The notes under the pieces are model-generated. The model was not told the origin of the DNA. It saw only the letters and a list, made by a program, of their open reading frames with translations, and searched no databases. Positions 1 through 64,000 of a stretch of DNA of 64,000 nucleotides are shown here, one piece after another. The DNA is taken from positions 62,001-126,000 of the forward strand of contig NZ_CP106855.1 of assembly GCF_002209355.2 (NCBI RefSeq), written 5' to 3'. How positions within the stretch are numbered: position 1 is the first letter of the stretch; every line of letters starts with the position of its first letter. The position numbers and the translations under genes are program-made. This DNA is from Bdellovibrio sp. SKB1291214 (GTDB lineage Bacteria; Bdellovibrionota; Bdellovibrionia; Bdellovibrionales; Bdellovibrionaceae).

Positions 1-11
1 AAGGGGACCTC

Positions 12-398
12 ATGAGCGTATCAACAGCGAAATCTATGATCTTAAAGGCACAAGACAATCTCGATATCGCTCAAAAGTCGCTTAACGATGAATCCCAACA
101 CGACATTGTTGGGTACAATCTAGCTCAAGCTTGCGAGCTGTATCTAAAAGCGATGATGTCCTTGCGTGACCTTGAATTTCCAGAGGGAGAGGACGCCCAC
201 GATCTAGATTACCTGATGACAACGCTTGAAGAAGAAGGTTTTGCAGAGATCTCTTCCCATGCCGACGTTATCGAACTGACTCAATATAACAACCCCAGCG
301 CGCACATCCGTAAGGACGAGCGTTTGGATTTGGATGAGTACTTGGGTTACGTAAATGACCTTAAGAAATTGGTCGGCGAACAGCTAAAATTGTTCTAA
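12..398 (+). CDS. HEPN domain protein
   Basis: A 128-residue cytoplasmic all-helical protein. The opening (SMILKAQDNLDIAQKSL, then NLAQACELYLKAMM) matches the HEPN fold, whose members bind nucleotides or act as RNases, often beside a minimal nucleotidyltransferase. I do not see a clear RxxxxH catalytic motif; the region near residues 97-105 (SAHIRKDERL) only loosely resembles it, so RNase activity is doubtful. A ribosome site (AAGGGGA) lies just ahead of the ATG. The upstream neighbour, which could be a partner toxin or antitoxin gene, is outside the window. It ends before a strong terminator shared with the convergent next gene. Confidence 0.7.
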   Translation: MSVSTAKSMILKAQDNLDIAQKSLNDESQHDIVGYNLAQACELYLKAMMSLRDLEFPEGEDAHDLDYLMTTLEEEGFAEISSHADVIELTQYNNPSAHIRKDERLDLDEYLGYVNDLKKLVGEQLKLF

Positions 399-414
399 AA
401 AAAGAGCTTTAAAT

Positions 415-446
415 AAAAAAAGCCACCCCGAAGGTGGCTTTTTTAT
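415..446. terminator. Bidirectional rho-independent terminator
   Basis: AGCCACC and GGTGGCT form a stem around a 5-base loop, with an A run on the left and a T run on the right. It lies between the convergent HEPN and L,D-transpeptidase genes and can serve both. Confidence 0.85.
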
Positions 447-461
447 TTAAAGGTAAATTTG

Positions 462-1232
462 TTAGTTAGTCGCAGAAGCGTAGATGATAGAGCCACCCTT
501 AATGGTGTCGATCACTTTTGTTCTAATGCTCATCGCAACCGCCGGACATCCCCAACTGCGCCCTTGAGTTACATTGGCTTCAGAAACATAGTCTGCACCG
601 TGAACAACCACGGCTCTTGCACGAGCATTGCTGTTGGTAGAAGACAATCCATCCAAACGTAATGAATAACCATGCGAACCAGAGTAAGTTTCAGCCGTTT
701 TATAAATGCCTACTGAACTTGCATTGGAACCGGATACGTTGCTAAAAGAATTGGCGTAGCCATCGTGATCCGGGTCTGAACCCTTCCCGTGTGCCGCGCG
801 CACACTCCATACCTCACCGGTTTTCATATTGATAATATGAAAACGTGGTTTGCCAGAGTATTTGCTGAAATCCAGAACAGACAAGACGTCCGTATTCTTA
901 ATTTTCGCCAAATTTTTATGATAATAAAGAACTGCATTTTTCAGCATCGTCTGGTTAATAGTCTTGGCCGTATCAACGTACGCATATTTCGCAAGGATCT
1001 GAGCATCAGTTAATGTGCCACTGGCAGAACTGTCACTGCCGGAAGAGCCCGAGTTGGGTGTTTCAACTTCTGCGGGTGGAATTGTTTGAGCAGTATCGCC
1101 TGCTGATTGTTCTGTGTCTGGATCGTCAGGTAAAACGGTAGAAGAGCTTTCGAAACCGCCTTTTGCGCAGGCTGCCATTAGGAAAGTGACGGATATGAGT
1201 GCCAGAACATTCTTCGCTTTTTTGAATGTCAT
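462..1232 (-). CDS. Lipoprotein L,D-transpeptidase (YkuD_2 type)
   Basis: A 256-residue predicted lipoprotein: the signal ends FLMAAC with the lipidated Cys at residue 22. A low-complexity Ser/Thr/Pro linker (about 30-75) is followed by a murein L,D-transpeptidase catalytic domain. The active-site segment has a His (VVHGADYV) and the SWGCP motif with the catalytic Cys, as in the YkuD_2 family. Such enzymes make 3-3 crosslinks or exchange residues on peptidoglycan. Predatory bdellovibrios carry many, used on their own or prey wall; which applies here is not visible. Start supported by GGAGG eight bases before the ATG. Confidence 0.85.
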   Translation of the reverse strand: MTFKKAKNVLALISVTFLMAACAKGGFESSSTVLPDDPDTEQSAGDTAQTIPPAEVETPNSGSSGSDSSASGTLTDAQILAKYAYVDTAKTINQTMLKNAVLYYHKNLAKIKNTDVLSVLDFSKYSGKPRFHIINMKTGEVWSVRAAHGKGSDPDHDGYANSFSNVSGSNASSVGIYKTAETYSGSHGYSLRLDGLSSTNSNARARAVVVHGADYVSEANVTQGRSWGCPAVAMSIRTKVIDTIKGGSIIYASATN

Positions 1233-1303
1233 ACTAGGAACCTCCGTGTTGGTTACAAGGAGGTCTTCGGTGCGCTCATATTTATTCTTTAAACTTTTTT
1301 ATT

Positions 1304-1471
1304 ATGTCAGTGTTTTCTACACGAGACTTTCGGGAAGTGTGCGGGCACTTTTCACGTTCATCACAAACCGAAGTATGGAGTGGGGCCTCCAGACCAGAGA
1401 TTTCTGAACAAATCGGACGTGGCATTGCAAATGCAATGAAACCCATGATGGGAGCTATGAAATGGCAGTAA
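1304..1471 (+). CDS. Possible 55-residue small protein
   Basis: An open frame of 55 codons that ends in the start region of the next gene: its last codons and TAA overlap that gene's ATGGCAGTAA. This stop/start overlap is the usual sign of translational coupling. The C-terminal half (EISEQIGRGIANAMKPMMGA) looks like an amphipathic helix. Against it: no ribosome site before the first ATG and no recognised family. A later start is possible. Function unknown. Confidence 0.25.
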   Translation: MSVFSTRDFREVCGHFSRSSQTEVWSGASRPEISEQIGRGIANAMKPMMGAMKWQ

Positions 1472-1845
1472 AAAAACGTACAGAACCTGTTAGATACAAG
1501 GTTACCTTGAAAACGAAAGAGAGATTTGCGATTCCTGAAATGCTGATTCCAGCAGATTTCGCGAACGCCCTGAAAAGCTTTTTTAGCGACGAATTGATCG
1601 TTCGCAAAGCAGCCTACGTATTAGTCGAACGAAATCACGAGTTTAGTTATTTAGTCGCGGTGGACCTGAAGGTATATCCCGACGAAGCCTCGGAACAGTT
1701 AGCGAATCTAAAGAAGCGCCTGTGGCAATTTGTAAAAATTCAATATCAAGGTAAGTGGCCCTTAGATTTTGGAGTCTGGTCTGATGGTGTTATCGACTTC
1801 GCGGTCAGCAAAAAACCGGAACTCCTTCTGTACTCTAAAAAATAA
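1462..1845 (+). CDS. Hypothetical protein, 127 residues
   Basis: I do not recognise a family. It is a soluble alpha/beta-looking protein without signal peptide or membrane segment, starting with a basic stretch (MAVKKRTEPVRYKVTLK). A central section (VLVERNHEFSYLVAVDLKVYPDEASEQL) resembles small proteins of the SseB/DUF type in which a short beta-sheet domain reports a side-chain interaction, but this is only an impression. GGAGCT stands 8 bases before the ATG. It sits alone between the L,D-transpeptidase (divergent) and sfsA (convergent). Confidence 0.65.
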   Translation: MAVKKRTEPVRYKVTLKTKERFAIPEMLIPADFANALKSFFSDELIVRKAAYVLVERNHEFSYLVAVDLKVYPDEASEQLANLKKRLWQFVKIQYQGKWPLDFGVWSDGVIDFAVSKKPELLLYSKK

Positions 1846-1894
1846 CAATTCACGGCTCTTTTCTGGAAGATAATTCAAGATGTGCCACCAGTGT

Positions 1895-2626
1895 CTATAG
1901 CTTCACGGGAAGTGTTGTTTCAGATAATGTTGCCTCTGTTGGAGTAAGATCAACGAGGAATGGGGAAATTTTAAGCCCCTTCGTCGATGCCTCACGAAGC
2001 AAACGACCATATTCAGGATCGATATCATCTGCTGGAGCAAAAGTTCCGCAATCGTGGCGTTGAACTGTGAATACGAGCTCTGCCGTGTGTCCTTGTTCGA
2101 TCAATGCCATCAACTCTTTCAAATGTTTTTGCCCACGTTCGGTGACAGCATCCGGGAATTTCGCGACGCCCTCTTCACCCAGTGTTACGTTTTTCACCTC
2201 GATGAAATGCATTTTATCTGTACCTGTTTTTTTCAAAGCGAAATCTAAGCGAGTCTCTGCTGAAATTTTATATTCAGGCTTTGCCTCATCAAAGGAAGCC
2301 CAGTGAGCAAAACCGCCCACTTCTTCTTTGTGCTTACCGATCACTCTTAAAACAGTTTCTTTGACAACAGTGTTGGGAGTCGCCGTATTCACTCCCACCC
2401 AGGAGCCGCCTGGGGATTTAATCATCTCGAGTGTAAATTTCAATTTACGTTCTGGGTTGTCAGATTCTGAAAAGAGGCAGAGTTGACCGGGGTTGTTCAC
2501 GCTTTTCATGCTTCCTGTATTGGGAACGTGCGCCACAATTGTTTGCCCCTGAAACTCGATGTCGGCAAAGAAGCGTTTATAACGTTTTAGGAAAGTACCT
2601 TCCTGCAGTTTACGAGAATATTTCAT
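1895..2626 (-). CDS. sfsA: SfsA family nuclease/regulator
   Basis: A 243-residue SfsA (sugar fermentation stimulation A) homologue. Recognisable blocks are RYKRFFADIEF near the N terminus, HVPNTGSM, and FIEVKNVTL followed by FPDAVTERGQKHL, the nuclease-like acidic/Lys region of the family. E. coli SfsA was first linked to maltose metabolism genes and binds DNA; biochemical function remains poorly defined. The ATG at 2626 is chosen because GGGGG precedes it and the family's N terminus aligns there; an upstream in-frame start at 2677 would add 17 atypical residues. Length is normal for the family. Confidence 0.9.
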   Translation of the reverse strand: MKYSRKLQEGTFLKRYKRFFADIEFQGQTIVAHVPNTGSMKSVNNPGQLCLFSESDNPERKLKFTLEMIKSPGGSWVGVNTATPNTVVKETVLRVIGKHKEEVGGFAHWASFDEAKPEYKISAETRLDFALKKTGTDKMHFIEVKNVTLGEEGVAKFPDAVTERGQKHLKELMALIEQGHTAELVFTVQRHDCGTFAPADDIDPEYGRLLREASTKGLKISPFLVDLTPTEATLSETTLPVKL

Positions 2627-2808
2627 GGGGCCCCCAAATCGAGTTGTAAAATAGCAACGCTGAAGCCGGAAATTCAACCCTGAAACCGCTATGTTGCAGA
2701 GGGAAAAACAATTTATTTATGCGTGGTGTTAATCGGTGCAAATAGGCCCCCATCGCAATAGAAGGGATTGTTTGATTTTAAAGGCTAATATTGAAAGGAA
2801 CTCCCTGT

Positions 2809-4461
2809 ATGGCAACTGATGTAAAACTGCCTGAACTTGGCGAAGGCGTCACTGAAGGTGAATTGGTTAAATGGTTGGTTCAACCTGGTGACTCTGTAAA
2901 AGCAGATCAACCTATCGCTGAAGTATTGACTGACAAAGCAACTGTAGAGGTTCCATCTCCAGTCGCTGGTACTGTAAAAGATTTGAAATTTAAACCGGGT
3001 CAAGTAGTTAAAGTTGGCTCGACGATGATCGCTCTTGATGCTGGCGGCGCAGCTAAGTCTGCCGCGCCTGCTCCGGCAGCGGCGGCTCCTGCTCCAAAAG
3101 CAGCAGCTCCTCAAGCATCCGCTCCAGCTCCTGCAGCTGGCGGTGGTAAAGCGCAAGACGTAAAACTTCCTGAGCTGGGAGAAGGCGTTACCGAAGGCGA
3201 ACTAGTAAAATGGTTGGTTAAATCTGGTGACTCTGTAAAAGCGGATCAAGCGATCGCTGAAGTTCTAACTGACAAAGCCACTGTGGAAGTTCCGACTCCA
3301 GTAGCAGGCGTTGTTGGCGAGCTGAAATTCAAAGCCGGCGACGTTGTTAAGGTTGGATCTACTATGATCACTTTGACTGGCGCAGCTAGTGGCGGCTCAG
3401 CTACCGCAGCTCCAGCGGCTCCAGCTCCTCAAGCTTCTGCTCCGGCAGCAGCGGCCCCTGCAGCAAAAGCAGCTCCAGTAGCTACTTCTGCTGCTTCAAC
3501 AGCTAACGGCATCTTCCCGCCTGTGGCTGATTCTAAAGTTCTTGCGACTCCGGCGACTCGCCGTCTTGCTCGCGAGACGGGTATTGATATCAACGCATTG
3601 TCTGGTTCTGGTCTTGCGGGTCGCGTAACTCGTGAAGACGTATTGGCAGCGGGTGGTTCCGCGGCAGCGGGCAGTGCCGCAGCGACGGCAGGCGCGAAGG
3701 CTGGAGCAACTACTGGCATGACTATTCCAAGACCAGCTTACCAAGGCCAAGCTGGTGCTCCTGAAGAGCGCGTAGCTCTAATCGGTATCCGCAAACGTAT
3801 CGCTGAAAACATGCAGCGTTCAAAACAAATCATCCCTCACTTCACTATCATGGATGAAGCTAAGGTTGATGCTTTGGTTGCGCTTCGTGAGTCTTTGAAA
3901 GACTTCGCCGAGAAAAACGGAACTAAGATCACTTATCTTCCAATCGTCATGAAAGCGATGGTTGCGACGATCCGTGAATTCCCGATGTTCAACGCATCTA
4001 TCGACGATGCTGCTGGTGAAATCGTTTACAAAAAATATTTCAACATCGGTTTCGCGGCTGACACTCCAACAGGTTTGGTTGTTCCAGTTATCAAAAATGC
4101 GGATCAAAAAACTATCTTGGAAATCTCTAAAGAGATCATCGACCTTTCTAAACGTGCTCGTGATGGCAAGTTGAAACCAGATGAAATGAAAGGCGCTTGC
4201 ATCACTGTGACGAACATCGGTTCCATCGGTGGTACTTACGCGACTCCAGTGATCAACCACCCTGAAGTGGCGATCCTTGGTATGTACAAAATCGACGAAA
4301 AACCAGTTATCAAAGATGGCCAATTGAAAGCTATCAAAACGATGAACTACACAATGACTGCCGATCACCGTTTGATCGACGGCGCATTGGCTGCAAGATT
4401 CTTGGCGGCATTCATCGGCCGTATCGAGAATCCTGGTAAACTTATGGTGGAGATGCTGTAG
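2809..4461 (+). CDS. pdhC: Dihydrolipoamide acyltransferase (E2, PDH-type)
   Basis: The 550-residue E2 core of a 2-oxoacid dehydrogenase complex, most likely pyruvate dehydrogenase. Two near-identical lipoyl domains carry the lipoylated Lys in TDKATVEV (K43 and K156), separated by Ala/Pro hinges. A peripheral-subunit-binding domain follows (about 235-270, TPATRRLARETGID), then the catalytic acyltransferase domain ending with the active-site motif ADHRLIDG. ATG 2809 is preferred because AGGA lies 9 bases ahead; a TTG at 2791 overlaps that site. The E3 gene starts on the next base after the stop. E1 genes are not in the window, so BCKDH or OGDH specificity cannot be fully excluded. Confidence 0.93.
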   Translation: MATDVKLPELGEGVTEGELVKWLVQPGDSVKADQPIAEVLTDKATVEVPSPVAGTVKDLKFKPGQVVKVGSTMIALDAGGAAKSAAPAPAAAAPAPKAAAPQASAPAPAAGGGKAQDVKLPELGEGVTEGELVKWLVKSGDSVKADQAIAEVLTDKATVEVPTPVAGVVGELKFKAGDVVKVGSTMITLTGAASGGSATAAPAAPAPQASAPAAAAPAAKAAPVATSAASTANGIFPPVADSKVLATPATRRLARETGIDINALSGSGLAGRVTREDVLAAGGSAAAGSAAATAGAKAGATTGMTIPRPAYQGQAGAPEERVALIGIRKRIAENMQRSKQIIPHFTIMDEAKVDALVALRESLKDFAEKNGTKITYLPIVMKAMVATIREFPMFNASIDDAAGEIVYKKYFNIGFAADTPTGLVVPVIKNADQKTILEISKEIIDLSKRARDGKLKPDEMKGACITVTNIGSIGGTYATPVINHPEVAILGMYKIDEKPVIKDGQLKAIKTMNYTMTADHRLIDGALAARFLAAFIGRIENPGKLMVEML

Positions 4462-5886
4462 ATGGCACAATCTTTTGACGTAGTAGTAATTGGTGCGGGT
4501 CCTGGTGGTTATGTGGCTGCCATCCGTTCTGCTCAACTTGGTTTTAAAACTGCTGTTATCGAACGTGAATTCTTGGGTGGCGTGTGCTTGAACGTGGGTT
4601 GTATCCCATCTAAAGCGATGATCACGGCGACTCACCTTCTTCACAAAGCTCAACACAACTTCAAAGACATGGGCTTGATGATCAAGGGCGATATCAACGT
4701 TGATATGAAGCAACTTGTGAAGTGGAAACAATCCGTTTCTGACAAAATGTCGAGCGGTGTGGGTCAACTTCTTAAAGGTTACGGCGTAACTCACATTAAG
4801 GGCGACGCGGAATTCAAATCTTCTAAAGAAATCTCTGTTAAGTCATCTGCAGGTACTGAGTCTATCACGGCTAAGTACTTCATCGTTGCGACAGGTTCTC
4901 GTCCAATCGAAATCCCTGGTTTCAAATTCGACGAAAAAGACATCTGTTCATCAACGGGCGCATTGGCATTCGATGAAATTCCAAAACGTGTCGCCGTTAT
5001 CGGTGGTGGCTATATCGGTCTAGAGATCTCTTCATACCTACGCAAACTAGGTACTGAAGTGACTGTGATCGAAGCAATGCCATCATTGCTTGCTGGTGTG
5101 GTTGATCCAGATTGCGCAAACATCGTTGTACGTAAGCTTGATAAAGCGGGCGTAAAAATCATGTACGGTGCAAAAGCTAAATCTCAGAAAAAAGCAAAAG
5201 ACGGCTACGAAGTGACCGTTGAGATCAATGGTAAAGACGAAGTTGTTAAATGCGATAAGATCTTAGTAACTGTTGGACGTCGTCCAAACGGTGACCAAGC
5301 GAACTTGAAAGCTGCGGGTATCGCAGTTGACGAGCGTGGCTTTGTTAAAGTGGATGCTCAACGCAGAACAAACGTTCCAAACATCTTTGCTATCGGTGAT
5401 ATCTGTGGTCAGCCAATGCTTGCTCACAAAGCTTCACACGAAGGTGTGTTGGTTGCTGAAGTTATCTCTGGCGCAAACCGCGTTTACGACGCGAAAACAG
5501 TTCCAGCAGTTGTCTTCACAGATCCAGAAATCGCATCCGCAGGTATGACTGAAGCTGAAGCAAAAGCGAAAGGTCACACTGAGCTTAAGATCGGTAAATT
5601 CCCATTCGGTGCTAACGGCCGTGCTGTGAGCATGATGGAAACTGAAGGCTTCGTAAAAATGATCGCTGATGCGAAAACTCACGTATTGTTGGGTGTTCAC
5701 ATTGTGGGTCCTGAAGCTTCTAACTTGATCTCTGAAGCAGTTCTTGCGATCGAGATGGGTGCACGCATTGAAGACTTGGCTCTTTCAATCCACCCTCACC
5801 CAACATTGGGCGAGACGATCATGGAATGTGCTGAAGCGACTTTGGGGCACGCGATCCACATCATCCAAAAGCCACTTAAAAAGTAA
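4462..5886 (+). CDS. lpdA: Dihydrolipoamide dehydrogenase (E3)
   Basis: A 474-residue FAD-dependent pyridine nucleotide-disulfide oxidoreductase that reoxidises the E2 lipoyl arms with NAD+. Visible features: FAD-binding GAGPGG (11-16), redox-active C42/C47 in GVCLNVGC, an NAD-binding GGGYIGLE segment near 180, FAD-binding TNVPNIFAIGD, and the C-terminal catalytic His-Glu pair in HPHPTLGE. Full length. It starts directly after the E2 stop codon, so the pair is one operon. Its own ribosome site would lie inside the E2 end (GGTGGAGATG), suggesting tight coupling. A strong terminator follows. Confidence 0.97.
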   Translation: MAQSFDVVVIGAGPGGYVAAIRSAQLGFKTAVIEREFLGGVCLNVGCIPSKAMITATHLLHKAQHNFKDMGLMIKGDINVDMKQLVKWKQSVSDKMSSGVGQLLKGYGVTHIKGDAEFKSSKEISVKSSAGTESITAKYFIVATGSRPIEIPGFKFDEKDICSSTGALAFDEIPKRVAVIGGGYIGLEISSYLRKLGTEVTVIEAMPSLLAGVVDPDCANIVVRKLDKAGVKIMYGAKAKSQKKAKDGYEVTVEINGKDEVVKCDKILVTVGRRPNGDQANLKAAGIAVDERGFVKVDAQRRTNVPNIFAIGDICGQPMLAHKASHEGVLVAEVISGANRVYDAKTVPAVVFTDPEIASAGMTEAEAKAKGHTELKIGKFPFGANGRAVSMMETEGFVKMIADAKTHVLLGVHIVGPEASNLISEAVLAIEMGARIEDLALSIHPHPTLGETIMECAEATLGHAIHIIQKPLKK

Positions 5887-5910
5887 GCTTTTAAAAATCA
5901 GATACCAATA

Positions 5911-5942
5911 AAAAGGGAGTTCTAATCGAACTCCCTTTTTTT
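5911..5942 (+). terminator. Terminator of the E2-E3 operon
   Basis: AAGGGAGTTC pairs with GAACTCCCTT around a 5-base loop, followed by seven T residues, 25 bases after the lpdA stop. Confidence 0.9.
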
Positions 5943-5946
5943 ATGC

Positions 5947-6017
5947 GTATGTCCTTACTTGAAAAGGTAGGACCTTACTTCCGAGGTAAGGCCCTACCTT
6001 TTCAAGTAAGGACATAC
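5947..6017. repeat. Perfect 25-bp inverted repeat of the GTAAGGAC family
   Basis: Arms at 5947-5971 and 5993-6017 are perfectly complementary; the 21-base loop holds its own small stem (CCTTAC/GTAAGG). The arms carry GTCCTTACTT and AAGGTAGG, the same words found at 43748-43806 and 47793-47862. The right arm ends on the base before the stop codon of the minus-strand gene that follows. No ORF or T tail belongs to it; it looks like a dispersed REP-like intergenic element. Confidence 0.85.
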
Positions 6018-7127
6018 CTAAAAAAGATCGAGGGGATTTGAGGATTTTGGGACGGAGGATTTTTCTCGACCGATCATAAAATCTAAAGTCACATTCACTG
6101 TGGTTGAAGGTCGAAAATCATCTTCGTAGCGCCAAGCCAAAAGTGGCGATACCTCCAAGAAAATCCATTTTACTTTTTTAAAACCTGTTCTGTACGTGAA
6201 GCCTGTCGTGTATGAATCAGTGTACATCTGCAGCTTGATCGATCGCATATTGAATCTAAGATCGAAGGACAAAAGACTTTTATCATAGAAACTATAAATC
6301 CATGAAGGACCTTGAGTCGTGCTGAAAACAGACGGTTGGCTCATGTACCAATTTGCTTCGTTGATGAAACGTAAAAGGAAGTATTTGCTGTAAGCATAGT
6401 CCGATGCCAACGACACCTTGCTGTTCCAGTAAGACTCTGAATCCCAACCTAATTCGTCGGTTAAATGGTGTACGACCTTGCCCGTCAGATAGTTTCGACT
6501 GCCACGAAGTTTCGCGTAATAGGCTATCGGCCACTTCCAACGAATACCTGTCTCTGTAGCAAAGTTCCAAGGATTTTGCTCTTTGAATTCCTCGGGAGTA
6601 ATTAAATCTTCATCAAGCAAAACATCAGGTGGTTGATCGGGTCTGCGATTCCAAAAATCGTTAAAGTCTCTTTCGCGCTGTTTTAAGTTTGGCAAACTTA
6701 AAATCAAAGAAGTCGAAAAGGAATTGTCGTAGGTCCCATTTTTTCCATTATATAAAGAGCCGGTGGTCACCTTTAAGCTGCTCGCGTAATACTCGTCCAA
6801 AGCACGCGTATCCCCAAACAAACCATCGACCTTATTAGCAAGCAAGATCACGCGATCGGAAACCGCATTTCGAGAATCAGCAATCAGCTGGCCTGTAGCT
6901 CCGATGAGCCCCGTGTCTTGCTGTTTGTTTGTGGGCTTTTCTGGAGTTGGAACGGGGGCCGGAACTGGTACAAAAACAGGCTCAGTAACTGGCGTCGACT
7001 CCTCAATAGAGTGAGCCTCTTCGATACCTGGCATCTCCGGAAGCGGTTCCTCAGTTTGAGAAAACGCAGGATGTGATAGCAATGTTAGAGCAATAAGAAA
7101 TTTCAGCGACAACTTAACCTCTGACAC
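6018..7127 (-). CDS. Putative outer-membrane beta-barrel protein
   Basis: A 369-residue exported protein of unknown function. The signal peptide (LKFLIALTLLSHPAFSQ) is followed by a Pro/Glu/Val-rich spacer (about 25-70). The rest alternates aromatic and polar residues in short strands (for example SYWNSKVSLASDYAY, TTVNVTLDFMIG), typical of a membrane barrel. The listed start is GTG; a TTG fifteen bases inside (7112), preceded by AGAGG, gives a more normal signal peptide and may be the true start. No family recognised. Single gene, with a palindromic repeat touching its stop. Confidence 0.7.
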   Translation of the reverse strand: MSEVKLSLKFLIALTLLSHPAFSQTEEPLPEMPGIEEAHSIEESTPVTEPVFVPVPAPVPTPEKPTNKQQDTGLIGATGQLIADSRNAVSDRVILLANKVDGLFGDTRALDEYYASSLKVTTGSLYNGKNGTYDNSFSTSLILSLPNLKQRERDFNDFWNRRPDQPPDVLLDEDLITPEEFKEQNPWNFATETGIRWKWPIAYYAKLRGSRNYLTGKVVHHLTDELGWDSESYWNSKVSLASDYAYSKYFLLRFINEANWYMSQPSVFSTTQGPSWIYSFYDKSLLSFDLRFNMRSIKLQMYTDSYTTGFTYRTGFKKVKWIFLEVSPLLAWRYEDDFRPSTTVNVTLDFMIGREKSSVPKSSNPLDLF

Positions 7128-7167
7128 TGATCATAAGCGATCAGTGCCAGTTGTCACTCATTCATGT

Positions 7168-8448
7168 TTATCTTTCGACGATAGCAGTGACACCCATGCC
7201 ACCTGCTGTACAGATGGAGATAAGTCCACGTCCGCTGCCTTTTTGCGAAAGCATTTTTGCCAACGAAGCCAAGATACGGCCACCTGTTGCGGCGAATGGA
7301 TGTCCAAGGGCCAAAGAGCCCCCGTTCACATTCAGTTTGCTGCGATCAATTGAACCCAACGCTTTTGTTAAACCCAATTTAGTGCGGCAGTATTCATCGG
7401 ACTCCCAGGCTTTCAATGTGCAAAGGACCTGACCTGCAAAGGCCTCATGGATTTCATAGAAGTCAAAATCCTGTAAAGTCAGTCCATTGCGTTCAAGCAT
7501 ACGAGCCACAGCATATGTGGGAGCCATCAACAAACCTTCGCCCCCGACGTAATCAACAGCTGCAACTTCAGCGTCAGTTAGATATGCAAGGACAGGCAAA
7601 TTATGTTTCTTTGCAAAGTCATCGCTTCCAAGAAGAACGGCAGAGGCTCCGTCTGTCAAAGCAGTGCTGTTCCCTGCAGTCAGCGTTCCCGTGCCTGTTT
7701 TATCGAACGCCGGTTTAAGCTTAGCCAATTTTTCAAGAGTCGTATCGCCACGAACAAGGCTGTCTTTTTTTAGCCCCTTGAAATCAAAAACGAGATCTTT
7801 AAAGAATCCAGCATCCCATGCTTTCGCAGCGTTTTGATGACTGGCCAATGCAAGCTTGTCTTGCTCCTCTTGAGAAACACGCCATTCCTTCACCATCAAC
7901 TCTGTATGCTGACCCATTGATAGGCCAGTGCGAGGCTCGACCACTTTCGGGAACTGCGGTTTGATGTCGTTAAAATTTAGTTTCGCGAACTTGCTTAGAC
8001 GTCCCATCAAAGATTTCTCTTTTTGCGCGTCCATCATTTTCCAAGTGAATTCGTGCGGCAAAACACCTTGGATATCGCTGTTCGTGTCTGCACCACCAGC
8101 AATACCGCTTTCAATTTGTCCCGCAGCGATTTTCAAACCGATCTGCCAAGCGGTCTCAAGACCCGTCCCACAAGCTCTTTGCACATCATAACCTGGAGTG
8201 TGCGGATCAAGACCAGAGCTTAAAACGCTTTCACGAGTCATATTCCAATCGGCAGCATTTTTCATAACTGCCCCTGTGGAAACATCACCTACACGAACGC
8301 CTCTGATATTTGTTTTATTAACAAGGTCTTGCAATACAGCCGTCATCAACTCTTGGTTGGAGGTACGGACATAAGTTGTCTGAGACTTTGTAAACGGAGT
8401 TCTGGAACCTGCTAGAATCGCAATCGGACGCATCTGTTTCGTTTTCAT
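7168..8448 (-). CDS. Acetyl-CoA acyltransferase (thiolase, FadI-like)
   Basis: A 426-residue thiolase that cleaves or forms beta-ketoacyl-CoA, the last step of fatty-acid beta-oxidation. The acyl-accepting Cys is C93 in RACGTGLE; the catalytic His lies in LALGHPFAATGG and the second Cys in ICTAGGMG. Length and the PLAVARTPF-like start (ILAGSRTPFTK) fit the long FadI/YfcY type better than the 390-residue FadA type. It is divergent from a TetR regulator with an 18-bp palindrome between them, so control by that regulator is likely. No alpha-subunit (FadJ/FadB) gene is adjacent. Confidence 0.9.
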   Translation of the reverse strand: MKTKQMRPIAILAGSRTPFTKSQTTYVRTSNQELMTAVLQDLVNKTNIRGVRVGDVSTGAVMKNAADWNMTRESVLSSGLDPHTPGYDVQRACGTGLETAWQIGLKIAAGQIESGIAGGADTNSDIQGVLPHEFTWKMMDAQKEKSLMGRLSKFAKLNFNDIKPQFPKVVEPRTGLSMGQHTELMVKEWRVSQEEQDKLALASHQNAAKAWDAGFFKDLVFDFKGLKKDSLVRGDTTLEKLAKLKPAFDKTGTGTLTAGNSTALTDGASAVLLGSDDFAKKHNLPVLAYLTDAEVAAVDYVGGEGLLMAPTYAVARMLERNGLTLQDFDFYEIHEAFAGQVLCTLKAWESDEYCRTKLGLTKALGSIDRSKLNVNGGSLALGHPFAATGGRILASLAKMLSQKGSGRGLISICTAGGMGVTAIVER

Positions 8449-8477
8449 ACATAGTCCTTTATGAAGGCTTGATTTAT

Positions 8478-8495
8478 CTACCTATCGGTAGGTAG
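8478..8495. promoter_or_regulatory. Palindromic operator between thiolase and TetR genes
   Basis: CTACCTA and TAGGTAG are perfect inverted halves around TCGG, between two divergent genes. The position, size and symmetry are those of a TetR-family binding site controlling both promoters. Confidence 0.75.
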
Positions 8496-8541
8496 AATAT
8501 ACCTAAACACCAACCGACGCAACCCCCAGAAGGAGGTAAAA

Positions 8542-9099
8542 ATGGAAACAAAAGCTCAGGCTCTTGAAATCGCCAAAAACCACCTTCAATTGCGAGGTTA
8601 CAATGGCTTTAGCTTTCAGGACATCGCCGATGAACTTGGTATCCGCAAAGCGAGCCTTCATTACTATTTCGCTTCAAAGGAAGACTTAGGCTTGGCCTTG
8701 ATTGAAGATTATATTCAGTCTTTTCAACAATGGTCCGAAATGCACGAAGATCGCGAGCCTCTGGAAAAAATCAAAAAGTTCATCGACATGTATAATAGCT
8801 TCTCCCAAGACGGCTTAAAAGTATGCCCAGGGGGAGTCTTTTGCATCGACTACAACACCCTGCCCGCGAAACTAAAAAAATCAGTCTGCCAACTCCAAGA
8901 GCAAATCCAAAACTGGCTAACCCACGTAGTCACCGAAGGCATTAAAAACAAATCCCTAAAAACCACACTAAAACCCAAAGAAACAGCGACCCTCATCCAC
9001 GCCACAACTCAAGGCGCCCTACAAATCGGAAGAATGCAAAACAACACCAAAGCAATGAAAGCCACCTCACTAGCCCTGCTCACCCTACTACAAAAATAA
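8542..9099 (+). CDS. TetR/AcrR family transcriptional regulator
   Basis: A 185-residue repressor. The N-terminal helix-turn-helix is typical: GYNGFSFQDIADELGIRKAS then LHYYFASKEDL. The C-terminal ligand domain contains several Cys (CPGGVFCIDYN), resembling TetR_C_11/YcdC-like members. AGGAGG lies 6 bases before the ATG. Its divergent partner is a thiolase and a perfect palindrome sits in the intergenic gap, so it probably represses fatty-acid or acyl-CoA metabolism genes including itself. The effector, perhaps an acyl-CoA, is inference. Confidence 0.9.
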   Translation: METKAQALEIAKNHLQLRGYNGFSFQDIADELGIRKASLHYYFASKEDLGLALIEDYIQSFQQWSEMHEDREPLEKIKKFIDMYNSFSQDGLKVCPGGVFCIDYNTLPAKLKKSVCQLQEQIQNWLTHVVTEGIKNKSLKTTLKPKETATLIHATTQGALQIGRMQNNTKAMKATSLALLTLLQK

Positions 9100-9480
9100 A
9101 TCCAACGAAAAAAGCTCTCCAGTCCGGAGAAAGCAAGTCCGTAACTTTAAGACTCCGCGTAGGCGACAGCATCTCCGCTGACTTCAACTCTTTCACACGT
9201 CTACTTACTAGAAACCCTTCGAGCTAATGGCGAGGGGCTTTGGGTACTTGCGATGCAGCGACCTCCGTGGGCGCCAGGATGGCGCGCACCCGCCAAAGGC
9301 GGGCCACGGTGAGCCTGGAAGGCGTGTCGCGGAACTCGCAAGTACCCAAAGCCCCTCGCCATTAGCGGCGCAAAAAAACTTCTAGCCTAAGCAAAAGTCC
9401 TGAACAGAAGTGAAGAAGCGTGAGCTTGGTTCCAATCTGGTGCTACCCTACAGTCCAGTCCCATTTTTCATGGAGGAAAA
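9100..9480. other. Intergenic region with a structured inverted-repeat element
   Basis: No gene is visible in these 381 bases. The first 120 bases hold a small stem (TCTCC/GGAGA near 9118) and nothing else I recognise. The centre is the long inverted repeat listed separately. The last 100 bases precede the protease gene; GGAGG at 9472 is its ribosome site. I see no convincing sigma-70 promoter. Confidence 0.6.
9224..9365. repeat. 142-bp element with perfect 30-bp inverted arms
   Basis: Arms 9224-9253 and 9336-9365 are perfectly complementary. The 82-base loop contains nested stems: GCGCC/GGCGC, CCCGCC/GGCGGG and an enclosing CCGTGG/CCACGG pair. The inner end of the right arm is GCGGAACTCG, also present in the element at 18818-18986. 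It could fold as one long branched RNA or cruciform. It has no T tail and no coding potential. Confidence 0.85.
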
Positions 9481-10659
9481 ATGAACCACCTTTCTCGCGT
9501 TTTAGTTCTGTGCGCACTCTTGTTCGCGACGTCTTTCGCCTCTGCTACTCAACAAGTAAAAGAATGGAATATGTTGGTGTTCCTCAATGGGAATAACAAT
9601 CTTGATTCATTCGGAGCGATGAACATCAATCAAATGGAGCAAGTCGGCTCCAGTGATAACGTCAATATCCTTGTTCAGTGGGCTTCTGCTAAAAAAAGCA
9701 ACGTTTCTCGTCTTTTGATTCAGAAAGATGGCGATACAAACAAAGTCACATCACCGGTTGTGCAAAACATGGGTGAAGTGGATATGGGCGATTGGAAAGA
9801 ATTGGTTAAGTTCGTTGAATGGGCAAACCAAAACTACCCTGCAAAAAAATACTTCGTCGTTGTGTGGGACCACGGCGGTGGTTGGCACTTGGCTTCGATC
9901 CCTGGCATGAAACCGATGGATATTTCTTGGGACGACAATACAGGTAACAACATCACAACTGAACAACTGGGTCAGGCGATGGCTGAATCCGCAAAAATCC
10001 TGGGCCATAAAGTGGACGTATACTCTTCTGATGCTTGCTTAATGGGTATGGTTGAAGTGGCGTCTGAAATGTCTGAATCGGTTCAATACTACTTGGGTTC
10101 ACAAGATGTTGAACCAGGTGCAGGCTGGCCCTACGCAAACTTCCTGACAAAGTGGGAACAAAATCCAACGATGACTGCGGCTGAGTTAGTAAAAGTTCAC
10201 GCAGCCGAATACCTAGCAGCCTATAATGGCGGTATTTATGGCAACCGTCGTGTGACGATGTCTGCCTACGATCTTTCAAAAATCGGCACCTACGAAGAAT
10301 CTTTGAAACAACTCGCTCAAGAAATCACAGCTTTAGACAATGCAACGTTAGCGAAAGTAAATCGCTCTGCAAAAAATGCAAAATTCTTCACATACTATGA
10401 CTACCGCGACGTCGTAGATTTCCTAGACCTAGTAGGTAAAAACGGCATCACAACACCTGCGATGCAAACAGTCCGCGCAGCTCAAAACGATTTCGTGATC
10501 GCAAACAGCCAAAACCAAGACCAAAAAACTTGGGGCGTCTCGATCTGGCTTCCATCTGAAAGCTCAGACTATTCAGGCTACATCGAACGCTACCACGGCC
10601 TAAAGTTCAACCAAAGAACTCAATGGGCAGACCTAGTCACAAAAATCCAAGGCAAATAA
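9481..10659 (+). CDS. Secreted clostripain-family (C11) cysteine protease
   Basis: A 392-residue exported protease. The signal peptide (VLVLCALLFATSFASA) is followed directly by the catalytic fold: WNMLVFLNGNNNLD, then the His in WDHGGGWH (H131) and the Cys in SSDACLMGM (C186), the C11 dyad. Clostripain relatives cleave after basic residues and are caspase-fold enzymes, usually activated by self-cleavage. Export suggests action in the periplasm, outside, or on prey protein; Bdellovibrio genomes are rich in such hydrolases. GGAGG precedes the ATG. Single gene ending in a terminator shared with the convergent neighbour. Confidence 0.92.
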   Translation: MNHLSRVLVLCALLFATSFASATQQVKEWNMLVFLNGNNNLDSFGAMNINQMEQVGSSDNVNILVQWASAKKSNVSRLLIQKDGDTNKVTSPVVQNMGEVDMGDWKELVKFVEWANQNYPAKKYFVVVWDHGGGWHLASIPGMKPMDISWDDNTGNNITTEQLGQAMAESAKILGHKVDVYSSDACLMGMVEVASEMSESVQYYLGSQDVEPGAGWPYANFLTKWEQNPTMTAAELVKVHAAEYLAAYNGGIYGNRRVTMSAYDLSKIGTYEESLKQLAQEITALDNATLAKVNRSAKNAKFFTYYDYRDVVDFLDLVGKNGITTPAMQTVRAAQNDFVIANSQNQDQKTWGVSIWLPSESSDYSGYIERYHGLKFNQRTQWADLVTKIQGK

Positions 10660-10666
10660 AAAAAGA

Positions 10667-10690
10667 AAAGCCCAGCTTAAACTGGGCTTT
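10667..10690. terminator. Bidirectional terminator
   Basis: AAAGCCCAG and CTGGGCTTT form a stem between two convergent genes; an A run precedes it, which gives a U tail for the minus-strand VWA gene. Confidence 0.85.
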
Positions 10691-10723
10691 CCAAGCACTG
10701 AGACATTCCCCGTCCCTTAATTG

Positions 10724-12328
10724 TTATTTTACGCAAGAGTAGTAAACTTTGTATTCGCCTTGCGGAAGATCCGCACCGAACACCATATTCACTCCATTCA
10801 CCGTATATGTACCAGCATATGGTTGACCGTCTTTCAATACAGAGATGGATCTTACTGAATCTACCACTGGAGCACATGTCAAAGTGAACGTTTTCAAAGT
10901 TTTGCGAACACCATCAGCGATACCAGAAACCTGTGCCGCATAGTCAGATGCACACACGTCACCGATTACACCACCAGTTAATTTAGAAATTTGTTCGTAA
11001 CGGTAACCGTAAGCGTAACCATTCGTAGACTTACAAGCTGTATCACCAGGGCGAGTGATGATCGAGTGGAAGCTGAACGCTTTTTGGCCACCATAAGTTT
11101 GGCTGATAAAGTTTAATAATGACTGTGGATCATTCTTAGTCCCATTTTTTGATTCATCTTCGTCCGAGATTGTAAGGACTGCCAACTGAGCATCCGGGCG
11201 TACGAAGTTGACGTTACCGCCGCTAGCGGACAGTGATCTTTCAATCGCACGATATGTCACATAGATGGCTTGCTCGTCACCGCTACCAGTTTCAGAGCGT
11301 TGCAAAGTCGCACCCAACAATGTTTGCGCTTCTGCATCTGCCATTGCTGAAGTCAGGATGTAAGAACCTTTTTTACCAGTCAATTGAACCAAACGTCCAT
11401 CACCCAAAGTGATATCGCGTGGATCAGTTGTAGTAACCGCGATCTGCCAATCCAAACCTTTCATCACACTCAAAAGGTTTTTCACACGGCTTGCCATATT
11501 TTTTTGTTCGTATTCCATAGAGCCGGAGTTATCGATCACGATTAACAAATCGACTTTTTTATTTGGAACAACTTGCACTGTTTGTACCAGTGATTTGTAT
11601 TTTGAAGACACTTCGAAAGTGATCGACTTAGCTGAAGAATATGCCAATTTGTCTGTCGCTGACACTGCCAACGTATAAGTGCCGGAAACCATGCTTGGGA
11701 TTTTGATAGTGTTTGTACCACCTGCACAAGCTTTCGCAACATTCGCAAATGAACAAGTCACTTTGTCAACGCCCGCACCAGCGTCGCTCACCGTAAATAC
11801 GATTTCTACATCAGAACCTTCTTCAACCGTTGACGTTGGATATTTTGCAAAAACGATTTCTGGAGGCGCCTGGTCTATCACGATGCTTGAACTTAAACAT
11901 TCAGAAGTACGACCGTCGTAATCTTTATATTGCACACTCAATACAACGTTTTGATTTGTTTGAGCGCTTTGGTAAACCTTAGAATCAACGAAAGATTCCC
12001 AAGTACCACCCGAGCAATCGCCACCTACGGAAAGTTTCAAATAGGCCGCGCTAAAAACAGAAACAAATGAAAGATTCAACTGATTCGAACCCGTTAGTTT
12101 TGCGCCGTTATTGATCACGAAGGAAGCTGATTCTCCTGACGGAGGTGCCACTGTTGGACTTGGCTCTGCGGATGGTGTGGGAGAAGGTTCAGTCACCACG
12201 CTGAAATCACTGTTTGTGTTGCTTCCAGAACCTGCGCTACCGAACTCAACACTACCTTGATTTTCTAAACATGCTGTAAGGTTTAAACTGAGTGCAATTA
12301 GTAAGGTCCATCCTAGATTCTTTGTCAT
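10724..12328 (-). CDS. VWA-domain lipoprotein
   Basis: A 534-residue lipoprotein with lipobox LTAC (Cys20). A Ser/Pro-rich linker (about 30-65) leads to two immunoglobulin-like stretches (about 70-240, with APPEIVFAKYPTSTVEEGSD) and then a von Willebrand factor A domain starting KVDLLIVIDNSGSM, which has the DxSxS metal-site motif. VWA domains bind protein ligands through a metal ion. A C-terminal tail (about 500-534) holds paired Cys. Surface or periplasmic binding role is likely; the partner is unknown. No second gene follows, so it stands alone. Confidence 0.85.
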   Translation of the reverse strand: MTKNLGWTLLIALSLNLTACLENQGSVEFGSAGSGSNTNSDFSVVTEPSPTPSAEPSPTVAPPSGESASFVINNGAKLTGSNQLNLSFVSVFSAAYLKLSVGGDCSGGTWESFVDSKVYQSAQTNQNVVLSVQYKDYDGRTSECLSSSIVIDQAPPEIVFAKYPTSTVEEGSDVEIVFTVSDAGAGVDKVTCSFANVAKACAGGTNTIKIPSMVSGTYTLAVSATDKLAYSSAKSITFEVSSKYKSLVQTVQVVPNKKVDLLIVIDNSGSMEYEQKNMASRVKNLLSVMKGLDWQIAVTTTDPRDITLGDGRLVQLTGKKGSYILTSAMADAEAQTLLGATLQRSETGSGDEQAIYVTYRAIERSLSASGGNVNFVRPDAQLAVLTISDEDESKNGTKNDPQSLLNFISQTYGGQKAFSFHSIITRPGDTACKSTNGYAYGYRYEQISKLTGGVIGDVCASDYAAQVSGIADGVRKTLKTFTLTCAPVVDSVRSISVLKDGQPYAGTYTVNGVNMVFGADLPQGEYKVYYSCVK

Positions 12329-12512
12329 CGTCCGCTCCTCATGTGCGTTTACCTACACATTGTTGCGGTATCTTCTGATGATTTTCAAAGCAATCTCACT
12401 CTGAGAAGGTTTCGTAAAATCCTTCGACAAAGATGACAAACTCCCTGTCAAAAAGTTCATCAATACAGGAAAAACTAAATGCCGGCGCGGGTTTGCGGCG
12501 CAAGCGGTTGGC

Positions 12513-12944
12513 TTATTGTTGGAATTGAGGATCCGATGCTCTAAGTTGGCGAACCAAAGGCATGATCAATGATTTATGATCTGTGCTGCTGTCGATACAG
12601 GCTTCGAAAAACTCCAGCAAATCCTTAGTTGCGTTACTGCTGATATCACCATCAAGAAAAGCCATCGACCATTCTGCGAACTGGCGGGCCTCGCTGTTGT
12701 CTTCAATCAAAACTTTCAAAGTGTGATTGCGATTATCGCGGCGAATGACATTGACTAGGTCACGAACTTTTTCTTCATTGCCTTCAAGAACTTGAATAAA
12801 AAATCCTTCACGGAAAATAAGAACGCCCGTGATATTATCGCGGGCGTTATTTTTACGTGAAGAGTTTAAAATATCGCGGATATCAGAATAACTGAGGCTG
12901 TCTGAAGCATAGCTAAAATAAACGAGGTGAAAAACCTTGTCCAT
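12513..12944 (-). CDS. BLUF-domain blue-light photoreceptor
   Basis: A 143-residue protein that is almost only a BLUF domain, the FAD-binding blue-light sensor fold. All key residues are present: Tyr9 in LVYFS, Asn37 in DNITG, Gln51 in FIQVLEG, and the WSM segment (Trp92, Met94). These form the hydrogen-bond network that shifts on illumination. About 45 residues follow the core and no output domain is fused, so it must act through a partner protein. The ATG overlaps the TAA of the MaoC gene (TAATG), so the two are translationally coupled in an operon headed by phoH. Confidence 0.93.
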   Translation of the reverse strand: MDKVFHLVYFSYASDSLSYSDIRDILNSSRKNNARDNITGVLIFREGFFIQVLEGNEEKVRDLVNVIRRDNRNHTLKVLIEDNSEARQFAEWSMAFLDGDISSNATKDLLEFFEACIDSSTDHKSLIMPLVRQLRASDPQFQQ

Positions 12945-13369
12945 TATTTCGAAATGGCGAAGTCCGGTGCCATCATGATAACAGCTTCACCTTTTACAAC
13001 CATGTCGCCATTAGCTTTAGTTACGTTTGTTTCAACGGTCGCGATGCCTTTTTCTTTGCGCATAGCTAAGATACGGATCGTGATTGTGATCGTGTCGTCG
13101 ATGAAAACCGGATTAACGAATTTCATGGACTGACCCAAGTAAATACCACCCTCACCGATGCACTCAACCAAAGCGCGAGAGATCAAAGCACCACAGATCA
13201 TACCGTGAGCGATACGACGGCCAAAACGAGTTTTAGCCGCGTAAGCATCGTCCAAATGGATAGGATTGTGATCTCCAGACAACTCAGCAAATTGACGAAC
13301 CATTTTATCCGTCACTGTTACTGTCGCTGATTTTGTGAAACCTACATCTACATTTGGAACCTGCATCAC
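12944..13369 (-). CDS. MaoC-like (R)-enoyl-CoA hydratase
   Basis: A 141-residue hot-dog-fold protein with the hydratase-2 signature GDHNPIHLDDAYA followed by FGRRIAHGM; Asp and His in DHNP are the catalytic pair. Such proteins hydrate trans-2-enoyl-CoA to (R)-3-hydroxyacyl-CoA, feeding beta-oxidation or polyester synthesis. Length is normal for the PhaJ/MaoC class. It begins 6 bases after phoH and its stop overlaps the BLUF start. The operon mixes unrelated functions, so the substrate cannot be deduced from context. Confidence 0.88.
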   Translation of the reverse strand: MMQVPNVDVGFTKSATVTVTDKMVRQFAELSGDHNPIHLDDAYAAKTRFGRRIAHGMICGALISRALVECIGEGGIYLGQSMKFVNPVFIDDTITITIRILAMRKEKGIATVETNVTKANGDMVVKGEAVIMMAPDFAISK

Positions 13370-13375
13370 TTACTC

Positions 13376-14698
13376 CTACAAAATATTCGCTGCCAACTCA
13401 GCAAGTGGCGAACGTTCACCTTTAGTCAGTGTAACGTGTGCCGCAATTGCATGGCCTTTAAATCTTTCAACCGCGTACGTTAGACCGCTGTTCGCAGAAT
13501 CTACGTAAGGGTTATCAATCTGATAAACGTCACCAGTCAAAACAACTTTTGTCCCCTGACCGGCACGCGTAACAATTGTCTTGATCTCGTGCGGAGTCAA
13601 GTTTTGAGCTTCATCCACGATCAGGTATTGCTTCGGAATGCTGCGGCCGCGAATATAAGTTAGCGGTTCAATGTTTAGCATCCCCTGATTGATCAATTCC
13701 TGAGCACGACCAGCTGCTTTTTTGTCCGCACCCATCAGAAACTCAACGTTATCGAAAATGGGTTGCATCCAAGGATTTAACTTTTGCTCGATATCCCCCG
13801 GCAAGTAACCGATGTCACGCCCCATTGGGAAGATCGGACGAGAAACTAGCAATCTTTGGAACTGGCCTTGATCCAAGGTTTTATGCAAACCAGCAGCGAT
13901 CGCCATCAAAGTTTTACCCGTACCGGCTTTACCAACCAAGGATACGAACATGATTTCGTCGTTCAGCAAGCAATCCAATGCAAACGCTTGTTCAACGTTA
14001 CGCGCGTGAATACCCCAGATGGAATCAGCAGCTTGAACCAAAGGTACAACAGCTTTTGCTTCCAAGCTGTAGCGACCAATTGCAGAGTGATTTGGATTCG
14101 ATGCATCCTTCATGATCACGTATTGGTTCGCATACAATTTCACGTCTGTTTCGAAACGTTTTTCTTTATAGAAAGAATCGATTTGTGCTGGCGTGATGCT
14201 GAGCTCTTGGTAGCCTTCGTACAAATCGTCACGGTTGATGTCGTTCGCATCATAGTCCGTTGCGATTACACCGTAGACGTCTGCTTTGATACGAAGATTG
14301 ATGTCTTTCGTGATCAACTCAACTTTATAGCGCGGATGTTGTTTTTGAAGAGCTAGGGCCGTATTCAAGATACGGTTGTCAGCCTTTTGCGCGTCCATCT
14401 CTGCCGGCATACCTGCAAGCATGTAGTCCGTATTGATGTAAACCATAACTTCGGTGTTTTCAATTTGAACACCGCTTGCCAACGAGCCTTTGCCACGAAG
14501 TACGTCGATAAAGCGACTGAACTGACGAGCATTTCGACCGTTTTCACCTTGATCTCTTTTAAATCTGTCAACTTCTTCGATAACGGAGATAGGAATGTGA
14601 ACGTCGGCCTCACCGAAGCGCATGATCGCCTGGGAATCGAACAGGATCACGTTGGTATCGACGACTACTTTTCTGCGTTTAGCTTTGCTCAAGGGCAA
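13376..14698 (-). CDS. PhoH-family protein, PIN-PhoH fusion
   Basis: A 440-residue fusion of an N-terminal PIN ribonuclease domain (VVVDTNVILFD at residues 11-21, with further acidic residues near 43 and 107) and a C-terminal PhoH ATPase. Walker A is GKAGTGKT (256-263) and Walker B LIVDEAQN (D362, E363). This is the PhoH2/YlaK architecture, described as an RNA helicase plus nuclease; it is sometimes paired with a small antitoxin gene (PhoAT), which I do not see upstream. First gene of an operon with the MaoC and BLUF genes. Confidence 0.92.
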   Translation of the reverse strand: MPLSKAKRRKVVVDTNVILFDSQAIMRFGEADVHIPISVIEEVDRFKRDQGENGRNARQFSRFIDVLRGKGSLASGVQIENTEVMVYINTDYMLAGMPAEMDAQKADNRILNTALALQKQHPRYKVELITKDINLRIKADVYGVIATDYDANDINRDDLYEGYQELSITPAQIDSFYKEKRFETDVKLYANQYVIMKDASNPNHSAIGRYSLEAKAVVPLVQAADSIWGIHARNVEQAFALDCLLNDEIMFVSLVGKAGTGKTLMAIAAGLHKTLDQGQFQRLLVSRPIFPMGRDIGYLPGDIEQKLNPWMQPIFDNVEFLMGADKKAAGRAQELINQGMLNIEPLTYIRGRSIPKQYLIVDEAQNLTPHEIKTIVTRAGQGTKVVLTGDVYQIDNPYVDSANSGLTYAVERFKGHAIAAHVTLTKGERSPLAELAANIL

Positions 14699-14825
14699 CC
14701 CTCCGTAGTTAGAGCTAGATAGCTCTTAAAAAAGACAGTGGGACTTGAAGCATCCTAGCCTGAAGTGTAACCCACAGCTAAATTGCAACAAATCCCACGA
14801 CCAAAGTCTACGGAAAAGGTTTCTA

Positions 14826-15335
14826 CTAAGAAATATTAGAAACTTGCACGTCGCCCGAGTCTGTTTTCAAAGACGCGCTGACGTTTTCGATGAACTTTAC
14901 AAAATGATGAAGCGCTACATCATTCAAAGTGCCTTTCACGAAATTAGCACCGTGACGAACAGTCCCTTCATCTTCGATCACGCGAACGTTAGAAACGTTG
15001 ATCGTAAATGGGAAGTAAGTTGAGTGATTCAAGTAAACACGCATCGCTACTTCTTCGTCCAATTGGAATGAACCTTCTTGTAGATCCATATCGAAAGCCA
15101 AACCATTTTCAGAAATGTCGTACAAAGCGACTTTCATTAAACCTTGCTCAGGAAGCACTACGAAGGCGCCCACGAACTCTGTCAAAATGGTGCGCTTCAC
15201 ATCACGACGCTCACGGCTTAGCATTTCTTGGCGAGCTTCTGTCATATCAAGGACTTCGCCTTTGCTGCCTTTATGACCAATTTCCAAAGAATTCTGAGTT
15301 CTTAGGCGTTGTGTGATGTCTAAAACTTTCCCCAT
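14826..15335 (-). CDS. PilZ-domain c-di-GMP effector candidate
   Basis: A 169-residue protein with one PilZ domain (about 40-150). The c-di-GMP-binding signatures are visible: an Arg cluster RRDVKRT at about residues 38-44 and the YDISENGLAF segment (D/NxSxxG). The N-terminal 35 residues are charged and helical. PilZ proteins respond to cyclic di-GMP, which in Bdellovibrio controls attack, invasion and gliding. It is a single gene between divergent and convergent neighbours; the partner it acts on is unknown. The window also encodes a cyclase (30.8 kb), but a link is only inference. Confidence 0.87.
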   Translation of the reverse strand: MGKVLDITQRLRTQNSLEIGHKGSKGEVLDMTEARQEMLSRERRDVKRTILTEFVGAFVVLPEQGLMKVALYDISENGLAFDMDLQEGSFQLDEEVAMRVYLNHSTYFPFTINVSNVRVIEDEGTVRHGANFVKGTLNDVALHHFVKFIENVSASLKTDSGDVQVSNIS

Positions 15336-15428
15336 TTATCCCCCTGTATCGATAAGAACTTATCGGCAGAAAACGTTTCAACTTTAGCCACCTTGCACTT
15401 TGGTCCAGTTATGGCTTAAAATGAGACG

Positions 15429-16334
15429 ATGAAGAGGATTCACGCCTTTATATTCGTAACCATGGCGATCAGCTTGCTGCTGCATCTGGGCCTTATCACT
15501 GGCGTGATAGTGTTCGGCCCCCTATTCGAAACTCCGAAGGCTGAAACCATCGAAGTAGCTTTAGATACGCCTCCAACTTCTGCTCCAGCAAAAAACTCGA
15601 CAAAAAACGAACAGCAAATCGTTCGCCAGGCCCTAGCACCTGATAAACTGAAAGTTCAGGAAGACGAAACTTTGGCCCGCTTTCTTTCTGAGCAACGCCA
15701 GCGTGTAAAACAAGAAACTCAAGCTGCCGACAGCGGGATGACTGAAAACCGCACGAATACTTCGACTCTTCCAAAAAAATCTGCAGAAAAGCCTGCTAAG
15801 CAAGCTCAGCAAAAAGTGGACATCGATAAGACACAGCCTGATAAAGACGGCTATCGTACCGTGGATATCACGAAAGATCTGGCAGAAATGAATGCGTTGA
15901 ACCACGGGCAATCAACCGTAGGTGAGTCATTACCGACGGACGTAAAGATCGGCTCCTTCACAGCGCTGAATACAGATCGCTATTTATTCTATTCATTCTA
16001 TGCCCGCATTGAAGAGTTGGTTCGCTATCGGTGGGAAACCCGTGTGCAGACGGCCATCAATGGGATGGACCCTGCGATGGCAATGAACTTAAGCCGACGC
16101 AATTGGAACACCCAGGTAGAGTTTCTGTTAGACAAACGTGGCTTCTTACAAAAGGCGATGATCTTGAAAGAGTCTGGTGTGAAAGGCTTTGATGCTGCCG
16201 CCGTGAATGCTTTCAAAGAAGCGCGCGTCTTTCCAAACCCGCCGCAAGAAATGGTCGAAGAAGATGGCTTCATTCACTTGAAATTTACTTTCACAGTGAA
16301 CTACGTGCCACCCACCCTCGTTAACTCTCGCTAA
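15429..16334 (+). CDS. TonB-family energy transducer-like protein
   Basis: A 301-residue inner-membrane protein in the TonB layout: one N-terminal membrane segment (about 6-30, FIFVTMAISLLLHLGLITGV), a charged Pro/Lys/Gln-rich periplasmic stretch (about 38-145), and a C-terminal TonB domain (about 200-295) with the VEFLLDKRGFLQKAMILKES pattern of TonB C-terminal repeats. It would link proton-motive force to an outer-membrane receptor. No ExbB/ExbD genes are beside it. Alternatives are a TolA-like or cell-envelope protein of similar layout. Confidence 0.78.
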   Translation: MKRIHAFIFVTMAISLLLHLGLITGVIVFGPLFETPKAETIEVALDTPPTSAPAKNSTKNEQQIVRQALAPDKLKVQEDETLARFLSEQRQRVKQETQAADSGMTENRTNTSTLPKKSAEKPAKQAQQKVDIDKTQPDKDGYRTVDITKDLAEMNALNHGQSTVGESLPTDVKIGSFTALNTDRYLFYSFYARIEELVRYRWETRVQTAINGMDPAMAMNLSRRNWNTQVEFLLDKRGFLQKAMILKESGVKGFDAAAVNAFKEARVFPNPPQEMVEEDGFIHLKFTFTVNYVPPTLVNSR

Positions 16335-16377
16335 ACTGTGGACAGCAGCGAATCTGCAAGCAGGCAGAGTTTGTTAC

Positions 16378-16791
16378 TTATTTTTTCGGAACGAATCTAA
16401 GTGCGGCAGAGTTGATGCAGTATCTAATTCCCAACGGCGGCGGACCATCATCAAAGACATGACCTAAATGTCCGTTGGATTCTTTAGCTCGCACTTCGGT
16501 GCGAATCATACCGTGAGAAAAATCAGGTTTTTCAACGACTGCATCGGGATCGATGGGCTTGGTGAAACTGGGCCACCCACACTCGGACTCAAATTTATCC
16601 TCGCTGGAAAACAACGGCTTCCCAGAAACGGCATCGACATAAATTCCAGGTTCGGTGTGATTCCAAAATGAATTGCGAAATGGTGGCTCTGTACCGTTCT
16701 CGACCATGATCCGATACTGCTCCGGTGTGAGCAATTTTTTCAGTTCCGCTTCATCTTCAGGTAATCCGCACTTTAATACTTTTTCACTCAT
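16378..16791 (-). CDS. msrB: Peptide methionine-(R)-sulfoxide reductase
   Basis: A 137-residue MsrB that repairs oxidised methionine. The catalytic Cys is C125 in [11 protein letters not shown], and the recycling Cys is C71 in [17 protein letters not shown] completes the active site. The two CxxC zinc motifs of many MsrB proteins are missing, so this is the zinc-free form. No signal peptide, so cytoplasmic. It is a single gene with no msrA beside it. The ATG at 16791 is preceded by a weak AGGA-like site (AGTCCTAT on the minus strand), leaving the start slightly uncertain. Confidence 0.95.
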
Positions 16792-16881
16792 AGGACTATA
16801 GTAGGACTTCTGCTTCCTTTAGTCCAGAGACCCGCAGAATTCATGTCACTCACCACTAAGCCTTGGTAATATCAAAGGAAT

Positions 16882-17454
16882 ATGAATAGATTTTTATCCA
16901 TATCCATTTTGATAGTGATGTCTTTGTTTTCTTTCTCTGCGTTAGCATGGAATGTCGAACTCGGTGCCCAATACGGACACAAGACACAAACCTACGATAC
17001 GAACAACTACAACGAATCGGAATCGATCACGGGTTCCATGTCATTATATATCTGGGAACGAATTGCTCTGGAATTAAGCTATACAGATGCGCAGTCCATC
17101 GTAGTTGCCAAAGCCTATGCTTCCGACCCAAAGCGTACGACAATTCAGAAATCACAGATTCTTGGTTCTGATTTAATCTTGATTCTCGCGGATAAAAAAG
17201 CGTTATTCCAGCCCTACGTCAAAGGCGGAATGGCACAAATCAGTCGTAAGCAGACCATCAAAATTGAAAACCAAGATACTTATGAAAATGAACCGGATAG
17301 CGCCATCGCTCCTTCATATGGTGTCGGTTTAAAAATCGTCCTGACAGAATCTATGGGTATTAAAATCAGTTACGACGCCTGGGAAACTCCCATCGGTGGA
17401 GGCTCTAAAACCAACGACTCTGCGATTCGGGCCGGCATAACGTGGATGCTATAA
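16882..17454 (+). CDS. Small outer-membrane beta-barrel protein
   Basis: A 190-residue exported protein with a clear signal peptide (LSISILIVMSLFSFSALA) and about eight strands of alternating residues, such as VELGAQYGHKTQ, YIWERIALELSYTDAQ and a terminal AIRAGITWML, the typical C-terminal aromatic/aliphatic barrel end. It resembles OmpW/OmpX-like 8-stranded proteins in length and pattern. AAAGGA lies ahead of the ATG. Its last 13 bases overlap the start of the next gene, so the two are co-translated. Function unknown. Confidence 0.8.
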   Translation: MNRFLSISILIVMSLFSFSALAWNVELGAQYGHKTQTYDTNNYNESESITGSMSLYIWERIALELSYTDAQSIVVAKAYASDPKRTTIQKSQILGSDLILILADKKALFQPYVKGGMAQISRKQTIKIENQDTYENEPDSAIAPSYGVGLKIVLTESMGIKISYDAWETPIGGGSKTNDSAIRAGITWML

Positions 17455-18569
17455 AGTATCTAGTTTTATTGTTTCCACTTTTAGCAGGTTGCCAAATTAA
17501 TTATTTGGCAAGCTCTGCCTACAACCAAATGAAACTCCTTAACTCTCGCATCCCCATCGAAGAAGCGTTGAAAGATCCAAAGATTCCCGATGCAGATAAA
17601 AAGAAATTAGAACTGGCACAAAAAGCCCGCGCCTTTGCTGAAAATGATCTGCATCTAAAACCTACACAAAACTACACGAGCTACGTAAAACTGGATCGTC
17701 CCTATGCAACCTATGTGGTGAGCGCTGCCTACAAATGGGAATTAAAACATTATCAGTGGTCTTATCCGATCTTAGGAAAAATGCCCTACAAAGGCTACTT
17801 CAACGAACAAGACGCCAAAGCTGAAGCGCAAGAAATGCAAAAAGAAGACTTAGACACTTACATGCGTGGAGTAACAGCGTACTCAACTCTGGGGTGGTTC
17901 AAGGATCCTTTGTTGAGTTCGATGTTAAGCTATAAAGACTATGATTTGGTAAACACCATCATCCACGAAACGGTGCATGCCACGCTTTACATCAAAGGTA
18001 ACGCTGACTTTAACGAATCGTTAGCCAGCTTCCTTGGCAACAAGGGAGCCGAACAGTATTACCTAAAAGAAGAGGGAGCAAACTCCCCCACTCTGGCGCA
18101 AATCAAAAAAGACAACGAAGATGACAAGATTTTTTCAAAGTTTATCAGCCAAGAATTAAAAGAGTTAGCAACGTGGTATAAAAACCTTCCAACCACAGAA
18201 CGTGTCGAAGAAAAAAGGATGGCCCGCATTCAGGCCATCCAGGAAAAATTTAAAAAAGAAGTGCTTCCAACAATGCACACCAAGAACTATGAAAAGTTCA
18301 CCAACGCCAAACTCAACAACGCCCGACTGTTAGTGTATAAAACCTATCTCCAAGACCTAGCCGACTTCGAAACCTTGTACCAACAAAGCGGCAAGAACTT
18401 CCAAATCTTCATCGAAAGATGCAAAGCTTTAGAGGGAGAAAAAGACCCCGCAAAAAAACTGAAGGAACTCATTGGCACGAAATCAGAAAATGAACTCAGC
18501 GCCAATAATCCATCAGCAGAAACCCAACAGGACCAAAAGAAAAAAGAATCCAAAATCCCAACGCACTAA
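17442..18569 (+). CDS. HEXXH lipoprotein, putative aminopeptidase (PF10023-like)
   Basis: A 375-residue predicted lipoprotein (lipobox LAGC, Cys17). The N-terminal part, with YNQMKLLNSRIPIEEAL, matches the 'putative aminopeptidase' family. A zinc-protease signature HETVH is at residues 175-179, followed by NESLASF, a plausible third ligand. The C-terminal 180 residues are highly charged and helical, ending in a Lys/Gln-rich tail. The GTG start lies 13 bases inside the preceding barrel-protein gene, so the two are coupled. Probably acts in the periplasm or at the outer membrane. The peptidase activity is family inference. Confidence 0.82.
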   Translation: MDAIKYLVLLFPLLAGCQINYLASSAYNQMKLLNSRIPIEEALKDPKIPDADKKKLELAQKARAFAENDLHLKPTQNYTSYVKLDRPYATYVVSAAYKWELKHYQWSYPILGKMPYKGYFNEQDAKAEAQEMQKEDLDTYMRGVTAYSTLGWFKDPLLSSMLSYKDYDLVNTIIHETVHATLYIKGNADFNESLASFLGNKGAEQYYLKEEGANSPTLAQIKKDNEDDKIFSKFISQELKELATWYKNLPTTERVEEKRMARIQAIQEKFKKEVLPTMHTKNYEKFTNAKLNNARLLVYKTYLQDLADFETLYQQSGKNFQIFIERCKALEGEKDPAKKLKELIGTKSENELSANNPSAETQQDQKKKESKIPTH

Positions 18570-18817
18570 CGCGAACCAGAAAGGGAGCTGTTACCATGGG
18601 GTTCAAGGCAGCATCGCCGCGAACCCATCGGGATCTCAAGCGACCGCAAATTCCCCCCAAAGACAATTCGACACCGAATAATTAGTCTAACTTCCCAAAA
18701 CCGCACCACGCGCACCGATGCGGAATCCAAGCCACCTCTTTCGAGTCACTCTCTATATATAGATCCAATTAAGCTTTTGATTTTTATATGCGATATAATC
18801 GATGTCATGACGAACGA

Positions 18818-18986
18818 GGCTTTGCGACGAGCTGTGGAGGGCTCCTCCGTCGAGTTCCGCAGGCCTTTGTAGTCAACACGCAGCAACTGCCCACCATCGA
18901 ACCCAGATCGATTTTAAAATCCCAAAACCAACAAGAGCGAGGACTGTCCGAGTAAGGAGGAGCCCTCCACAGCTCGTCGCAAAGCC
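18818..18986. repeat. 169-bp element with perfect 31-bp inverted arms
   Basis: Arms 18818-18848 and 18956-18986 are perfectly complementary around a 107-base loop. Read on the minus strand, the loop ends AAGGCCTGCGGAACTCG just before the arm; the element at 9224-9365 has AAGGCGTGTCGCGGAACTCG in the same place, and both outer arm ends share CGAGG-CTTTG. The arms themselves differ but each pair matches fully. No reading frame or T tail explains it. Confidence 0.85.
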
Positions 18987-19083
18987 GGCGCTTGTTCCAT
19001 AACAATCCCTTATACATCCCATAACAAAAGCAAGAAAAGCTAAATTAAATCATATATTTAGAGCCAATTTGACTCTGAAACAG

Positions 19084-19099
19084 TGGCACTGTCATTGCT
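19084..19099 (+). promoter_or_regulatory. Sigma-54 (RpoN) -24/-12 promoter
   Basis: TGGCAC, five bases, TTGCT: an exact match to the -24/-12 consensus, with GG and GC twelve bases apart. It points towards the ECF sigma gene, giving a leader of about 115 bases. Confidence 0.8.
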
Positions 19100-19224
19100 A
19101 TAGAGAAAGGTGTAGGCACGTTGGTTTGGGGGAACGAATTTACGATGTGCAGGGGGAGTTGCCAAAGCTCTTCTGGGAAAAAAATTCAGGAAGTTAACCG
19201 AATTTATACAGAAGCGAGTCTTAT

Positions 19225-19836
19225 ATGCAGAAAGATCTAATAGGGTTATCGGATCTTGAACTGGTTGAAAAAGTGAAGTCTGGAGACAGAAGATCTTTTT
19301 CCGAACTCGTGAAACGACATCAGAGAAGTGTACTGCGACTGAGTTTGAGATTCATGAAGGACACGGATGCCGCGGAGGATGTGACTCAAGAAGCTTTCAT
19401 CAAAGCTTACGAGAAACTAAATTCCTTTGAGGGTCGTGCTTCTTTCAAGAGCTGGTTATTTCAGATCGCGGTAAATACTGCACGCAACAAATTGCGCGAA
19501 TTCAAAAGAGACACTGTTGATTTTGAAGATGCGAATTTGGCAGTAGATGCGGAGGCTGAAAACACTCTCGTACACACGGCGGTTGCTGACATCCTTCAGA
19601 AAGAAGTAGAGAAGCTGCCGATGAAACAAAAGACAGCTTTGGTTCTGCGCGTGTATGAGGATCTTAGCTTTAATGAAATTGCTGATATTATGGAATGTCC
19701 ATATGACACAGCGAAGGCGAATTACCGCCATGCCTTATTGAAATTACGTCAGACTTTTGAGGAACAAGGTGACCTTAGAAGCTGGAGTGAAGAAGTTGGT
19801 GGCTTCTTCCAAACATACGCTGAAGCGGAAGGATAA
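19225..19836 (+). CDS. ECF RNA polymerase sigma factor
   Basis: A 203-residue group 4 sigma factor. Region 2 is clear (FSELVKRHQRSVLRLSLRFM, then DAAEDVTQEAFIKAYEKL) and so is region 4 (PMKQKTALVLRVYEDLSFNEIADIM, then YDTAKANYRHAL). It closely follows the RpoE pattern. A membrane protein that is a good anti-sigma candidate starts 7 bases after its stop, then a Spy/CpxP-like periplasmic protein, so this looks like an envelope-stress module. Unusually, the promoter in front is of the sigma-54 type. The ribosome site before the ATG is weak. Confidence 0.93.
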   Translation: MQKDLIGLSDLELVEKVKSGDRRSFSELVKRHQRSVLRLSLRFMKDTDAAEDVTQEAFIKAYEKLNSFEGRASFKSWLFQIAVNTARNKLREFKRDTVDFEDANLAVDAEAENTLVHTAVADILQKEVEKLPMKQKTALVLRVYEDLSFNEIADIMECPYDTAKANYRHALLKLRQTFEEQGDLRSWSEEVGGFFQTYAEAEG

Positions 19837-19843
19837 AAAGCGA

Positions 19844-20326
19844 ATGGATCAAAGAGAGACCATGAATCGTTTAGATAAAGTCCGCAAAAATCTGAAGGCC
19901 AATGACGACCTTGAGATGACTATGAGTGATGATTTTTTTGATCGGCTCCATGATAAAATTATGATGGAGGTCGAACATAAAGTGATCGAGCCGACGCCTA
20001 TGCTGATGCGACCGCGAAATTTGTTGCGCGCTCATTGGCGGGGTTGGCTTTATCCCGCCGGGGGCATCATGTCTGTCATACTTATGACAGTATTTTTAGC
20101 TCCCCAATTGGCTAAGGTAAATCAGGGTATGCAGCGTGCCGGCTTACTTAGCGACGGACGCGAAAGAATTGTCACGGAAGCGATTTTATCTCCTGAATAC
20201 TTGTCCCAGACTTTAATCTCCAGTCAGACGGATTCTGACTTTTTTGTGGACGTAGCCCGCGAATCATCTGAAAATTTCAAAGTAGCTAAACTTCAAAAAA
20301 TTATGGGTGGCAGAACAACACGCTAG
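19844..20326 (+). CDS. Single-pass membrane protein, candidate anti-sigma factor
   Basis: A protein of about 160 residues with a charged cytoplasmic N-terminal domain (about 70 residues), one membrane helix (about 82-101, YPAGGIMSVILMTVFLAPQL) and a periplasmic tail of about 60 residues. This is the layout of anti-sigma factors, and it sits directly after the ECF sigma gene. No zinc-binding HxxxCxxC motif is seen, so it is not a ZAS-type protein. The ATG at 19844 follows GGAAGGA; an ATG at 19862 with AGAGAGA is equally possible. Function is inferred from position and topology. Confidence 0.7.
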   Translation: MDQRETMNRLDKVRKNLKANDDLEMTMSDDFFDRLHDKIMMEVEHKVIEPTPMLMRPRNLLRAHWRGWLYPAGGIMSVILMTVFLAPQLAKVNQGMQRAGLLSDGRERIVTEAILSPEYLSQTLISSQTDSDFFVDVARESSENFKVAKLQKIMGGRTTR

Positions 20327-20337
20327 TCACCCTTCAG

Positions 20338-20838
20338 GTGAAGATCGTGCGCTTGTTTTTTTCATCTCTTATTCTTTCAGCTTTCATGATGCAGCCTTTA
20401 GCTGTTTTCGCTCAGAGTACGTCTGCACCAAAGCGAAATCAGCTTGAGGAGCTCATGATCTGGAAAATGAGCGATGAGCTAAAACTAACAGCTAACGAAG
20501 AAAAGAAATTTTCTGAAATCATCAAAGACCTTAATAAAAAGAAAGCTGATCTGAATCGCACTTTGCAATCGTCACTTGATACCTTGGTGAGTAGCAAAGA
20601 TGCCAAGAAGCGCGAGTCAGAATTTGCTTCTTATAAAAAGACACTTCAAGCATTTAACAAAATCAGCGAAGATGAGTTGGACAAACTAAAATCTCTTTTG
20701 GGGACAGAACGTACGATTCAGTATCTTCAAATAAAACAAGACCTAGCTACAAGAATTAAAGCTACCTTGACCAATCCTGATGCTACAATGAAAGATGAAA
20801 AGAAGCCCTTACCGGCTCCAAAAGTTATCATCGAATAA
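20338..20838 (+). CDS. Periplasmic Spy/CpxP-like helical protein
   Basis: A 166-residue exported protein: signal peptide (FFSSLILSAFMMQPLAVFAQ), then a fully helical, Lys/Glu-rich body with no Cys. The pattern 'LTANEEKKFSEIIKDLNKKK' followed by heptads to LLGTERTIQYLQIKQDLATR is that of the LTXXQ/Spy-CpxP group of periplasmic chaperones and stress sensors. It is the third gene of the sigma/anti-sigma cluster, 11 bases after the membrane protein, and may sense or buffer envelope stress. The GTG start lacks a strong ribosome site. Confidence 0.72.
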   Translation: MKIVRLFFSSLILSAFMMQPLAVFAQSTSAPKRNQLEELMIWKMSDELKLTANEEKKFSEIIKDLNKKKADLNRTLQSSLDTLVSSKDAKKRESEFASYKKTLQAFNKISEDELDKLKSLLGTERTIQYLQIKQDLATRIKATLTNPDATMKDEKKPLPAPKVIIE

Positions 20839-20849
20839 ATTGAGTACAA

Positions 20850-21347
20850 ATGTCATTACAACTGTCTTTTTCCGTTGCCGAGAAAACGACGACGCTGACT
20901 CTTAAGGGAAGCCTGAATGAGTACTCGTCGGCGCTGGACGGTGTGGAAGTAAATCCCAATTTTGATTTGATTTTAGACCTGAAAGATCTAGAGTCGATCA
21001 ATTCATTGGGTATCAGAAATTTTCACTCATGGATTTACAGCATTCGCTGCCAACGACTGCGCCTATTTCACTGCCCCCGCGTTTTCGTGAATCAATTGAA
21101 CTTAGTGGCGGGATTCTTACCGCCAAAAACAGAGATCGAAAGCTTCTTTGTTCCTTACTATTCCGAAAAAACCAATGAAGAGTCCCTGATCCTTTTCACC
21201 AGGTTTCTGGAATACAAATCTGTGGACGGAAATATCAAAATTAGTTTCCCCAAGGTAACAGATTCACAAGGAAACATGATGGAACTTGATGTTTTGGAAG
21301 AAAACTACTTCCGCTTTCTGAACTCCTACACACTCAATCAGATTTGA
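20850..21347 (+). CDS. STAS-like domain protein
   Basis: A 165-residue soluble protein. The first 100 residues resemble a STAS (anti-sigma-antagonist) fold: two strands (LQLSFSVAEKTTTLTLKGSL), then FDLILDLKDLESINSLGIRNFHSWI, where the Ser of 'INSLG' falls at the position phosphorylated in SpoIIAA-type proteins. The rest (about 110-165) is not recognised. It starts 11 bases after the Spy-like gene and may belong to the same transcript as the ECF sigma factor, which would make a second regulator in the cluster. The STAS call is by pattern only. Confidence 0.55.
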   Translation: MSLQLSFSVAEKTTTLTLKGSLNEYSSALDGVEVNPNFDLILDLKDLESINSLGIRNFHSWIYSIRCQRLRLFHCPRVFVNQLNLVAGFLPPKTEIESFFVPYYSEKTNEESLILFTRFLEYKSVDGNIKISFPKVTDSQGNMMELDVLEENYFRFLNSYTLNQI

Positions 21348-21419
21348 CGGAGCAATAACTCCATCACTGACTCCACGCTTCAATGCGATAATTAATGCAA
21401 AATTTAGGTTTGTGTGGCG

Positions 21420-21449
21420 ACATGTTTCCTATTCGAGGTGGAAACATGT
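21420..21449 (+). promoter_or_regulatory. Perfect hairpin covering ribosome site and start codon
   Basis: ACATGTTTCC and GGAAACATGT are perfect inverted halves around TATTCGAGGT. The loop and right arm hold the ribosome site (GAGGTGG) and the right arm contains the ATG at 21446. In RNA this stem would hide the start; as DNA it could be an operator. Confidence 0.6.
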
Positions 21450-22093
21450 CAAACACACTTAAGATCCTTCTTTCTTCAGTTCTGTTGTGCTTTTCAACTT
21501 CTGCATTGGCAGTCGGCGACGAAGTTCAAAATGGTGGCGACGTTATCGCCTGCCCAAGCCTTGAAGTTCCAATTTATAAATCATTGGATCTTTACGAAGG
21601 AAAAATGGTTTACGGTTTGGAACCCGCTTTGATTCAACAAAATGATTTTCGTGTGATCGTAAGTCAGCTGATTGATCGCATTGCTAAGTTCGATACAACT
21701 CGCGCCAATCTTTATCGCTCCTTCTTGCGTAATTTAAGTGATGAAGGTCGCATGGTGCCTGGCAGTGAGTTTGGCAATATCAAGGACGAGGGTTTTATCA
21801 CCCTGCCTGAAGGTTGCTCTTTGAAACAAGCAGCGGGCCAATTTCAAAAACACACTCCAGAAGGTATTAAGTATATTTTCAACGGTGCTATCTGGAATGA
21901 GATGAAGCCAATTCCGCGTGCCGCTTTGGTTATGCATGAGTTTGTATATCGTGAAGTGTTGATGCAGAAAAACGCACCTCCAACTTCAGTGAAAGTGCGT
22001 TACTTCAATGCCTTTATTCATTCTAAAAAAATGTTGAATAGTTCTAACAAAGAATATTCGGCTGCTGCGGCTTTCGCGGGCTTGAATCGTTAG
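21446..22093 (+). CDS. Secreted hypothetical protein
   Basis: A 215-residue exported protein with signal peptide (LLSSVLLCFSTSALA) and no recognised family. A fragment VMHEFVYREVL near residue 170 resembles a segment seen in several secreted Bdellovibrio proteins; it is not a full HEXXH motif. Two Cys in the mature part (IACPSLE and LPEGCSLK) could form a disulfide. ATG 21446 is chosen because GAGGTGG precedes it and the signal peptide starts there. A perfect 10-bp hairpin spans exactly this start. The stop overlaps the convergent glycine-rich gene's stop by four bases. Confidence 0.7.
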   Translation: MSNTLKILLSSVLLCFSTSALAVGDEVQNGGDVIACPSLEVPIYKSLDLYEGKMVYGLEPALIQQNDFRVIVSQLIDRIAKFDTTRANLYRSFLRNLSDEGRMVPGSEFGNIKDEGFITLPEGCSLKQAAGQFQKHTPEGIKYIFNGAIWNEMKPIPRAALVMHEFVYREVLMQKNAPPTSVKVRYFNAFIHSKKMLNSSNKEYSAAAAFAGLNR

Positions 22094-24201
22094 TAGCCTC
22101 TGAAAAACCATACGGGCGAACCAGTGAACTTTATAACTGAAGTTCCTGCGCTGCCCGAGGTATACCCAGTTCCTCCTGCCACACTGACAGTTCCGGAGAG
22201 CGATCCGAAATAGTAGATCGCAATACGCCCCCCGCCGCCGCCACCACCATAGCCTGATTCACCATTGCCACCTTTAGCAGTGATCCCATTCGTCACGGAT
22301 GAAATATTGCGGGTGATAATCCAAATACTTCCACCAGAACCACCGCCGCCGCGACCGATTGAATAAGAACCACCATCAGCGACAAGACTTCCCCCCGTAC
22401 CGATCGTTAAAGTATTAGTAATAACGAGCTTGATCGCACCACCACCGGCGCCGCCATAACCGCGCGAGCTGTTGCTCCCCCCGCCAGAGCCAAGATCCAC
22501 AGGGGCCGTGGAGGAACCATACGTACCGCCACCTGCTTGCCCCTGATTGCTGGCTGCGCCGGCTCCACCATAACCTCCGCCGCCACCGCCGCCCGTGCCG
22601 GAATTAGAAGCACCCGCACCCGTTCCAGAGCCAGAGACATTTCCGTCAAGCGTCCATACCTTAGCACTCGGAGCGATCGTTATATTGTTGTAGGTGTAAG
22701 TGCCGCTTTGCAAAGTGCTTGATGCAGGAAAATACAAATTATTATTAGTCGTATCGACAACTACAACGGAACCTACTGTCGCACCTGCAGTTATTCCAGC
22801 TCCCGATCCCGGGCTGACATCAAAAGTTAAAGATGAGCTGAAACTGCCAGAATAATAAACCGCAATGCGGCCTCCGCTGCCAGCAGAGCCTGTGTCGTAT
22901 CCAGCACCGCCCACCGCTTGAATTTTACCACTTCCTAAAACATTTGCGCCAACGATCCAAACACTTCCACCAGCTCCGCCGCCGGGGTCATAAGAGATCG
23001 AATAGCCATACATTCCATCCGAATCGATCGTGCCGTTGATGGTGAATGTCCCTGACGCAACCATCTTAATCGCACCACCACCCATGGCGCCAAAAGCGTC
23101 TCCCGCGGTACCTCCACCTGATCCATACGTCGTTGGTTCCAGCATAGAGCCATAGACTCCACCACCAGCAACATTGCTGGTCGAAGTTCCTGCAGCAGCT
23201 CCTCGGCCCCCATGGCCACCGCCACTGCAGGTATAACCATTGCAATTTCCTTTTGCTGTTCCCAGATTTGCTTTGTAGCCACGCCCCTGATTTGAGACAT
23301 AAATACCAGAGGCAATAGTAATATTCCTAAAAGAATAAGTTCCGTTTCCAATCATTGACGACGTATTTATGTAAAGATCGTTATTCGTGGAATCGATCAA
23401 AAATGCAGACCCATTTACTCCAGTCATATTGGCTGAAGAAGTTCCGCCATTAGCAGTCACCGCTCCCGTGTACGAGGACGTTCCATAGTAAACGGCAACC
23501 AATCCGCCACCGCCCCCCCCTGAATAAGTGGAAACACCCGCTCCCCCGTTTGCGCGAATGGCACCGGCACCGGCGAGTGTTCCCGCATTAATCCAAATAC
23601 TTCCACCAGCTCCGCCTCCTGAAGCCATTCCCCCTGATGAAGCTCCAGCAGCGCCCCCATTTGCGGTGATGATACCACTAACAGTCAAGGTGCCTGCGAC
23701 ATTCAATTTAATAGCACCACCGCCAGCTCCAGGTGTTGTAGATCCGGCTTGCCCCCCGCCCGATCCCAACGTCACAGGCTCCAGATTAGATCCGTAAGGA
23801 TCACACATTGTCACCAGATCCTCACCGAAACCTCCGAAGCCCCCATGACATCCACCAACTGTTGATGGTCCGACGCCAGGTCCCGTATTGGCGGCATAGC
23901 CTTTAGAGTCCGCGCTGATCGTTCCGCTGACCGTGATTGAGTCAGCATTTATAATAACGCCCGAGTTGGTGGCAGTATCCCCCGACAGAGTGAGCGCTCT
24001 GGAGGCGTTTACAATAAGGGTCGTAAATGTGTAGGTACCTGGATTTAATGTGACGGCACCCGTGATCGTCACCACACCGGCAGATGTGTAATCTCCAGGA
24101 GATTTAGTTACTCCTGTCCAACTTTCATCACCGTAAGCGTTCACATTTGCAAACAGCATGGACAGAAAAAACCAGATGCGAAGGCCGGGGTTAATTCGCA
24201 T
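22090..24201 (-). CDS. Secreted glycine-rich repeat protein
   Basis: A 703-residue exported protein (signal about 1-24, LRIWFFLSMLFANVNAYG). After a lead-in (YTFTTLIVNASRALTLSGD) come about three copies of a 170-180-residue module. Each has a glycine-rich stretch (GGGGGGGRIAVYY type), a GSIWI strand, a TVSG-TANGG strand pair, and a linker like NNDLYINTSSMIGNGTYSF. This suggests a repetitive beta-solenoid or fibre on the cell surface. The ATG at 24201 has GGAG 9 bases ahead and overlaps the end of the upstream fibre gene by 11 bases, so both are made together. The role, perhaps adhesion or matrix, is inferred. Confidence 0.75.
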   Translation of the reverse strand: MRINPGLRIWFFLSMLFANVNAYGDESWTGVTKSPGDYTSAGVVTITGAVTLNPGTYTFTTLIVNASRALTLSGDTATNSGVIINADSITVSGTISADSKGYAANTGPGVGPSTVGGCHGGFGGFGEDLVTMCDPYGSNLEPVTLGSGGGQAGSTTPGAGGGAIKLNVAGTLTVSGIITANGGAAGASSGGMASGGGAGGSIWINAGTLAGAGAIRANGGAGVSTYSGGGGGGLVAVYYGTSSYTGAVTANGGTSSANMTGVNGSAFLIDSTNNDLYINTSSMIGNGTYSFRNITIASGIYVSNQGRGYKANLGTAKGNCNGYTCSGGGHGGRGAAAGTSTSNVAGGGVYGSMLEPTTYGSGGGTAGDAFGAMGGGAIKMVASGTFTINGTIDSDGMYGYSISYDPGGGAGGSVWIVGANVLGSGKIQAVGGAGYDTGSAGSGGRIAVYYSGSFSSSLTFDVSPGSGAGITAGATVGSVVVVDTTNNNLYFPASSTLQSGTYTYNNITIAPSAKVWTLDGNVSGSGTGAGASNSGTGGGGGGGYGGAGAASNQGQAGGGTYGSSTAPVDLGSGGGSNSSRGYGGAGGGAIKLVITNTLTIGTGGSLVADGGSYSIGRGGGGSGGSIWIITRNISSVTNGITAKGGNGESGYGGGGGGGRIAIYYFGSLSGTVSVAGGTGYTSGSAGTSVIKFTGSPVWFFRGY

Positions 24202-26452
24202 AACCACTGCTCCAGTTAACATAAACTTTCGTACCGATACGCATGAACGAGTAAACAGCATTCGCCCCTGACGCCGTCGCATTTGCAGGAAGGAAATAGA
24301 AAGCGCCTGAACCGGCCGTGCCCGACAAAGTATCTGGAGATGTTTGAGCGAAGGTACATGAGCCCGAGAATGTCGTCGAAGCTGTCACTGCCAGAGTGTA
24401 CACACCACCATCACGCATATTCGAAAATGTCATCTGCGAACCGCAATTTGACGTTACGCTTTGAGTGTTGCCACGGCTCCAGTCGATCGTTGTCGTCGTG
24501 CCATTATCGTAGGATTTGCCGCGGATCGAACCATTTACTTCCAACTTGTCATTGATTGTCGATGATGTACCGATGCCAACGTTTCCGCCCGATGCGACGG
24601 TTATACGATCACTGCCGCCCGTTTCAATCTTGAAGTCGTAGGCGTCATTCGTTCCAACACTTGCAGCGGCACCAAAAGAATTTCCACCGTTTAACAAAAT
24701 ACCCGCACCCGTCAAAGTGGTCGCACCTGTACCACCATTGGCGATTGGTAAAGTTCCAGAAAATGAAGAAGCCACGATATTTGTTAATTGCGAGCCATCG
24801 ACAGCTGGCAATCTGTTCGCTGTATCCATCGCCACGATTTTACCAGTGGTGGTCCCCGTATCGACCACCAAGGAACCGGAACTTGTCGTCAAGCCCGTAC
24901 CGTATGCCAGGCCAATATTTGAACCAGTCACGTTCATCGGAGCCGTCGTACCAAGTACAGTATAAGTGCCGGCGCCTGTTCTTTGCACGATACCCGTGCC
25001 AGTTATCGTTGTTAAATCTGTCGCTGTCGGAGCTGCCCATTTTATTCCAGTTGATTGTGCAGAATCCACCATCAGCACATAACCATTTGTGGAGCCCACA
25101 GGTAAAGTCACATTATTCGTTCCATCGTGAGTAAGAATGCTTCCTTTTGTGGCCAAAGGAGAAAGCGCATCAAAAGCTGCAGTTTTGGTGGTTTGTCCCG
25201 TGCCGCCTTTAGCAATATCCAATATTCCCGAGATGGATGACGCCACAATATTCGTCAAGGCCGAGCCATCTATCGCGGGAAGCTTGCTTGCAGAATCAAG
25301 TTGTACGATTTGATTAGCACCCGTCCCTGCGTTTACTTTTGCAACACCGGCAGCAATAGTGATTCCAGAAACTGCGGCACTGGTATCGAACTGCACGACT
25401 CCTTTTGCTGAATAAGAAGAGTCTGTGGGTGAACCACCCGTTGCATCATCTGCCATCGTCCATTTCGAACCGTCATATTTAAGAATTTTGCCAGTTGATA
25501 TACCCGTGGTATCAACGGCAGCACCTTTAATTTTATCCACTGAAGTGGCACCTTGGGTTCCAGAGACATCACCAGACAACGAGCCCGAAAAATTCGTGGC
25601 CGTTGCCGCAGTGGTTGCAGACGAGGCGACGATCCCTGTTAAGGCCGAACCATCAACAGCTGGCAACTTACCAGTGCCATCGAGTTTGACGATTTGATTG
25701 GCTCCTGTGCCCGTATTTACGTGAGCGACTCCGTTGGTCACGACGATACCCGAAGTCGCAGCATTCGTTAGAAACTGCACCAAACCTTTAATAGAGTAAG
25801 AAGCATCGAAAGAAGAACCACCGCCGGCTGGCGTATCGCAGCCAAAAGCCGAGCCATTGTACGTCACGAATTGTCCTGTCGTACAACCCGTCAAATCAGT
25901 TTTGCGAACGTAATCAGTGGCAACCAGTCCACCTAACTTTTCTGCAGAGATCGCATTCGTTGCATACGGTACCGCGCGAATTTCTGATGCCGGCGTAATA
26001 TGGTTCCAACCAGAAGTTCCATTCGGATTAAATTGCACATCTAAAAAACGTCTGTCACTTGCTGACAAAAGGAATGTACCACCTTCCGCACAGGAAACGG
26101 TGCCGGAGTTGTTCATATAGTCATAGACTTTGGCGGAAGAATTGGGAAAGTTCGCAGTGCCTTCGCCTATCGCGACGTCAAATAAACCATCTGCAGACAA
26201 AGGCACAAGATCCTTTTGCTCGCGGAAGATTGTACAATTCGGATTTTTTCCACCTGCCTTATCAACCATGACTGAGAAACTAAAAGATGCCATGGTGAAA
26301 CCAGGACTGCCATTGGTGGAACTTAAAATACGTCCTTGATAGGAGAATGTAGTGGGAGATGCAGCTGCATTTGATACTAGAAACGGGCACAAAGAAGTGA
26401 ACAGAATCACGATTCGCATTTTACAGAATCTTGAAAATGTAAACGTCTTCAC
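24191..26452 (-). CDS. Tail-fibre-like adhesin of the Bdellovibrio MAT type
   Basis: A 753-residue exported protein. After the signal peptide (ending SNAAASP) an N-terminal domain begins TTFSYQGRILSS, as in Bdellovibrio mosaic adhesive trimer proteins. A long shaft follows with repeats such as GTGANQIVQLD, LPAIDGSALTNIVASS (three copies) and IAKGGTGQTT, all phage-tail-fibre-like. The C-terminal tip domain (about 640-753) contains TFSNMRDGGVYTLAV and ends YSFMRIGTKVYVNWSSGYAN. MAT fibres recognise prey surfaces. The GTG at 26452 follows GGAGG by 5 bases; an ATG at 26419 has no ribosome site. Trimeric assembly and prey binding are inference from the family. Confidence 0.78.
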   Translation of the reverse strand: MKTFTFSRFCKMRIVILFTSLCPFLVSNAAASPTTFSYQGRILSSTNGSPGFTMASFSFSVMVDKAGGKNPNCTIFREQKDLVPLSADGLFDVAIGEGTANFPNSSAKVYDYMNNSGTVSCAEGGTFLLSASDRRFLDVQFNPNGTSGWNHITPASEIRAVPYATNAISAEKLGGLVATDYVRKTDLTGCTTGQFVTYNGSAFGCDTPAGGGSSFDASYSIKGLVQFLTNAATSGIVVTNGVAHVNTGTGANQIVKLDGTGKLPAVDGSALTGIVASSATTAATATNFSGSLSGDVSGTQGATSVDKIKGAAVDTTGISTGKILKYDGSKWTMADDATGGSPTDSSYSAKGVVQFDTSAAVSGITIAAGVAKVNAGTGANQIVQLDSASKLPAIDGSALTNIVASSISGILDIAKGGTGQTTKTAAFDALSPLATKGSILTHDGTNNVTLPVGSTNGYVLMVDSAQSTGIKWAAPTATDLTTITGTGIVQRTGAGTYTVLGTTAPMNVTGSNIGLAYGTGLTTSSGSLVVDTGTTTGKIVAMDTANRLPAVDGSQLTNIVASSFSGTLPIANGGTGATTLTGAGILLNGGNSFGAAASVGTNDAYDFKIETGGSDRITVASGGNVGIGTSSTINDKLEVNGSIRGKSYDNGTTTTIDWSRGNTQSVTSNCGSQMTFSNMRDGGVYTLAVTASTTFSGSCTFAQTSPDTLSGTAGSGAFYFLPANATASGANAVYSFMRIGTKVYVNWSSGYAN

Positions 26453-26716
26453 AGGGGCCTCCACGAACATACCGAATTAAACTTTCACCCATATAATTCG
26501 GAAGGCCTTTGAATATTCTAGAGATTTTCCACAGATACAGAACTCAGATTCACTGGGAACACACTGTGGACAGATTCATTTTGAGCGAAGAGTCCGAATC
26601 AAAAACAGAACAAACGACTGTTTCATTGTTTATGTTTAATGCCGTGGGGGTACGCTGCATGGAGGATGAATTTCATTTTTTCGAATGATTCCGAACGACA
26701 ATGCGAGTGTTCAATT

Positions 26717-27163
26717 TCACAGAGTGTAGGACTGTTGGACTTGCAGAAGTGCTGTGCACATAGCTTCCTTCTGAGTTTCCGAGGAAACGGTTTTTGTTTC
26801 TGACTGACAGAAAAGATTTAGGCAAGACTGAATTACGAACTCCCCGTTAGGATCATTTTGCAAAGAGGAAGGCACAGTGCACGCCTTCCACGCTTTCGCT
26901 AAAAGAGTTTTTTCATCGCCCAATGGATCCACTGAGGGAGTTTTTCTCTTTTTATAGCTAACGTCTTGGGATGCCGGCGGAGCAACGCTGTCTGCTGTGT
27001 CAGGGGAAGACTGAGTCGAAGCAAAATCTGTCGAACCGCTTGAAACAAATGTCGAACTTCCACCAAGTAGGTTGTCGGTTCCAAGCTTTGCGCAGTTTTG
27101 ATATCCGAGAAGTATCATTGGTGTTCCAATTAATAACGCCAACTTACTGATTGAACGCTTCAT
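26717..27163 (-). CDS. Small exported protein, possible lipoprotein
   Basis: A 148-residue protein with a signal sequence (KLALLIGTPMILLGYQNCAK). Cys24 is where a lipobox Cys would be, but the residues before it (GYQN) are not a canonical lipobox, so lipidation is uncertain. The body is Ser/Thr/Asp-rich, then a Cys-containing helical end (CTVPSS, SCLNLFCQS, AMCTALLQ) that could hold two disulfides. ATG 27163 has GGAGGG immediately ahead. No family recognised; single gene. Confidence 0.65.
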   Translation of the reverse strand: MKRSISKLALLIGTPMILLGYQNCAKLGTDNLLGGSSTFVSSGSTDFASTQSSPDTADSVAPPASQDVSYKKRKTPSVDPLGDEKTLLAKAWKACTVPSSLQNDPNGEFVIQSCLNLFCQSETKTVSSETQKEAMCTALLQVQQSYTL

Positions 27164-27332
27164 CCACCCTCCAAGCGACGAAATGTTTTCGATGCAAATC
27201 CAGTGCACAGGATAAAATCAAGTCACCGTATCTTATTTTGCAGAACGCCTGTTGAAGCTTTTAAATTCGCTTAGATTATCGACAGCACTTTCACCTCCGT
27301 TCAGAGGTATTCGCAACTGGGGGAGCGTCTTA

Positions 27333-27389
27333 ATGACGAAACAAACAGCCTTGTCAGCCCCGTTTCACAATTTCAAGGGCAAAGATTGA
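27333..27389 (+). CDS. Possible 18-residue micropeptide
   Basis: ATG with a strong ribosome site (GGGGGAG, 7-base spacing) opens an 18-codon frame (MTKQTALSAPFHNFKGKD) whose TGA overlaps a second ATG in the TGATG arrangement; that second frame (27389-27460, 23 codons) runs into the end of the opposite-strand gene. The good ribosome site and overlap suggest a translated leader, but nothing lies downstream on this strand. No family. Very uncertain. Confidence 0.2.
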   Translation: MTKQTALSAPFHNFKGKD

Positions 27390-27428
27390 TGAAGTTGTCG
27401 ACGAATCAATTTGAGACTAGGTTGAAAC

Positions 27429-28187
27429 TTACTCGCTCGTTTCAGCTTCGCGAGCATTGACGTCGGTCAAAGGGTAAAGCTGCATACTTAGATTATAAAC
27501 TTCGGTTTTAGGCCCGTCCTCTAGCAACAAACACATCTTACGACGGAATTGTGTCAGCATTTGTTTGGCTTCTTCGATCTTATTTACGTTGATCGGCATC
27601 GTGATATTACCAAAGTGACGTTTGGCCGGAGACACAGACCGCAAAGCCTCTTCGGACTTTCTTAAAGCAGCCACATGGTGTTCAACGATGGCGGAGCTAG
27701 GAATTTCGGTTGTCGTCGTTAATTGCGCTGGAATGCGCACCCAACGGCCATTTTTCATCTTGATGACACCTTGGGATTCCAACAGGTTCATGCACTCTTC
27801 AGTTTTTTCAATCGTCAAAGCCAATCGTTTCGCAATCCACTCTATAGAACTCTCGAAATCATCTGTCTTGATCAAGTTCAAGATCGCATAGGGCTCCCAA
27901 CTTGTAATCAAACGGAGCTCTTGATTTTCCAAAACCTTTTGGAAGTTCATGCGTTTCGCACGAACCGTAACGAAACTAGAAAGAGTGCCTTGTTCTTCTT
28001 GCGTTAGACTGAGGCCGTAACCGATCCTGTTCGAGTAATGATCACTTAAAGGACGGCGTTCGTGAAAGATTTCATTCAAACGTCCTGGAGAAATACCCGC
28101 CTTTTGAGCCAAAGCGCGCATGGAAAAACGTGGATTTTTCTTTTGCAGCTCTTCTAATTTCTGGCTTAAAAAGTGGTTTAAAGTCAT
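27429..28187 (-). CDS. TIGR02147/DUF4423 family regulator
   Basis: A 252-residue protein. The N-terminal quarter is a helix-turn-helix (FSMRALAQKAGISPGRLNEI, then RRPLSDHYSNRIGYGLSLT). The middle and C-terminal parts follow the TIGR02147 pattern: a second winged-helix-like section (ESSIEWIAKRLALTIEKTEEC) and the NITMPINVNKIEEAKQMLTQ segment. The family is expanded in Bdellovibrio and Fibrobacter; its function is not settled, but DNA binding is likely. ATG 28187 has GAGGAC ahead. It lies 32 bases after a paralogue, so the two are probably one operon. Confidence 0.88.
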   Translation of the reverse strand: MTLNHFLSQKLEELQKKNPRFSMRALAQKAGISPGRLNEIFHERRPLSDHYSNRIGYGLSLTQEEQGTLSSFVTVRAKRMNFQKVLENQELRLITSWEPYAILNLIKTDDFESSIEWIAKRLALTIEKTEECMNLLESQGVIKMKNGRWVRIPAQLTTTTEIPSSAIVEHHVAALRKSEEALRSVSPAKRHFGNITMPINVNKIEEAKQMLTQFRRKMCLLLEDGPKTEVYNLSMQLYPLTDVNAREAETSE

Positions 28188-28219
28188 GTGTCCTCGTCTC
28201 AGCACATTAACTTAGCTCT

Positions 28220-29050
28220 TTAAACTTTATCAAGTTCAACGCGCGGCGACTCTGCCAGATTCGCTCCAGTAGCGGTCGTCGACGACTTTTCAGGAATCGA
28301 AAGTGGGAACATTTGAATATTCAAAGAGTACACTTCACTCTGCGTCCCTTGCTGCAGCAGACGCAAAATTCGGCCACGGAATCTTTCAATCATACGCTCA
28401 GCCACGGGGATCTGCTGCGGATTCACTGTCAGCGTGACACCCGTGTAACTGGAGTTCACTTCAAGGTCCATTGCTTGACCGGCTTTTTCCAAATGCTTTC
28501 TATAGTATTCGCGGCTTTCTGGATTTGCGCATTCGTAAGACGTGATTAGACGACGATGAACGATTTCCAGGCCTCGCTCCTCGTGACGAACCAGCTCCAT
28601 GCGCTCGAGATTTGTAATCGCTTGCTCGACCGCCTCCGGAGTCAATCCCAAACGCTCACCAATCCATTTCACATCATCATTGCCGTTAGAAATTCTAAGC
28701 AAATTCAAAATTGCGTATTCTTCCCAGCCCCCCATTAAGTGGCCACTTTTCACCCCTAGCACTCGGTCTGAATTAAAGCGCCGAGATGTGACGGAAATGT
28801 ATGAGCGAAGTTGCTGGCGCTCGTCTTGATTCAATCCCAAACCGGTCGAGATCTTTTCAAAATAGAACTCACTCAAAGGACGCTTGCCACGAATAAGTTC
28901 GCTTAAGCGACCTGGTGTGATGCCGATTTTGTAAGCAACCATGCGTAGGGAAATACGGCGGTTGGTCTTACGGAGTTCTTCGAATTTGTTCATCATGAAT
29001 TCTGTAATAGTCTGGTTTTGCATGAACACAGTATTCGACCAAGAGGTCAT
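28220..29050 (-). CDS. TIGR02147/DUF4423 family regulator (paralogue)
   Basis: About 276 residues and the paralogue of the downstream gene. Both share the same order: helix-turn-helix (ISLRMVAYKIGITPGRLSEL, RGKRPLSEFYFEKISTGLGL), a second DNA-binding-like region (VKWIGERLGLTPEAVEQAIT) and a C-terminal part with VTLTVNPQQIPVAERMIERF. The start is unclear: ATG 29050 and ATG 29023 both lack a ribosome site, and the paralogue's N terminus aligns with the latter. It is divergent from the protein kinase gene, so it may control it. Confidence 0.85.
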   Translation of the reverse strand: MTSWSNTVFMQNQTITEFMMNKFEELRKTNRRISLRMVAYKIGITPGRLSELIRGKRPLSEFYFEKISTGLGLNQDERQQLRSYISVTSRRFNSDRVLGVKSGHLMGGWEEYAILNLLRISNGNDDVKWIGERLGLTPEAVEQAITNLERMELVRHEERGLEIVHRRLITSYECANPESREYYRKHLEKAGQAMDLEVNSSYTGVTLTVNPQQIPVAERMIERFRGRILRLLQQGTQSEVYSLNIQMFPLSIPEKSSTTATGANLAESPRVELDKV

Positions 29051-29192
29051 TTTAATCCATACATATCGATAGGTTACGCTCACTAAGCGCTCCCTCAACT
29101 GTATCACGGGAACATCATTTCCCATTATGGAACGGTATTTAAATTCTTATTTATAATGAGAGGCCCGAAAAAAACCGAAAAGTTCCATAGGC

Positions 29193-30737
29193 ATGACAAC
29201 TCAAAAAAGAATAGGACCATTCCAGATTATCAAGCGTATCGCTGAGGGCGGTATGGCTGAAGTCTATTTGGGAAAATCAGAATCGCGATTCGGCGTCAGC
29301 AAGCTTGTCGCTATCAAAACCACGTTGCCTGTGGGACAAACAGACGAAAAAAATGCCGAGATTTTTAAAGAGATGTTCTTTAAAGAAATTCGTGTCAGCG
29401 CCAATCTTAATCATCAAAACATCGTAAAAATCTACGACTTTGGCGAGCACGAAAGTCGCGCCTATATGGTCATGGAGTACATCCACGGCGTAACGTTGCG
29501 CGACTTGATGGCCTATCACCGCGAAATTGAAAAACCACTGAATACAGCTTTCATTCTGTACATCATTCATCAAGTGGCCCTTGCTCTGGGGTACGCCTTC
29601 CATTCCGTGGATCCGCAGACGGGATCAAAACTGAAACTGATTCATCGAGACATCAGCCCCCACAACATTCTGATTTCTTTTGAAGGGGAAGTTAAAATTA
29701 TCGACTTCGGAATTGCGAAAGCATCTCGAGATAAAGAACTTACGCAGTTAGGTTTGGTTAAGGGCAAAGTCGCCTATATGAGCCCGGAACAAATCAAACA
29801 TGAAGACTTAGATCAACGCACGGATATCTTTTCCCTGGGCATTGTTTTCTGGGAACTGCTTTCAAACATGCGCTTCTTTGCCGCAAGCACCGTGGGTGAA
29901 ATCAAAAATGCGATTAAACTGTATGATGTTGCCCATCTTTCGACTTCAGCCATTAAGGACCGCTCGCCGGAGTTGCGAAATTTGCTGACGAAAATGCTGA
30001 ATCAAAATCCCGAACGTCGTATCGACGATGCCAATGATGTTGCCCGCCTGGTGGGTACTTTATTATCGGTCAAGCATCCTGATTTTTCTGCATTGGCATT
30101 TGCTGAATACCTGAAAGATGTTTTCGCGGTCACATACAAAGACACGATGGCGGAGATTAAAAAGTTCGTCCTTGAAGACGATCAAACCATGACTATTAGT
30201 ACGACAGCTACCGCCGAGGAAGTGATGTCAATGCTGACTCACGAAACGGAATCAGGCACTAAAACTGGTACCGGCACCGGTAATACCGCACTGACTTTGA
30301 GAGGCATCACAGTGCCACCTCTGCCCGTCACTTTAAATCCTCCGCCACCTCCCAAGGTCGACCCAAGCACATGGGAGAACCCACAGCCTATTATTCGTAA
30401 TTTTGGTAAACCCCAACCTCAGGCGCCGAATATCAAATTCGGAAACGCTTTGATGGGAGCACTGGGTATTGCTGTGGTGCTGACTGTGGGATTGCTATTA
30501 GGAAAATCAAATCTGGAAGGACAAAAAGTCGCCGCTAAAAACCAAGTGCAAGTTCCGACTTTGACACCAATCCAGGTGCGCAGACCAGCTCAGCAACAAA
30601 TGGTTTTACCGGCTCCGCCAAGCCCATTTAAAAAACCGCCGACAGTCACAAAACGAATGCCCAAGAAAAAACGTTACCCGGCGGCGACTCGAACTCAAGA
30701 CATCACCACGTCCACTCCAGCTCCGGTCAAAAAATAA
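29193..30737 (+). CDS. Hanks-type serine/threonine protein kinase
   Basis: A 514-residue membrane kinase. The N-terminal kinase domain (about 6-285) has the glycine loop AEGGMAEVYLGKS, the catalytic loop HRDISPHN (Asp153), IIDFGIAKAS and YMSPEQIK. A Pro-rich juxtamembrane part (about 365-415) leads to one membrane helix (about 418-438, MGALGIAVVLTVGLLLG), and a basic Pro-rich periplasmic tail with no PASTA domain. The activation loop contains Thr residues (ELTQLG). Convergent with the FHA-GGDEF gene whose N-terminal tail holds candidate phospho-threonines. Divergent from the TIGR02147 pair. Confidence 0.95.
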   Translation: MTTQKRIGPFQIIKRIAEGGMAEVYLGKSESRFGVSKLVAIKTTLPVGQTDEKNAEIFKEMFFKEIRVSANLNHQNIVKIYDFGEHESRAYMVMEYIHGVTLRDLMAYHREIEKPLNTAFILYIIHQVALALGYAFHSVDPQTGSKLKLIHRDISPHNILISFEGEVKIIDFGIAKASRDKELTQLGLVKGKVAYMSPEQIKHEDLDQRTDIFSLGIVFWELLSNMRFFAASTVGEIKNAIKLYDVAHLSTSAIKDRSPELRNLLTKMLNQNPERRIDDANDVARLVGTLLSVKHPDFSALAFAEYLKDVFAVTYKDTMAEIKKFVLEDDQTMTISTTATAEEVMSMLTHETESGTKTGTGTGNTALTLRGITVPPLPVTLNPPPPPKVDPSTWENPQPIIRNFGKPQPQAPNIKFGNALMGALGIAVVLTVGLLLGKSNLEGQKVAAKNQVQVPTLTPIQVRRPAQQQMVLPAPPSPFKKPPTVTKRMPKKKRYPAATRTQDITTSTPAPVKK

Positions 30738-30738
30738 A

Positions 30739-30763
30739 AAACCCGGCTCATCACCGGGTTTTG
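30739..30763. terminator. Terminator between kinase and cyclase genes
   Basis: AACCCGG and CCGGGTT pair around CTCATCA, with an A run to the left and TTTTG to the right, between two convergent genes; it may serve both. Confidence 0.8.
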
Positions 30764-30781
30764 CATTTTAAGTCTTAATTT

Positions 30782-31714
30782 CTAAGGAGCAACGGTCACT
30801 CTGTTTCGTCCACCTTGTTTTGATTGGTACAAGGCTTTATCCGCGCGATCATACAACTGAGTCCACTCTGTCTCCGCTGCGTATTTCGTCGCAACTCCGA
30901 CCGAGATCGTCACTGGAATCTTTTTACCTTCGAAAACAAAATCATTAGATTCAATAGTGTGACGAATGCGCTCGCCTACTTCCGCAGCCACTTTATCGTT
31001 GGAGCCCGCAAGCAGCAGAACAAATTCTTCTCCGCCATAGCGAGCAAAGAAATCATTCGCACGAATCAATTTCATGATCACGATACGGCAAAGTTCTTTC
31101 AGAACATAGTCACCACCTGGATGGCCATAACCGTCGTTGATCTTTTTAAAATGGTCGATATCGAAAGTGACAAGGCTTAGTGGCTCGTTCAAAACTTCAG
31201 AACGCTTCATCGCTTCAGGGCCTTTTTCGATCAAGGCGCCTTTCGAGTGAGCTCCGGTCAATGCATCCTTTTGAGCGCGTTCATACAAAGCCGAAGTACT
31301 CATCGCTTCCAAACTGCCTTTTTCAAGGAATTTAAAAATCACGTTACCGGTTTTGATTTGATCGTTGTTTTTAAGCAGGCACGATGCCAACGGTGGGATA
31401 GTTTGACCATTCACCACCGTCTTATTCGTTGAACCCAGATCGATCACGGAAACTTCACTGCCATTCACTGCAAATTTCGCATGCGAACGACTGAGTGATT
31501 TATCGTCGATATAAACTTGGCTTTCAACAGAGCGACCAATTGTGATGTCGTTTGCTGTGATAGGATATTGCTTTCCAACGTAACCCGGAGGTCCGATCAA
31601 TACGAGAACTGCAGGGGGAACATCGTCCGCCTCACGCAATTTACCTTTGAAGGTATCACTCGCAACAATACTGGTTTTTTCTAAATTATCAGAAGAATCG
31701 TCATTATGAGCCAT
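30782..31714 (-). CDS. dgcB: FHA-GGDEF diguanylate cyclase, DgcB-like
   Basis: A 310-residue cytoplasmic enzyme making cyclic di-GMP. A polar N-terminal tail (MAHNDDSSDNLEKTSIVASD, with Thr14 and Thr21) precedes an FHA phospho-threonine-binding domain (about 37-118; GRSVESQ, SRSHAKF, GSTNKTVVNG). The GGDEF domain ends the protein with the active-site GGEEF and an inhibitory RxxD site (RAND) exactly five residues ahead, so product inhibition is possible. B. bacteriovorus DgcB has this layout, its FHA binds the phosphorylated tail, and it is needed for prey invasion. ATG 31714 is used; a TTG at 31750 is the alternative. Neither has a strong ribosome site. Confidence 0.93.
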   Translation of the reverse strand: MAHNDDSSDNLEKTSIVASDTFKGKLREADDVPPAVLVLIGPPGYVGKQYPITANDITIGRSVESQVYIDDKSLSRSHAKFAVNGSEVSVIDLGSTNKTVVNGQTIPPLASCLLKNNDQIKTGNVIFKFLEKGSLEAMSTSALYERAQKDALTGAHSKGALIEKGPEAMKRSEVLNEPLSLVTFDIDHFKKINDGYGHPGGDYVLKELCRIVIMKLIRANDFFARYGGEEFVLLLAGSNDKVAAEVGERIRHTIESNDFVFEGKKIPVTISVGVATKYAAETEWTQLYDRADKALYQSKQGGRNRVTVAP

Positions 31715-31758
31715 GACGATAATTATAGGTAAGAGAGCGATTTGTGACAATGAACCAT

Positions 31759-31784
31759 GTATGAGCCCGACTTTGGATCGGGCT
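31759..31784. terminator. Weak terminator-like hairpin after lamB
   Basis: GAGCCCGA and TCGGGCTC are perfect arms around CTTTGGA, between the lamB stop and the cyclase start on the minus strand. There is no U run after it, so it may only be a stabilising stem. Confidence 0.45.
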
Positions 31785-31830
31785 CATGTGTTTAACACTT
31801 CGGCGAAACCGACATAATAGTGTCTCGGTA

Positions 31831-33183
31831 TTAGAACCAGACTTCGTACTGGTAACCGATATTCATTCCGTTCGATTTGTCCGCGAAAGTAGGAGCACTT
31901 GCACCAATACGGGTGTCGCCTTGATTTGCGTCGTTCCAGAATGAGTAAGAAACGTACGCACGCATCACAGGACGGCCCCAGATACTCTTTTTAAATGAAA
32001 GTTGAGGAGCGATAGCAATGCGGCCCAAATCGCGAACGCCAACATACGGCCCCGTCGTTCCGCCATTCACTCGTTCAGATTGATCTTCGTAACGAGTGTA
32101 ACCAAGCTCCGTCGCTAACTGAAATCTATCCGTGAAATAGTAAATGGGGCGAACGCCAAAGCCTTGCCACTGAACCACGTTGTCTGAATCTTTACCATTG
32201 CTACCATAACTTGCAGCTGCACCCAAAAAGATCGCCCAATTATCAACAACGTCCATGGTCCAATCTTCTACCAAACGAACATTCCACGCTTTGTTTTGAG
32301 TGTTCGTAGAATCAACGGCACTGCTGCCATAAACATTGAAGTCTTTCATAGCGCCTTGACCGAACTCAAGAGCGGCCTTGTTGTAACCAGAGAAAGCTTT
32401 ACCTTCTAATTTTGTCGCCAGAACGTAACCATTGGTGTTTTCAAATGTAGTCGTTGTTCCTCCGACAGTGTTAGTGCTGCCTTTCGCCCACGCATAGACA
32501 CCCCAGAAGCTGATGGTTTGTTCTGCAAAAACTGGAATTGTCGAGTAACGGATATCCCAGATATTCAAAACAGGACGACCGATAGAGGTTGTTGCAAACT
32601 CTTCGTTTGACTGAAGCAAGTTCGCGATCGCTAATTTACCGGGTCCGACTGGGATAGCTTCAAGACCAGCACCTACACCTGCCATCTCTGCATAGTAGTA
32701 CCAATCGAAGATGTATAAATCGATATCCCGGTAAAATCTTTTACCAACCCAGTATTCTATCGGATTGCCATCTAAACCCCCGGCTTTTACGTAAGCTTCG
32801 ATTTCTGATTTAGGAACGCTGAATGTAACGGTGGATGAAGGAGTACCGCCCGAAGTATCAATCGTTTGACTTTGTTTCGCCGATTCCCATTGACGTAAAC
32901 CGTCAGAACTATACGCATAGCGTAGTTGCGTTCTAAAAAATGAAGAGTCGCCCGCATCCGGTTTTTTGTGGTGGAACACGAAACCCAATTCCGTATAGAA
33001 ATCGCATTCATTTCCTAAACGTAGGAAATTACCGGGCATTCCGCTGTTGCGGAAGCACTCCATTTTACCACCCTCTTGATTGACGCCAGAACCACCACGC
33101 AAGTAAGTCGTAAAGTCTGCCTCGAGAGCAAGCGCGTTATTAGATGCGAACACGATCGTAAGAACCCAAAAGATTATTTTCAT
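31831..33183 (-). CDS. lamB: Maltoporin (LamB family)
   Basis: A 450-residue outer-membrane porin for maltodextrins. After the signal peptide (WVLTIVFASNNALA) the sequence follows LamB: ADFTTYLRGGSGVNQ, then RLGNECDFYTELGF, which matches the RLGNECETYAEL block of E. coli LamB. The barrel strands and the final GYQYEVWF with terminal Phe are as expected. Start ATG 33183 has AAGGAAT ahead. It is divergent from the pullulanase gene across a 90-bp region and is the entry point for the alpha-glucan locus. It would pass maltodextrins into the periplasm. Confidence 0.93.
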   Translation of the reverse strand: MKIIFWVLTIVFASNNALALEADFTTYLRGGSGVNQEGGKMECFRNSGMPGNFLRLGNECDFYTELGFVFHHKKPDAGDSSFFRTQLRYAYSSDGLRQWESAKQSQTIDTSGGTPSSTVTFSVPKSEIEAYVKAGGLDGNPIEYWVGKRFYRDIDLYIFDWYYYAEMAGVGAGLEAIPVGPGKLAIANLLQSNEEFATTSIGRPVLNIWDIRYSTIPVFAEQTISFWGVYAWAKGSTNTVGGTTTTFENTNGYVLATKLEGKAFSGYNKAALEFGQGAMKDFNVYGSSAVDSTNTQNKAWNVRLVEDWTMDVVDNWAIFLGAAASYGSNGKDSDNVVQWQGFGVRPIYYFTDRFQLATELGYTRYEDQSERVNGGTTGPYVGVRDLGRIAIAPQLSFKKSIWGRPVMRAYVSYSFWNDANQGDTRIGASAPTFADKSNGMNIGYQYEVWF

Positions 33184-33273
33184 ACCCAATTCCTTGAAAA
33201 ACCCGAGCATCACCCATAAAGTCCCGCCCTGACCAGACCTAATGCATGGAATTAGCAAAAATAAGGGGATACT

Positions 33274-35955
33274 TTGCTAGATCGAAAGCTGAAGCACTTT
33301 TGCGGGACATTTATTATCATTGCGCTAGCGTGTCTATTATTAGACAGCGCAAAAGCTGCAGCCCCTGCACGCGCGCAATGGTTGAGTTCGCAAAAAATGT
33401 TGGTCAAACTTCCGCAGGGCTTGCGAGTTGCCGACAACATGATGTTTCAACTTGCCAATAGCGACATCAATTTCAAAGACGTTCCACGGACTTATCCTCT
33501 GCCCGTTATTCAACGTCAGGACAATTATGCGGTCGTCAGTACAGCTTCTTTAAACCGTCAGATTATTGAAGATTTGATCCACAGACCTCTCAAGGTTTTC
33601 GTAACCAACGATCAAAATCAGCTTCTTGATTCAACGCCCATTCAATATGCGGGTCTTTTGGATGAGCTTTACGCTTATCGTGGCGGCGATCTGGGAGTAA
33701 CGAATCAAGGTGCTCAGTTTCAAATGAAACTGTGGGCTCCAACAGCGTACTCGGTGCGAGTGGCTTTGTTTGCTTCGCCCACAGCGATGCAATCAGATGT
33801 TGTACTTGTTCCGACTTATCAAAACGGTGTATGGACGACACTTGTTCCTCGCCAGTATCAAAATTATTTCTATCTGTATGAAGTGACTGTGTATCAACCA
33901 CTGACAGACCGTATGGAGACGTCCCTAGTGACTGATCCCTACAGCATGAGTCTTGCGATGAATGGCGCGAAATCTCAACTAGTAGATCTGGATAGCGCCG
34001 AGTCTAAACCATATGGATGGGATACCTTAACAAAGCCCCAACTCAACTCTTTCAAAGACATAACAATCTATGAATTGCACATCCGTGATTTCAGCGCGAA
34101 CGACGAAAGCATTCCTTTCGTTTACCGCGGAACTTACGATGCTTTCGCACAAAGTGGCAGCCATGGTGTTCAATACCTAAAGTCTTTGGCTGATTCCGGT
34201 CTAACTCACGTACATCTTTTGCCATTCAATGATTTTGGATCGGTGAACGAAGACCGTGCAACATGGGAGACGATCAATGCTTCGTCATCAAATCTGCAAG
34301 ATGCGCAAGGTGCCTTAGCGCAGATTCGTTCTCGAGACGCTTTTAACTGGGGTTATGATCCGGTTCATTTCTTTGTTCCAGACGGCAGTTATGCGATGGA
34401 CCCTCAAGGTTTGTCTCGCGTGCGGGAAACCCGCGCGATGGTGCAAGGTTTGAATAACTTGGGTCTGCGCGTGGTTCAAGACGTGGTTTTCAATCACACC
34501 TACGAAAACGGGCTAAGTGCTTTTTCGGTCTTTGATAAAATCGTGCCTCTTTATTATTACCGTCTGACGGATGACGGTTATACTTACAATAGCTCTTGTT
34601 GTGCAGACACGGCCAGCGAACATGTGATGATGGAAAAGCTGATTGTTGATTCCGTCGTTCACTGGGCAAAAAACTATAAAATCGACGCTTTCCGTTTTGA
34701 TCTGATGTCGTTCCACTCTCGCTCCACGTTGATGAAGGTGAAAGAGGCTTTGCGCTCTTTGACTCCACAACGTGATGGTGTCGACGGGTCTCGTATCTAT
34801 ATATATGGTGAAGCTTGGCCATTTGGTTCGTTCTATAATCAGAACCCCCAAGAATCGATGAGCCAACTGAACGCTTACGGTACTGGTATTGGTTTCTTTA
34901 ATGATCGTTTGCGTGATGCGGTTCGCGGTGGAACAACAAGTTCTTCGGAAAAATCAGATCAAGGTTTCGCAACCGGTTTGTATTTCGATTTCAATCAAGA
35001 GCCCGCAAATCAAAACACTCCTGCAAACATCAATGACCAAATGGATAAAATTCGCCATTTGGGTGACGTGATTAAAGTGGGCCTAGCGGGTAACTTACGT
35101 GACTTTACATTCCGCGAACACTTCGGAAATGTTATTTACGCCGGCAATCTATTATTCCGAAACAGCCCCGTTGCCACATCTGCCGAGCCCATTGAAACAA
35201 TCAATTACGTCTCTGCTCATGACGGTTATACGTTATGGGATGCAGTTCAGGCCAAGGCTCCATTCTATACGAATGGTCGTCTGCCACAGACGGCAACTGC
35301 TTCTGAACGCCAACGCATGCATCAACTGGCGATGGCTATTCCAATGCTTTCCCAGGGTGTTCCGTTTATGGAAGCCGGCGTGGAGCTTCTTCGCTCTAAA
35401 AATGGCGACCAAGACTCTTATGATTCTGGCGACTATTTTAATCGCATCAACTGGCGTGCTGACGACAACTATTGGGGTCAAGGCTTGCCACCTGCTTGGA
35501 AGAACTATAACGACTGGTCGTTCTGGTTGCCTCGCTTGCAGAATCAAGATCTGAAAGTTAATCCGGCTTTGATTTCGCAAACTGCGAATTATTATAAAGC
35601 TCTGCTACGTCTGCGTAAGAACAACTCCTTGTTCAAAATGAACACATTGGATGAAGTCATGAAAGGTTTGGTTTTCATTGATAATGAAAACGTCATCGAG
35701 CCTGGCTTGATCTCCATGGTTCTGCATAACGAGCGCGAAGCTCTTTTGGTTATGTTTAATAGCTCGAGAGTTCCTCGAGTGTTTTCTCACAAAGTACTGA
35801 GTTATAACTGGGCTTTCACGCCTGAGTTTGGTCCGAATGTGGATCCTATGCTTTCGCAAGTGATCCTCAATCGTCCTCAGTCACAGATCCAAATTCCTGG
35901 CATGACGACAGTTGTGCTGAAGTTGAATAAGGGTCCATTTCAGGGTGTTAAATAA
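33274..35955 (+). CDS. pulA: Secreted type I pullulanase (GH13)
   Basis: An 893-residue exported debranching enzyme that cuts alpha-1,6 bonds in pullulan, starch or glycogen. Signal about 1-28 (FIIIALACLLLDSAKAA), an N-terminal CBM48-like domain (about 125-250, FQMKLWAPTAYSVRVALF), then GH13 with the type I marker FNWGYDP. Catalytic residues: nucleophile Asp476 in AFRFDLMS, acid Glu513 in YIYGEAWP, third Asp in SAHDGYTLWD. The start is TTG with AAGGGGA ahead. Its TAA overlaps the ATG of the transport gene (TAATG), so it is translationally coupled to it. No lipobox was seen, so it is probably soluble in periplasm or secreted. Confidence 0.94.
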   Translation: MLDRKLKHFCGTFIIIALACLLLDSAKAAAPARAQWLSSQKMLVKLPQGLRVADNMMFQLANSDINFKDVPRTYPLPVIQRQDNYAVVSTASLNRQIIEDLIHRPLKVFVTNDQNQLLDSTPIQYAGLLDELYAYRGGDLGVTNQGAQFQMKLWAPTAYSVRVALFASPTAMQSDVVLVPTYQNGVWTTLVPRQYQNYFYLYEVTVYQPLTDRMETSLVTDPYSMSLAMNGAKSQLVDLDSAESKPYGWDTLTKPQLNSFKDITIYELHIRDFSANDESIPFVYRGTYDAFAQSGSHGVQYLKSLADSGLTHVHLLPFNDFGSVNEDRATWETINASSSNLQDAQGALAQIRSRDAFNWGYDPVHFFVPDGSYAMDPQGLSRVRETRAMVQGLNNLGLRVVQDVVFNHTYENGLSAFSVFDKIVPLYYYRLTDDGYTYNSSCCADTASEHVMMEKLIVDSVVHWAKNYKIDAFRFDLMSFHSRSTLMKVKEALRSLTPQRDGVDGSRIYIYGEAWPFGSFYNQNPQESMSQLNAYGTGIGFFNDRLRDAVRGGTTSSSEKSDQGFATGLYFDFNQEPANQNTPANINDQMDKIRHLGDVIKVGLAGNLRDFTFREHFGNVIYAGNLLFRNSPVATSAEPIETINYVSAHDGYTLWDAVQAKAPFYTNGRLPQTATASERQRMHQLAMAIPMLSQGVPFMEAGVELLRSKNGDQDSYDSGDYFNRINWRADDNYWGQGLPPAWKNYNDWSFWLPRLQNQDLKVNPALISQTANYYKALLRLRKNNSLFKMNTLDEVMKGLVFIDNENVIEPGLISMVLHNEREALLVMFNSSRVPRVFSHKVLSYNWAFTPEFGPNVDPMLSQVILNRPQSQIQIPGMTTVVLKLNKGPFQGVK

Positions 35956-38153
35956 TGCGGTATTATTTGTTTCTTTTGATTACGTTCTGTTCGATGGCTG
36001 CCCAAGCGGAGAAAATGCGTATCCACGTATGGCACCAAATGATCTATGGCCACCGTCAAGTTTTGGCGGAGGTTCTTAGGGAATTTGAAAAACAAAATCC
36101 TGATATCATCGTGCAGGCAACCTATCGCGAAACTGAAGAGCTTCGCAGTGGATATCAATCCGCCGCGATGGGCGGTTCAGGTCCCGAGTTAGTCTATGGA
36201 CCTTCTGACCAAATCGGTCCCTTCGCTACAATGGGCATCATTCGCCCTTTGGATGAAGTCCTGGGCGCTGAATATTTCAAACAGTTCGATCCTCTGGCGG
36301 CTCCGACTTATAATGGTAAGCACTTTGCTATCGGTGATGGTGTCGGTAATCACTTGATGTTGATCTATAATAAAAAGTTGCTGCAATCTCCTCCAAAAAA
36401 TACAGATGAATTGATCGAATTTGGCAAAAGACTGACTGTTGATAAAAACGGCGACGGTCGTGTGGATCAGTGGGGATTGGTCTTTAACTACACGGAGCCT
36501 TTCTTTTTTGCTCCTTTCATTCCCGCGTTTGGCGACGACTTTATTAAAGACGAAATTAAACCAAATCTGAACACGCCAGCCCTTGCGAATACATTCCAAT
36601 TTATTTTGGACATGCGTGATAAATACAAAATCATCCCCAAAGAGTGTGACTATGAAACGGCCAATGCTCTGTTCAAAGACGGCAAATCTGCGATGCTTAT
36701 CAATGGTGACTGGTCTTGGGGTGACTATAAGGAAGCCAAAATTGATTTCGGCATCGCGCGCATCCCCATGGTTTCAGGAACTGGTAAGTGGCCAGCTTCT
36801 TTAGTTGGTACAAAAGCTTATTCACTTAACGTGAATATGAAATCACCAAAACATCTGGAAGCCGCGGTTAAGCTTTTGACTTACTTAACATCCACTCCAG
36901 TGCAGCTTCAGTTCGCAGAAAAAGTGGGCACCTTGCCATCAAACCTTGATGCGCGCGAATCTGATATTGTTAAAAACAATCCGCTGTTAAAAATTTCTGC
37001 AGACATCATGGAGGTGGGTCATCCACTGCCGATCGTGCCTGAAGTTCGCGCCATCTGGGACAGTTTGCGTATTCAATACCAAAAAGTTCTAGCTGGCAGC
37101 TTGCCTCCACAAGTGGCGGCTGAAGGTGCACAGAACTTAGCAGAAAAACAAATCGCTGAAATGAACGAAGTCTTGCAACCAGACGTGGGTGCCTACATCG
37201 TTAAAGCCATCTTTGCATTAGTGATTCTGGGTGGTTTATGGATGAGCCGCGGCTCTTTAATGGGTTTCATTAAAGGATTCCAAGGTCCGAATCGCTTTGC
37301 GTACTATATGATGCTGCCAGCGTTTATCGGAATCTTTGCAGTCATCGTTTATCCGTTCTTTTATAATATCGCGATTTCGTTTTCGAACTTCTCATTAAGA
37401 ACATTCCAGGACTGGTCGATCGTAGGCTTCACTCACTACATCAATGCTTTGATGGACCCTAAGTTCTATTCACTGCTTTTGAAAACTGTGATCTGGACAG
37501 TTGTGAACGTGTTCTTCCACGTAACATTGGGTGTATTCTTAGCGGTTGTTATCAACCAAGTGATGCCATTCAAAGGTTTCTGGAGAGCATTGCTGATCAT
37601 CCCATGGGCAGTCCCTCAGTACATCACGGCTTTAACTTGGAGAGCGATGTTCAATCAGGAATACGGCCCGATCAACATCATGCTGCAAAAGTTTTTGCAC
37701 ATGTCCCCGATCCAATGGTTAAGCCAACCTACAACCGCTTTTGCAGCTTGTATCATCACCAACGTATGGCTGGGCTTCCCATTCATGATGATCGTGGCTT
37801 TGGGTGGTTTGCAGTCGATTTCTAATTCTCTGTACGAAGCGGCGCGCTTGGATGGTGCAAATGCCTGGGAGCGTTTCCGTCACATTACTTGGCCGCTGCT
37901 ATTACCAGTAATGGCGCCTGCAGCATTGCTGGGTTCTATCTGGACATTTAATAATTTGAACGTGATCTGGCTTGTTTCCAACTCGGGTGAACCTGGGGAC
38001 CAAACACACATCTTGGTTTCTTACGTTTATAAAGCAGCGTTTAACTTGTATCGCTACGGCTATGCAGCCGCTGTTTCTGTCATCATTTTCTTAATCTTGG
38101 TTATCTGGGGCTTAGGAATGCTTAAGTCTCAATACAAAAAGGAGACGCAGTAA
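35955..38153 (+). CDS. malEF: Fused maltodextrin-binding protein and MalF-type permease
   Basis: A 732-residue fusion. Residues about 1-19 are a signal peptide (FLLITFCSMAAQA); about 20-400 form a family-1 solute-binding protein (MRIHVWHQMIYGHRQVLAEV); a connecting membrane helix follows (about 410-432, VKAIFALVILGGLWMS). Then comes a MalF-type permease with six helices and the EAA loop EAARLDGANAWERF (from 628) that contacts MalK. The connecting helix puts the binding domain outside and lets the permease start inside, so the topology works. In E. coli MalE is a separate protein. Overlaps both neighbours by one base (TAATG). Confidence 0.9.
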   Translation: MRYYLFLLITFCSMAAQAEKMRIHVWHQMIYGHRQVLAEVLREFEKQNPDIIVQATYRETEELRSGYQSAAMGGSGPELVYGPSDQIGPFATMGIIRPLDEVLGAEYFKQFDPLAAPTYNGKHFAIGDGVGNHLMLIYNKKLLQSPPKNTDELIEFGKRLTVDKNGDGRVDQWGLVFNYTEPFFFAPFIPAFGDDFIKDEIKPNLNTPALANTFQFILDMRDKYKIIPKECDYETANALFKDGKSAMLINGDWSWGDYKEAKIDFGIARIPMVSGTGKWPASLVGTKAYSLNVNMKSPKHLEAAVKLLTYLTSTPVQLQFAEKVGTLPSNLDARESDIVKNNPLLKISADIMEVGHPLPIVPEVRAIWDSLRIQYQKVLAGSLPPQVAAEGAQNLAEKQIAEMNEVLQPDVGAYIVKAIFALVILGGLWMSRGSLMGFIKGFQGPNRFAYYMMLPAFIGIFAVIVYPFFYNIAISFSNFSLRTFQDWSIVGFTHYINALMDPKFYSLLLKTVIWTVVNVFFHVTLGVFLAVVINQVMPFKGFWRALLIIPWAVPQYITALTWRAMFNQEYGPINIMLQKFLHMSPIQWLSQPTTAFAACIITNVWLGFPFMMIVALGGLQSISNSLYEAARLDGANAWERFRHITWPLLLPVMAPAALLGSIWTFNNLNVIWLVSNSGEPGDQTHILVSYVYKAAFNLYRYGYAAAVSVIIFLILVIWGLGMLKSQYKKETQ

Positions 38154-38971
38154 TGATTAAACGTATCCTTGCATGGGTTGCGATCCTTTTATTTGCAGCG
38201 TTTTCACTGTACCCGATTATTTATGTGATCTCGGTGTCTTTACGCGGAGACAACGCTTTCCAAACACAATCTTTGGAAATCATCGGACCTAACTCAACTT
38301 ACAGAAACTTTGTGGACCTTTTCACAAAAACAGATTTCTTGGTGTGGTTGAAAAATTCCTTGATCATCAGCTCAGTGACAACGTTTGCAGGCGTGGCGTT
38401 GGCTTCTTGCAGTGCCTATGCTTTATCTCGTTACCGTTTTCGCGGTCGTAACTCGATGTTATTCGCTTTGTTAACAACACAAATGTTCCCGGCGACGATG
38501 TTGATGCTTCCGTTCTTTATCATCTTGTCGCAACTGCATCTGATCGACAGCTTCTGGGGCTTGTTCATCATTTACTCTTCGACGGCGTTGCCATTCTGTA
38601 TTTGGCAGATGAAAGCTTATTACGACACGATTCCTCGCGAGCTTGAAGAAGCTGCGCTTTTGGATGGTTGCTCCCGCTGGATGATCTTTACCAAAATCAT
38701 TTTGCCGGTGTCTTCACCAGCACTTGTGATCACGGCACTCTTCAGCTTTATGTCGAGCTGGTCCGAATACGTGATTGCAGCTGTGGTTCTGCAGGACCCA
38801 CAGCTTTACACTTTGCCGTTGGGACTTCGTTCGTTCCAGGCAAGTTTAGCGACTCAATGGGGCTTGTATGCTGCAGGCGCATTGATCGTCAGCGTTCCAG
38901 TTTTAGTTTTATTCATCAGTATTTCCCGTTATTTGGTATCTGGTCTGACAATGGGAAGCGTGAAGGGTTAA
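38153..38971 (+). CDS. malG: Maltose/maltodextrin ABC permease, MalG type
   Basis: A 272-residue inner-membrane permease with six predicted helices and the EAA loop EEAALLDGCSRWMIF near residues 163-177, the MalK contact site. It pairs with the MalEF fusion to form the transport channel. Length is near that of MalG (E. coli 296). It starts on the last base of the fusion gene's stop codon (TAATG) and ends one base before the ATPase gene start. Substrate inferred from the amylase and pullulanase around it. Confidence 0.93.
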   Translation: MIKRILAWVAILLFAAFSLYPIIYVISVSLRGDNAFQTQSLEIIGPNSTYRNFVDLFTKTDFLVWLKNSLIISSVTTFAGVALASCSAYALSRYRFRGRNSMLFALLTTQMFPATMLMLPFFIILSQLHLIDSFWGLFIIYSSTALPFCIWQMKAYYDTIPRELEEAALLDGCSRWMIFTKIILPVSSPALVITALFSFMSSWSEYVIAAVVLQDPQLYTLPLGLRSFQASLATQWGLYAAGALIVSVPVLVLFISISRYLVSGLTMGSVKG

Positions 38972-38972
38972 T

Positions 38973-40016
38973 ATGGCGACTATTGAATTTTCTAACATCG
39001 CAAAAAGCTTCGGTACTGCCAAAGTTCTTAAAGACATCAATTTGGAAATCGCTTCCGGTGAATTCCTTGTGCTTGTGGGTCCTTCTGGTTGCGGTAAATC
39101 CACGTTACTTCGTACTTTGGCGGGTCTTGAAACTTTGGATTCAGGAACTATCAAAGTCGGCGGCAAAGTTATCAACAATGTTGAGCCTCAAGATCGTGAT
39201 TTGGCGATGGTGTTCCAAAGCTATGCCCTTTACCCGCACATGACGGTTGAAGAAAACATGGGCTTTGGATTGAAGTTGCAAAAACTGTCTGTCACGGAAA
39301 TCACGAAACGCGTGAAAGAAATAGCGGATCTTTTGCAGATCTCCCACCTATTGGCTCGTCGTCCAAAAGAACTTTCGGGCGGTCAACGTCAACGTGTGGC
39401 TTTGGGTCGTGCTTTGGCTCGTAAAACTCCGGTGATTTTGTTTGACGAACCTCTTTCTAATTTAGATGCCCATTTGCGCACGCAAATGCGTGTCGAGATC
39501 AAACGCCTTCACGAAAACTCTAAGTCCACAATGATCTATGTAACCCATGATCAAATGGAAGCGACAACTATGGGTGATCGAATCGCCGTTCTTAAAGATG
39601 GCGTGATCGAACAGGTTGGGACTCCAACAGAAATCTATCACCGCCCTAAAAACATGTTCATCGCCAGCTTCATAGGCTCCCCTGAAATGAATTTCATTGA
39701 AGGCGCCGTGGTACGCCGCATGCCTTGGCCAGAAGCTCAAAAGGCTGATCAAGTTTTGGGTATTCGCCCTGAAAGCTTCAGATTCAATAATGGCGATCTG
39801 AAATCAAATGAAGTGGCACTGGGTGATTTTACGGTAGAACTTTCAGAAAATCTCGGTGGTCAGCAGATGCTGCATGGCCAATTAGAGGGACAAACTGTGA
39901 GAATTATTACGGATTCTATGGATAAATTTTCTAAGGGACAGAAGGTTTCCTTAAAAATTGATCTGACAAAAGCTCACCTGTTTGATAAAAAATCAGGCCA
40001 GAACCAGCGTCTATAG
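38973..40016 (+). CDS. malK: ABC transporter ATPase, MalK/UgpC type
   Basis: A 347-residue ATP-binding subunit. Walker A GPSGCGKST (about 36-44), Q-loop MVFQSYALYP, signature LSGGQRQRVALG, Walker B VILFDEPLSNLD and the switch His in YVTHDQ are all present. The C-terminal extension (about 240-347) is the MalK/UgpC regulatory domain. It is one base after malG, so it is in the operon. Such domains in E. coli bind MalT or EIIA-Glc; here no partner is known. Drives maltodextrin uptake through MalEF/MalG. Confidence 0.95.
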   Translation: MATIEFSNIAKSFGTAKVLKDINLEIASGEFLVLVGPSGCGKSTLLRTLAGLETLDSGTIKVGGKVINNVEPQDRDLAMVFQSYALYPHMTVEENMGFGLKLQKLSVTEITKRVKEIADLLQISHLLARRPKELSGGQRQRVALGRALARKTPVILFDEPLSNLDAHLRTQMRVEIKRLHENSKSTMIYVTHDQMEATTMGDRIAVLKDGVIEQVGTPTEIYHRPKNMFIASFIGSPEMNFIEGAVVRRMPWPEAQKADQVLGIRPESFRFNNGDLKSNEVALGDFTVELSENLGGQQMLHGQLEGQTVRIITDSMDKFSKGQKVSLKIDLTKAHLFDKKSGQNQRL

Positions 40017-40024
40017 GAGACCCC

Positions 40025-41470
40025 ATGTTCTCGAAGTTGCAGCGTACAATCCTATTCGTAGCCATCTTATTAGGTACTACTTCGGCGTTCGCTGCCCCGA
40101 GAACAGTTTTTGTTCAACTCTTCGAGTGGCCGTGGAGAGAAGTTGCACGTGAGTGTGAGCTGTACCTGGGACCTTCTGGTTTTTCTGCCGTTCAAGTTTC
40201 CCCTCCCCATGAACACGTATCTGCGAATGGCGCCTGGTGGGAACGCTATCAAGTCGTTAGTTATAAAATGGAATCTCGTGGTGGTTCCGAAGCTGAATTC
40301 GCCGACATGGTTCGCCGCTGTAATAAGGCGGGCGTTGATGTTTATGCTGACGCTGTTTTAAATCACATGTCGGGTTTCCCATCCGGTGTGGGCTTTGCGG
40401 GCTCTACGTTCACGCACAACAATTATCCAGGTGTCTATAGCCCTAATGACTTTCACTACTGCGGTCGTAACGGCAATAACAATATCGTTAATTATCGTGA
40501 CCTGTATGAGTTGCAAAACTGCCAATTAGTCGGCCTTGCCGACTTGGCCACTGAGTCCGCGTACGTTCAGCAGAAAATGGCTGATTACCTTAATCACTTG
40601 TTGGATTTAGGTGTCTCGGGCTTCCGTTTAGACGCTGCCAAACACATGCCTTCAAAGGACTTGGCCCAAATCACAAAACGCATGAAACGTTCTGCCTACG
40701 TCTTCCAAGAGATCATTCATGAATCTTATGGACCCGTGACCTATGACGAATATTTTCCGGCTGGTGATGTAACTGCTTACGAATACCCGTTCATTTTAGG
40801 TGGCAGTATTAAGTACGGTCACCTTGGTAACTTGCTATACATCGCTAAGAACTTACCAAGCAGCGACCATTCTGTGGTCTTCGTCACCAATCATGACTTG
40901 GAAAGAACCGGTGATGGCAACATCCTTCGCTACAATGGTTCAGACAATTCGATCTATCGTTTGGCGCAAATCTTTATGTTGGCTTATCCGTATGGCTATC
41001 CACAGGTTTACTCTGGATACGACTTCAATTCTTACGATCAAGGTCCGCCATTAGGTTCTGATATGCGCACGTTGGGCATCTTGGCGCAAAACAACTCCTG
41101 TGTAGCTCCATGGACTTGCGAACACCGTCTGCCTGAAGTGGCTGCGATGGTGAATTTCAGAAACCAAACTGATAAAGCGTTCTATGTATCCAACTGGAAC
41201 ACGGATAACACGAACTTCGTGTCCTTCAGCCGTGGTGGATTAGGTTTCGTGGCATTGAATTTCTCTGGAAACTCGATGAATCTGACTTTGCAAACAGGCT
41301 TGCCTGCGGGCGCTTACTGTAATTTGACTGGCCCGTCTTACAGCCGTCAATCCCGCAAGTGTTCAGACATGAAATACAACGTCAATTCTGACGGAACTAT
41401 CAATGTGAACTTGCCTCCTTACTCATCTCTGGTACTTTTGAACCGCGATCAAAATAAACGTACAAAGTAA
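40025..41470 (+). CDS. amyA: Secreted animal-type alpha-amylase (GH13)
   Basis: A 481-residue exported alpha-amylase. After the signal peptide (FVAILLGTTSAFA) the text FVQLFEWPWREVARECELYL, WWERYQVVSYKMESR and DAVLNHMSG closely follows animal pancreatic amylases rather than the usual bacterial ones. Catalytic residues: Asp203 (GFRLDAAKH), Glu229 (FQEIIHE), Asp291 (TNHDLER). Of the animal chloride ligands, Arg201 and Asn289 are kept but the Arg337 equivalent is Gln327 (YGYPQVYSGY), which predicts chloride independence. Cleaves internal alpha-1,4 bonds of starch or glycogen. Last but one gene of the operon; animal-type bacterial amylases are known in other lineages. Confidence 0.93.
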   Translation: MFSKLQRTILFVAILLGTTSAFAAPRTVFVQLFEWPWREVARECELYLGPSGFSAVQVSPPHEHVSANGAWWERYQVVSYKMESRGGSEAEFADMVRRCNKAGVDVYADAVLNHMSGFPSGVGFAGSTFTHNNYPGVYSPNDFHYCGRNGNNNIVNYRDLYELQNCQLVGLADLATESAYVQQKMADYLNHLLDLGVSGFRLDAAKHMPSKDLAQITKRMKRSAYVFQEIIHESYGPVTYDEYFPAGDVTAYEYPFILGGSIKYGHLGNLLYIAKNLPSSDHSVVFVTNHDLERTGDGNILRYNGSDNSIYRLAQIFMLAYPYGYPQVYSGYDFNSYDQGPPLGSDMRTLGILAQNNSCVAPWTCEHRLPEVAAMVNFRNQTDKAFYVSNWNTDNTNFVSFSRGGLGFVALNFSGNSMNLTLQTGLPAGAYCNLTGPSYSRQSRKCSDMKYNVNSDGTINVNLPPYSSLVLLNRDQNKRTK

Positions 41471-41477
41471 GAGAATC

Positions 41478-42458
41478 ATGACTAAAAAATCTTATACTAT
41501 TGGCTTCGATTTAGGTGGAACTAAACTGGCGGCAGCTTTATTGGACAACAATGGAGACATGCTTGATTTCATCAAAGTTCCTGTCGACATGAAACGCGAG
41601 GGCTCTGCCCAAAAAACTCAAAAGCGCGTGATCCAAGTGATGGCTGACATCGCTCTTGATTTCAAAAAACGTTTTCCTAAAGAAACATCCGCTTCTGTTT
41701 TCAAAGGTATCGGCCTAGCCAGCGCAGGACCTTTGAATGCTGAAGAAGGCAAATTAGTAAATCCCGTCAACTATCCTGGTTGGAAAATCGTTCCGATCCG
41801 TGACTTGGTTGAAAAAGAAATCGTTAAACGCGGTTTCAAAACCAAAGTTTACTTTCAACACGATGCGACCGCTGCAGCCCTGGCTGAAGGCTGGGTGGGC
41901 GGAGCCAAAGGCATGAAGTCCTTTGCCGTTGTGACTGTGGGAACTGGCGTTGGCTCAGGCATTATCTTTAACGGTATGCCTTGCCAAAGCAGCGGCATGG
42001 GCTCTGAATGCGGGCACTTCGTTGCTGATATGGTTGGCTTGAAAAATAATCCTGATAAAATTCATCACTACACGGTGGAAGGTCTTGCATCGGGTACAGG
42101 GCTTTTGCGTCGTGCAAAGGAAATGGGATTCACGGGGAACTCTGTCGAGGAGTTGGTTGACACCAAAGATTCTAAGTACAGCGGACTTTATTCTGATATG
42201 GCCTTTGCGTTGGCTCTTTTGTGTCACAATCTTTCCTTGGCGTTTAACTTGGAAAAAATCTTTATCAGCGGTGGTTTGATTAAAATCAAAGACCTTTACT
42301 TCAAAGAGTTGAAAGCGAACTACTCTAAAATCATTCGTCAGATCAACACCGATCTTGAGTGCAAAATCGAAATCGCTAAAACGAAAAATCACGCCGGTGT
42401 TTTGGGTGCGGGATATCTTCCGCATCTTTACGGCAAGCACACGGCTAAAAAGAAGTAA
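41478..42458 (+). CDS. ROK-family kinase, probable glucokinase
   Basis: A 326-residue sugar kinase of the ROK family. ATP site GFDLGGTKLAAALLD (about 9-23), a glycine-rich VTVGTGVGSGII and the conserved Asp in HDATAAALAEGW. The usual zinc motif CxCGxxGCxE is missing; in its place the region after ECGHF has no Cys cluster, which is unusual for glucokinases of the family. Starts 7 bases after amyA. Context (pullulanase, amylase, maltodextrin transporter, nearby pgi) points to glucose as substrate, though other sugars are possible. Confidence 0.85.
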   Translation: MTKKSYTIGFDLGGTKLAAALLDNNGDMLDFIKVPVDMKREGSAQKTQKRVIQVMADIALDFKKRFPKETSASVFKGIGLASAGPLNAEEGKLVNPVNYPGWKIVPIRDLVEKEIVKRGFKTKVYFQHDATAAALAEGWVGGAKGMKSFAVVTVGTGVGSGIIFNGMPCQSSGMGSECGHFVADMVGLKNNPDKIHHYTVEGLASGTGLLRRAKEMGFTGNSVEELVDTKDSKYSGLYSDMAFALALLCHNLSLAFNLEKIFISGGLIKIKDLYFKELKANYSKIIRQINTDLECKIEIAKTKNHAGVLGAGYLPHLYGKHTAKKK

Positions 42459-42466
42459 TCTTCTCG

Positions 42467-42500
42467 AAAAACCTGTCGGCACCTAGAACCGACAGGTTTT
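42467..42500 (+). terminator. Terminator of the alpha-glucan operon
   Basis: AAAACCTGTCGG pairs with CCGACAGGTTTT around a 9-base loop, starting 8 bases after the kinase stop. Confidence 0.85.
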
Positions 42501-42695
42501 CAATTCTCAGTCATTTTTGACTATCAGAAGACTCAGGTTCGGTAAATCAGAGTTTGGCCTCGAACCAAAACTCCCCAAACGGGGAAATACTCCACATTTG
42601 CCCATTCACATATGTCGTTTAACTTAAATGTATTTGTTTATAGCTATTTCCGTAACGGCCCTCTCTTTGCAATTCTATTTCAGCAAGGAGAACTT

Positions 42696-42980
42696 ATGAA
42701 AACATCCAAACATCAAGATGACGTTCAACTAACTAAAAAAGGTCATCCACCTCTTAAAGAAACTTTAGAAACCTTGAAAAAAAATGCAGCACAAATCGCC
42801 GAAGAAAAACAAGGCGGCGATAAATCCGATCACGAATCCATCGATGAATTTCAACAAAAGCCTTTGTCTCCATTAGATAATGCTAAAGGCAAAATTGGTG
42901 TTCCGATTTTACTTTGGTTCATGGGCGTGCCGGGTTTTGCTGTGATTTTACTGTGGTTCTTCTTTTTCCGCGGCGAATAA
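42696..42980 (+). CDS. Small C-terminally anchored membrane protein
   Basis: A 94-residue protein with a charged N-terminal part and a single C-terminal membrane helix (about 69-90, PILLWFMGVPGFAVILLWFF). Its start (HQDDVQLTKKGHPPLKETLE) is like that of the hemerythrin protein encoded just downstream (HPDDIIQLIKKDHKPLKSLL), which suggests a truncated relative fused to an anchor. The iron-ligand His residues of hemerythrin are absent. ATG 42696 has AAGGAG ahead. No family recognised; function unknown. Confidence 0.65.
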   Translation: MKTSKHQDDVQLTKKGHPPLKETLETLKKNAAQIAEEKQGGDKSDHESIDEFQQKPLSPLDNAKGKIGVPILLWFMGVPGFAVILLWFFFFRGE

Positions 42981-43008
42981 CATCCCATTTTACAATCCCA
43001 AAAAACCA

Positions 43009-43047
43009 CACCCAGGGGGCATTAATCCTCTGGGTTATTTATTTTTT
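43009..43047 (+). terminator. Terminator after the small membrane protein
   Basis: ACCCAGGGG and CCTCTGGGT pair with one mismatch, followed by TTATTTATTTTTT. Confidence 0.75.
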
Positions 43048-43135
43048 ACATCCCTAATGTCAATAAAATCCAATTGAGAGGTTTGGCACGGTAGGACCGC
43101 TGATTGCAAAGGGAACCGCTTAGGAGGTACTTGCA

Positions 43136-43660
43136 ATGGAACATCTGAATCATCCCAAAGCTCATCCAGATGACATCATCCAGTTGATCAAAAAAGATCA
43201 CAAACCGTTGAAGAGTCTCCTGGCAATTTTGAAAAACGACAATGTACCGTATCTAGAAAAAAAAGACGCATTCCAAAAACTCGCACCACTGTTAGAGGCC
43301 CACATGAAGCCCGAACAGGAAACATGGTACAAGAGCCTTAAGCATGACCATGCATTCACGGTTGAGATCACAGAAGGCGAATTGGAACATCGCCTGGCCG
43401 ATCAAATTTGCAAGGACATGAAAATAACTACGAATGAACGTTCGTTTATGTCCAAAGCCAAAGTCCTTGCAGAAATGGTTGATCACCATATCAAGGTGGA
43501 AGAAAGGGACCTTCTGCCTGATTTTGAATCTGCCACGACGCTTGATGAACGCATCGAGCTCGGTCTGATTTATTTGGAAATGCAACAGCGAATTGAATCC
43601 CTGCAAAATGCCGAACGCCACCAGTTCTCAGCTTCTTCGCTCAACGATATGCAGGGTTAG
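43136..43660 (+). CDS. Hemerythrin/HHE-domain protein
   Basis: A 174-residue all-helical protein with the HHE pattern: KKDHKPLKSLL, LLEAHMKPEQETWY, MVDHHIKVEERDLLP, where His/Glu residues could bind a di-iron centre. Such proteins bind O2, NO or store iron. No signal peptide, so cytoplasmic. AGGAGG lies ahead of the ATG. Single gene with its own terminator. The upstream small membrane protein resembles its N terminus. Iron binding is a family inference. Confidence 0.85.
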   Translation: MEHLNHPKAHPDDIIQLIKKDHKPLKSLLAILKNDNVPYLEKKDAFQKLAPLLEAHMKPEQETWYKSLKHDHAFTVEITEGELEHRLADQICKDMKITTNERSFMSKAKVLAEMVDHHIKVEERDLLPDFESATTLDERIELGLIYLEMQQRIESLQNAERHQFSASSLNDMQG

Positions 43661-43695
43661 TTACTTCGGCACAGCCGAAGAGAGCCAGAAGCGAA

Positions 43696-43736
43696 AGGGC
43701 GCTCCCGTTTGTGTGTTCGGGAGCGCCCTTTTTTTA
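43696..43736 (+). terminator. Strong terminator after hemerythrin gene
   Basis: AGGGCGCTCCCG and CGGGAGCGCCCT are perfect arms around a 10-base loop, followed by TTTTTT. Confidence 0.9.
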
Positions 43737-43747
43737 ATTTAATTTTT

Positions 43748-43806
43748 CAATGATGTACGGACTTACCTGCGAAGTAAGTAACTACCTTTTAAAGGTAGGG
43801 ACTTAC
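43748..43806. repeat. GTAAGGAC-family intergenic repeat
   Basis: Contains ACTTAC/GTAAGT and a 17-bp palindrome CTACCTTT-T-AAAGGTAG (43782-43798), plus the words ACGGACTTACC and AGGGACTTACTT. It overlaps the stop codon of pgi on the minus strand. It shares these words with 5947-6017 and 47793-47862. Confidence 0.7.
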
Positions 43807-45017
43807 TTTTTAAGTTTTGCTTTTGCCAAAACTTTGCCGGCTTCCACACCTGGCTGATTGAACGCATCGATTTTCAAGTATTCGCCCAAGCCTGCAACGA
43901 CTAATTGCCAGAACATGAACAAGTAACCCAAAGTTTCTTCGTCCAATGTTTTTGTCTTCAAAGTCATGGTGGAAACTCCGTTCGCGACCAGGGCTTCTTG
44001 GGTTGCTAAGGCTTCGGCTTTTAGCAACTCGCCCATCGTGCGACCTTGCAAATCCATGGTTTCTTTAAATTGAGCAGTTTTAATTTTTAGTGAACCGCCC
44101 TCAGCCTCTTCCACGCGTTGGAAGATCACGAATTTATCTTTCGTACCCTCCATCACTTGTTGAAGGATCGAGTGCTGATCAGAAGCACCGATAGCTGCGA
44201 TTGGTGTGGATACGCGAGGAGCTGGAGTTCCAGCACGAGTCACCGGTTTACCCAAAGACTCTGCCCACAACTGAGCAAACCAACCACCAAAATCTTTCAT
44301 ACGAGAACTGTATGACCACAACAATGTGATCCACTCGTCACGACCGTATGATTGAATTACTTGGGCCATTGTTTGAGTCACAGTCGCGGTATCAAGAAGT
44401 GCGCGTTTTGCACCAACACGGAATTTTTCCAGATCCAGGCCCATGAAAGCTGCCGGGAACATACCTACTGGAGAAAGCACAGAGAAACGACCGCCGATAT
44501 CAAGTGGAATCTCACACTCAGGCACATTGTGCTTACGAGCCCACTCCGTCAAAGAACTAGATTTTGTTTCAGAAATGACGATGGAGTTTGTTGGAAGGTG
44601 AAGACCTTCGTCTTTGTACACTTGATCCAGAAGTTCCAAGGCACATAATGATTCAATCGTTGTACCGCTTTTAGAGATAAAGGCCCATGCAACATCTTTG
44701 AGGTCGCCCAACTCATCAATCAAAGTTTCAAATACCAAGGCATCCACGTTATCAACAAAGAAAACGTTGTGAGCGTTGAACACTTCGCGAATAACACGAG
44801 TTCCTAGGGAAGACCCGCCAAGACCGACAATGACTAGTTTTTTAAACTTCGCCGCGAAATCGGCTCCCGTTTTGTGAGATTGTTGCCACAAGTTGATACG
44901 CTCAACAAGTTGTGGGAAGCCGATCTCTTTTCTTTGCAAAAACAATTTCAAAGAAGACTGGCATTCCTGAATAAGATTTTCGGGATTGGTGTGTTTAGCC
45001 TGCGTGATTTCCAACAT
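43803..45017 (-). CDS. pgi: Glucose-6-phosphate isomerase
   Basis: A 404-residue Pgi, interconverting glucose-6-P and fructose-6-P. GLGGSSLGTRVI (phosphate-binding) and FISKSGTTIESLCALEL (SIS fold) are the family markers, and GRFSVLSPVGMFP with a Glu/Arg set follows. It is shorter than the E. coli enzyme (549) and fits the short archaeal/Gram-positive-like class. ATG 45017 is preferred, with AGAG ahead; TTG 45035 is an alternative. Last gene of an operon with the phosphoesterase and coiled-coil genes; works downstream of the ROK kinase. Confidence 0.93.
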   Translation of the reverse strand: MLEITQAKHTNPENLIQECQSSLKLFLQRKEIGFPQLVERINLWQQSHKTGADFAAKFKKLVIVGLGGSSLGTRVIREVFNAHNVFFVDNVDALVFETLIDELGDLKDVAWAFISKSGTTIESLCALELLDQVYKDEGLHLPTNSIVISETKSSSLTEWARKHNVPECEIPLDIGGRFSVLSPVGMFPAAFMGLDLEKFRVGAKRALLDTATVTQTMAQVIQSYGRDEWITLLWSYSSRMKDFGGWFAQLWAESLGKPVTRAGTPAPRVSTPIAAIGASDQHSILQQVMEGTKDKFVIFQRVEEAEGGSLKIKTAQFKETMDLQGRTMGELLKAEALATQEALVANGVSTMTLKTKTLDEETLGYLFMFWQLVVAGLGEYLKIDAFNQPGVEAGKVLAKAKLKK

Positions 45018-45053
45018 CGTGATTCTCTTTTCCAACAGCGGTTGCTGGAAAAA

Positions 45054-46199
45054 CTACGAAATCGCGACGTCTTCCTCGATCCGGTGATAACCCTTCCACT
45101 CTTTCAGACGACCCCGTGGGCGTCCTCCGTCTTCCGGGTATTCAATCAAGCAATAGGTCAGTTTCGTGATTTTTCCAAGTGACACGATATCTAAAGAAGT
45201 GATCTCAGTCCACGTTCCTGTGTTAAAATATTCTTTGTGTTCCGACCATTGACGATACTGGTAAACGTGAGTGTGTCCAAAAACCACCGTATGCACTCGG
45301 TCATCGCCCAGAATTTTACGCGCTGATTCACTCAAATCCGGGAAGATAGCGCTTTCCAGGATGACTTGGATAATCCGTTTCATGGGCCAGTTACGGCGGG
45401 AGTCCTTTACGAACACGCTTCTAAGGAAGTACTTGTTCGCCATAAAGAAAGCTTTGACCATCGTCATGGTTTCATTAAGTAGCGCCCACCGAACCATTTT
45501 ACCAAACGGACGAATTTTATCGATATGGGGATAGGTTTGTTTAATCCTTAACACCACTTCCAAAAAGAAGTGCGAGCCAAACGGCAAATTCAGGATGGGC
45601 TCCACCAAATTCTTTTTTAGGAAAAACTTTTTGGGATCCATACGATTTGCGGCTTCATGCATGTGACCGTGTTCGATATGCACCCCATCAAAGAAGTACA
45701 CGATGTTTTTAAAACGAACTGGCGCACCCACCACTTGATTCACATAGGCCCGACAAGCAGGCCACAGCATCCCTTGATCGTGATTTCCCACGATATAGGT
45801 GATTGATTTTCCAGGCTTGGCAGCAAACTCCGCCATGGCTTTAAAGACGTTCTCATGGCCTTTAACGATGTCTTTCAGAATATCAAGAGTCACAGCCTCC
45901 GTGATAACGGAGAGGAAGTGCCCTTTGTAATCGCACTGCAAGAAGTTAAAGAAGTCGCCGTTGATAATGAGTTCTACTTCATAATCACGGTACACACCTG
46001 TTGAATAGTAATGGATGAATTCTACGAGTTTATCGCCGTAGTAAAACTCCTCGAGAGAGTTGATCCCACCTTCCGCCAAAAGGCGTCCCTTGCCCAGATG
46101 CAAATCGCTGATAACCACCTTAATTTTTTTAACAGGTGCGGGCTTGGCAACGACTGCGCCGCCTTCGCTGGATTCTGCTACGGGTGATGTGGGTTCCAT
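45054..46199 (-). CDS. Calcineurin-like metallophosphoesterase
   Basis: A 381-residue cytoplasmic phosphoesterase. Metal-ligand motifs in order: VISDLHLGKGR, NGDFFNFL, VGNHDQGM, and VFGHTHVYQ near the end. The set matches UDP-2,3-diacylglucosamine hydrolase (LpxH)-like and other calcineurin-fold enzymes, but the protein is longer than LpxH (240) with an insert of about 90 residues around 190-280. Substrate therefore unknown; lipid A or a phosphorylated nucleotide is possible. It starts 6 bases after the coiled-coil gene and is followed by pgi. Confidence 0.85.
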   Translation of the reverse strand: MEPTSPVAESSEGGAVVAKPAPVKKIKVVISDLHLGKGRLLAEGGINSLEEFYYGDKLVEFIHYYSTGVYRDYEVELIINGDFFNFLQCDYKGHFLSVITEAVTLDILKDIVKGHENVFKAMAEFAAKPGKSITYIVGNHDQGMLWPACRAYVNQVVGAPVRFKNIVYFFDGVHIEHGHMHEAANRMDPKKFFLKKNLVEPILNLPFGSHFFLEVVLRIKQTYPHIDKIRPFGKMVRWALLNETMTMVKAFFMANKYFLRSVFVKDSRRNWPMKRIIQVILESAIFPDLSESARKILGDDRVHTVVFGHTHVYQYRQWSEHKEYFNTGTWTEITSLDIVSLGKITKLTYCLIEYPEDGGRPRGRLKEWKGYHRIEEDVAIS

Positions 46200-46205
46200 G
46201 AATTC

Positions 46206-47597
46206 CTACTCAGCTTTTTTGAGTGGAACCGGGCCGCTTTCATCTTTGACTTCCAAATTCGAAAGAGCCAAACGTAGAGCACGCTCTGTACGTTTGAATT
46301 GGTCCTGATTCCCCTCGATAGTCTTGTTCAACTCAAGACACTTGTTACGATAATTATCGAGTTCCTGGGAAAGCTGATCAATCTTTCTTTTCTGGTCAAG
46401 GATATACTCATCTTTGGACCGAACTAAAGCGGCTTTCTCGGCGCGCAATAGCTCTAGACGATTTTCCAGTTCGCGTTCACGAACACGGATCTTTTTGAAA
46501 TCTGATTTAAGTCGGGTTTCCAGCTCTTCGACTTTAACGCGAGCCTTAGCCACTTCGTTTTCTTTGTATTGAAGGTTCCCCTTCAAAATCAAGATCTCGC
46601 TTTGGAAGGATTCGCGGTCTTCCGCTTTCTCTTTCTCCACAGCGACGATGCGCACACCCAGTTCGTCTGTTCGCGAACGAATGATTTCACCAGCCGAAGC
46701 AAGCTCTTCATTTTCTGAGCGCAAAAACTCAACTTCTTTTTCAAGTTCAAGAATGCGTTGCTGTGCTAGTTTCAAATTTTCGGCCTGAGCTAACGAAGCA
46801 TCAACCGATGTCATAACGTTAGCAGAACCCGCGCGGTTGCTGCCGCGGAAATTACCAACGCTGACTTTCACATCAACATCATTGTTCTTACGACCACCCA
46901 CACGGGCATTCGCAAAGCCAGATACTGCCAGAGTGCGATCTGCATCTGTACCAGCACCTGTCATTTTAGAACTTGTTAAATTCAAATCTTGGATAGAGAC
47001 AGTTTTATCTTCTTTTGGATTTTCACCCAAAGAAGCTGCCAAGTTATCCACCGGACTTGTAAAGTCGTCCTGGTAAGCAGAGGATGCTGGCACATAAGGC
47101 ACATCATCCGTCGGCGTTGGCATTTCTACCACCACCTCACTTGGTTCATCATCAAGGCTTTCGGCAGCTTGATAACCACCCTCGCTGGAAGGGCCTTGAT
47201 ACTTCTCTTCAGCGGGAGCTTCATAAACTGGGTATTCAGGACGAGCAGGGATATCAAAACCAACGGGTTTTTCCCCATCAAGCATTTCATCACCCGAGGC
47301 GAATTCTTCAATGCTTTGATTTGTATAATCGTCTTCTTCTTCATGGCTAGAGTATTCATCAGCTGGGCTACCGAACTCAGACGCATCGATTTCTGCGCCC
47401 ACGTCTTTTTCAAGACCTGCCCACATATCATCACCACCGCCATCAGATGACGGTGATTGATGGAAGTTCGTCGGCTCTTCAGACGACTCGCTTGCATTTT
47501 GATGGAACGAACCATCCTCTTGAATCCCGCGGACATCGTCCATCAGTGATTCAATCAGATTTTCCGCTGCTGAAGATTTCTTTTTTCTCTTAGACAT
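46206..47597 (-). CDS. Acidic protein with long C-terminal coiled coil
   Basis: A 463-residue soluble protein with no recognised domain. The N terminus is basic (MSKRKKKSSAAENLIE), then an acidic Ser/Glu/Asp/Pro-rich region that is probably disordered (about 25-200), a short conserved-looking stretch (RTLAVSGFANARVGGRKNND), and a coiled coil from about 265 to 455 (LKLAQQRILELEKEVEFLRS on). It resembles scaffold or polarity proteins by layout only. First gene of an operon with the phosphoesterase and pgi. The upstream region holds tandem repeats. Confidence 0.7.
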   Translation of the reverse strand: MSKRKKKSSAAENLIESLMDDVRGIQEDGSFHQNASESSEEPTNFHQSPSSDGGGDDMWAGLEKDVGAEIDASEFGSPADEYSSHEEEDDYTNQSIEEFASGDEMLDGEKPVGFDIPARPEYPVYEAPAEEKYQGPSSEGGYQAAESLDDEPSEVVVEMPTPTDDVPYVPASSAYQDDFTSPVDNLAASLGENPKEDKTVSIQDLNLTSSKMTGAGTDADRTLAVSGFANARVGGRKNNDVDVKVSVGNFRGSNRAGSANVMTSVDASLAQAENLKLAQQRILELEKEVEFLRSENEELASAGEIIRSRTDELGVRIVAVEKEKAEDRESFQSEILILKGNLQYKENEVAKARVKVEELETRLKSDFKKIRVRERELENRLELLRAEKAALVRSKDEYILDQKRKIDQLSQELDNYRNKCLELNKTIEGNQDQFKRTERALRLALSNLEVKDESGPVPLKKAE

Positions 47598-47792
47598 ACC
47601 AATGGAATTATCGGAAATTCCTCAACTTCTCTAAAGCTAGTCTCGCCCGATTGCACGAGTGAACTCACTTCCTGGCACAACGTCCAGCGAAAGCACGTAA
47701 GTCCCTACTTCGCCAAGGGACGGCCTTACCGTCTTCCTCCGAAATCGCAAACAATTCTCGTAAATCCCTCTCATTATGAGACGAAAAAGATA

Positions 47793-47862
47793 CGTCTTTG
47801 CCTAGCAGGTAAGGACGTACCTTTTTTCGCGTCTTTGCCTAGCAGGTAAGGACGTACCTTTT
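47793..47862. repeat. Tandem pair of 33-bp direct repeats
   Basis: Copies at 47793-47825 and 47830-47862 are identical over 33 bases (period 37) and contain CCTAGCAGGTAAGGACGTAC. This is the same GTAAGGAC/GTACC family as at 5947 and 43748. Two copies with a 4-base gap do not make a CRISPR array. Confidence 0.85.
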
Positions 47863-47890
47863 ATCGCAGGACCCCGACGTCTCATTTATT

Positions 47891-47923
47891 TATATTGTGT
47901 ACAATTTAATTGCACACAATATA
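47891..47923. promoter_or_regulatory. OhrR operator
   Basis: A 33-bp near-palindrome with one mismatch. Its core TACAATTTAATTGCA (47900-47914) matches the OhrR box TACAATT-n-AATTGTA of Bacillus and Xanthomonas. Lies 20 bases before the ohrR start, with AAAAGGGAG between them. Confidence 0.85.
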
Positions 47924-47943
47924 AAAGGGAGTAGGATGGGGTT

Positions 47944-48396
47944 ATGAACAAGAAACTGCTTTTAGAAAATCAGTTGTGCTTCCCGATCTACGCGGCCTCC
48001 CGTTTGATCACTCAGCTTTATACTGAACACTTTAAAGCGTTTGACCTAACTTATCCGCAGTACTTGGTATTTATGGTTTTGTGGGAAAAAGCTCCGCGCA
48101 AGGTGACAGAAATAGCGGATCTGTTGCTGCTAGATACGGGAACGATCACTCCCCTCATTAAACGCATGGAAAAGCGCGGATGGGTGGAGCGCAAACGTTC
48201 GACCCAGGACGAGCGTTCCGTTGAAGTTCATCTGACAGCTGAAGGGCGCAAGATGGAAAAGAACTTTTCCTCGGTACCCGACGCGATGGTTTGCAATCTG
48301 AATTGCAAACGCAGTGAGCTCGACAGTCTTCGAGCCAGTTTAATTAAGTTAAATGAGCAAATGAAAATTACCTTAGAAGGAGGTCATCATGAGTAA
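47944..48396 (+). CDS. ohrR: MarR-family organic hydroperoxide sensor OhrR
   Basis: A 150-residue MarR-type repressor. The redox Cys12 in ENQLCFPIYAASRLI matches the peroxide-sensing Cys of OhrR; two further Cys (117 and 121) near the C terminus fit the 2-Cys type that forms a disulfide. The winged helix is visible (VTEIADLLLLDTGTITPLIK, RSTQDERS). It would repress ohrR-ohr until organic peroxide oxidises Cys12. The last 8 bases overlap ohr. An OhrR box precedes the gene, so it is autoregulated. Confidence 0.95.
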   Translation: MNKKLLLENQLCFPIYAASRLITQLYTEHFKAFDLTYPQYLVFMVLWEKAPRKVTEIADLLLLDTGTITPLIKRMEKRGWVERKRSTQDERSVEVHLTAEGRKMEKNFSSVPDAMVCNLNCKRSELDSLRASLIKLNEQMKITLEGGHHE

Positions 48397-48802
48397 GCTC
48401 TATACTGCAGTGGCAACTGCAAATGGTGGACGTAACGGTAAAGTAGAAAGCTCCGACGGCGTCCTTAATCTTGAAGTGCGCATCCCTAAAGAAATGGGCG
48501 GTTCGGGCGGTGCTTTTACCAATCCGGAGCAACTGTTCGCGGCGGGATATGCGGCGTGTTTTGATAGCGCACTTAATTTCGTGGCCATGCAACAGAAATT
48601 AAAAATTACTTCGGCTGTAACTGCTGAGGTTGGTATCGGGCCAAATGATAAAGGTGGCTTTGCCCTGGCGGTTAAGCTGCGTGCGAAAATCGAAGGCATC
48701 GAACGCGCCATCGCCCACCAGCTTTTGGATACAGCCCACTTGGTGTGCCCTTATTCCAATGCCACTCGAGGCAATATCCCCGTAACCATTGAGCTTGTCT
48801 GA
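48389..48802 (+). CDS. ohr: Organic hydroperoxide resistance protein
   Basis: A 137-residue Ohr peroxidase that reduces organic and lipid hydroperoxides using lipoylated donors. The two catalytic Cys are C57 (GYAACFDSAL) and C120 (LVCPYSNATRGN). No signal peptide; cytoplasmic. AAGGAGG lies ahead of the ATG, within the end of ohrR. The dihydrolipoamide dehydrogenase and lipoylated E2 it may use as reductants are encoded at 2.8-5.9 kb in this window; that link is general knowledge of the family. Confidence 0.96.
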   Translation: MSKLYTAVATANGGRNGKVESSDGVLNLEVRIPKEMGGSGGAFTNPEQLFAAGYAACFDSALNFVAMQQKLKITSAVTAEVGIGPNDKGGFALAVKLRAKIEGIERAIAHQLLDTAHLVCPYSNATRGNIPVTIELV

Positions 48803-48841
48803 ACCCCTCCCGGAAAAGGATTAAGACAACATAAAAAATAA

Positions 48842-48868
48842 AAAAGGCAGGTTCACCACCTGCCTTTT
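48842..48868. terminator. Terminator between ohr and the PfkB kinase gene
   Basis: AAAAGGCAGGT and ACCTGCCTTTT are perfect arms around TCACC-type loop; the A and T runs allow use on both strands, and the flanking genes are convergent. Confidence 0.85.
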
Positions 48869-48926
48869 ACTTTTCAGCTTGGCCCTTTTTAGTGAGGCCA
48901 CCGCCGACGAATATAAAATCTGAAAC

Positions 48927-49835
48927 TTAAACCGTGATAACTTTTTTGTATTCAGCCAGACGCTTTTCCAAGTCTGCCAAAGTCACTTTTGAAAGAGCTT
49001 TGACAGAGAAATCTTGGATCGTGTGAGAAGCCATCATTGAACCCATGATGCAAGCTTGTTTCAAGGTGTTCACTGTTGGAACTTCTTTTTGAGCTGCGAT
49101 GTAACCGAAGAAACCACCGGCGAAAGTATCACCTGCACCAGTTGGATCGATCACTGTTGGGATCGGCATTGCTGGCAAGATAAAGTATCCAGCTTCTTTC
49201 GTGTACATTGCAAAACCATATTCACCACGTTTGATAACGACTGCAGAAGGTCCCATCGCCGTGATCAATGGAGCTGCAGAGATCGCGTTTGAAGCACCAG
49301 TAAGCATTTTTGCTTCAGTTTCATTGATTAATACCAAGTTCACTTTTTTAACTACTTCAAGCAAAGCGTCTTTCTTGATATTGATCCAAAGATTCATTGT
49401 ATCAAGACCTACGAATTTAGGCTGTTTTACTTGAGACAAAACTTGCAATTGAAGTTCTGGAGCAATGTTTGCCAAGAATACGAAAGAAGAGTCTTTGTAG
49501 TGCTCTGGCAATTGCGGATTGAAATGCTCGAACACGTTCAACTCTGTGTTCAGAGTTTTCGCTTCGTTCATGTCACCTTCATATGATCCAGCCCAGTGGA
49601 ATGTCTTACCAGGAACTTTCGAAAGCCCTGTTAAATCAACGCCGCGGTTGTTTAATAGATCGTAGTCCTTTTGGTCGTAGTCTTCACCAACAACACCGAC
49701 AACACGCACTTTAGAAAACAAAGACGCTGCCAAAGAGAAGTAATTCGCAGAACCACCCAAAGCACGGTCTGCTTTGCCAGATGGAGTTTGAATTGAGTCG
49801 TATGCAAGGCTTCCTACTACTAAAATTTCAGACAT
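48927..49835 (-). CDS. PfkB-family carbohydrate/nucleoside kinase
   Basis: A 302-residue ribokinase-like kinase. Start VVGSLAYDSIQTP and ALGGSANYFSLAAS are the N-terminal signature, and VIDPTGAGDTFAGGFFG is the catalytic GAGD motif. The family phosphorylates sugars or nucleosides; specificity cannot be read. A His/Trp-containing segment FHWAGSYEGDMNE and the presence of a NEAK-like patch make adenosine or ribose kinase possible. It is downstream of rlmN on the same strand, 85 bases apart with a stem between, so probably a separate unit. Confidence 0.88.
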   Translation of the reverse strand: MSEILVVGSLAYDSIQTPSGKADRALGGSANYFSLAASLFSKVRVVGVVGEDYDQKDYDLLNNRGVDLTGLSKVPGKTFHWAGSYEGDMNEAKTLNTELNVFEHFNPQLPEHYKDSSFVFLANIAPELQLQVLSQVKQPKFVGLDTMNLWINIKKDALLEVVKKVNLVLINETEAKMLTGASNAISAAPLITAMGPSAVVIKRGEYGFAMYTKEAGYFILPAMPIPTVIDPTGAGDTFAGGFFGYIAAQKEVPTVNTLKQACIMGSMMASHTIQDFSVKALSKVTLADLEKRLAEYKKVITV

Positions 49836-49919
49836 TTTAAATTCTCCGGGATGATTCTACTCCGGCGGCGCCAGAGTGTAAGTCAGTAAGCGCTTTGGTT
49901 TTTCAAAGCGCTTTGAAGA

Positions 49920-51176
49920 CTAATTAAGTTCTGTTTCGTTTTCAAAGCTCATTGCAGCAAATGCCGCATTTTTAGCCGCATGTTCTGCTTTATGCTCTGC
50001 CATCAACTGCCGTTTTGCTTTTGGCATACCCGCCAGTTGAGAGTTGGAGATATCCATCGTCGCGTTTTCTTCTTTGTGCGTGCTGTTCAATTGACCGCAA
50101 GCTGCGAAGATATCGCGTCCCATAGAACGACGAAGAAGGACATGACAACCTAAGCGATTTAATTCCGTGTGGAAGGCTTCGATTGTGGCGTCAGAAGGAC
50201 GCTCGTAGGGAGCACCCGGATGTTCGTTGAAAGGAATGATATTGATTTTGCATGGCACACCACGAGTCAACTTCGCCACTTGGCGCGCATTTTCGATGGA
50301 ATCCGTTACACCTTTTAACATCACGTATTCAAACGTGACCTTGTCGCCAGTTTTGTCAGTGTACTGCTTACAAGCTTCCAGCAACATTGTCGTGTTCCAT
50401 TTTTTATTGATCGGCATAACTTGGCTGCGGATTTCGTCAGTTGGAGCATTCAAACTCACCGCCAAACGAACTTTCGCATCAGCGATACGCCACATTTCTG
50501 GAACGATACCAGAAGTTGAAACCGTGATTTTCTTACGGGACAAATTAATACCCCATGGAGAATGGATCACGTCGATCGTTTTGAAAACTGCTTCTGGATT
50601 GTCCAAAGGTTCGCCCATACCCATGAAAACGATGTTCGTGATGCGTTGACCTTCAGCCAAAGAATCATGAACTTGCATGAACTGACCCACGATGTCTTCG
50701 GTACGAAGTCTGCGCTTTAATTTTTGCTTACCGGTGAAACAGAATTTGCAGCCAATATTGCAGCCCACTTCAGAAGAAATACAAAGAGTCAGACGACCCT
50801 CAGAAGGAATCACCACGGACTCAACGCTTTGGTTATCGCCCATGTCGAAAAGGAACTTTTGAGTTCCGTCGACAGATTTCAAGTGAGTCAAAGTTTTAGG
50901 AAGTTCGAAAGAAAGAAGTTTTGGAAGTTCCGCGCGGAAGTCCTTAGACAGGTTTGACATTTGTTCCGGATCTGTCACGCGTTGCTCGTAAACCCATTTG
51001 AAGATTTGTTGAGCACGGAATTGCTCTTTGCCTTTACCTTTTAGGTAGGCTTTCAAATCTTCCAAAGTCATGGAATAGAAGTTTGCGGGTTTGTTCTCTA
51101 GGGGCTTTGCGACGTTGTCGTCAGTGTAATTGATTGGCGCAAGAGTCGCGCTTGTCGTCGCTTCAGTGAATTCCAT
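49920..51176 (-). CDS. rlmN: 23S rRNA/tRNA adenine-C2 methyltransferase RlmN
   Basis: A 418-residue radical SAM enzyme that makes m2A2503 in 23S rRNA and m2A37 in tRNA. The cluster motif is C139-x3-C143-x2-C146 in GCNIGCKFCFTG; the second catalytic Cys is in RDIFAACGQL. An N-terminal helical domain (MTLEDLKAYLKGKGKEQFR) precedes it. The first 30 residues and the last 60 (an Ala/Glu/Lys-rich tail) are extra compared with E. coli RlmN (384). GAGGAG lies ahead of the start. Single gene. Confidence 0.95.
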   Translation of the reverse strand: MEFTEATTSATLAPINYTDDNVAKPLENKPANFYSMTLEDLKAYLKGKGKEQFRAQQIFKWVYEQRVTDPEQMSNLSKDFRAELPKLLSFELPKTLTHLKSVDGTQKFLFDMGDNQSVESVVIPSEGRLTLCISSEVGCNIGCKFCFTGKQKLKRRLRTEDIVGQFMQVHDSLAEGQRITNIVFMGMGEPLDNPEAVFKTIDVIHSPWGINLSRKKITVSTSGIVPEMWRIADAKVRLAVSLNAPTDEIRSQVMPINKKWNTTMLLEACKQYTDKTGDKVTFEYVMLKGVTDSIENARQVAKLTRGVPCKINIIPFNEHPGAPYERPSDATIEAFHTELNRLGCHVLLRRSMGRDIFAACGQLNSTHKEENATMDISNSQLAGMPKAKRQLMAEHKAEHAAKNAAFAAMSFENETELN

Positions 51177-51318
51177 CTAAGGGCTCCTCGGCTTATTACA
51201 GCCATGCTTGTTACAGCTGGGACTTTCGTGGTCCCGTTAAGTTAAGGATATGAGCGGGGTTTGTAGCACAGCGAGCCCAGAACGCCTAGCAATTCCTCTG
51301 ATTTCACAGGTTTAGCCA

Positions 51319-51345
51319 ATAAAAAAGGCTCTTAAAAAGAGCCTT
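51319..51345 (-). terminator. Terminator of the duplicated-domain gene
   Basis: On the minus strand AAGGCTCTT and AAGAGCCTT form a stem followed by a run of T, about 40 bases after the stop of the upstream gene. Confidence 0.8.
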
Positions 51346-51382
51346 CCTTGCAAAAATTGCTTAATTGACCAGAGCTTAGTGG

Positions 51383-52330
51383 CTATTCGGCGACCTTCAC
51401 CAAATCAGCCTCGTAATAACAGCCTTTTCTCAACTTTCCAGAGCGGAATGTTTCGTCATCCAAGGACACCACCACGCCCCTTTCAGTTTGCTTCAAACGA
51501 ATGCGCACACCTTGTTTATTACCGACAGACCAAGCACCACGGATATTAGCTGCCCAACCCTCTCCGCCAGAAGTCACAGCAAAGGCGCCAGCAGTATCAT
51601 TGTCATTGTGAGTTTCATAATTCATGACAGAATGACTGGCAGTTTTATAGGAGGATGCGAAATCCACTCGGTGAGTTTCATCTTTGGCGTTGGCGGTTTT
51701 AATAATGACACTTTTGAGACCCGCAAAGTTATACAAAAGACAATAATTAGTTCCAACTTCCTGCACACGGGGCTTGCCTTCAATCGCATAGCTTCCCAAG
51801 AATGCATCGAAGGGATTTGGAGTCTCCGCAAGCGAAGATGAATCAATGCGAATCATATCCGCTTCATAATAACAGCCCGTTTTCAGATTCCCTGCACCGA
51901 AGCTTTCATCTTTGACCAAAATCTTGAGACCCGATTCAGATTTTATCAGAGTCAAAATCGTGTGCTGCTTATTGACGAATCTCCAAGAACCGCGAGCACT
52001 GGCTGCCCAACCCTCGCCTCCAGATGTTTCTGCAAAGTCACCTGTAGAGGCCACGTCGTTGGAGTGTTGGAATTCTTGAACTTGAAAAAGAGACTCCTTA
52101 GGACCCGCTACGAAGCGAATTTGATGAGTCTCGAACAAGCTATCGCTGGCCTTCACCGTCATGCTTTCAAGATCTTTCCAGCGATAGCGATCACAAGTGG
52201 CAGCACGAACATTATTAATGCGTTTTGCACCAACAACTTTGTAAGAGCCGACAAAAGCATCGAAAGGATTTTGAGTTTCGGCAAAGGCTGAAGCCGAAAA
52301 TAATAAAAGCAGAGAGACGATGAACTTCAT
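51383..52330 (-). CDS. Secreted protein with two tandem copies of one domain
   Basis: A 315-residue exported protein (signal 1-17, FIVSLLLLFSASAFA). Two copies of a ~148-residue domain follow: residues 18-167 and 168-315. Both start ETxNPFDAFxGSY and end GCYYEADxxx; each keeps two Cys that could bridge the first and last strands, and the block SGGEGWAA. The copies differ by roughly half, so the duplication is old. The motif resembles lipocalin-like or all-beta folds, but no family is recognised. GGAGA lies ahead of the ATG. Function unknown. Confidence 0.72.
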   Translation of the reverse strand: MKFIVSLLLLFSASAFAETQNPFDAFVGSYKVVGAKRINNVRAATCDRYRWKDLESMTVKASDSLFETHQIRFVAGPKESLFQVQEFQHSNDVASTGDFAETSGGEGWAASARGSWRFVNKQHTILTLIKSESGLKILVKDESFGAGNLKTGCYYEADMIRIDSSSLAETPNPFDAFLGSYAIEGKPRVQEVGTNYCLLYNFAGLKSVIIKTANAKDETHRVDFASSYKTASHSVMNYETHNDNDTAGAFAVTSGGEGWAANIRGAWSVGNKQGVRIRLKQTERGVVVSLDDETFRSGKLRKGCYYEADLVKVAE

Positions 52331-52365
52331 GGTGTGTTCTCCTGATGGAATTCAGGAAAATCACA

Positions 52366-53274
52366 TCAAGAACGCAGCTCCTGCGCAACTAAAAATGGAA
52401 TACCCAACAGCTTTTTAGTATCACCATAATCCCAAGCTGTTGAAATCATTGCGGCCGCGAAGGCCCACGCCTTCATTTTCTGCATATCGAAGTTGATATG
52501 CTCATTGAGAATCTCCATTCGACGTTCCAAGGTTTTCCTTAAAGGTCGATTCACGGGATAAGAATCCAAAGGATTGTACATCATCACGGCCATCTCAAAT
52601 GTTGGATCACCGACATAGCCGTGGGGATCAATGACTTTCCAAGAATGCTTATGTTTCAAAACATTGTCGTGATGAAGATCGCCATGAAGAAGGCAATCCT
52701 GGGAACGATCCAGAGTCAGCTCCGAGATGATTCCCTTGGCTTTGTCTAACATGCGTGAATCAACAGCGCCCTTTAGAACGTCCAAGTCCTTAGAAAGTTC
52801 CGCGATATGCTTAAAGGCACCACTGATGATCGAGCGCGAGTTCAACTCGCGGATCATGTTCGCAAGAATGATCGTCTGCTCGTCGTCACTGAACTGTTTT
52901 GATTGTTTCAATGTCTCGCCGGGAATTAAACGCTCCATCAGGGTGGCACCAAGCGCTTTGTCGGATTCAATAACTTGAGCCGCAACCCCACCAAAGTGGC
53001 GCAGCCATTGGCGCTCACGATCTAAAGATTCAATGTCGCAACCCGTTTTAACGACGACTTCAATGCCGTCAGATTTACGGATCGAGGTCCCCACAAAATG
53101 AAAGGATAAATTGTCGAGGGGCTTGATGGGCTCAAGATTCCAAAGCGCTTCAATCTTTTGAATATGAGAGGGAAATTGTAAAAGCCACTGCTCCCCCTGG
53201 GCTTTCCAAGTGGTCACGATGTTCTTATAAAGATTTGAATCGCGAGAGATCAAAAAAGTCCTCCCATCCTGCAA
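52366..53274 (-). CDS. APH(6)-like phosphotransferase
   Basis: A 302-residue kinase of the aminoglycoside/hydroxyurea phosphotransferase family (APH_6). Catalytic HGDLHHDNVL and metal-binding VIDPHGYVGDPTFE are intact, and the N-terminal substrate domain has VVKTGCDIESLDRERQW. The family includes streptomycin 6-kinases, but chromosomal members often have other substrates, so resistance is not proven. The longest start is TTG 53274; TTG 53253 with GGGAGG ahead is more likely. It is 3-24 bases after the DOPA dioxygenase-like gene, in the same operon. Confidence 0.85.
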   Translation of the reverse strand: MQDGRTFLISRDSNLYKNIVTTWKAQGEQWLLQFPSHIQKIEALWNLEPIKPLDNLSFHFVGTSIRKSDGIEVVVKTGCDIESLDRERQWLRHFGGVAAQVIESDKALGATLMERLIPGETLKQSKQFSDDEQTIILANMIRELNSRSIISGAFKHIAELSKDLDVLKGAVDSRMLDKAKGIISELTLDRSQDCLLHGDLHHDNVLKHKHSWKVIDPHGYVGDPTFEMAVMMYNPLDSYPVNRPLRKTLERRMEILNEHINFDMQKMKAWAFAAAMISTAWDYGDTKKLLGIPFLVAQELRS

Positions 53275-53277
53275 GGG

Positions 53278-53658
53278 CTAATCTTTGAAGACCTCGTAAT
53301 TGAGATCTACCTGTGGGCCCAACCACATCGCTGCCTGAGTATGATCATAAAGATCATCACCCGTTAGCTCGTGAACTAAGACCGACAAATCACCGCGTTC
53401 GCGCATTAACCATAATACCACGTCGGTGAATTTCTCTTTGGGAAAATTAATTTCAAACATAGGAACCGGATGAGGTCCAATAGGTTCTGGAATCAGATGC
53501 CCAGTGAAAACTTCTTGATCTTTGAATGAGACAATCGCCTTCTGACGAAGTGACTCCGCAAATTCCATTTGATCCGCACTAAAGTAAACGTGCGCATCAA
53601 ACTGCCTCGGGAATCCCTCCGGCAGCAGCTTAGAATTTACCTTGTAGGACTTTTCCAT
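53278..53658 (-). CDS. DOPA 4,5-dioxygenase family protein
   Basis: A 126-residue cytoplasmic protein with the family pattern: AHVYFSADQMEFAESL, EPIGPHPVPMFEINFP, LWLMRERGDLSVL and HELTGDDLYDHTQAAMWLG, where His/Asp residues bind iron. Such enzymes open catechol rings (extradiol cleavage); the natural substrate in bacteria is usually unknown. ATG 53658 has GAGGGA ahead; a longer frame to 53706 would run into the repeat element, so it is rejected. Next gene APH-like, previous gene heptose kinase on the same strand. Confidence 0.82.
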   Translation of the reverse strand: MEKSYKVNSKLLPEGFPRQFDAHVYFSADQMEFAESLRQKAIVSFKDQEVFTGHLIPEPIGPHPVPMFEINFPKEKFTDVVLWLMRERGDLSVLVHELTGDDLYDHTQAAMWLGPQVDLNYEVFKD

Positions 53659-53680
53659 TTTGGCATTTCCCTCTATTGAA

Positions 53681-53801
53681 AAGCGGTCAAAAAGGTTCAG
53701 ATGCAAGGCGGAGGGTTATCCCCGCAGCGTAGGTGTGCTAATGCACGTCGGAGCGAGGAGACAGCCCGACAACGCAGCAGGTGGACCTTTTTCACCGCTT
53801 T
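53681..53801. repeat. REP-like mobile-looking intergenic element
   Basis: About 121 bases bounded by near-inverted ends (AAGCGGTCAAAAAGGTTCAGATGC on the left, GCAGGTGGACCTTTTTCACCGCTT on the right). The interior (GCAAGGCGGAGG, ACGCAGCAGGTGG) resembles short repeats common in delta-proteobacteria genomes. It separates the heptose kinase gene from the DOPA-like gene, abutting the former's stop. Confidence 0.7.
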
Positions 53802-54829
53802 TAATGGACTTCGTTGATGTATTCGATAAGCTCTGGGATTTCACAAGGGACGCAACCGACTTTGCCGACGACAACGCCGGCGGCATTATTCGCTAGCATG
53901 CAGCTGTGAACCAACGAAAGGCCGCTGACCAAGCCCAATGCCAGGGCCGCGATGACAGTGTCACCCGCACCTGTAACGTCGAAAACTTTTTGAGCGTAGG
54001 TTGGAACTTCGGTGATTTGATCGCCCGAGAAAATCGTCATACCGTCTTTACCACGAGTCAGAACGACTTCTTTAGCGCCCGTGATTTTTTGCAGAGCACG
54101 GCCGACTTCCACAACCTTGTTCGGGTTGCCTTTCAAGTCGTCGAAATCAAGCCCCGTCAACACAACAGCTTCGTCATAGTTAGGTTTGATCAAATCAACA
54201 CCTTGATAGAAGTTGCCTGGATTATTGCGGTGTGGATCGACCATCAATTTTTTGCCAGCTTTTTTGCAGATCTCAGAAACCTTGGCTACCACATTGCGAG
54301 AGATCACGCCTTTAGCATAATCCTCGATGATCACGCAGTCAGCGGCAGCGACATGCTTTTCCACCATCGCCAATAGTTTCAATTCAGTTTGCTCGGATAG
54401 GTATTTTTTTAATTCATAATCCACACGTACCAAGTGGTGATGACCTGTCATCACGCGAGTTTTGCGTGTTGTTGGACGCTCTTTATCCACGATCATGTAT
54501 TCCCAGCTGACGCCGTTTTTCACACTTAATTCTTTAAGCAAGCTTGCTCCTGTGTCGTCCCCCACCACAGAAACCATCATCGGAACACCGCCAAGACTTG
54601 CGACATTTTGTGCGACGTTGGCAGCAAGACCCAAACGTTTGTCTTCGCCGTCCACTTCAAGAACTGGAACTGGAGCTTCAGGGCTGATGCGGCGAACTTG
54701 CCCCATCACATATTCGTCCAAACCAACGTCCCCGATGATGAGGATTTTTCTGCCTTTCAAAGCAGGGATCTGCTTGATCAAAAGGTCTTTTTCTTGAGGT
54801 CCTAATTTGGCTTGTACAGGTGCTGTCAT
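53801..54829 (-). CDS. rfaE1: D-glycero-beta-D-manno-heptose-7-phosphate kinase (RfaE1/HldA type)
   Basis: A 342-residue ribokinase-like enzyme that phosphorylates heptose-7-phosphate for ADP-heptose and LPS core synthesis. IIGDVGLDEYVMGQV and ISPEAPVPVLE at the start, NVASLGG, and KVFDVTGAGDTVIAALALGL (GAGD) are the markers. It lacks the C-terminal nucleotidyltransferase domain of HldE, so a separate HldC/RfaE2 is needed. ATG 54829 has GGAG ahead; a 54877 start is less likely. Its stop lies at the edge of a REP-like element. Divergent from the AlkB-like gene. Confidence 0.92.
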   Translation of the reverse strand: MTAPVQAKLGPQEKDLLIKQIPALKGRKILIIGDVGLDEYVMGQVRRISPEAPVPVLEVDGEDKRLGLAANVAQNVASLGGVPMMVSVVGDDTGASLLKELSVKNGVSWEYMIVDKERPTTRKTRVMTGHHHLVRVDYELKKYLSEQTELKLLAMVEKHVAAADCVIIEDYAKGVISRNVVAKVSEICKKAGKKLMVDPHRNNPGNFYQGVDLIKPNYDEAVVLTGLDFDDLKGNPNKVVEVGRALQKITGAKEVVLTRGKDGMTIFSGDQITEVPTYAQKVFDVTGAGDTVIAALALGLVSGLSLVHSCMLANNAAGVVVGKVGCVPCEIPELIEYINEVH

Positions 54830-54934
54830 TTTTTCACTCCAAAAGGCTTTTTTAGCGGATTGATAGCCCGCTGTCACCCCTTTAAGAATGCGGCAGCTGG
54901 CAATAAAAGCCCCTTTATGTTAAATAGTCTGCCT

Positions 54935-55843
54935 ATGTTCAAATCCAAAGGCAAACCTCAGGGCAAAGGCCCTGCATTCAAATCACCTTCCCGTAGCGGA
55001 AAGCCGGGCCATCGCAATGGCGACGAGCGCAAAGCCACTGCGAATTTGATTTATGAACAAAACTACATCAGCCCTAGGGAAAAAGAAGAAATTCTTAATT
55101 ATTTGAACACGCTCTACCCCATCTGGGAAATGCGTTACTCTAAAAACAATCCTCCACCTGAAAACCAAAAGCAAAGACCCCTTCTGCGTCCCGTTTACTG
55201 GTTGGGTAACTGGCAATTTGCTTGCCTGAATTACTATCATCCACCAAAAGGTATCTATAATCGCTGCGTAACTGGCGAACGCTATCCCGCGATTTTGCAG
55301 TATTTGGTTCAGAAAATTGAAAGCTTAGTGAAAGAGAAATTCGATCCCCGCGATATTCCCCGTGGATGGACATTGAACACCTGCTTGATTAATTACTATG
55401 GCAATCAAATCCAAGAGGACGGCAAGAAGGTCGACTGCGCCCGCGTGGGAGAGCATAAAGACTTTGAACCTGGCCCCGTTGCCTCGATCTCTTTTGGTGA
55501 GCGTGCGCTTTTTCAATTCGTTTCCAGCAAGGGTACGGAATCCAAATCAGACGTGGTTTTGCAACAGTGGTTGGACGATAGCTCTTTGCAAATTTTTGGT
55601 GGCGAAAAATTTAAAAAGCAACTTTTCCACCGCGTGCAACGTGTGGAAGACAAAAATGATCAGGTATTCCCACTGAACGACATTCAAAATTTTGAAACTC
55701 GCAGAATCAATTTCACATTCCGCTATGTACCTGACGAACACATCGTTCCCTTCAAAAAGCTCTCTGCAGAAGCCCAAGAGGACGTTCAACAGTATATGGA
55801 AAAACTCGCGGAAAAATCGCCTTTCTTTAAATCACAGCTCTAG
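54935..55843 (+). CDS. AlkB-like 2-oxoglutarate/Fe(II) dioxygenase
   Basis: A 302-residue protein. A basic Gly/Lys/Pro tail (about 1-30) leads to a 2OG-Fe(II) dioxygenase domain: the iron ligands HxD are in GEHKDFEPG and His in LFHRVQRV, and the 2OG-binding Arg is in RRINFTFRYV. ISFGERALFQF is a typical AlkB-like segment. AlkB relatives repair alkylated DNA or RNA, or act on proteins. Its substrate is unknown. The start is uncertain: ATG 54935 is used, with ATG 54917 also possible; neither has a good ribosome site. Divergent from rfaE1. Confidence 0.85.
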   Translation: MFKSKGKPQGKGPAFKSPSRSGKPGHRNGDERKATANLIYEQNYISPREKEEILNYLNTLYPIWEMRYSKNNPPPENQKQRPLLRPVYWLGNWQFACLNYYHPPKGIYNRCVTGERYPAILQYLVQKIESLVKEKFDPRDIPRGWTLNTCLINYYGNQIQEDGKKVDCARVGEHKDFEPGPVASISFGERALFQFVSSKGTESKSDVVLQQWLDDSSLQIFGGEKFKKQLFHRVQRVEDKNDQVFPLNDIQNFETRRINFTFRYVPDEHIVPFKKLSAEAQEDVQQYMEKLAEKSPFFKSQL

Positions 55844-55919
55844 ATACGGACACCAAAAGGGTGTTCGTACCTGTGGGTATGATCCTTGATGAGTTAGTTT
55901 CTTGTGGATGGAGAATGCC

Positions 55920-56867
55920 ATGAGAAGCAACCTATTGAAGCATTTGACTAGTTTATCGACAATGACGCCGCCAAGGGTGTCACTGCCTGTTTTTGTGGCT
56001 CTTTTGGCACTTTACAGCCTTCCCTCCCAAGCTATCGTGGGAGGTCAATTGGTTCCCCCTTCTGCGGAGCTAGCGAAACACACTGTTGCCATTTATGCTG
56101 CATCGAACGCATCGACTTGTACTGGAACTTTGATTGCTCCGGATATTGTGGTGACCGCAGCTCACTGTTTGATCCGTCCTAAGGGTGACCTGACAGTGAT
56201 TTTCGGTACTGACTCTGTCGAGGCTTTGAAGGACTCCTCTCGCACTCGCAAAGTGATTGCAACAGCAATCAGTCCTGAATTTTCTAGATCTGAATACGGC
56301 GATCTTGGCTTAATCAAAATGGCTTCACCAGCCCCTGCGGGTTATACACCCGTGCCTTACGCTAAAAGTGTGATGACTCCCGAAAGTATCTTGATGGCAA
56401 CTTCTTCGATGACGACGGTAGGCTTGGGCGAGCACGTTTCATTTACTTTCGAAAAACCTTTTATTCTTGCGGGATATGGTTTTTTCAAACAAGAGACCAT
56501 CAAAGTAGATCGCAATGATCCCCGTCTGCAACCTGCCATTCAAGAAGGTCGAGGTGGCTGCAACGATTATAAAACTGTCTGCAGAATCGAAATTATCGGT
56601 CATGATAAAAAACTGCGCGTGACTTCCGTTCTGATGCAAACCATGAATCCTATGGCGTTGATCTTAGACGAAACACACGGCCGTGGCACTTGCTATGGGG
56701 ATTCGGGTGGACCGGCATTTGTTTTAGATGAAAATAAACGCTTTATTCTGGTGGGTGTAAATAGCGGTGGAGATGGTTCGGGAGATTGCGGTCACGCTCC
56801 TGGAATCAAATCTCTGGTTTCCTATTTTGCACCTTGGATCGAAGACACGATCAGATCTGGTTTCTAA
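55920..56867 (+). CDS. Secreted trypsin-like serine protease
   Basis: A 315-residue exported S1-family protease. Triad: His82 (VVTAAHC), Asp128 (EYGDLGLIK), Ser262 (GDSGGPAF). The predicted signal cut (SLPSQA|IVGG, I39) leaves the mature enzyme starting exactly at the IVGG activation motif, so no propeptide is seen. The residue six before Ser262 is Gly256, not Asp, so it is probably not trypsin-specific. Four Cys include CTGT near 67 and GTCYG. GGAG lies ahead of ATG 55920. Its last 17 bases overlap the convergent GMC oxidoreductase gene. Confidence 0.92.
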   Translation: MRSNLLKHLTSLSTMTPPRVSLPVFVALLALYSLPSQAIVGGQLVPPSAELAKHTVAIYAASNASTCTGTLIAPDIVVTAAHCLIRPKGDLTVIFGTDSVEALKDSSRTRKVIATAISPEFSRSEYGDLGLIKMASPAPAGYTPVPYAKSVMTPESILMATSSMTTVGLGEHVSFTFEKPFILAGYGFFKQETIKVDRNDPRLQPAIQEGRGGCNDYKTVCRIEIIGHDKKLRVTSVLMQTMNPMALILDETHGRGTCYGDSGGPAFVLDENKRFILVGVNSGGDGSGDCGHAPGIKSLVSYFAPWIEDTIRSGF

Positions 56868-58593
56868 TTCTTTCAACTGCGCGCTCGGCCAATGCTGAAA
56901 TCGTCAGTAAGGGATTCACCCCGAGCGCCGTGGGTACGATGGACCCATCTAAAACATATAATCCCTCGTGCAGAGTGCCGTCAGCTTGATAGACTTGCCC
57001 CCACTGATTGACCACTCCATCTTTTACCGAATCAGCCATTACACAACCACCTAAGGGATGCACGGTCACAAGATTTTTCCCATTGATCAATAACGTTCGC
57101 GGGTTCATCACAAAGTTCCCACCAAGCGCTTCAGATTGTCGCTTCATAGCGCGGTCAATGGTGGGATAGATGGGATCAGATTTCACTTCAGGCCAAATCA
57201 CACGGATTCGTCCCTTGCGATCTAATTTTAATTTACCATCGGCACGATCATGCCCCATACCCAAATACACCATCGAATAATTCAGAGCGCCCTTTTCAAT
57301 GTCTTTTGAAAGCACAATATCACGGGCCACGCGCAAGTATCGAGCCGCAGAGATTTTCCACTTGGCAACACCCATTGCCAGACGCAGAGGAATAGCAAAT
57401 GCGCCAGGAAAGGTGCCCTCTTCAATAATGAAACGATCAAATAGGTTTTTACGGTTGCGATAATCAGCTATCGAATAAATCACAGCACCCGGTTTCATAT
57501 CCACGCGAATTTTGCTAGCCGAAGAAAAACCAATCGCGTTCGTTCTGTAAGCGGTGTTAAAGGAAAGCCCTAGTACATCGCCATTGCCGGAAAATCTTTT
57601 TCCCAATTGTCCAGAGAGACTCAGACCTTGCTCTTGAGACACTAACAACACTCGAGAACTGCCCATTGTCCCTGCGGACAATATGACTTTGCCAGCGATG
57701 ATACTTTTTCGAACGCGTTCGCCATTCTTTGAAACGTACAGACAATGAACTTTGTAACCGCGATCTAGTTTTTCAATCCACAGTACTTCCATCTGTGTGT
57801 AAATTTCAGCTCCTTGGTTTTTAGCTAAAGGCAGATAATTCATATTCAAAGTGTTTTTGGCACCGGTATTACAGCCTGAACAACAGTTACCACACTCGAT
57901 GCATCGGGGCTGAGTCACGCCTTGCTGTTGCCTCTGTTGCCCATAGAGATTTACTGCGATCGGTGGATAAATCAGATTCACACCTAACTTGTCAGCTGCG
58001 TATTCCTGAGCACGAACCTTGGCACTTTGCAGGCGTTCCGAATTGTAGGCTTGCCCTTGCAGAACTTGTTTCACCCGAGAATAGTATTTTTCGAAGGCGC
58101 CACTTTGCACTTCTTCTACAATGGCAGCTGGCCAGTGTGGCGACCGAAATGTATCCCGATCAGGACGGACCATCGCCCCTGCATTGATCAGCGAGGTTCC
58201 CCCAAGACCGTTTCCATTCAAAACGTCCATCTCGTGATTCGCATGAATTTCAAAAAGTCCCAGTGGATGACGAGCACAACGAATGTCTCGCCGAACCTGA
58301 TTAAACTTTTCCACAAAAGATCCTGGGGGCCTTTCGGGACCTCGCTCAATAACAGCCAGGCGACAGGTGCCCGCCAACCGAGCGGCACTGATCGATCCCC
58401 CGTATCCCGAACCAATCACAAGAACATCATAGTATTCCCGCAAATCCGAAATAGGATTCGTCAGCTCACGATAGCTACTCTTTAACGGAACATACTTAAC
58501 CCGAGGTTCAGCCGATGCTGAACGCGAAGCCAAGGCGCTAAAAAGCCCACCGACAATTCCGGTTTTAAGAAAGCCACGACGAGATATATCCAT
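56851..58593 (-). CDS. Tat-exported GMC-family oxidoreductase
   Basis: A 580-residue FAD enzyme. The N terminus is a Tat signal (ISRRGFLKTGIVGGLFSA). The FAD-binding GSGYGGSISAARLA and ERGPERPPGSF follow, with a C-terminal GMC block (NLVTVHPLGGCVMADS, DGSIVPTALGVNPLLTISA). This is nearest to cholesterol oxidase-like GMC enzymes; the CxxCxxxC group (CIECGNCCSGCNTG) around residue 230 is a distinctive feature of that branch and may hold an iron-sulfur cluster. It acts in the periplasm. Sterol substrate is unlikely to be certain. ATG 58593 is used. Confidence 0.87.
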   Translation of the reverse strand: MDISRRGFLKTGIVGGLFSALASRSASAEPRVKYVPLKSSYRELTNPISDLREYYDVLVIGSGYGGSISAARLAGTCRLAVIERGPERPPGSFVEKFNQVRRDIRCARHPLGLFEIHANHEMDVLNGNGLGGTSLINAGAMVRPDRDTFRSPHWPAAIVEEVQSGAFEKYYSRVKQVLQGQAYNSERLQSAKVRAQEYAADKLGVNLIYPPIAVNLYGQQRQQQGVTQPRCIECGNCCSGCNTGAKNTLNMNYLPLAKNQGAEIYTQMEVLWIEKLDRGYKVHCLYVSKNGERVRKSIIAGKVILSAGTMGSSRVLLVSQEQGLSLSGQLGKRFSGNGDVLGLSFNTAYRTNAIGFSSASKIRVDMKPGAVIYSIADYRNRKNLFDRFIIEEGTFPGAFAIPLRLAMGVAKWKISAARYLRVARDIVLSKDIEKGALNYSMVYLGMGHDRADGKLKLDRKGRIRVIWPEVKSDPIYPTIDRAMKRQSEALGGNFVMNPRTLLINGKNLVTVHPLGGCVMADSVKDGVVNQWGQVYQADGTLHEGLYVLDGSIVPTALGVNPLLTISALAERAVERIRNQI

Positions 58594-58662
58594 CCCTAAA
58601 GAAGACCGCAGAAACGCGAAGAATGAAATCTCCCCCAAAAGACAATGCAGAAAGACAGGTAA

Positions 58663-60378
58663 CTATTGAGCAACAGCCCAACTAACCTGCAAGTTCGGTT
58701 TACCGGCAATATCGACGACGTTGACGCTTAGGTTTTGATTGACCCACCGAACGATCATTTCTTTTTCAGAATTTGTTAATGTCGGATTGTGGAATCTAAA
58801 ATCGAATTCAGACAAGGGTAAGCTGAAGCTTAAGGATTTCGCTTTTCCTTTTGAATTCTTAAGTTCAATTTCCAAGTTTACAAAGTTTGCTTTTTTACCC
58901 GGCTCTTCGACTTTATATGATGTCGTGGTCGTACCGGCAAAAAAATCTCTCCACTCGTCATCAGTCAGCTCCATATTCAATTTATTTTGACGCATTTTGA
59001 AATTCGGAGAGTGTGACAAAACATAAGACTGCATCATTGAGCTTGAAAGTTTCCAGTCATAGGCGACTGGAAGTGTGCAGTGATAGCCTTCGGCGAATTC
59101 AACAACGCGGATGTTTTTGCTGTCGACTTTCAAAACTTTATTCACGATCTTTTGCGAATTGATAGCATAAGGCACTAAGTAATCATGATCCGTTGCCCAG
59201 ATCATCACAGGCTCTTGCACGTCTTTGTAATACGGCCAGAAATTATTCAAAGCCCAGAAATTTTCGCTATCCTTCATTCCCGGTGGCAACTTTACAGAGG
59301 AAATATAAGAAAGACCCCCATGATAAGTTCTAACAACTTCAGAAACGGCTTTGCTTAGATATTTAAAACTCTCGTATTGAACCATTCCAGGAAGTTTTTC
59401 TTCGATCCCACGCAGACGACGACGTCCCCACAAATCGATGAATGCCGAGCGTGTGCCACTTCCGGTTAATGCCTCCATTGTCTCTTTCAAATTAACTACG
59501 GGGCAAAGGGCAAAGAAGCTTTGGATCAAAGGCGCATTGGCAGGTGAATTATATTTATTCAACAAAGAAGCAAATAAAACACCAGGACCGCCTAAGCTCA
59601 TACCCATAACATGGACACTGTCGACAATACGAGACAGTGGCTCTGTCGGATTGCGCAGCATCTGTGCGATTAAAATATTTTGAATACCTTCGTCATAACC
59701 GCCGAAGGAAAACTGATTGTTGTTCGCGATAAAATCGGCGCTTGTTAGATTTTCCAATAGCAGCACATTGAACGGTGACTGTTCGAATAACATCATCATC
59801 CACGCACGTTCAGGTCGAAAATCTTCGATGCTTGAAAAAATACCCGATCTAAAAATCACCAATGGACGACGTTTGGAATCTCCTTTAAGGGCCAATAAAC
59901 CTTTTACTTTAACGTTCCCTGGAAGATTGATCACCACGCGACGAAGAAACGGATGATCATAAGAGTCGTAACGCATTGTTAGATAGCGTCGGACATTTAC
60001 CAGCTCTCCCAAGTCATGAGTCTGCAATTGCGAGCCGCACTCTTGGAGATATTTCTGCACCAAACCACCCTGCAATTGTGCAGAAGCAGCTACACGTGGA
60101 TCTTGTAAACGTGATGACCATAGTGTGCTGTTGCACTTATCAGTGACTAAAAGGCCCTCACCCGTGGGCGTCCAGCCTAGGATACCTTCGAATAGAAAGT
60201 TCAAAACTGCTGGATAACGCCCCGGGGCGTCAGCAAGAATAGGGTTATCGATTGCTGGAAACCAAATACGCGGGCTTTGAAACTGCTCGATGAACGCCTG
60301 TTGAGGTGTTGTTGGCTTTTGCGCAAAAGAGAAAAATGGAACTGCAAAGATGATGAAAACTATTAGACAACGAGACAT
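58663..60378 (-). CDS. Secreted alpha/beta hydrolase-like protein
   Basis: A 571-residue exported protein (signal CLIVFIIFAVPFFSFAQ). The nucleophile elbow is visible in VHVMGMSLGGPGVL, with the strand VIFRSGIFSSIEDFRP before it and a later ATDHDYLVPYAI that could hold the Asp/His. C-terminal 120 residues (SYKVEEPGKKANFVN) are a separate beta-rich part. Esterase or peptidase activity is likely but the substrate is unknown. ATG 60378 lacks a strong ribosome site. It lies 69 bases upstream of the GMC oxidoreductase gene on the same strand, so the two may be co-transcribed. Confidence 0.75.
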   Translation of the reverse strand: MSRCLIVFIIFAVPFFSFAQKPTTPQQAFIEQFQSPRIWFPAIDNPILADAPGRYPAVLNFLFEGILGWTPTGEGLLVTDKCNSTLWSSRLQDPRVAASAQLQGGLVQKYLQECGSQLQTHDLGELVNVRRYLTMRYDSYDHPFLRRVVINLPGNVKVKGLLALKGDSKRRPLVIFRSGIFSSIEDFRPERAWMMMLFEQSPFNVLLLENLTSADFIANNNQFSFGGYDEGIQNILIAQMLRNPTEPLSRIVDSVHVMGMSLGGPGVLFASLLNKYNSPANAPLIQSFFALCPVVNLKETMEALTGSGTRSAFIDLWGRRRLRGIEEKLPGMVQYESFKYLSKAVSEVVRTYHGGLSYISSVKLPPGMKDSENFWALNNFWPYYKDVQEPVMIWATDHDYLVPYAINSQKIVNKVLKVDSKNIRVVEFAEGYHCTLPVAYDWKLSSSMMQSYVLSHSPNFKMRQNKLNMELTDDEWRDFFAGTTTTSYKVEEPGKKANFVNLEIELKNSKGKAKSLSFSLPLSEFDFRFHNPTLTNSEKEMIVRWVNQNLSVNVVDIAGKPNLQVSWAVAQ

Positions 60379-60491
60379 AGGTCTAATTGTGGGGAAAAAG
60401 AACCACCGAGTCATCAGCTATTTTTCCCGGGTGACACTGAGTATTTACTTCAATAAACTGCCAGCGTGTATTTTTAAGGAGACACATTATC

Positions 60492-61766
60492 ATGGACCAT
60501 AAGATTGAGCCCTTGTATGACGGGCCTTTGTTCCGCAACGCTATTCAAACTCTCGATGAATCCGCAAAAATTATTAACTGTGATCCTAACGTTCTTGAGC
60601 GTTTGAAACGCCCTCGTCGTTGCATCACTGTTTCTGTTCCTGTTCGTATGGACGACTACTCTGTGAAAGTATTCACAGGTTACCGTGTTCAATACTCTCC
60701 GACATTGGGCCCCTACAAGGGCGGTATCCGTTATCACCAAAACGTAGATCTTCAAGAAGTTGTGGGTCTTGCGGCTTTGATGACTTTCAAAAACTCTGTA
60801 CTAGGTCTTCCGTTGGGTGGCGCTAAAGGTGGTATCACTGTTGATCCAACTAAATTGTCACGCACTGAAAAACAAAACCTAACTCGTCGTTATGCTTCTG
60901 AGATTGGCCCTTTCGTTGGACCAACTAAAGATATTCCAGCTCCAGACGTGGGCACTGATCCACAAACAATGGCTTGGTTCATGGACACTTACTCTCAAGA
61001 GCAAGGTGGCTTTGCACAACCAGGAGTTGTAACTGGTAAACCAGTTGAAATCGGTGGTTCATTGGGTCGTAACCACGCAACAGGTTTGGGCGTTGTTTAC
61101 GTAGCAGAAAAAGCATTCGAAGTTTGCCAAATGAACATGAAAGGTTCCACTATCGCGATCCAAGGTTTCGGTAACGTGGGTTCTTTCGCAGCGAAATTTG
61201 CTTACGATCGCGGCGCTCGCATCGTTGCAGTTTCTGACGTTTCCGGCGGTATCTTCAACGGTGATGGTCTTGATATCCCTGAAGTGCTTGAGTACATCAA
61301 AGCTCACAAATTCTTGAAGGGTTATCCAAAAGCAACACCAATCAGCAACGAAGACTTGCTTGAAGTAAAATGTGATGCTTTGTTCCCGTGCGCTCTTGAA
61401 AACCAAATCGACACTCACAACGCTGAAAAAATCCAAGCGAAAATCATCGTTGAAGGTGCGAACGGTCCTATCACGAATGCGGCAACTAAAATTCTTTCTA
61501 AACGTGGTGTGTTTATCGCTCCAGACGTTATCGCCAATGGCGGTGGCGTAATCGTTTCTTACTTTGAATGGGTCCAAGATACGATGGCGTTGTTCTGGGA
61601 TGAGGACGAAGTAAATTCTAAATTGAAAGTTCTTATCACGAAAGCTTTCGATAAAGGCTATGCAATGTCGAAAGAGAAAAACGTGGATATGAGATCTGCT
61701 GCTATGGCAGTATCTGTACAACGACTTGAGAAAGCGATGCTTCTCAGAGGTTTGTACCCTCGTTAA
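60492..61766 (+). CDS. gdhA: Glutamate dehydrogenase
   Basis: A 424-residue Glu/Leu/Phe/Val dehydrogenase. YKGGIRYHQNVDLQEV, then LPLGGAKGGITVDPT (the catalytic Lys) and IAIQGFGNVGSFAAKFAYDRG (dinucleotide fold) are clear. This size and the ETFxL-like N terminus fit the shorter hexameric NAD(P)-dependent enzyme. It deaminates glutamate to 2-oxoglutarate, likely important to a predator feeding on prey amino acids. AAGGAG stands 10 bases before the ATG. Followed by a small stem and a strong terminator. Confidence 0.96.
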   Translation: MDHKIEPLYDGPLFRNAIQTLDESAKIINCDPNVLERLKRPRRCITVSVPVRMDDYSVKVFTGYRVQYSPTLGPYKGGIRYHQNVDLQEVVGLAALMTFKNSVLGLPLGGAKGGITVDPTKLSRTEKQNLTRRYASEIGPFVGPTKDIPAPDVGTDPQTMAWFMDTYSQEQGGFAQPGVVTGKPVEIGGSLGRNHATGLGVVYVAEKAFEVCQMNMKGSTIAIQGFGNVGSFAAKFAYDRGARIVAVSDVSGGIFNGDGLDIPEVLEYIKAHKFLKGYPKATPISNEDLLEVKCDALFPCALENQIDTHNAEKIQAKIIVEGANGPITNAATKILSKRGVFIAPDVIANGGGVIVSYFEWVQDTMALFWDEDEVNSKLKVLITKAFDKGYAMSKEKNVDMRSAAMAVSVQRLEKAMLLRGLYPR

Positions 61767-61771
61767 TGGTT

Positions 61772-61831
61772 ACTCCGGCAACGCCGGAGTGCAGACCAAT
61801 AAAGGTGGGTTTCAAACCCACCTTTTTTTTT
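61772..61831 (+). terminator. Stem plus terminator after gdhA
   Basis: ACTCCGGC/GCCGGAGT form a first stem (61772-61790). AAAGGTGGGTTT and AACCCACCTTT then form a second with an eight-T tail at 61801-61831; this is the terminator. A near copy of the first stem is at 49858-49878. Confidence 0.9.
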
Positions 61832-61865
61832 GCTTTTTAGATCACACAGTTGGAGTTTAATTCTC

Positions 61866-62852
61866 ATGCGTCCTTGGCTTCTACTTCCTCCGAAACTTGC
61901 TCACGATATCAACGGCTATGCTCTGCCACTGCTTTCTTACCTTCATGGCAAGAAGACTCCTCATTGGGGCACATTCACATGGAGAGACATGACATTCGCA
62001 AATCCATTGGGAATCGCCGGCGGAGTTGATAAAGATGCCGAGCACTTGAGTGACTGGTGGAGACTAGGTTGCGGTTTCGTCGAAGTCGGCACTGTGACTC
62101 CCCAAGCACAGACCCCGAATCCGGGGAAAATCATGGACCGCGATATGAAGCTCACAGCAATGTGGAATAAAATGGGTTTCCCGAGCCACGGGGCTGATGA
62201 AGTTTTCTATAATCTAGCCTCTTATGCTCCCAACTTTCGAACTCCCGTATTTGTAAACATCGGCAAAAATCGACAGACCCCCAATGCTCACGCCGTGAAG
62301 GATTATTTGGAACTGGTCGATAAGTTGCGCCCGTGGGCTGATGCCTTTGTCGTGAATATCTCAAGTCCCAACACTTCGGGTTTACGTGAGTTGCAAAAGA
62401 AAGAAAATCTGGGAGCTCTTTTAAAACCTATTTTGGATCGAGTTTCACACTTTGAACCGACACCGGTTTTGGTCAAGCTAAGCCCTGACATGGGCGAAGA
62501 AGGCTTGGCGGAAGCAGTGGCTAATTGCCAAGAAATTGGTGTCGATGGCTTCGTGTTAACAAACACGACTTTATCGAGACCCCAAGGCTGTCAATTCCCT
62601 CAGGAAGGTGGTCTGTCGGGGGCTCCGCTGAAAGATCTCTCACAACGCGCATTGCAAATTGCTGTTCAAACTTTAGGCAAAAAGCGTCAAGGAATGCTGA
62701 TAGTGAGTGCTGGAGGCGTCCTAACCCCTGAAGATGTTTTTGAAAGATTGCAAATGGGCGCAGATCTTGTTCAAATTTACTCTGCACTCGTGTTTCATGG
62801 ACCTCGTTTTTTCCACGACGTTGCAGCTAGAAGGAAAGATGTCGGCAGATAG
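61866..62852 (+). CDS. pyrD: Dihydroorotate dehydrogenase (quinone)
   Basis: A 328-residue class 2 DHODH of pyrimidine synthesis, oxidising dihydroorotate with quinone at the membrane. The class 2 pattern is visible: FANPLGIAGGVDKDAEHLSD, GFVEVGTVTPQAQ and NISSPNTSGLRELQ; the catalytic base is a Ser in the latter part (NISSPNTSG). Start ATG 61866 has GGAG ahead, within a terminator-proximal region. It overlaps the Nudix gene by 14 bases, so the two are one operon. Confidence 0.95.
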   Translation: MRPWLLLPPKLAHDINGYALPLLSYLHGKKTPHWGTFTWRDMTFANPLGIAGGVDKDAEHLSDWWRLGCGFVEVGTVTPQAQTPNPGKIMDRDMKLTAMWNKMGFPSHGADEVFYNLASYAPNFRTPVFVNIGKNRQTPNAHAVKDYLELVDKLRPWADAFVVNISSPNTSGLRELQKKENLGALLKPILDRVSHFEPTPVLVKLSPDMGEEGLAEAVANCQEIGVDGFVLTNTTLSRPQGCQFPQEGGLSGAPLKDLSQRALQIAVQTLGKKRQGMLIVSAGGVLTPEDVFERLQMGADLVQIYSALVFHGPRFFHDVAARRKDVGR

Positions 62853-63297
62853 TGTTGAGTTAAAACCAAGAAAACCAAAAATCCGTAAGGGTCATTGGAT
62901 TCCAGTTGTTGCAGGATTCTTGCGCAAAGACGGAAAAATCTTGGTCGGTCAACGCCCCGAAAACAATTCCTTAGCGGGACAATGGGAATTTCCTGGTGGA
63001 AAAATCGAAAGTGGCGAGACACCTGAACAGGCATTAGCTCGCGAACTTGATGAAGAACTCGGCATTGAAGCTGAGGTTGGCGACCTTAAACTAGCATGCA
63101 CTCATTCCTATGGAGATGTAGGGATTCTCATATTGTTTTATGAAATCCTGTACTGGAAAGGCGAACCTCGCGCCAAACATCACATGATGCTTGAGTGGAT
63201 ACATCCGGAAGAACTAAAACACCGCAATATCCCTGAAGCCAATCGTAAGATTCTGAACCGAATCTACAAAGCCCTGGGACTTGAATGGCCAAAATAA
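62839..63297 (+). CDS. mutT: MutT-like Nudix hydrolase
   Basis: A 152-residue Nudix protein with the box GGKIESGETPEQALARELDEELGI (GX5EX7REUXEEXGU). The preamble GHWIPVVAGFLRKDGKILVGQR and QWEFPGGK are like MutT and NudG, which hydrolyse oxidised nucleotides such as 8-oxo-dGTP. Start ATG 62839 has AAGGA ahead. It overlaps pyrD by 14 bases and the next gene by 13, a tightly packed operon. Substrate specificity is by family, not shown. Confidence 0.92.
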   Translation: MSADSVELKPRKPKIRKGHWIPVVAGFLRKDGKILVGQRPENNSLAGQWEFPGGKIESGETPEQALARELDEELGIEAEVGDLKLACTHSYGDVGILILFYEILYWKGEPRAKHHMMLEWIHPEELKHRNIPEANRKILNRIYKALGLEWPK

Positions 63298-64000
63298 TTC
63301 TTGTTAGCACCAAAACTCAAAGTACGACATGGCAATTGGCTCAAGCCTTGCGCTCCCAACAGCATGAAGTCACTGTGCTGACAAGCTACGGTGAAACACC
63401 CCCGGAAAATACGAACGGCATTGAGTACATGGCTTATTTTAAGAAATGGTCTGTGCTTGAGGGACTGAAAATCATCCCAGGCCTTTTCGGTATTCAACCC
63501 CACATCTTGCACTTGATCTTAGACGATGATCGCATGAATGCCGCACAAGTGGTGCTTTCGACATTTGCAAAATCTCATCCTTACTGCGTGCTAACGACGT
63601 CACTTTTGCATATCAAACGCGGCCTTAAAAAAACCAACCCCGTACGTTATCTGGTCGAGGAAAGTGACATCATCACTTTTCCAACCGTGGAATCGTTGGC
63701 ACAGCTGCGTGGCTTGAACGTGCGGTCCGCAAGGCAAGGTCGCGGTATTTTACCACCTGCTTTTGATTTTAAAAATCAACCTGCACAAGTTGTATCTTTA
63801 GACGATGTTGAACAGTCGTTGTTAACAAATTTAGAGGGCCAGGAGTTTTTCATCCTGCCTTTTCGTGAAGGACGCTTTAATCCAGAATCGGATCGCTTTG
63901 CAAGACTGCTTATGCTGGCTCGCAGACATAAAGTTGTCCTGTGGGGAACGTATTCCCACTGGTCCCTTCGTGAAAGAAAACAGTTCGCGCAGTGGATGGA
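63285..64000 (+). CDS. Glycosyltransferase-like protein (cut by window end)
   Basis: An open frame of 238+ codons with no stop in the window. It begins MAKIILVSTKTQSTTWQLAQ and QQHEVTVLTSYG, the usual N-terminal Rossmann pattern of GT-B glycosyltransferases, with LHLILDDDRMNAAQ further on. The C-terminal donor-binding half would lie beyond the end. The ATG overlaps the Nudix stop by 13 bases, so it is co-translated. Function by pattern only; a family 4 transferase is the best guess. Confidence 0.7.
   Translation, partial: MAKIILVSTKTQSTTWQLAQALRSQQHEVTVLTSYGETPPENTNGIEYMAYFKKWSVLEGLKIIPGLFGIQPHILHLILDDDRMNAAQVVLSTFAKSHPYCVLTTSLLHIKRGLKKTNPVRYLVEESDIITFPTVESLAQLRGLNVRSARQGRGILPPAFDFKNQPAQVVSLDDVEQSLLTNLEGQEFFILPFREGRFNPESDRFARLLMLARRHKVVLWGTYSHWSLRERKQFAQWM

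Follow-up and report, generated by a model that had tools for sequence, protein, structure and literature searches.

A dispersed hairpin family with a conserved two-strand inner module and locus-specific arms in Bdellovibrio and distant bacteria

The window, the 64,000-nucleotide stretch of DNA analysed here, belongs to a Bdellovibrio-type genome of 3.68 Mb (home genome, G000). An inverted repeat at 18818-18986 lies between a putative aminopeptidase gene (17442-18569, + strand) and an ECF sigma-factor gene (19225-19836, + strand). It has two perfect 31-bp arms, as a sequence-only reading of the same DNA had claimed, which are spaced by 107 nt, and its parts are collected in Table 1. The folding z scores relative to shuffled sequence were -8.8 and -9.0 for the two strands, and no dinucleotide shuffle of 18818-18986 folded as well. 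The repeat does not have the form of an intrinsic terminator because a T run is absent after either end. No -35 box was seen with the TATAAT that precedes the first arm, and the flank bearing this hexamer pairs weakly with the opposite flank. F1 is the name used here for the dispersed hairpin family to which this inverted repeat belongs.

Table 1. Parts of the inverted repeat in the window and a nearby promoter candidate.
Feature	Position	Strand	Remarks
TATAAT	18794-18799	+	promoter candidate only; 17-18 nt before the arm; also at two orthologous loci
Outer arm 1 (5' arm on + strand)	18818-18848		locus-specific sequence; perfect inverted repeat; orthologous loci L040 and L044 diverged yet complementary
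Conserved module strand B	18851-18862	-	CTGCGGAACTCG on - strand, CGAGTTCCGCAG on + strand; conserved across copies
Variable loop	18863-18934		A-rich on the + strand, read as the folded one (45% A, 12% T over 93 copies)
Conserved module strand A	18935-18952	-	CTCGGACAGTCCTCGCTC on - strand, GAGCGAGGACTGTCCGAG on + strand; conserved across copies
Outer arm 2 (3' arm on + strand)	18956-18986		perfect inverted repeat with arm 1

Searching the home genome for exact copies of GCGGAACTCG revealed more sites with long arms, and a covariance model (R1) was built from an alignment of 13 copies. The window copy, itself one of the 13 training sequences, scores 113.5 bits against R1 (E = 1e-26). An F1 element consists of an arm of 20-40 bp, strand A (YTCGGACAGTCCTCGCTC), a variable loop, strand B (CTGCGGAACTYG) and the second arm, and the window copy has both strands within its long complementary arms. 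The conserved part is the internal module formed by YTCGGACAGTCCTCGCTC and CTGCGGAACTYG; its minimal folded form is GCGAGTTCCGCAG ... GCGAGGACTGTCCGAGC, and it contains conserved unpaired positions. The reading proposed from these sequences is that the module is the recognised part and the arms would only be required to pair. One subfamily carries hairpins with T-run terminators inside the loop. Two loci in two species (L014, at G000:C1:3144006, and L320, at ahcY of G023) have in common an extra two-hairpin domain at the same insertion point in module strand A, with loops TCCT and ATCA and stems that differ and are still paired.

Within the genus, R1 detects 2-19 copies of F1 per genome in 23 of 24 genomes, with nine clear copies in the home genome; across the order, 33 of 141 genomes contain the family, spread over 10 of 66 genera. 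A search with the exact 17-mer of strand A located this module, again between long arms, in Coriobacteriia, in Thauera and in one Uhrbacteria contig. With one mismatch allowed, a Thauera sp. and Adlercreutzia caecimuris have about 40 matches each; strain B7 of the latter carries about 32 copies. The distribution in Coriobacteriia is patchy; 47 of 149 genomes have a match, mostly 1-3 and up to 32. The module is circularly permuted in Thauera, the Uhrbacteria contig and some Coriobacteriia, with strand B preceding strand A and the arms at the other end. Even where the strand order is permuted, F1 in distant bacteria keeps its inner module and again lies behind genes. Phages and plasmids gave no convincing match, just partial or weak coding matches, and the two exact matches in IMG/VR are both without strand B. 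One contig end in Coriobacteriia (L309, G172:C104:1-230) has a tandem array of three strand-A copies that repeats every 103 bp.

The suggestion that such elements form an undescribed family of structured elements is supported, and within Rfam and the open literature F1 is apparently undescribed. Rfam covariance models, permissive thresholds included, gave no match for the window, Bdellovibrionales, Coriobacteriia, Thauera or Uhrbacteria loci. Neither the F1 sequence strings nor a matching account of permuted or inverted-repeat elements was found in the open literature, a coverage that largely excludes subscription papers. Neither repeat finders nor Rfam can see an element whose arms differ from copy to copy. 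A short resemblance of the module (CAGUCC / CCUGCGG) to 6S RNA (RF00013), also a long hairpin, was considered and the assignment rejected, since the canonical 6S gene lies elsewhere in the genome and F1 has no Rfam match. That 6S RNA gene is at G000:C1:1481455-1481630 and scores 67 bits, above the Rfam cut-off.

Arm sequence is specific to each locus and pairing is kept. A total of 93 distinct elements was extracted, 85 of them with distinct arms, and among these 85 the mean identity of the 5' arms is 29%. The arms average 19.3 Watson-Crick pairs in 20 positions (97%) vs 9.2 after 3' arms were swapped between copies, which agrees with the earlier claim that arms vary while staying complementary. 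Extraction demanded at least 15 of 26 paired positions, and given this threshold the swapped-arm control is the fair comparison. The covariation score of the 13-copy alignment is 0.770 vs 0.169 for shuffled alignments, none of 500 shuffles reached it, and all 11 arm pairs tested vary on both sides. Orthologues of the window copy in the relatives G012 and G022 have the same flanks and arms that are diverged but complementary, with compensatory change between these loci. A check that had been proposed as potentially refuting was run; the arms of other copies are complementary, full-module sites are located at arm boundaries, and bare matches to the 10-mer are mostly chance occurrences in coding sequence.

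Residual mismatches were used to compare the two strands, with G.U and A.C both scored as mismatches. On the CUCGGACAG strand of Bdellovibrionales copies (helix positions 1-21) there are 6 GU and 22 AC; the corresponding GU/AC counts are 6/42 in Thauera and 21/64 and 2/12 in Coriobacteriia, all of which include related copies that are not independent, so events are fewer than counts. A small sample of terminator-like control stems from the same material has 8 GU and 0 AC. An excess of A.C over G.U on the CUCGGACAG strand means that G.U is favoured on the opposite strand, which is read as the strand that folds. The mismatches indicate that a single strand of F1 folds, which would be the + strand at the window.

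Most copies in Bdellovibrionales are placed behind genes. Of 85 copies, 42 plus 16 come shortly after the stop codon of a same-strand gene or the 3' end of a tRNA, and the stop-to-module distance is often 37-51 nt. The preceding genes include rpoN, ahcY, an mglA-like GTPase gene, lgt, pdxH, rplL and rpiB, and the preceding tRNA genes are tRNA-Leu (three anticodons), tRNA-Arg and tRNA-Met. By exception, the neighbours of the window copy are not sense-adjacent. Adjacent pairs of copies are nearly always in + then - order, as expected behind convergent genes. Orientation counts in Thauera and Coriobacteriia are blurred by the chance open frames that are common there.

A filled and an empty site were found at a VWA/lipoprotein junction, which has no F1 in G006 and has F1 in G002, G016 (kdesi strain) and G023. 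The filled site has both arms with AAG on each side, and the lipoprotein frame stays open through the element. This one pair suggests that F1 inserts with both arms and a 3-bp direct repeat, although the AAG repeat at a single site could be chance. An origin of the arms from the target had at first been favoured because arms extend into tRNA 3' ends; the lipoprotein site suggests that both arms arrived with the insertion. Copies also decay or are missing. ahcY of G000, G012 and G022 has an ordinary terminator without F1, and truncated copies follow ahcY of G002 and rpoN of G000. Behind one tRNA-Leu gene (L058), a complete copy precedes the remaining 3' half of an older one whose arms are different, an arrangement that suggests replacement or repeated insertion at one site.

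The favoured explanation, to which we assign a probability of roughly 0.4, is that F1 is a REPIN-like, inside-out, non-autonomous hairpin spread as a folded single strand by a putative trans-acting enzyme. The small internal module would be the recognised part, and the long arms would clamp it with any sequence provided that they pair. One strand (+ at the window) would fold and be under selection for folding, the folded single strand would be handled by the trans-acting enzyme, and copies would be tolerated mainly directly behind gene and tRNA 3' ends. We infer the single-strand intermediate, the enzyme and current mobility as the cause of the distribution. No mobilising enzyme for F1 was found, and other observations also weigh against mobility. 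The arms of orthologous copies still match each other once the copies have diverged, a pattern that points to a function at the locus, or to correction at the DNA level, and not to dead insertions. In addition, just one filled/empty pair defines a clean insertion. A mobile hairpin with a new mover and a transcript-level device at gene ends would both be new biology.

REPs and REPINs are dispersed hairpins found mainly downstream of coding regions in several phyla (PMC3116915, PMC3733652). REPIN spacers have free sequence with compensatory changes (PMC3116915). For CGTC REPs, which are also scattered behind genes, no dedicated transposase is known (PMC3733652). F1 is like both the GTAG and the CGTC superfamilies of REP/REPIN in being dispersed as hairpins behind genes in several phyla. 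REPs keep an outer stem and tag, whereas F1 keeps an inner two-strand module and leaves its outer arms free; accordingly, the stem conservation among copies that defines REP/REPINs is absent from F1, given the arm identity stated above. F1 arms are also longer (20-40 bp vs 5-13). REP/REPINs are linked to RAYTs, whereas the Y1 (RAYT/IS200-type) transposase, PF01797, has no match in the element-rich genomes G145, G147, G197 and G215, and mobilisation of F1 by this route is not supported. REP/REPINs have an unpaired GTAG or CGTC tag at one end; among the Bdellovibrio copies of F1, some have CGTC-like letters flanking the folded strand.

Other palindromic elements resemble F1 in part. Rickettsia palindromic elements, cited in PMC3733652, are palindromic insertions that can be in frame in coding sequence. 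The VWA/lipoprotein insertion is like these in its position, but most F1 copies are intergenic and behind genes. MITEs are likewise short, non-autonomous and multi-copy with inverted termini, but F1 copies have no terminal inverted repeats in common; the AAG at the filled site is a candidate for the target-site duplication of a MITE. Integron attC sites lie after gene ends, are active as a folded bottom strand, and have a variable stem sequence with conserved outer R and L boxes. F1 shares the position behind gene ends, the one folded strand and the variable stem. Unlike attC, its outer arms are not conserved and its copies are scattered rather than arrayed.

A directional RNA element is a possible but unlikely alternative to the mobile hairpin. 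The transcript of the folded strand would be stopped or destabilised by the hairpin and module; for a gene with F1 behind it, this would keep antisense transcription from invading its 3' end, and at 18818 it would separate the upstream open reading frame from the ECF sigma gene. Copies directly follow tRNA and housekeeping genes, and in most of those from Bdellovibrionales the folded strand is antisense to the gene. Where two neighbouring copies are inverted, they almost always have one and the same facing, and the G.U bias for the folded strand and the compensatory change at orthologous loci fit a transcript. However, many copies have a co-directional neighbour and hence no obvious convergent transcript, no T run follows the window hairpin, enrichment of promoters upstream of the folded strand was not found, and copies are lost or truncated in some species. 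A broader formulation, in our estimate similarly unlikely, is a functional hairpin class spanning at least three bacterial phyla and one candidate-phylum contig. A conserved cellular factor would recognise the circularly permutable two-strand motif, the arms would act as a sequence-free clamp, and the element would mark or protect gene 3' ends in antisense.

F1 copies could instead be stand-alone structured non-coding RNA genes with their own promoters, which we consider improbable. The TATAAT that closely precedes the arm of the window copy recurs in two other species, the loop is A-rich on the folded strand, and the optional two-hairpin domain has one fixed position at its two loci. Most copies have no promoter signal, though, one lies in frame within coding sequence, and the TATAAT itself sits in the weakly paired flank.

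Slightly more improbable still is a role on the sense strand, as a 3' UTR element or terminator for the upstream gene. Placement on the same strand a few nucleotides after stop codons and the subfamily with terminators in its loop are what such an element would show. The predominance of A.C over G.U on the sense strand in three groups is unlike terminator-like stems, and pairing in sense-strand RNA was rejected on this asymmetry. Several Adlercreutzia copies lie beyond a terminator-like hairpin, and termination within the loop would leave out the 3' arm. It is very improbable that arms are kept perfect solely by template-switch (quasi-palindrome) DNA correction without function. Near-absent mismatches and arms that match after diverging between species would fit, but such correction would not be expected to leave mismatches that differ between the strands in three groups, nor to conserve unpaired positions of the module.

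The window holds a second long inverted repeat with 31-bp arms (9223-9253 and 9336-9366). These arms differ from those at 18818, as had been noted, but the two elements had been proposed as one possible family, and the 9223 element sits in a separate, similarly built repeated family, F2. Kinship was rejected; R1 does not list the 9223 element, and the other conserved strand has 5 mismatches in 14 at its best match inside that element. F2, represented in the window by 9223-9366, has 16 matches in G000, 25 in G012 and 22 in G022, with a conserved, internally paired core and locus-specific perfect arms. The proposed common core, GCGGAACTCG, is present at both sites on opposite strands (+ at 9223, - at 18818). 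It is not common to the families, as the conserved F2 boundary is GGCGTGTCGC.GAA, and at 9223 the 10-mer is completed by a CTCG from the variable arm. Only 1 of 21 F2 copies examined has GCGGAACTCG at the boundary, and the word linking the two elements is therefore a coincidence. The supposed shared outer end, CGAGG/CTTTG, lies in or beside the variable arms; it is partly kept, as CGAGGC, in the two orthologues of the 18818 copy and not in other copies.

Among G000, G012, G022 and relatives, genomes with more Y1 (RAYT-type) transposase genes appear to have more F2 matches. F1 numbers do not follow this pattern, and a link between F2 and RAYTs is possible. Another hairpin with AGGTAAGGACGTACCTTTT-like repeats occurs in the window at 5939-6025, 5970-6006 and 47793-47866, the last with two in tandem. 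Similar strings, AGCAGGTACCTTTT, are found downstream of other genes in relatives.

Follow-up and report, generated by a model that had tools for sequence, protein, structure and literature searches.

The 64,000-nucleotide stretch of Bdellovibrio sp. SKB1291214 DNA analyzed here (the window) carries a gene for an alpha-amylase within a seven-gene block made up of genes for LamB, a pullulanase, a fused MalE-MalF protein (MalEF), MalG, MalK, the amylase and a ROK kinase (Table 1), with 8 bases separating the amylase gene from malK and 7 bases separating it from the kinase gene. The LamB reading frame is listed from a TTG codon, and an internal Met at residue 26 starts a signal-like stretch. For the kinase, TIGR00744 is the top NCBIfam match but lies under its cut-off. 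Promoter-like sites number 11 against 13.7 expected, and terminator-like sites 18 against 11.6 expected. Near the LamB gene, at window positions 28220-30737, a DUF4423 HTH regulator gene on the minus strand is found beside a Ser/Thr protein kinase gene on the plus strand.

Table 1. Position, strand and basis of assignment of the features at the amylase locus (window coordinates).
Feature	Position	Strand	Basis
LamB-type maltoporin, divergent from the operon	31831..33258	-	Pfam LamB, 3.1e-82
Pullulanase-type debranching enzyme (CBM48, Pullul_strch_C), signal-like N-terminus	33274..35955	+	Pfam and translation
MalE-MalF fusion, binding domain joined to permease	35955..38153	+	Profile matches, 6ffl match
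MalG-like permease	38153..38971	+	Profile matches
MalK/UgpC-like ATPase	38973..40016	+	Profile matches
GH13 animal-type alpha-amylase ORF (481 aa, ATG start, intact)	40025..41470	+	Pfam, PDB search, alignment, model
Codon of Gln327 (place of mammalian Arg337 / AHA Lys300)	41003..41005	+	ORF-start arithmetic and alignment
ROK-family sugar kinase, probably glucokinase	41478..42458	+	PF00480, 1.8e-42
Phosphoglucose isomerase (PGI), next pathway enzyme	43803..45035	-	PF00342, 4.8e-20

The amylase contains the Pfam domains PF00128 Alpha-amylase (2.2e-14) and PF02806 Alpha-amylase_C (1.7e-12), and its N-terminus, up to about residue 23, is signal-like of the Sec type as judged by eye. The barrel and C-terminal beta-domain fold is recovered both from these domains and from a structure model (Z about 49 against amylases), which was built from 23 aligned sequences and has a mean pLDDT of 90.3 and a pTM of 0.89. 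Alignment to the Tenebrio amylase places the catalytic triad at D203/E229/D291, and the GH13 Asp nucleophile, Glu acid/base and Asp stabiliser are invariant in all 115 aligned rows among the matches listed. In the same alignment, all eight cysteines (8/8) pair with Tenebrio cysteines. Three of the four calcium ligands also match Tenebrio, while the fourth, which is Arg in Tenebrio, is Gln164, a state found in 98 of the 115 rows among the matches listed; the template positions of the calcium ligands, like those of the chloride ligands below, are presumed ones. A search for a second copy in the organism's own genome (a single contig of 3,681,188 bases) returned only a weak partial match (E 0.002), and no amylase relatives were found in one scan of viral contigs.

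Conservation of the block and the fused transporter

The seven-gene block is complete in 16 of 18 relatives, whose loci were examined over 8-15 kb. A genome from another family (G034) keeps MalEF-G-K-amylase-ROK, and G010 keeps MalG-MalK-amylase-ROK up to the end of its contig. The block is not seen in any of the 84 named rows among the matches listed, some of which have short flanks. In Halomonas maura, Modicisalibacter, Pseudactinotalea and Saccharopolyspora, differently arranged MalF/MalG-like genes lie no more than a few kb away, and a small number of other named rows, again with some flanks short, show a MalK-like or pullulanase-like match nearby. The amylase itself is present in 17 of the 23 other genomes of the genus (18 of 24 with its own) and in 1 of 14 same-order genomes from other families; across the class, 28 of 143 genomes carry it, its own included. 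The copy in G004, from the same genus, matches at 54% over residues 10-474. The amylase and the MalEF fusion are found together in 25 of the 143 class genomes, the amylase without the fusion in three (G010, G067 and G077), and the fusion without the amylase in two (G087 and G118). Because the contig search covered the best 80 of 572 confirmed stretches, the resulting counts describe near relatives; the rows left out were L044 (a copy of L019), L021-L038 (wider copies of L003-L020) and L002, which is without the amylase.

A MalE-like binding domain in frame with a MalF-like permease, uninterrupted by stops, occurs in 27 of the 143 class genomes. The binding domain of the window's fusion matches PDB 6ffl, a maltose/maltodextrin permease homologue, over residues 19-405 (1.8e-212), and the amylase therefore probably feeds a maltodextrin transporter of an already known type. 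The 6ffl entry presumably belongs to Licht et al. 2019 and comes from Bdellovibrio bacteriovorus; judging by its title, that work reportedly describes a maltose/maltodextrin transporter with MalE fused to MalF. With the type already described, the fusion was dropped as a novelty. An apparent one-piece fusion in Cetobacterium was likewise discarded, as it is actually two annotated genes, one for a binding protein and one for a permease. In an unannotated Nonomuraea record (L134:1501-3588), a single continuous match covers 94% of the MalEF fusion, and this is perhaps an independently fused transporter. With regard to malK, a tabulation in PMC8067016 gives the gene (K10111) under Oligoflexia as 0% versus 100%, and the malK-like gene that the Bdellovibrio group carries goes unmentioned in that part of the article; differing annotation thresholds may explain the figure.

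Resemblance to animal amylases and ancestry

The original prediction held that the protein reads like animal amylases, and this description is borne out, with the proviso that the nearest solved relatives include a bacterial enzyme, the AHA of Pseudoalteromonas, as well as animal amylases. In a phmmer search of the PDB, AHA stands on top (2.6e-116), scoring above every animal amylase (Drosophila 2.7e-101, Tenebrio 7e-100, pig about 1e-92), with the Bacillus amylases far lower (5.5e-18). The structure model gives the same picture: the top 45 PDB rows in VIA-align are all animal or AHA amylases (Z 49.8 to 45.3), superposing with an rmsd of 1.8-2.5 over 431-453 residues, compared with a Z of 38.8 for Bacillus amylases. 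On these matches and this fold the ‘animal-type’ label is correct and, given AHA, the type is therefore a bacterial one also.

Among known systems, AHA (Pseudoalteromonas haloplanktis, GH13_32; 1aqh, 1b0i) is the best solved sequence relative, with a Z of about 49, about 45% identity and the same catalytic residues, but it differs in having Lys at the third chloride ligand and in binding chloride, and the Pseudoalteromonas loci examined, unlike the window, are without the MalEF-G-K-ROK block. The animal amylases of GH13_15/24 (Tenebrio 1jae, Drosophila 8or6, pig and human pancreatic, 1kgw being human R337Q) share the fold (Z 45-50), the catalytic triad, two of the three chloride ligands and eight of the Tenebrio cysteines; they differ in that the three aligned have Arg as third ligand, in an identity of 38.6-41.8% and in forming a separate tree group. 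The best solved sequence match is a GH13_32 enzyme, but the branches that join the bacterial rows to the animals are weak.

This weakness is apparent in the first tree, which comprises 81 rows (25 of 106 having been dropped as redundant), has no inferred root and represents the animals by three arthropod-type sequences. The 16 rows of the genus group together at 97, with G034 at 99, and with the Bdellovibrionales MAG L116 at 95, while the three animal sequences form a group of their own at 100, amid bacteria, to which the window amylase does not belong. The backbone values are mostly 80-91 SH-aLRT, and holding the 17 Bdellovibrionota rows together with the three animal sequences lowers the log-likelihood by only 0.66 (AU p 0.505); these weak deep branches and this AU value decide neither for nor against an old link to animals. 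Outside the order, identity among the matches listed ranges from 47.2% (Kineococcus) down to 38.6% (26wd); the closest are bacteria, Kineococcus and Herpetosiphon at about 47%, and the value for Tenebrio, 41.8%, falls inside the range of the bacterial rows (39.9-47.2%).

A transfer between distant lineages had also been proposed. The conserved Bdellovibrionota block, the ordinary base composition (amylase GC 0.469 versus 0.459 for the window, with GC and the GC3 of 0.505 both within the range of the window's other genes) and the grouping within Bdellovibrionota all speak against a recent event, which is not supported and was rejected on grounds of synteny, composition and distribution. A likely account of the origin is instead an ancient common stock, in which animal-like amylases are widespread in bacteria, a bacterial donor supplied the animals, and the Bdellovibrionota enzymes are an old bacterial branch. 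Consistent with this account are the span of the bacterial relatives, which extends over Pseudomonadota, Actinomycetota, Cyanobacteriota and Chloroflexota, and the position of the animals as one group amid bacteria in the unrooted tree as drawn, although the weak backbone and the lack of a root count against it. In addition, PMC7003070 considers, in the part bearing on this question, that a proteobacterium was the likely source of the bilaterian amylases, and the resemblance would therefore run from bacteria to animals. The common-stock account concerns origin only and is compatible with the function proposed below. That an animal gene was transferred to the bacterium, the third chloride ligand being lost afterwards, is most improbable: a clade of Bdellovibrionota plus animals costs little likelihood and the Tenebrio identity sits within the bacterial range, but the closest rows beyond the order are bacterial among the matches listed, AHA outranks all animals in phmmer, the operon is conserved and the composition of the gene ordinary, and the direction put forward as likely in the relevant part of PMC7003070 is the opposite one.

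The third chloride ligand and the proposed function

The chloride ligands of the window amylase, by alignment to the presumed Tenebrio positions, are R201, N289 and Q327, the last being Arg in Tenebrio. Of the hallmarks of chloride-dependent amylases, the Arg and Asn ligands are therefore present and Gln327 stands where the third, Arg or Lys, would be; the Arg337-to-Gln327 difference from animal enzymes that was originally predicted is real, and its numbering is correct. Among the matches listed, the first two ligands are unchanged in 115 of 115 rows, whereas the third site is Q in 42, K in 41, T in 12, R in 5, S in 4, A in 3 and F in 2, with N, E, V, L, D and H once each. Within the genus, 17 of 18 rows have Q and the remaining one has F; nine further family rows have Q (6), H (1), K (1) and F (1); G034, from another family, has Q, and all three animals aligned have R. 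The 84 named bacterial rows among the matches listed, which include the MAG L116 (Q), have K (40), Q (18), T (12), S (4), A (3), R (2) and five single residues. AHA and its marine relatives carry Lys, the bacterial relatives being otherwise highly variable. Within the Bdellovibrio family, rows L124 (H), L126 (K), L130 (F) and L019 (F) depart from Q, so the site moves even between close relatives.

The AHA K300Q mutant is said to be chloride independent and weakly active, and natural Gln enzymes may for that reason need compensation. According to PDB titles, Gln has been engineered and crystallised at this site both in AHA (K300Q, 1jd9), where it matches the natural Gln of the window amylase, and in human pancreatic amylase (R337Q, 1kgw). 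The literature, as far as the relevant passages go, contains natural cases. Arg or Lys is treated as required in PMC8467227, with the Gln of Aeromonas hydrophila as a likely exception and with Lys in only a few bacteria of GH13_32; Gln is also found in Lepidoptera, yet the Bombyx enzyme is termed chloride dependent (PMC3281462, in the part concerned), and the step from Gln to chloride independence is therefore not automatic. Both resemble the window amylase in this residue, although the Lepidopteran enzymes belong to a separate lineage, as does the Aeromonas caviae row, which has Gln at 39.9% identity. Gln at the third site is thus common and no oddity, being the usual state of the lineage and already reported in Aeromonas and Lepidoptera. 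Gln327 is most likely an inherited state of the Bdellovibrionota lineage and not a fresh replacement of an animal Arg, which corrects a tempting story: what looks like a change by comparison with animal enzymes is normal for this bacterial lineage.

By precedent, the missing third basic ligand predicts an enzyme that is probably chloride independent. With good confidence, the protein can be regarded as an exported GH13_32-like amylase that serves as the hydrolase of the maltodextrin operon of a Bdellovibrio-type predator and probably works without chloride; the directly established parts of this explanation are the sequence, the fold model, the catalytic residues, and the gene order and its conservation. 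The pullulanase and the amylase would break down glycogen of the prey, or starch from the environment, into maltodextrins, which LamB would pass through the outer membrane and MalEF-MalG-MalK would import, with the ROK kinase and PGI feeding glycolysis; having Gln327 in place of Arg or Lys, the amylase would not hold chloride tightly and would work without it. Prey glycogen is located in the prey cytoplasm, and access to it during predation is for this reason an assumption. A literature search on Bdellovibrio amylase and glycogen returned no title on the subject, and the complete maltodextrin operon offers a testable path for a possible use of prey glycogen by the predator.

It is rather unlikely that chloride still activates the enzyme, with R201 and N289 as ligands and Gln327 as a weak third one. 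The retention of both ligands in every row among the matches listed, and the description of the Bombyx Gln enzyme in the relevant part of PMC3281462, would fit such activation, but Arg and Asn belong to the best conserved residues of GH13 with or without bound chloride (PMC8467227), and the relatives' third column includes T, S, A, F, V, L, D and E, as if the ligand role had gone.

Salinity and other amylase loci

The third site was also compared with habitat on a second tree of 102 rows (13 of 115 dropped as redundant), of which 61 were labelled saline or non-saline from habitats presumed for the named organisms and 41 were unlabelled. On these presumed labels, and among the matches listed, K or R is found in 28 of 31 saline rows but in only 1 of 30 non-saline rows, the other 29 having other residues, a contrast confounded by ancestry. 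Verrucosispora sediminis, Pseudactinotalea, Myceligenerans and Cellvibrio OA-2007 are exceptions to the pattern. Changes between K/R and other residues number at least 9 on this tree; of the phylogenetically independent pairs in which both residue and habitat differ, taken on supported branches, 2-3 agree with the pattern and 0 oppose it, and significance is out of reach because these pairs are so few. For the adaptation to low chloride suggested in the original prediction, the pattern thus offers a lead but no firm result, and a literature search found no title linking the third-site residue with salinity. Only tentatively, then, could the third ligand be seen as an evolutionary switch tracking salinity, with basic residues in marine and halophilic lineages and neutral ones in those of soil and fresh water, and with the window amylase as a chloride-free enzyme for prey glycogen. 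If the pattern is true, the natural K, R, Q, T, H and F series is a ready test set for the gain and loss of allosteric chloride activation.

Two other arrangements of animal-type amylase genes were met in the course of the analysis. In Pseudoalteromonas luteoviolacea (L066 and L118), two animal-type amylase reading frames adjoin each other on the same strand. On a Vibrio coralliilyticus plasmid typed as mobilizable, an animal-type amylase annotated as a starch-binding protein (L040:3004-4983) lies close to mobile mystery proteins A and B and to a MazEF-like pair.
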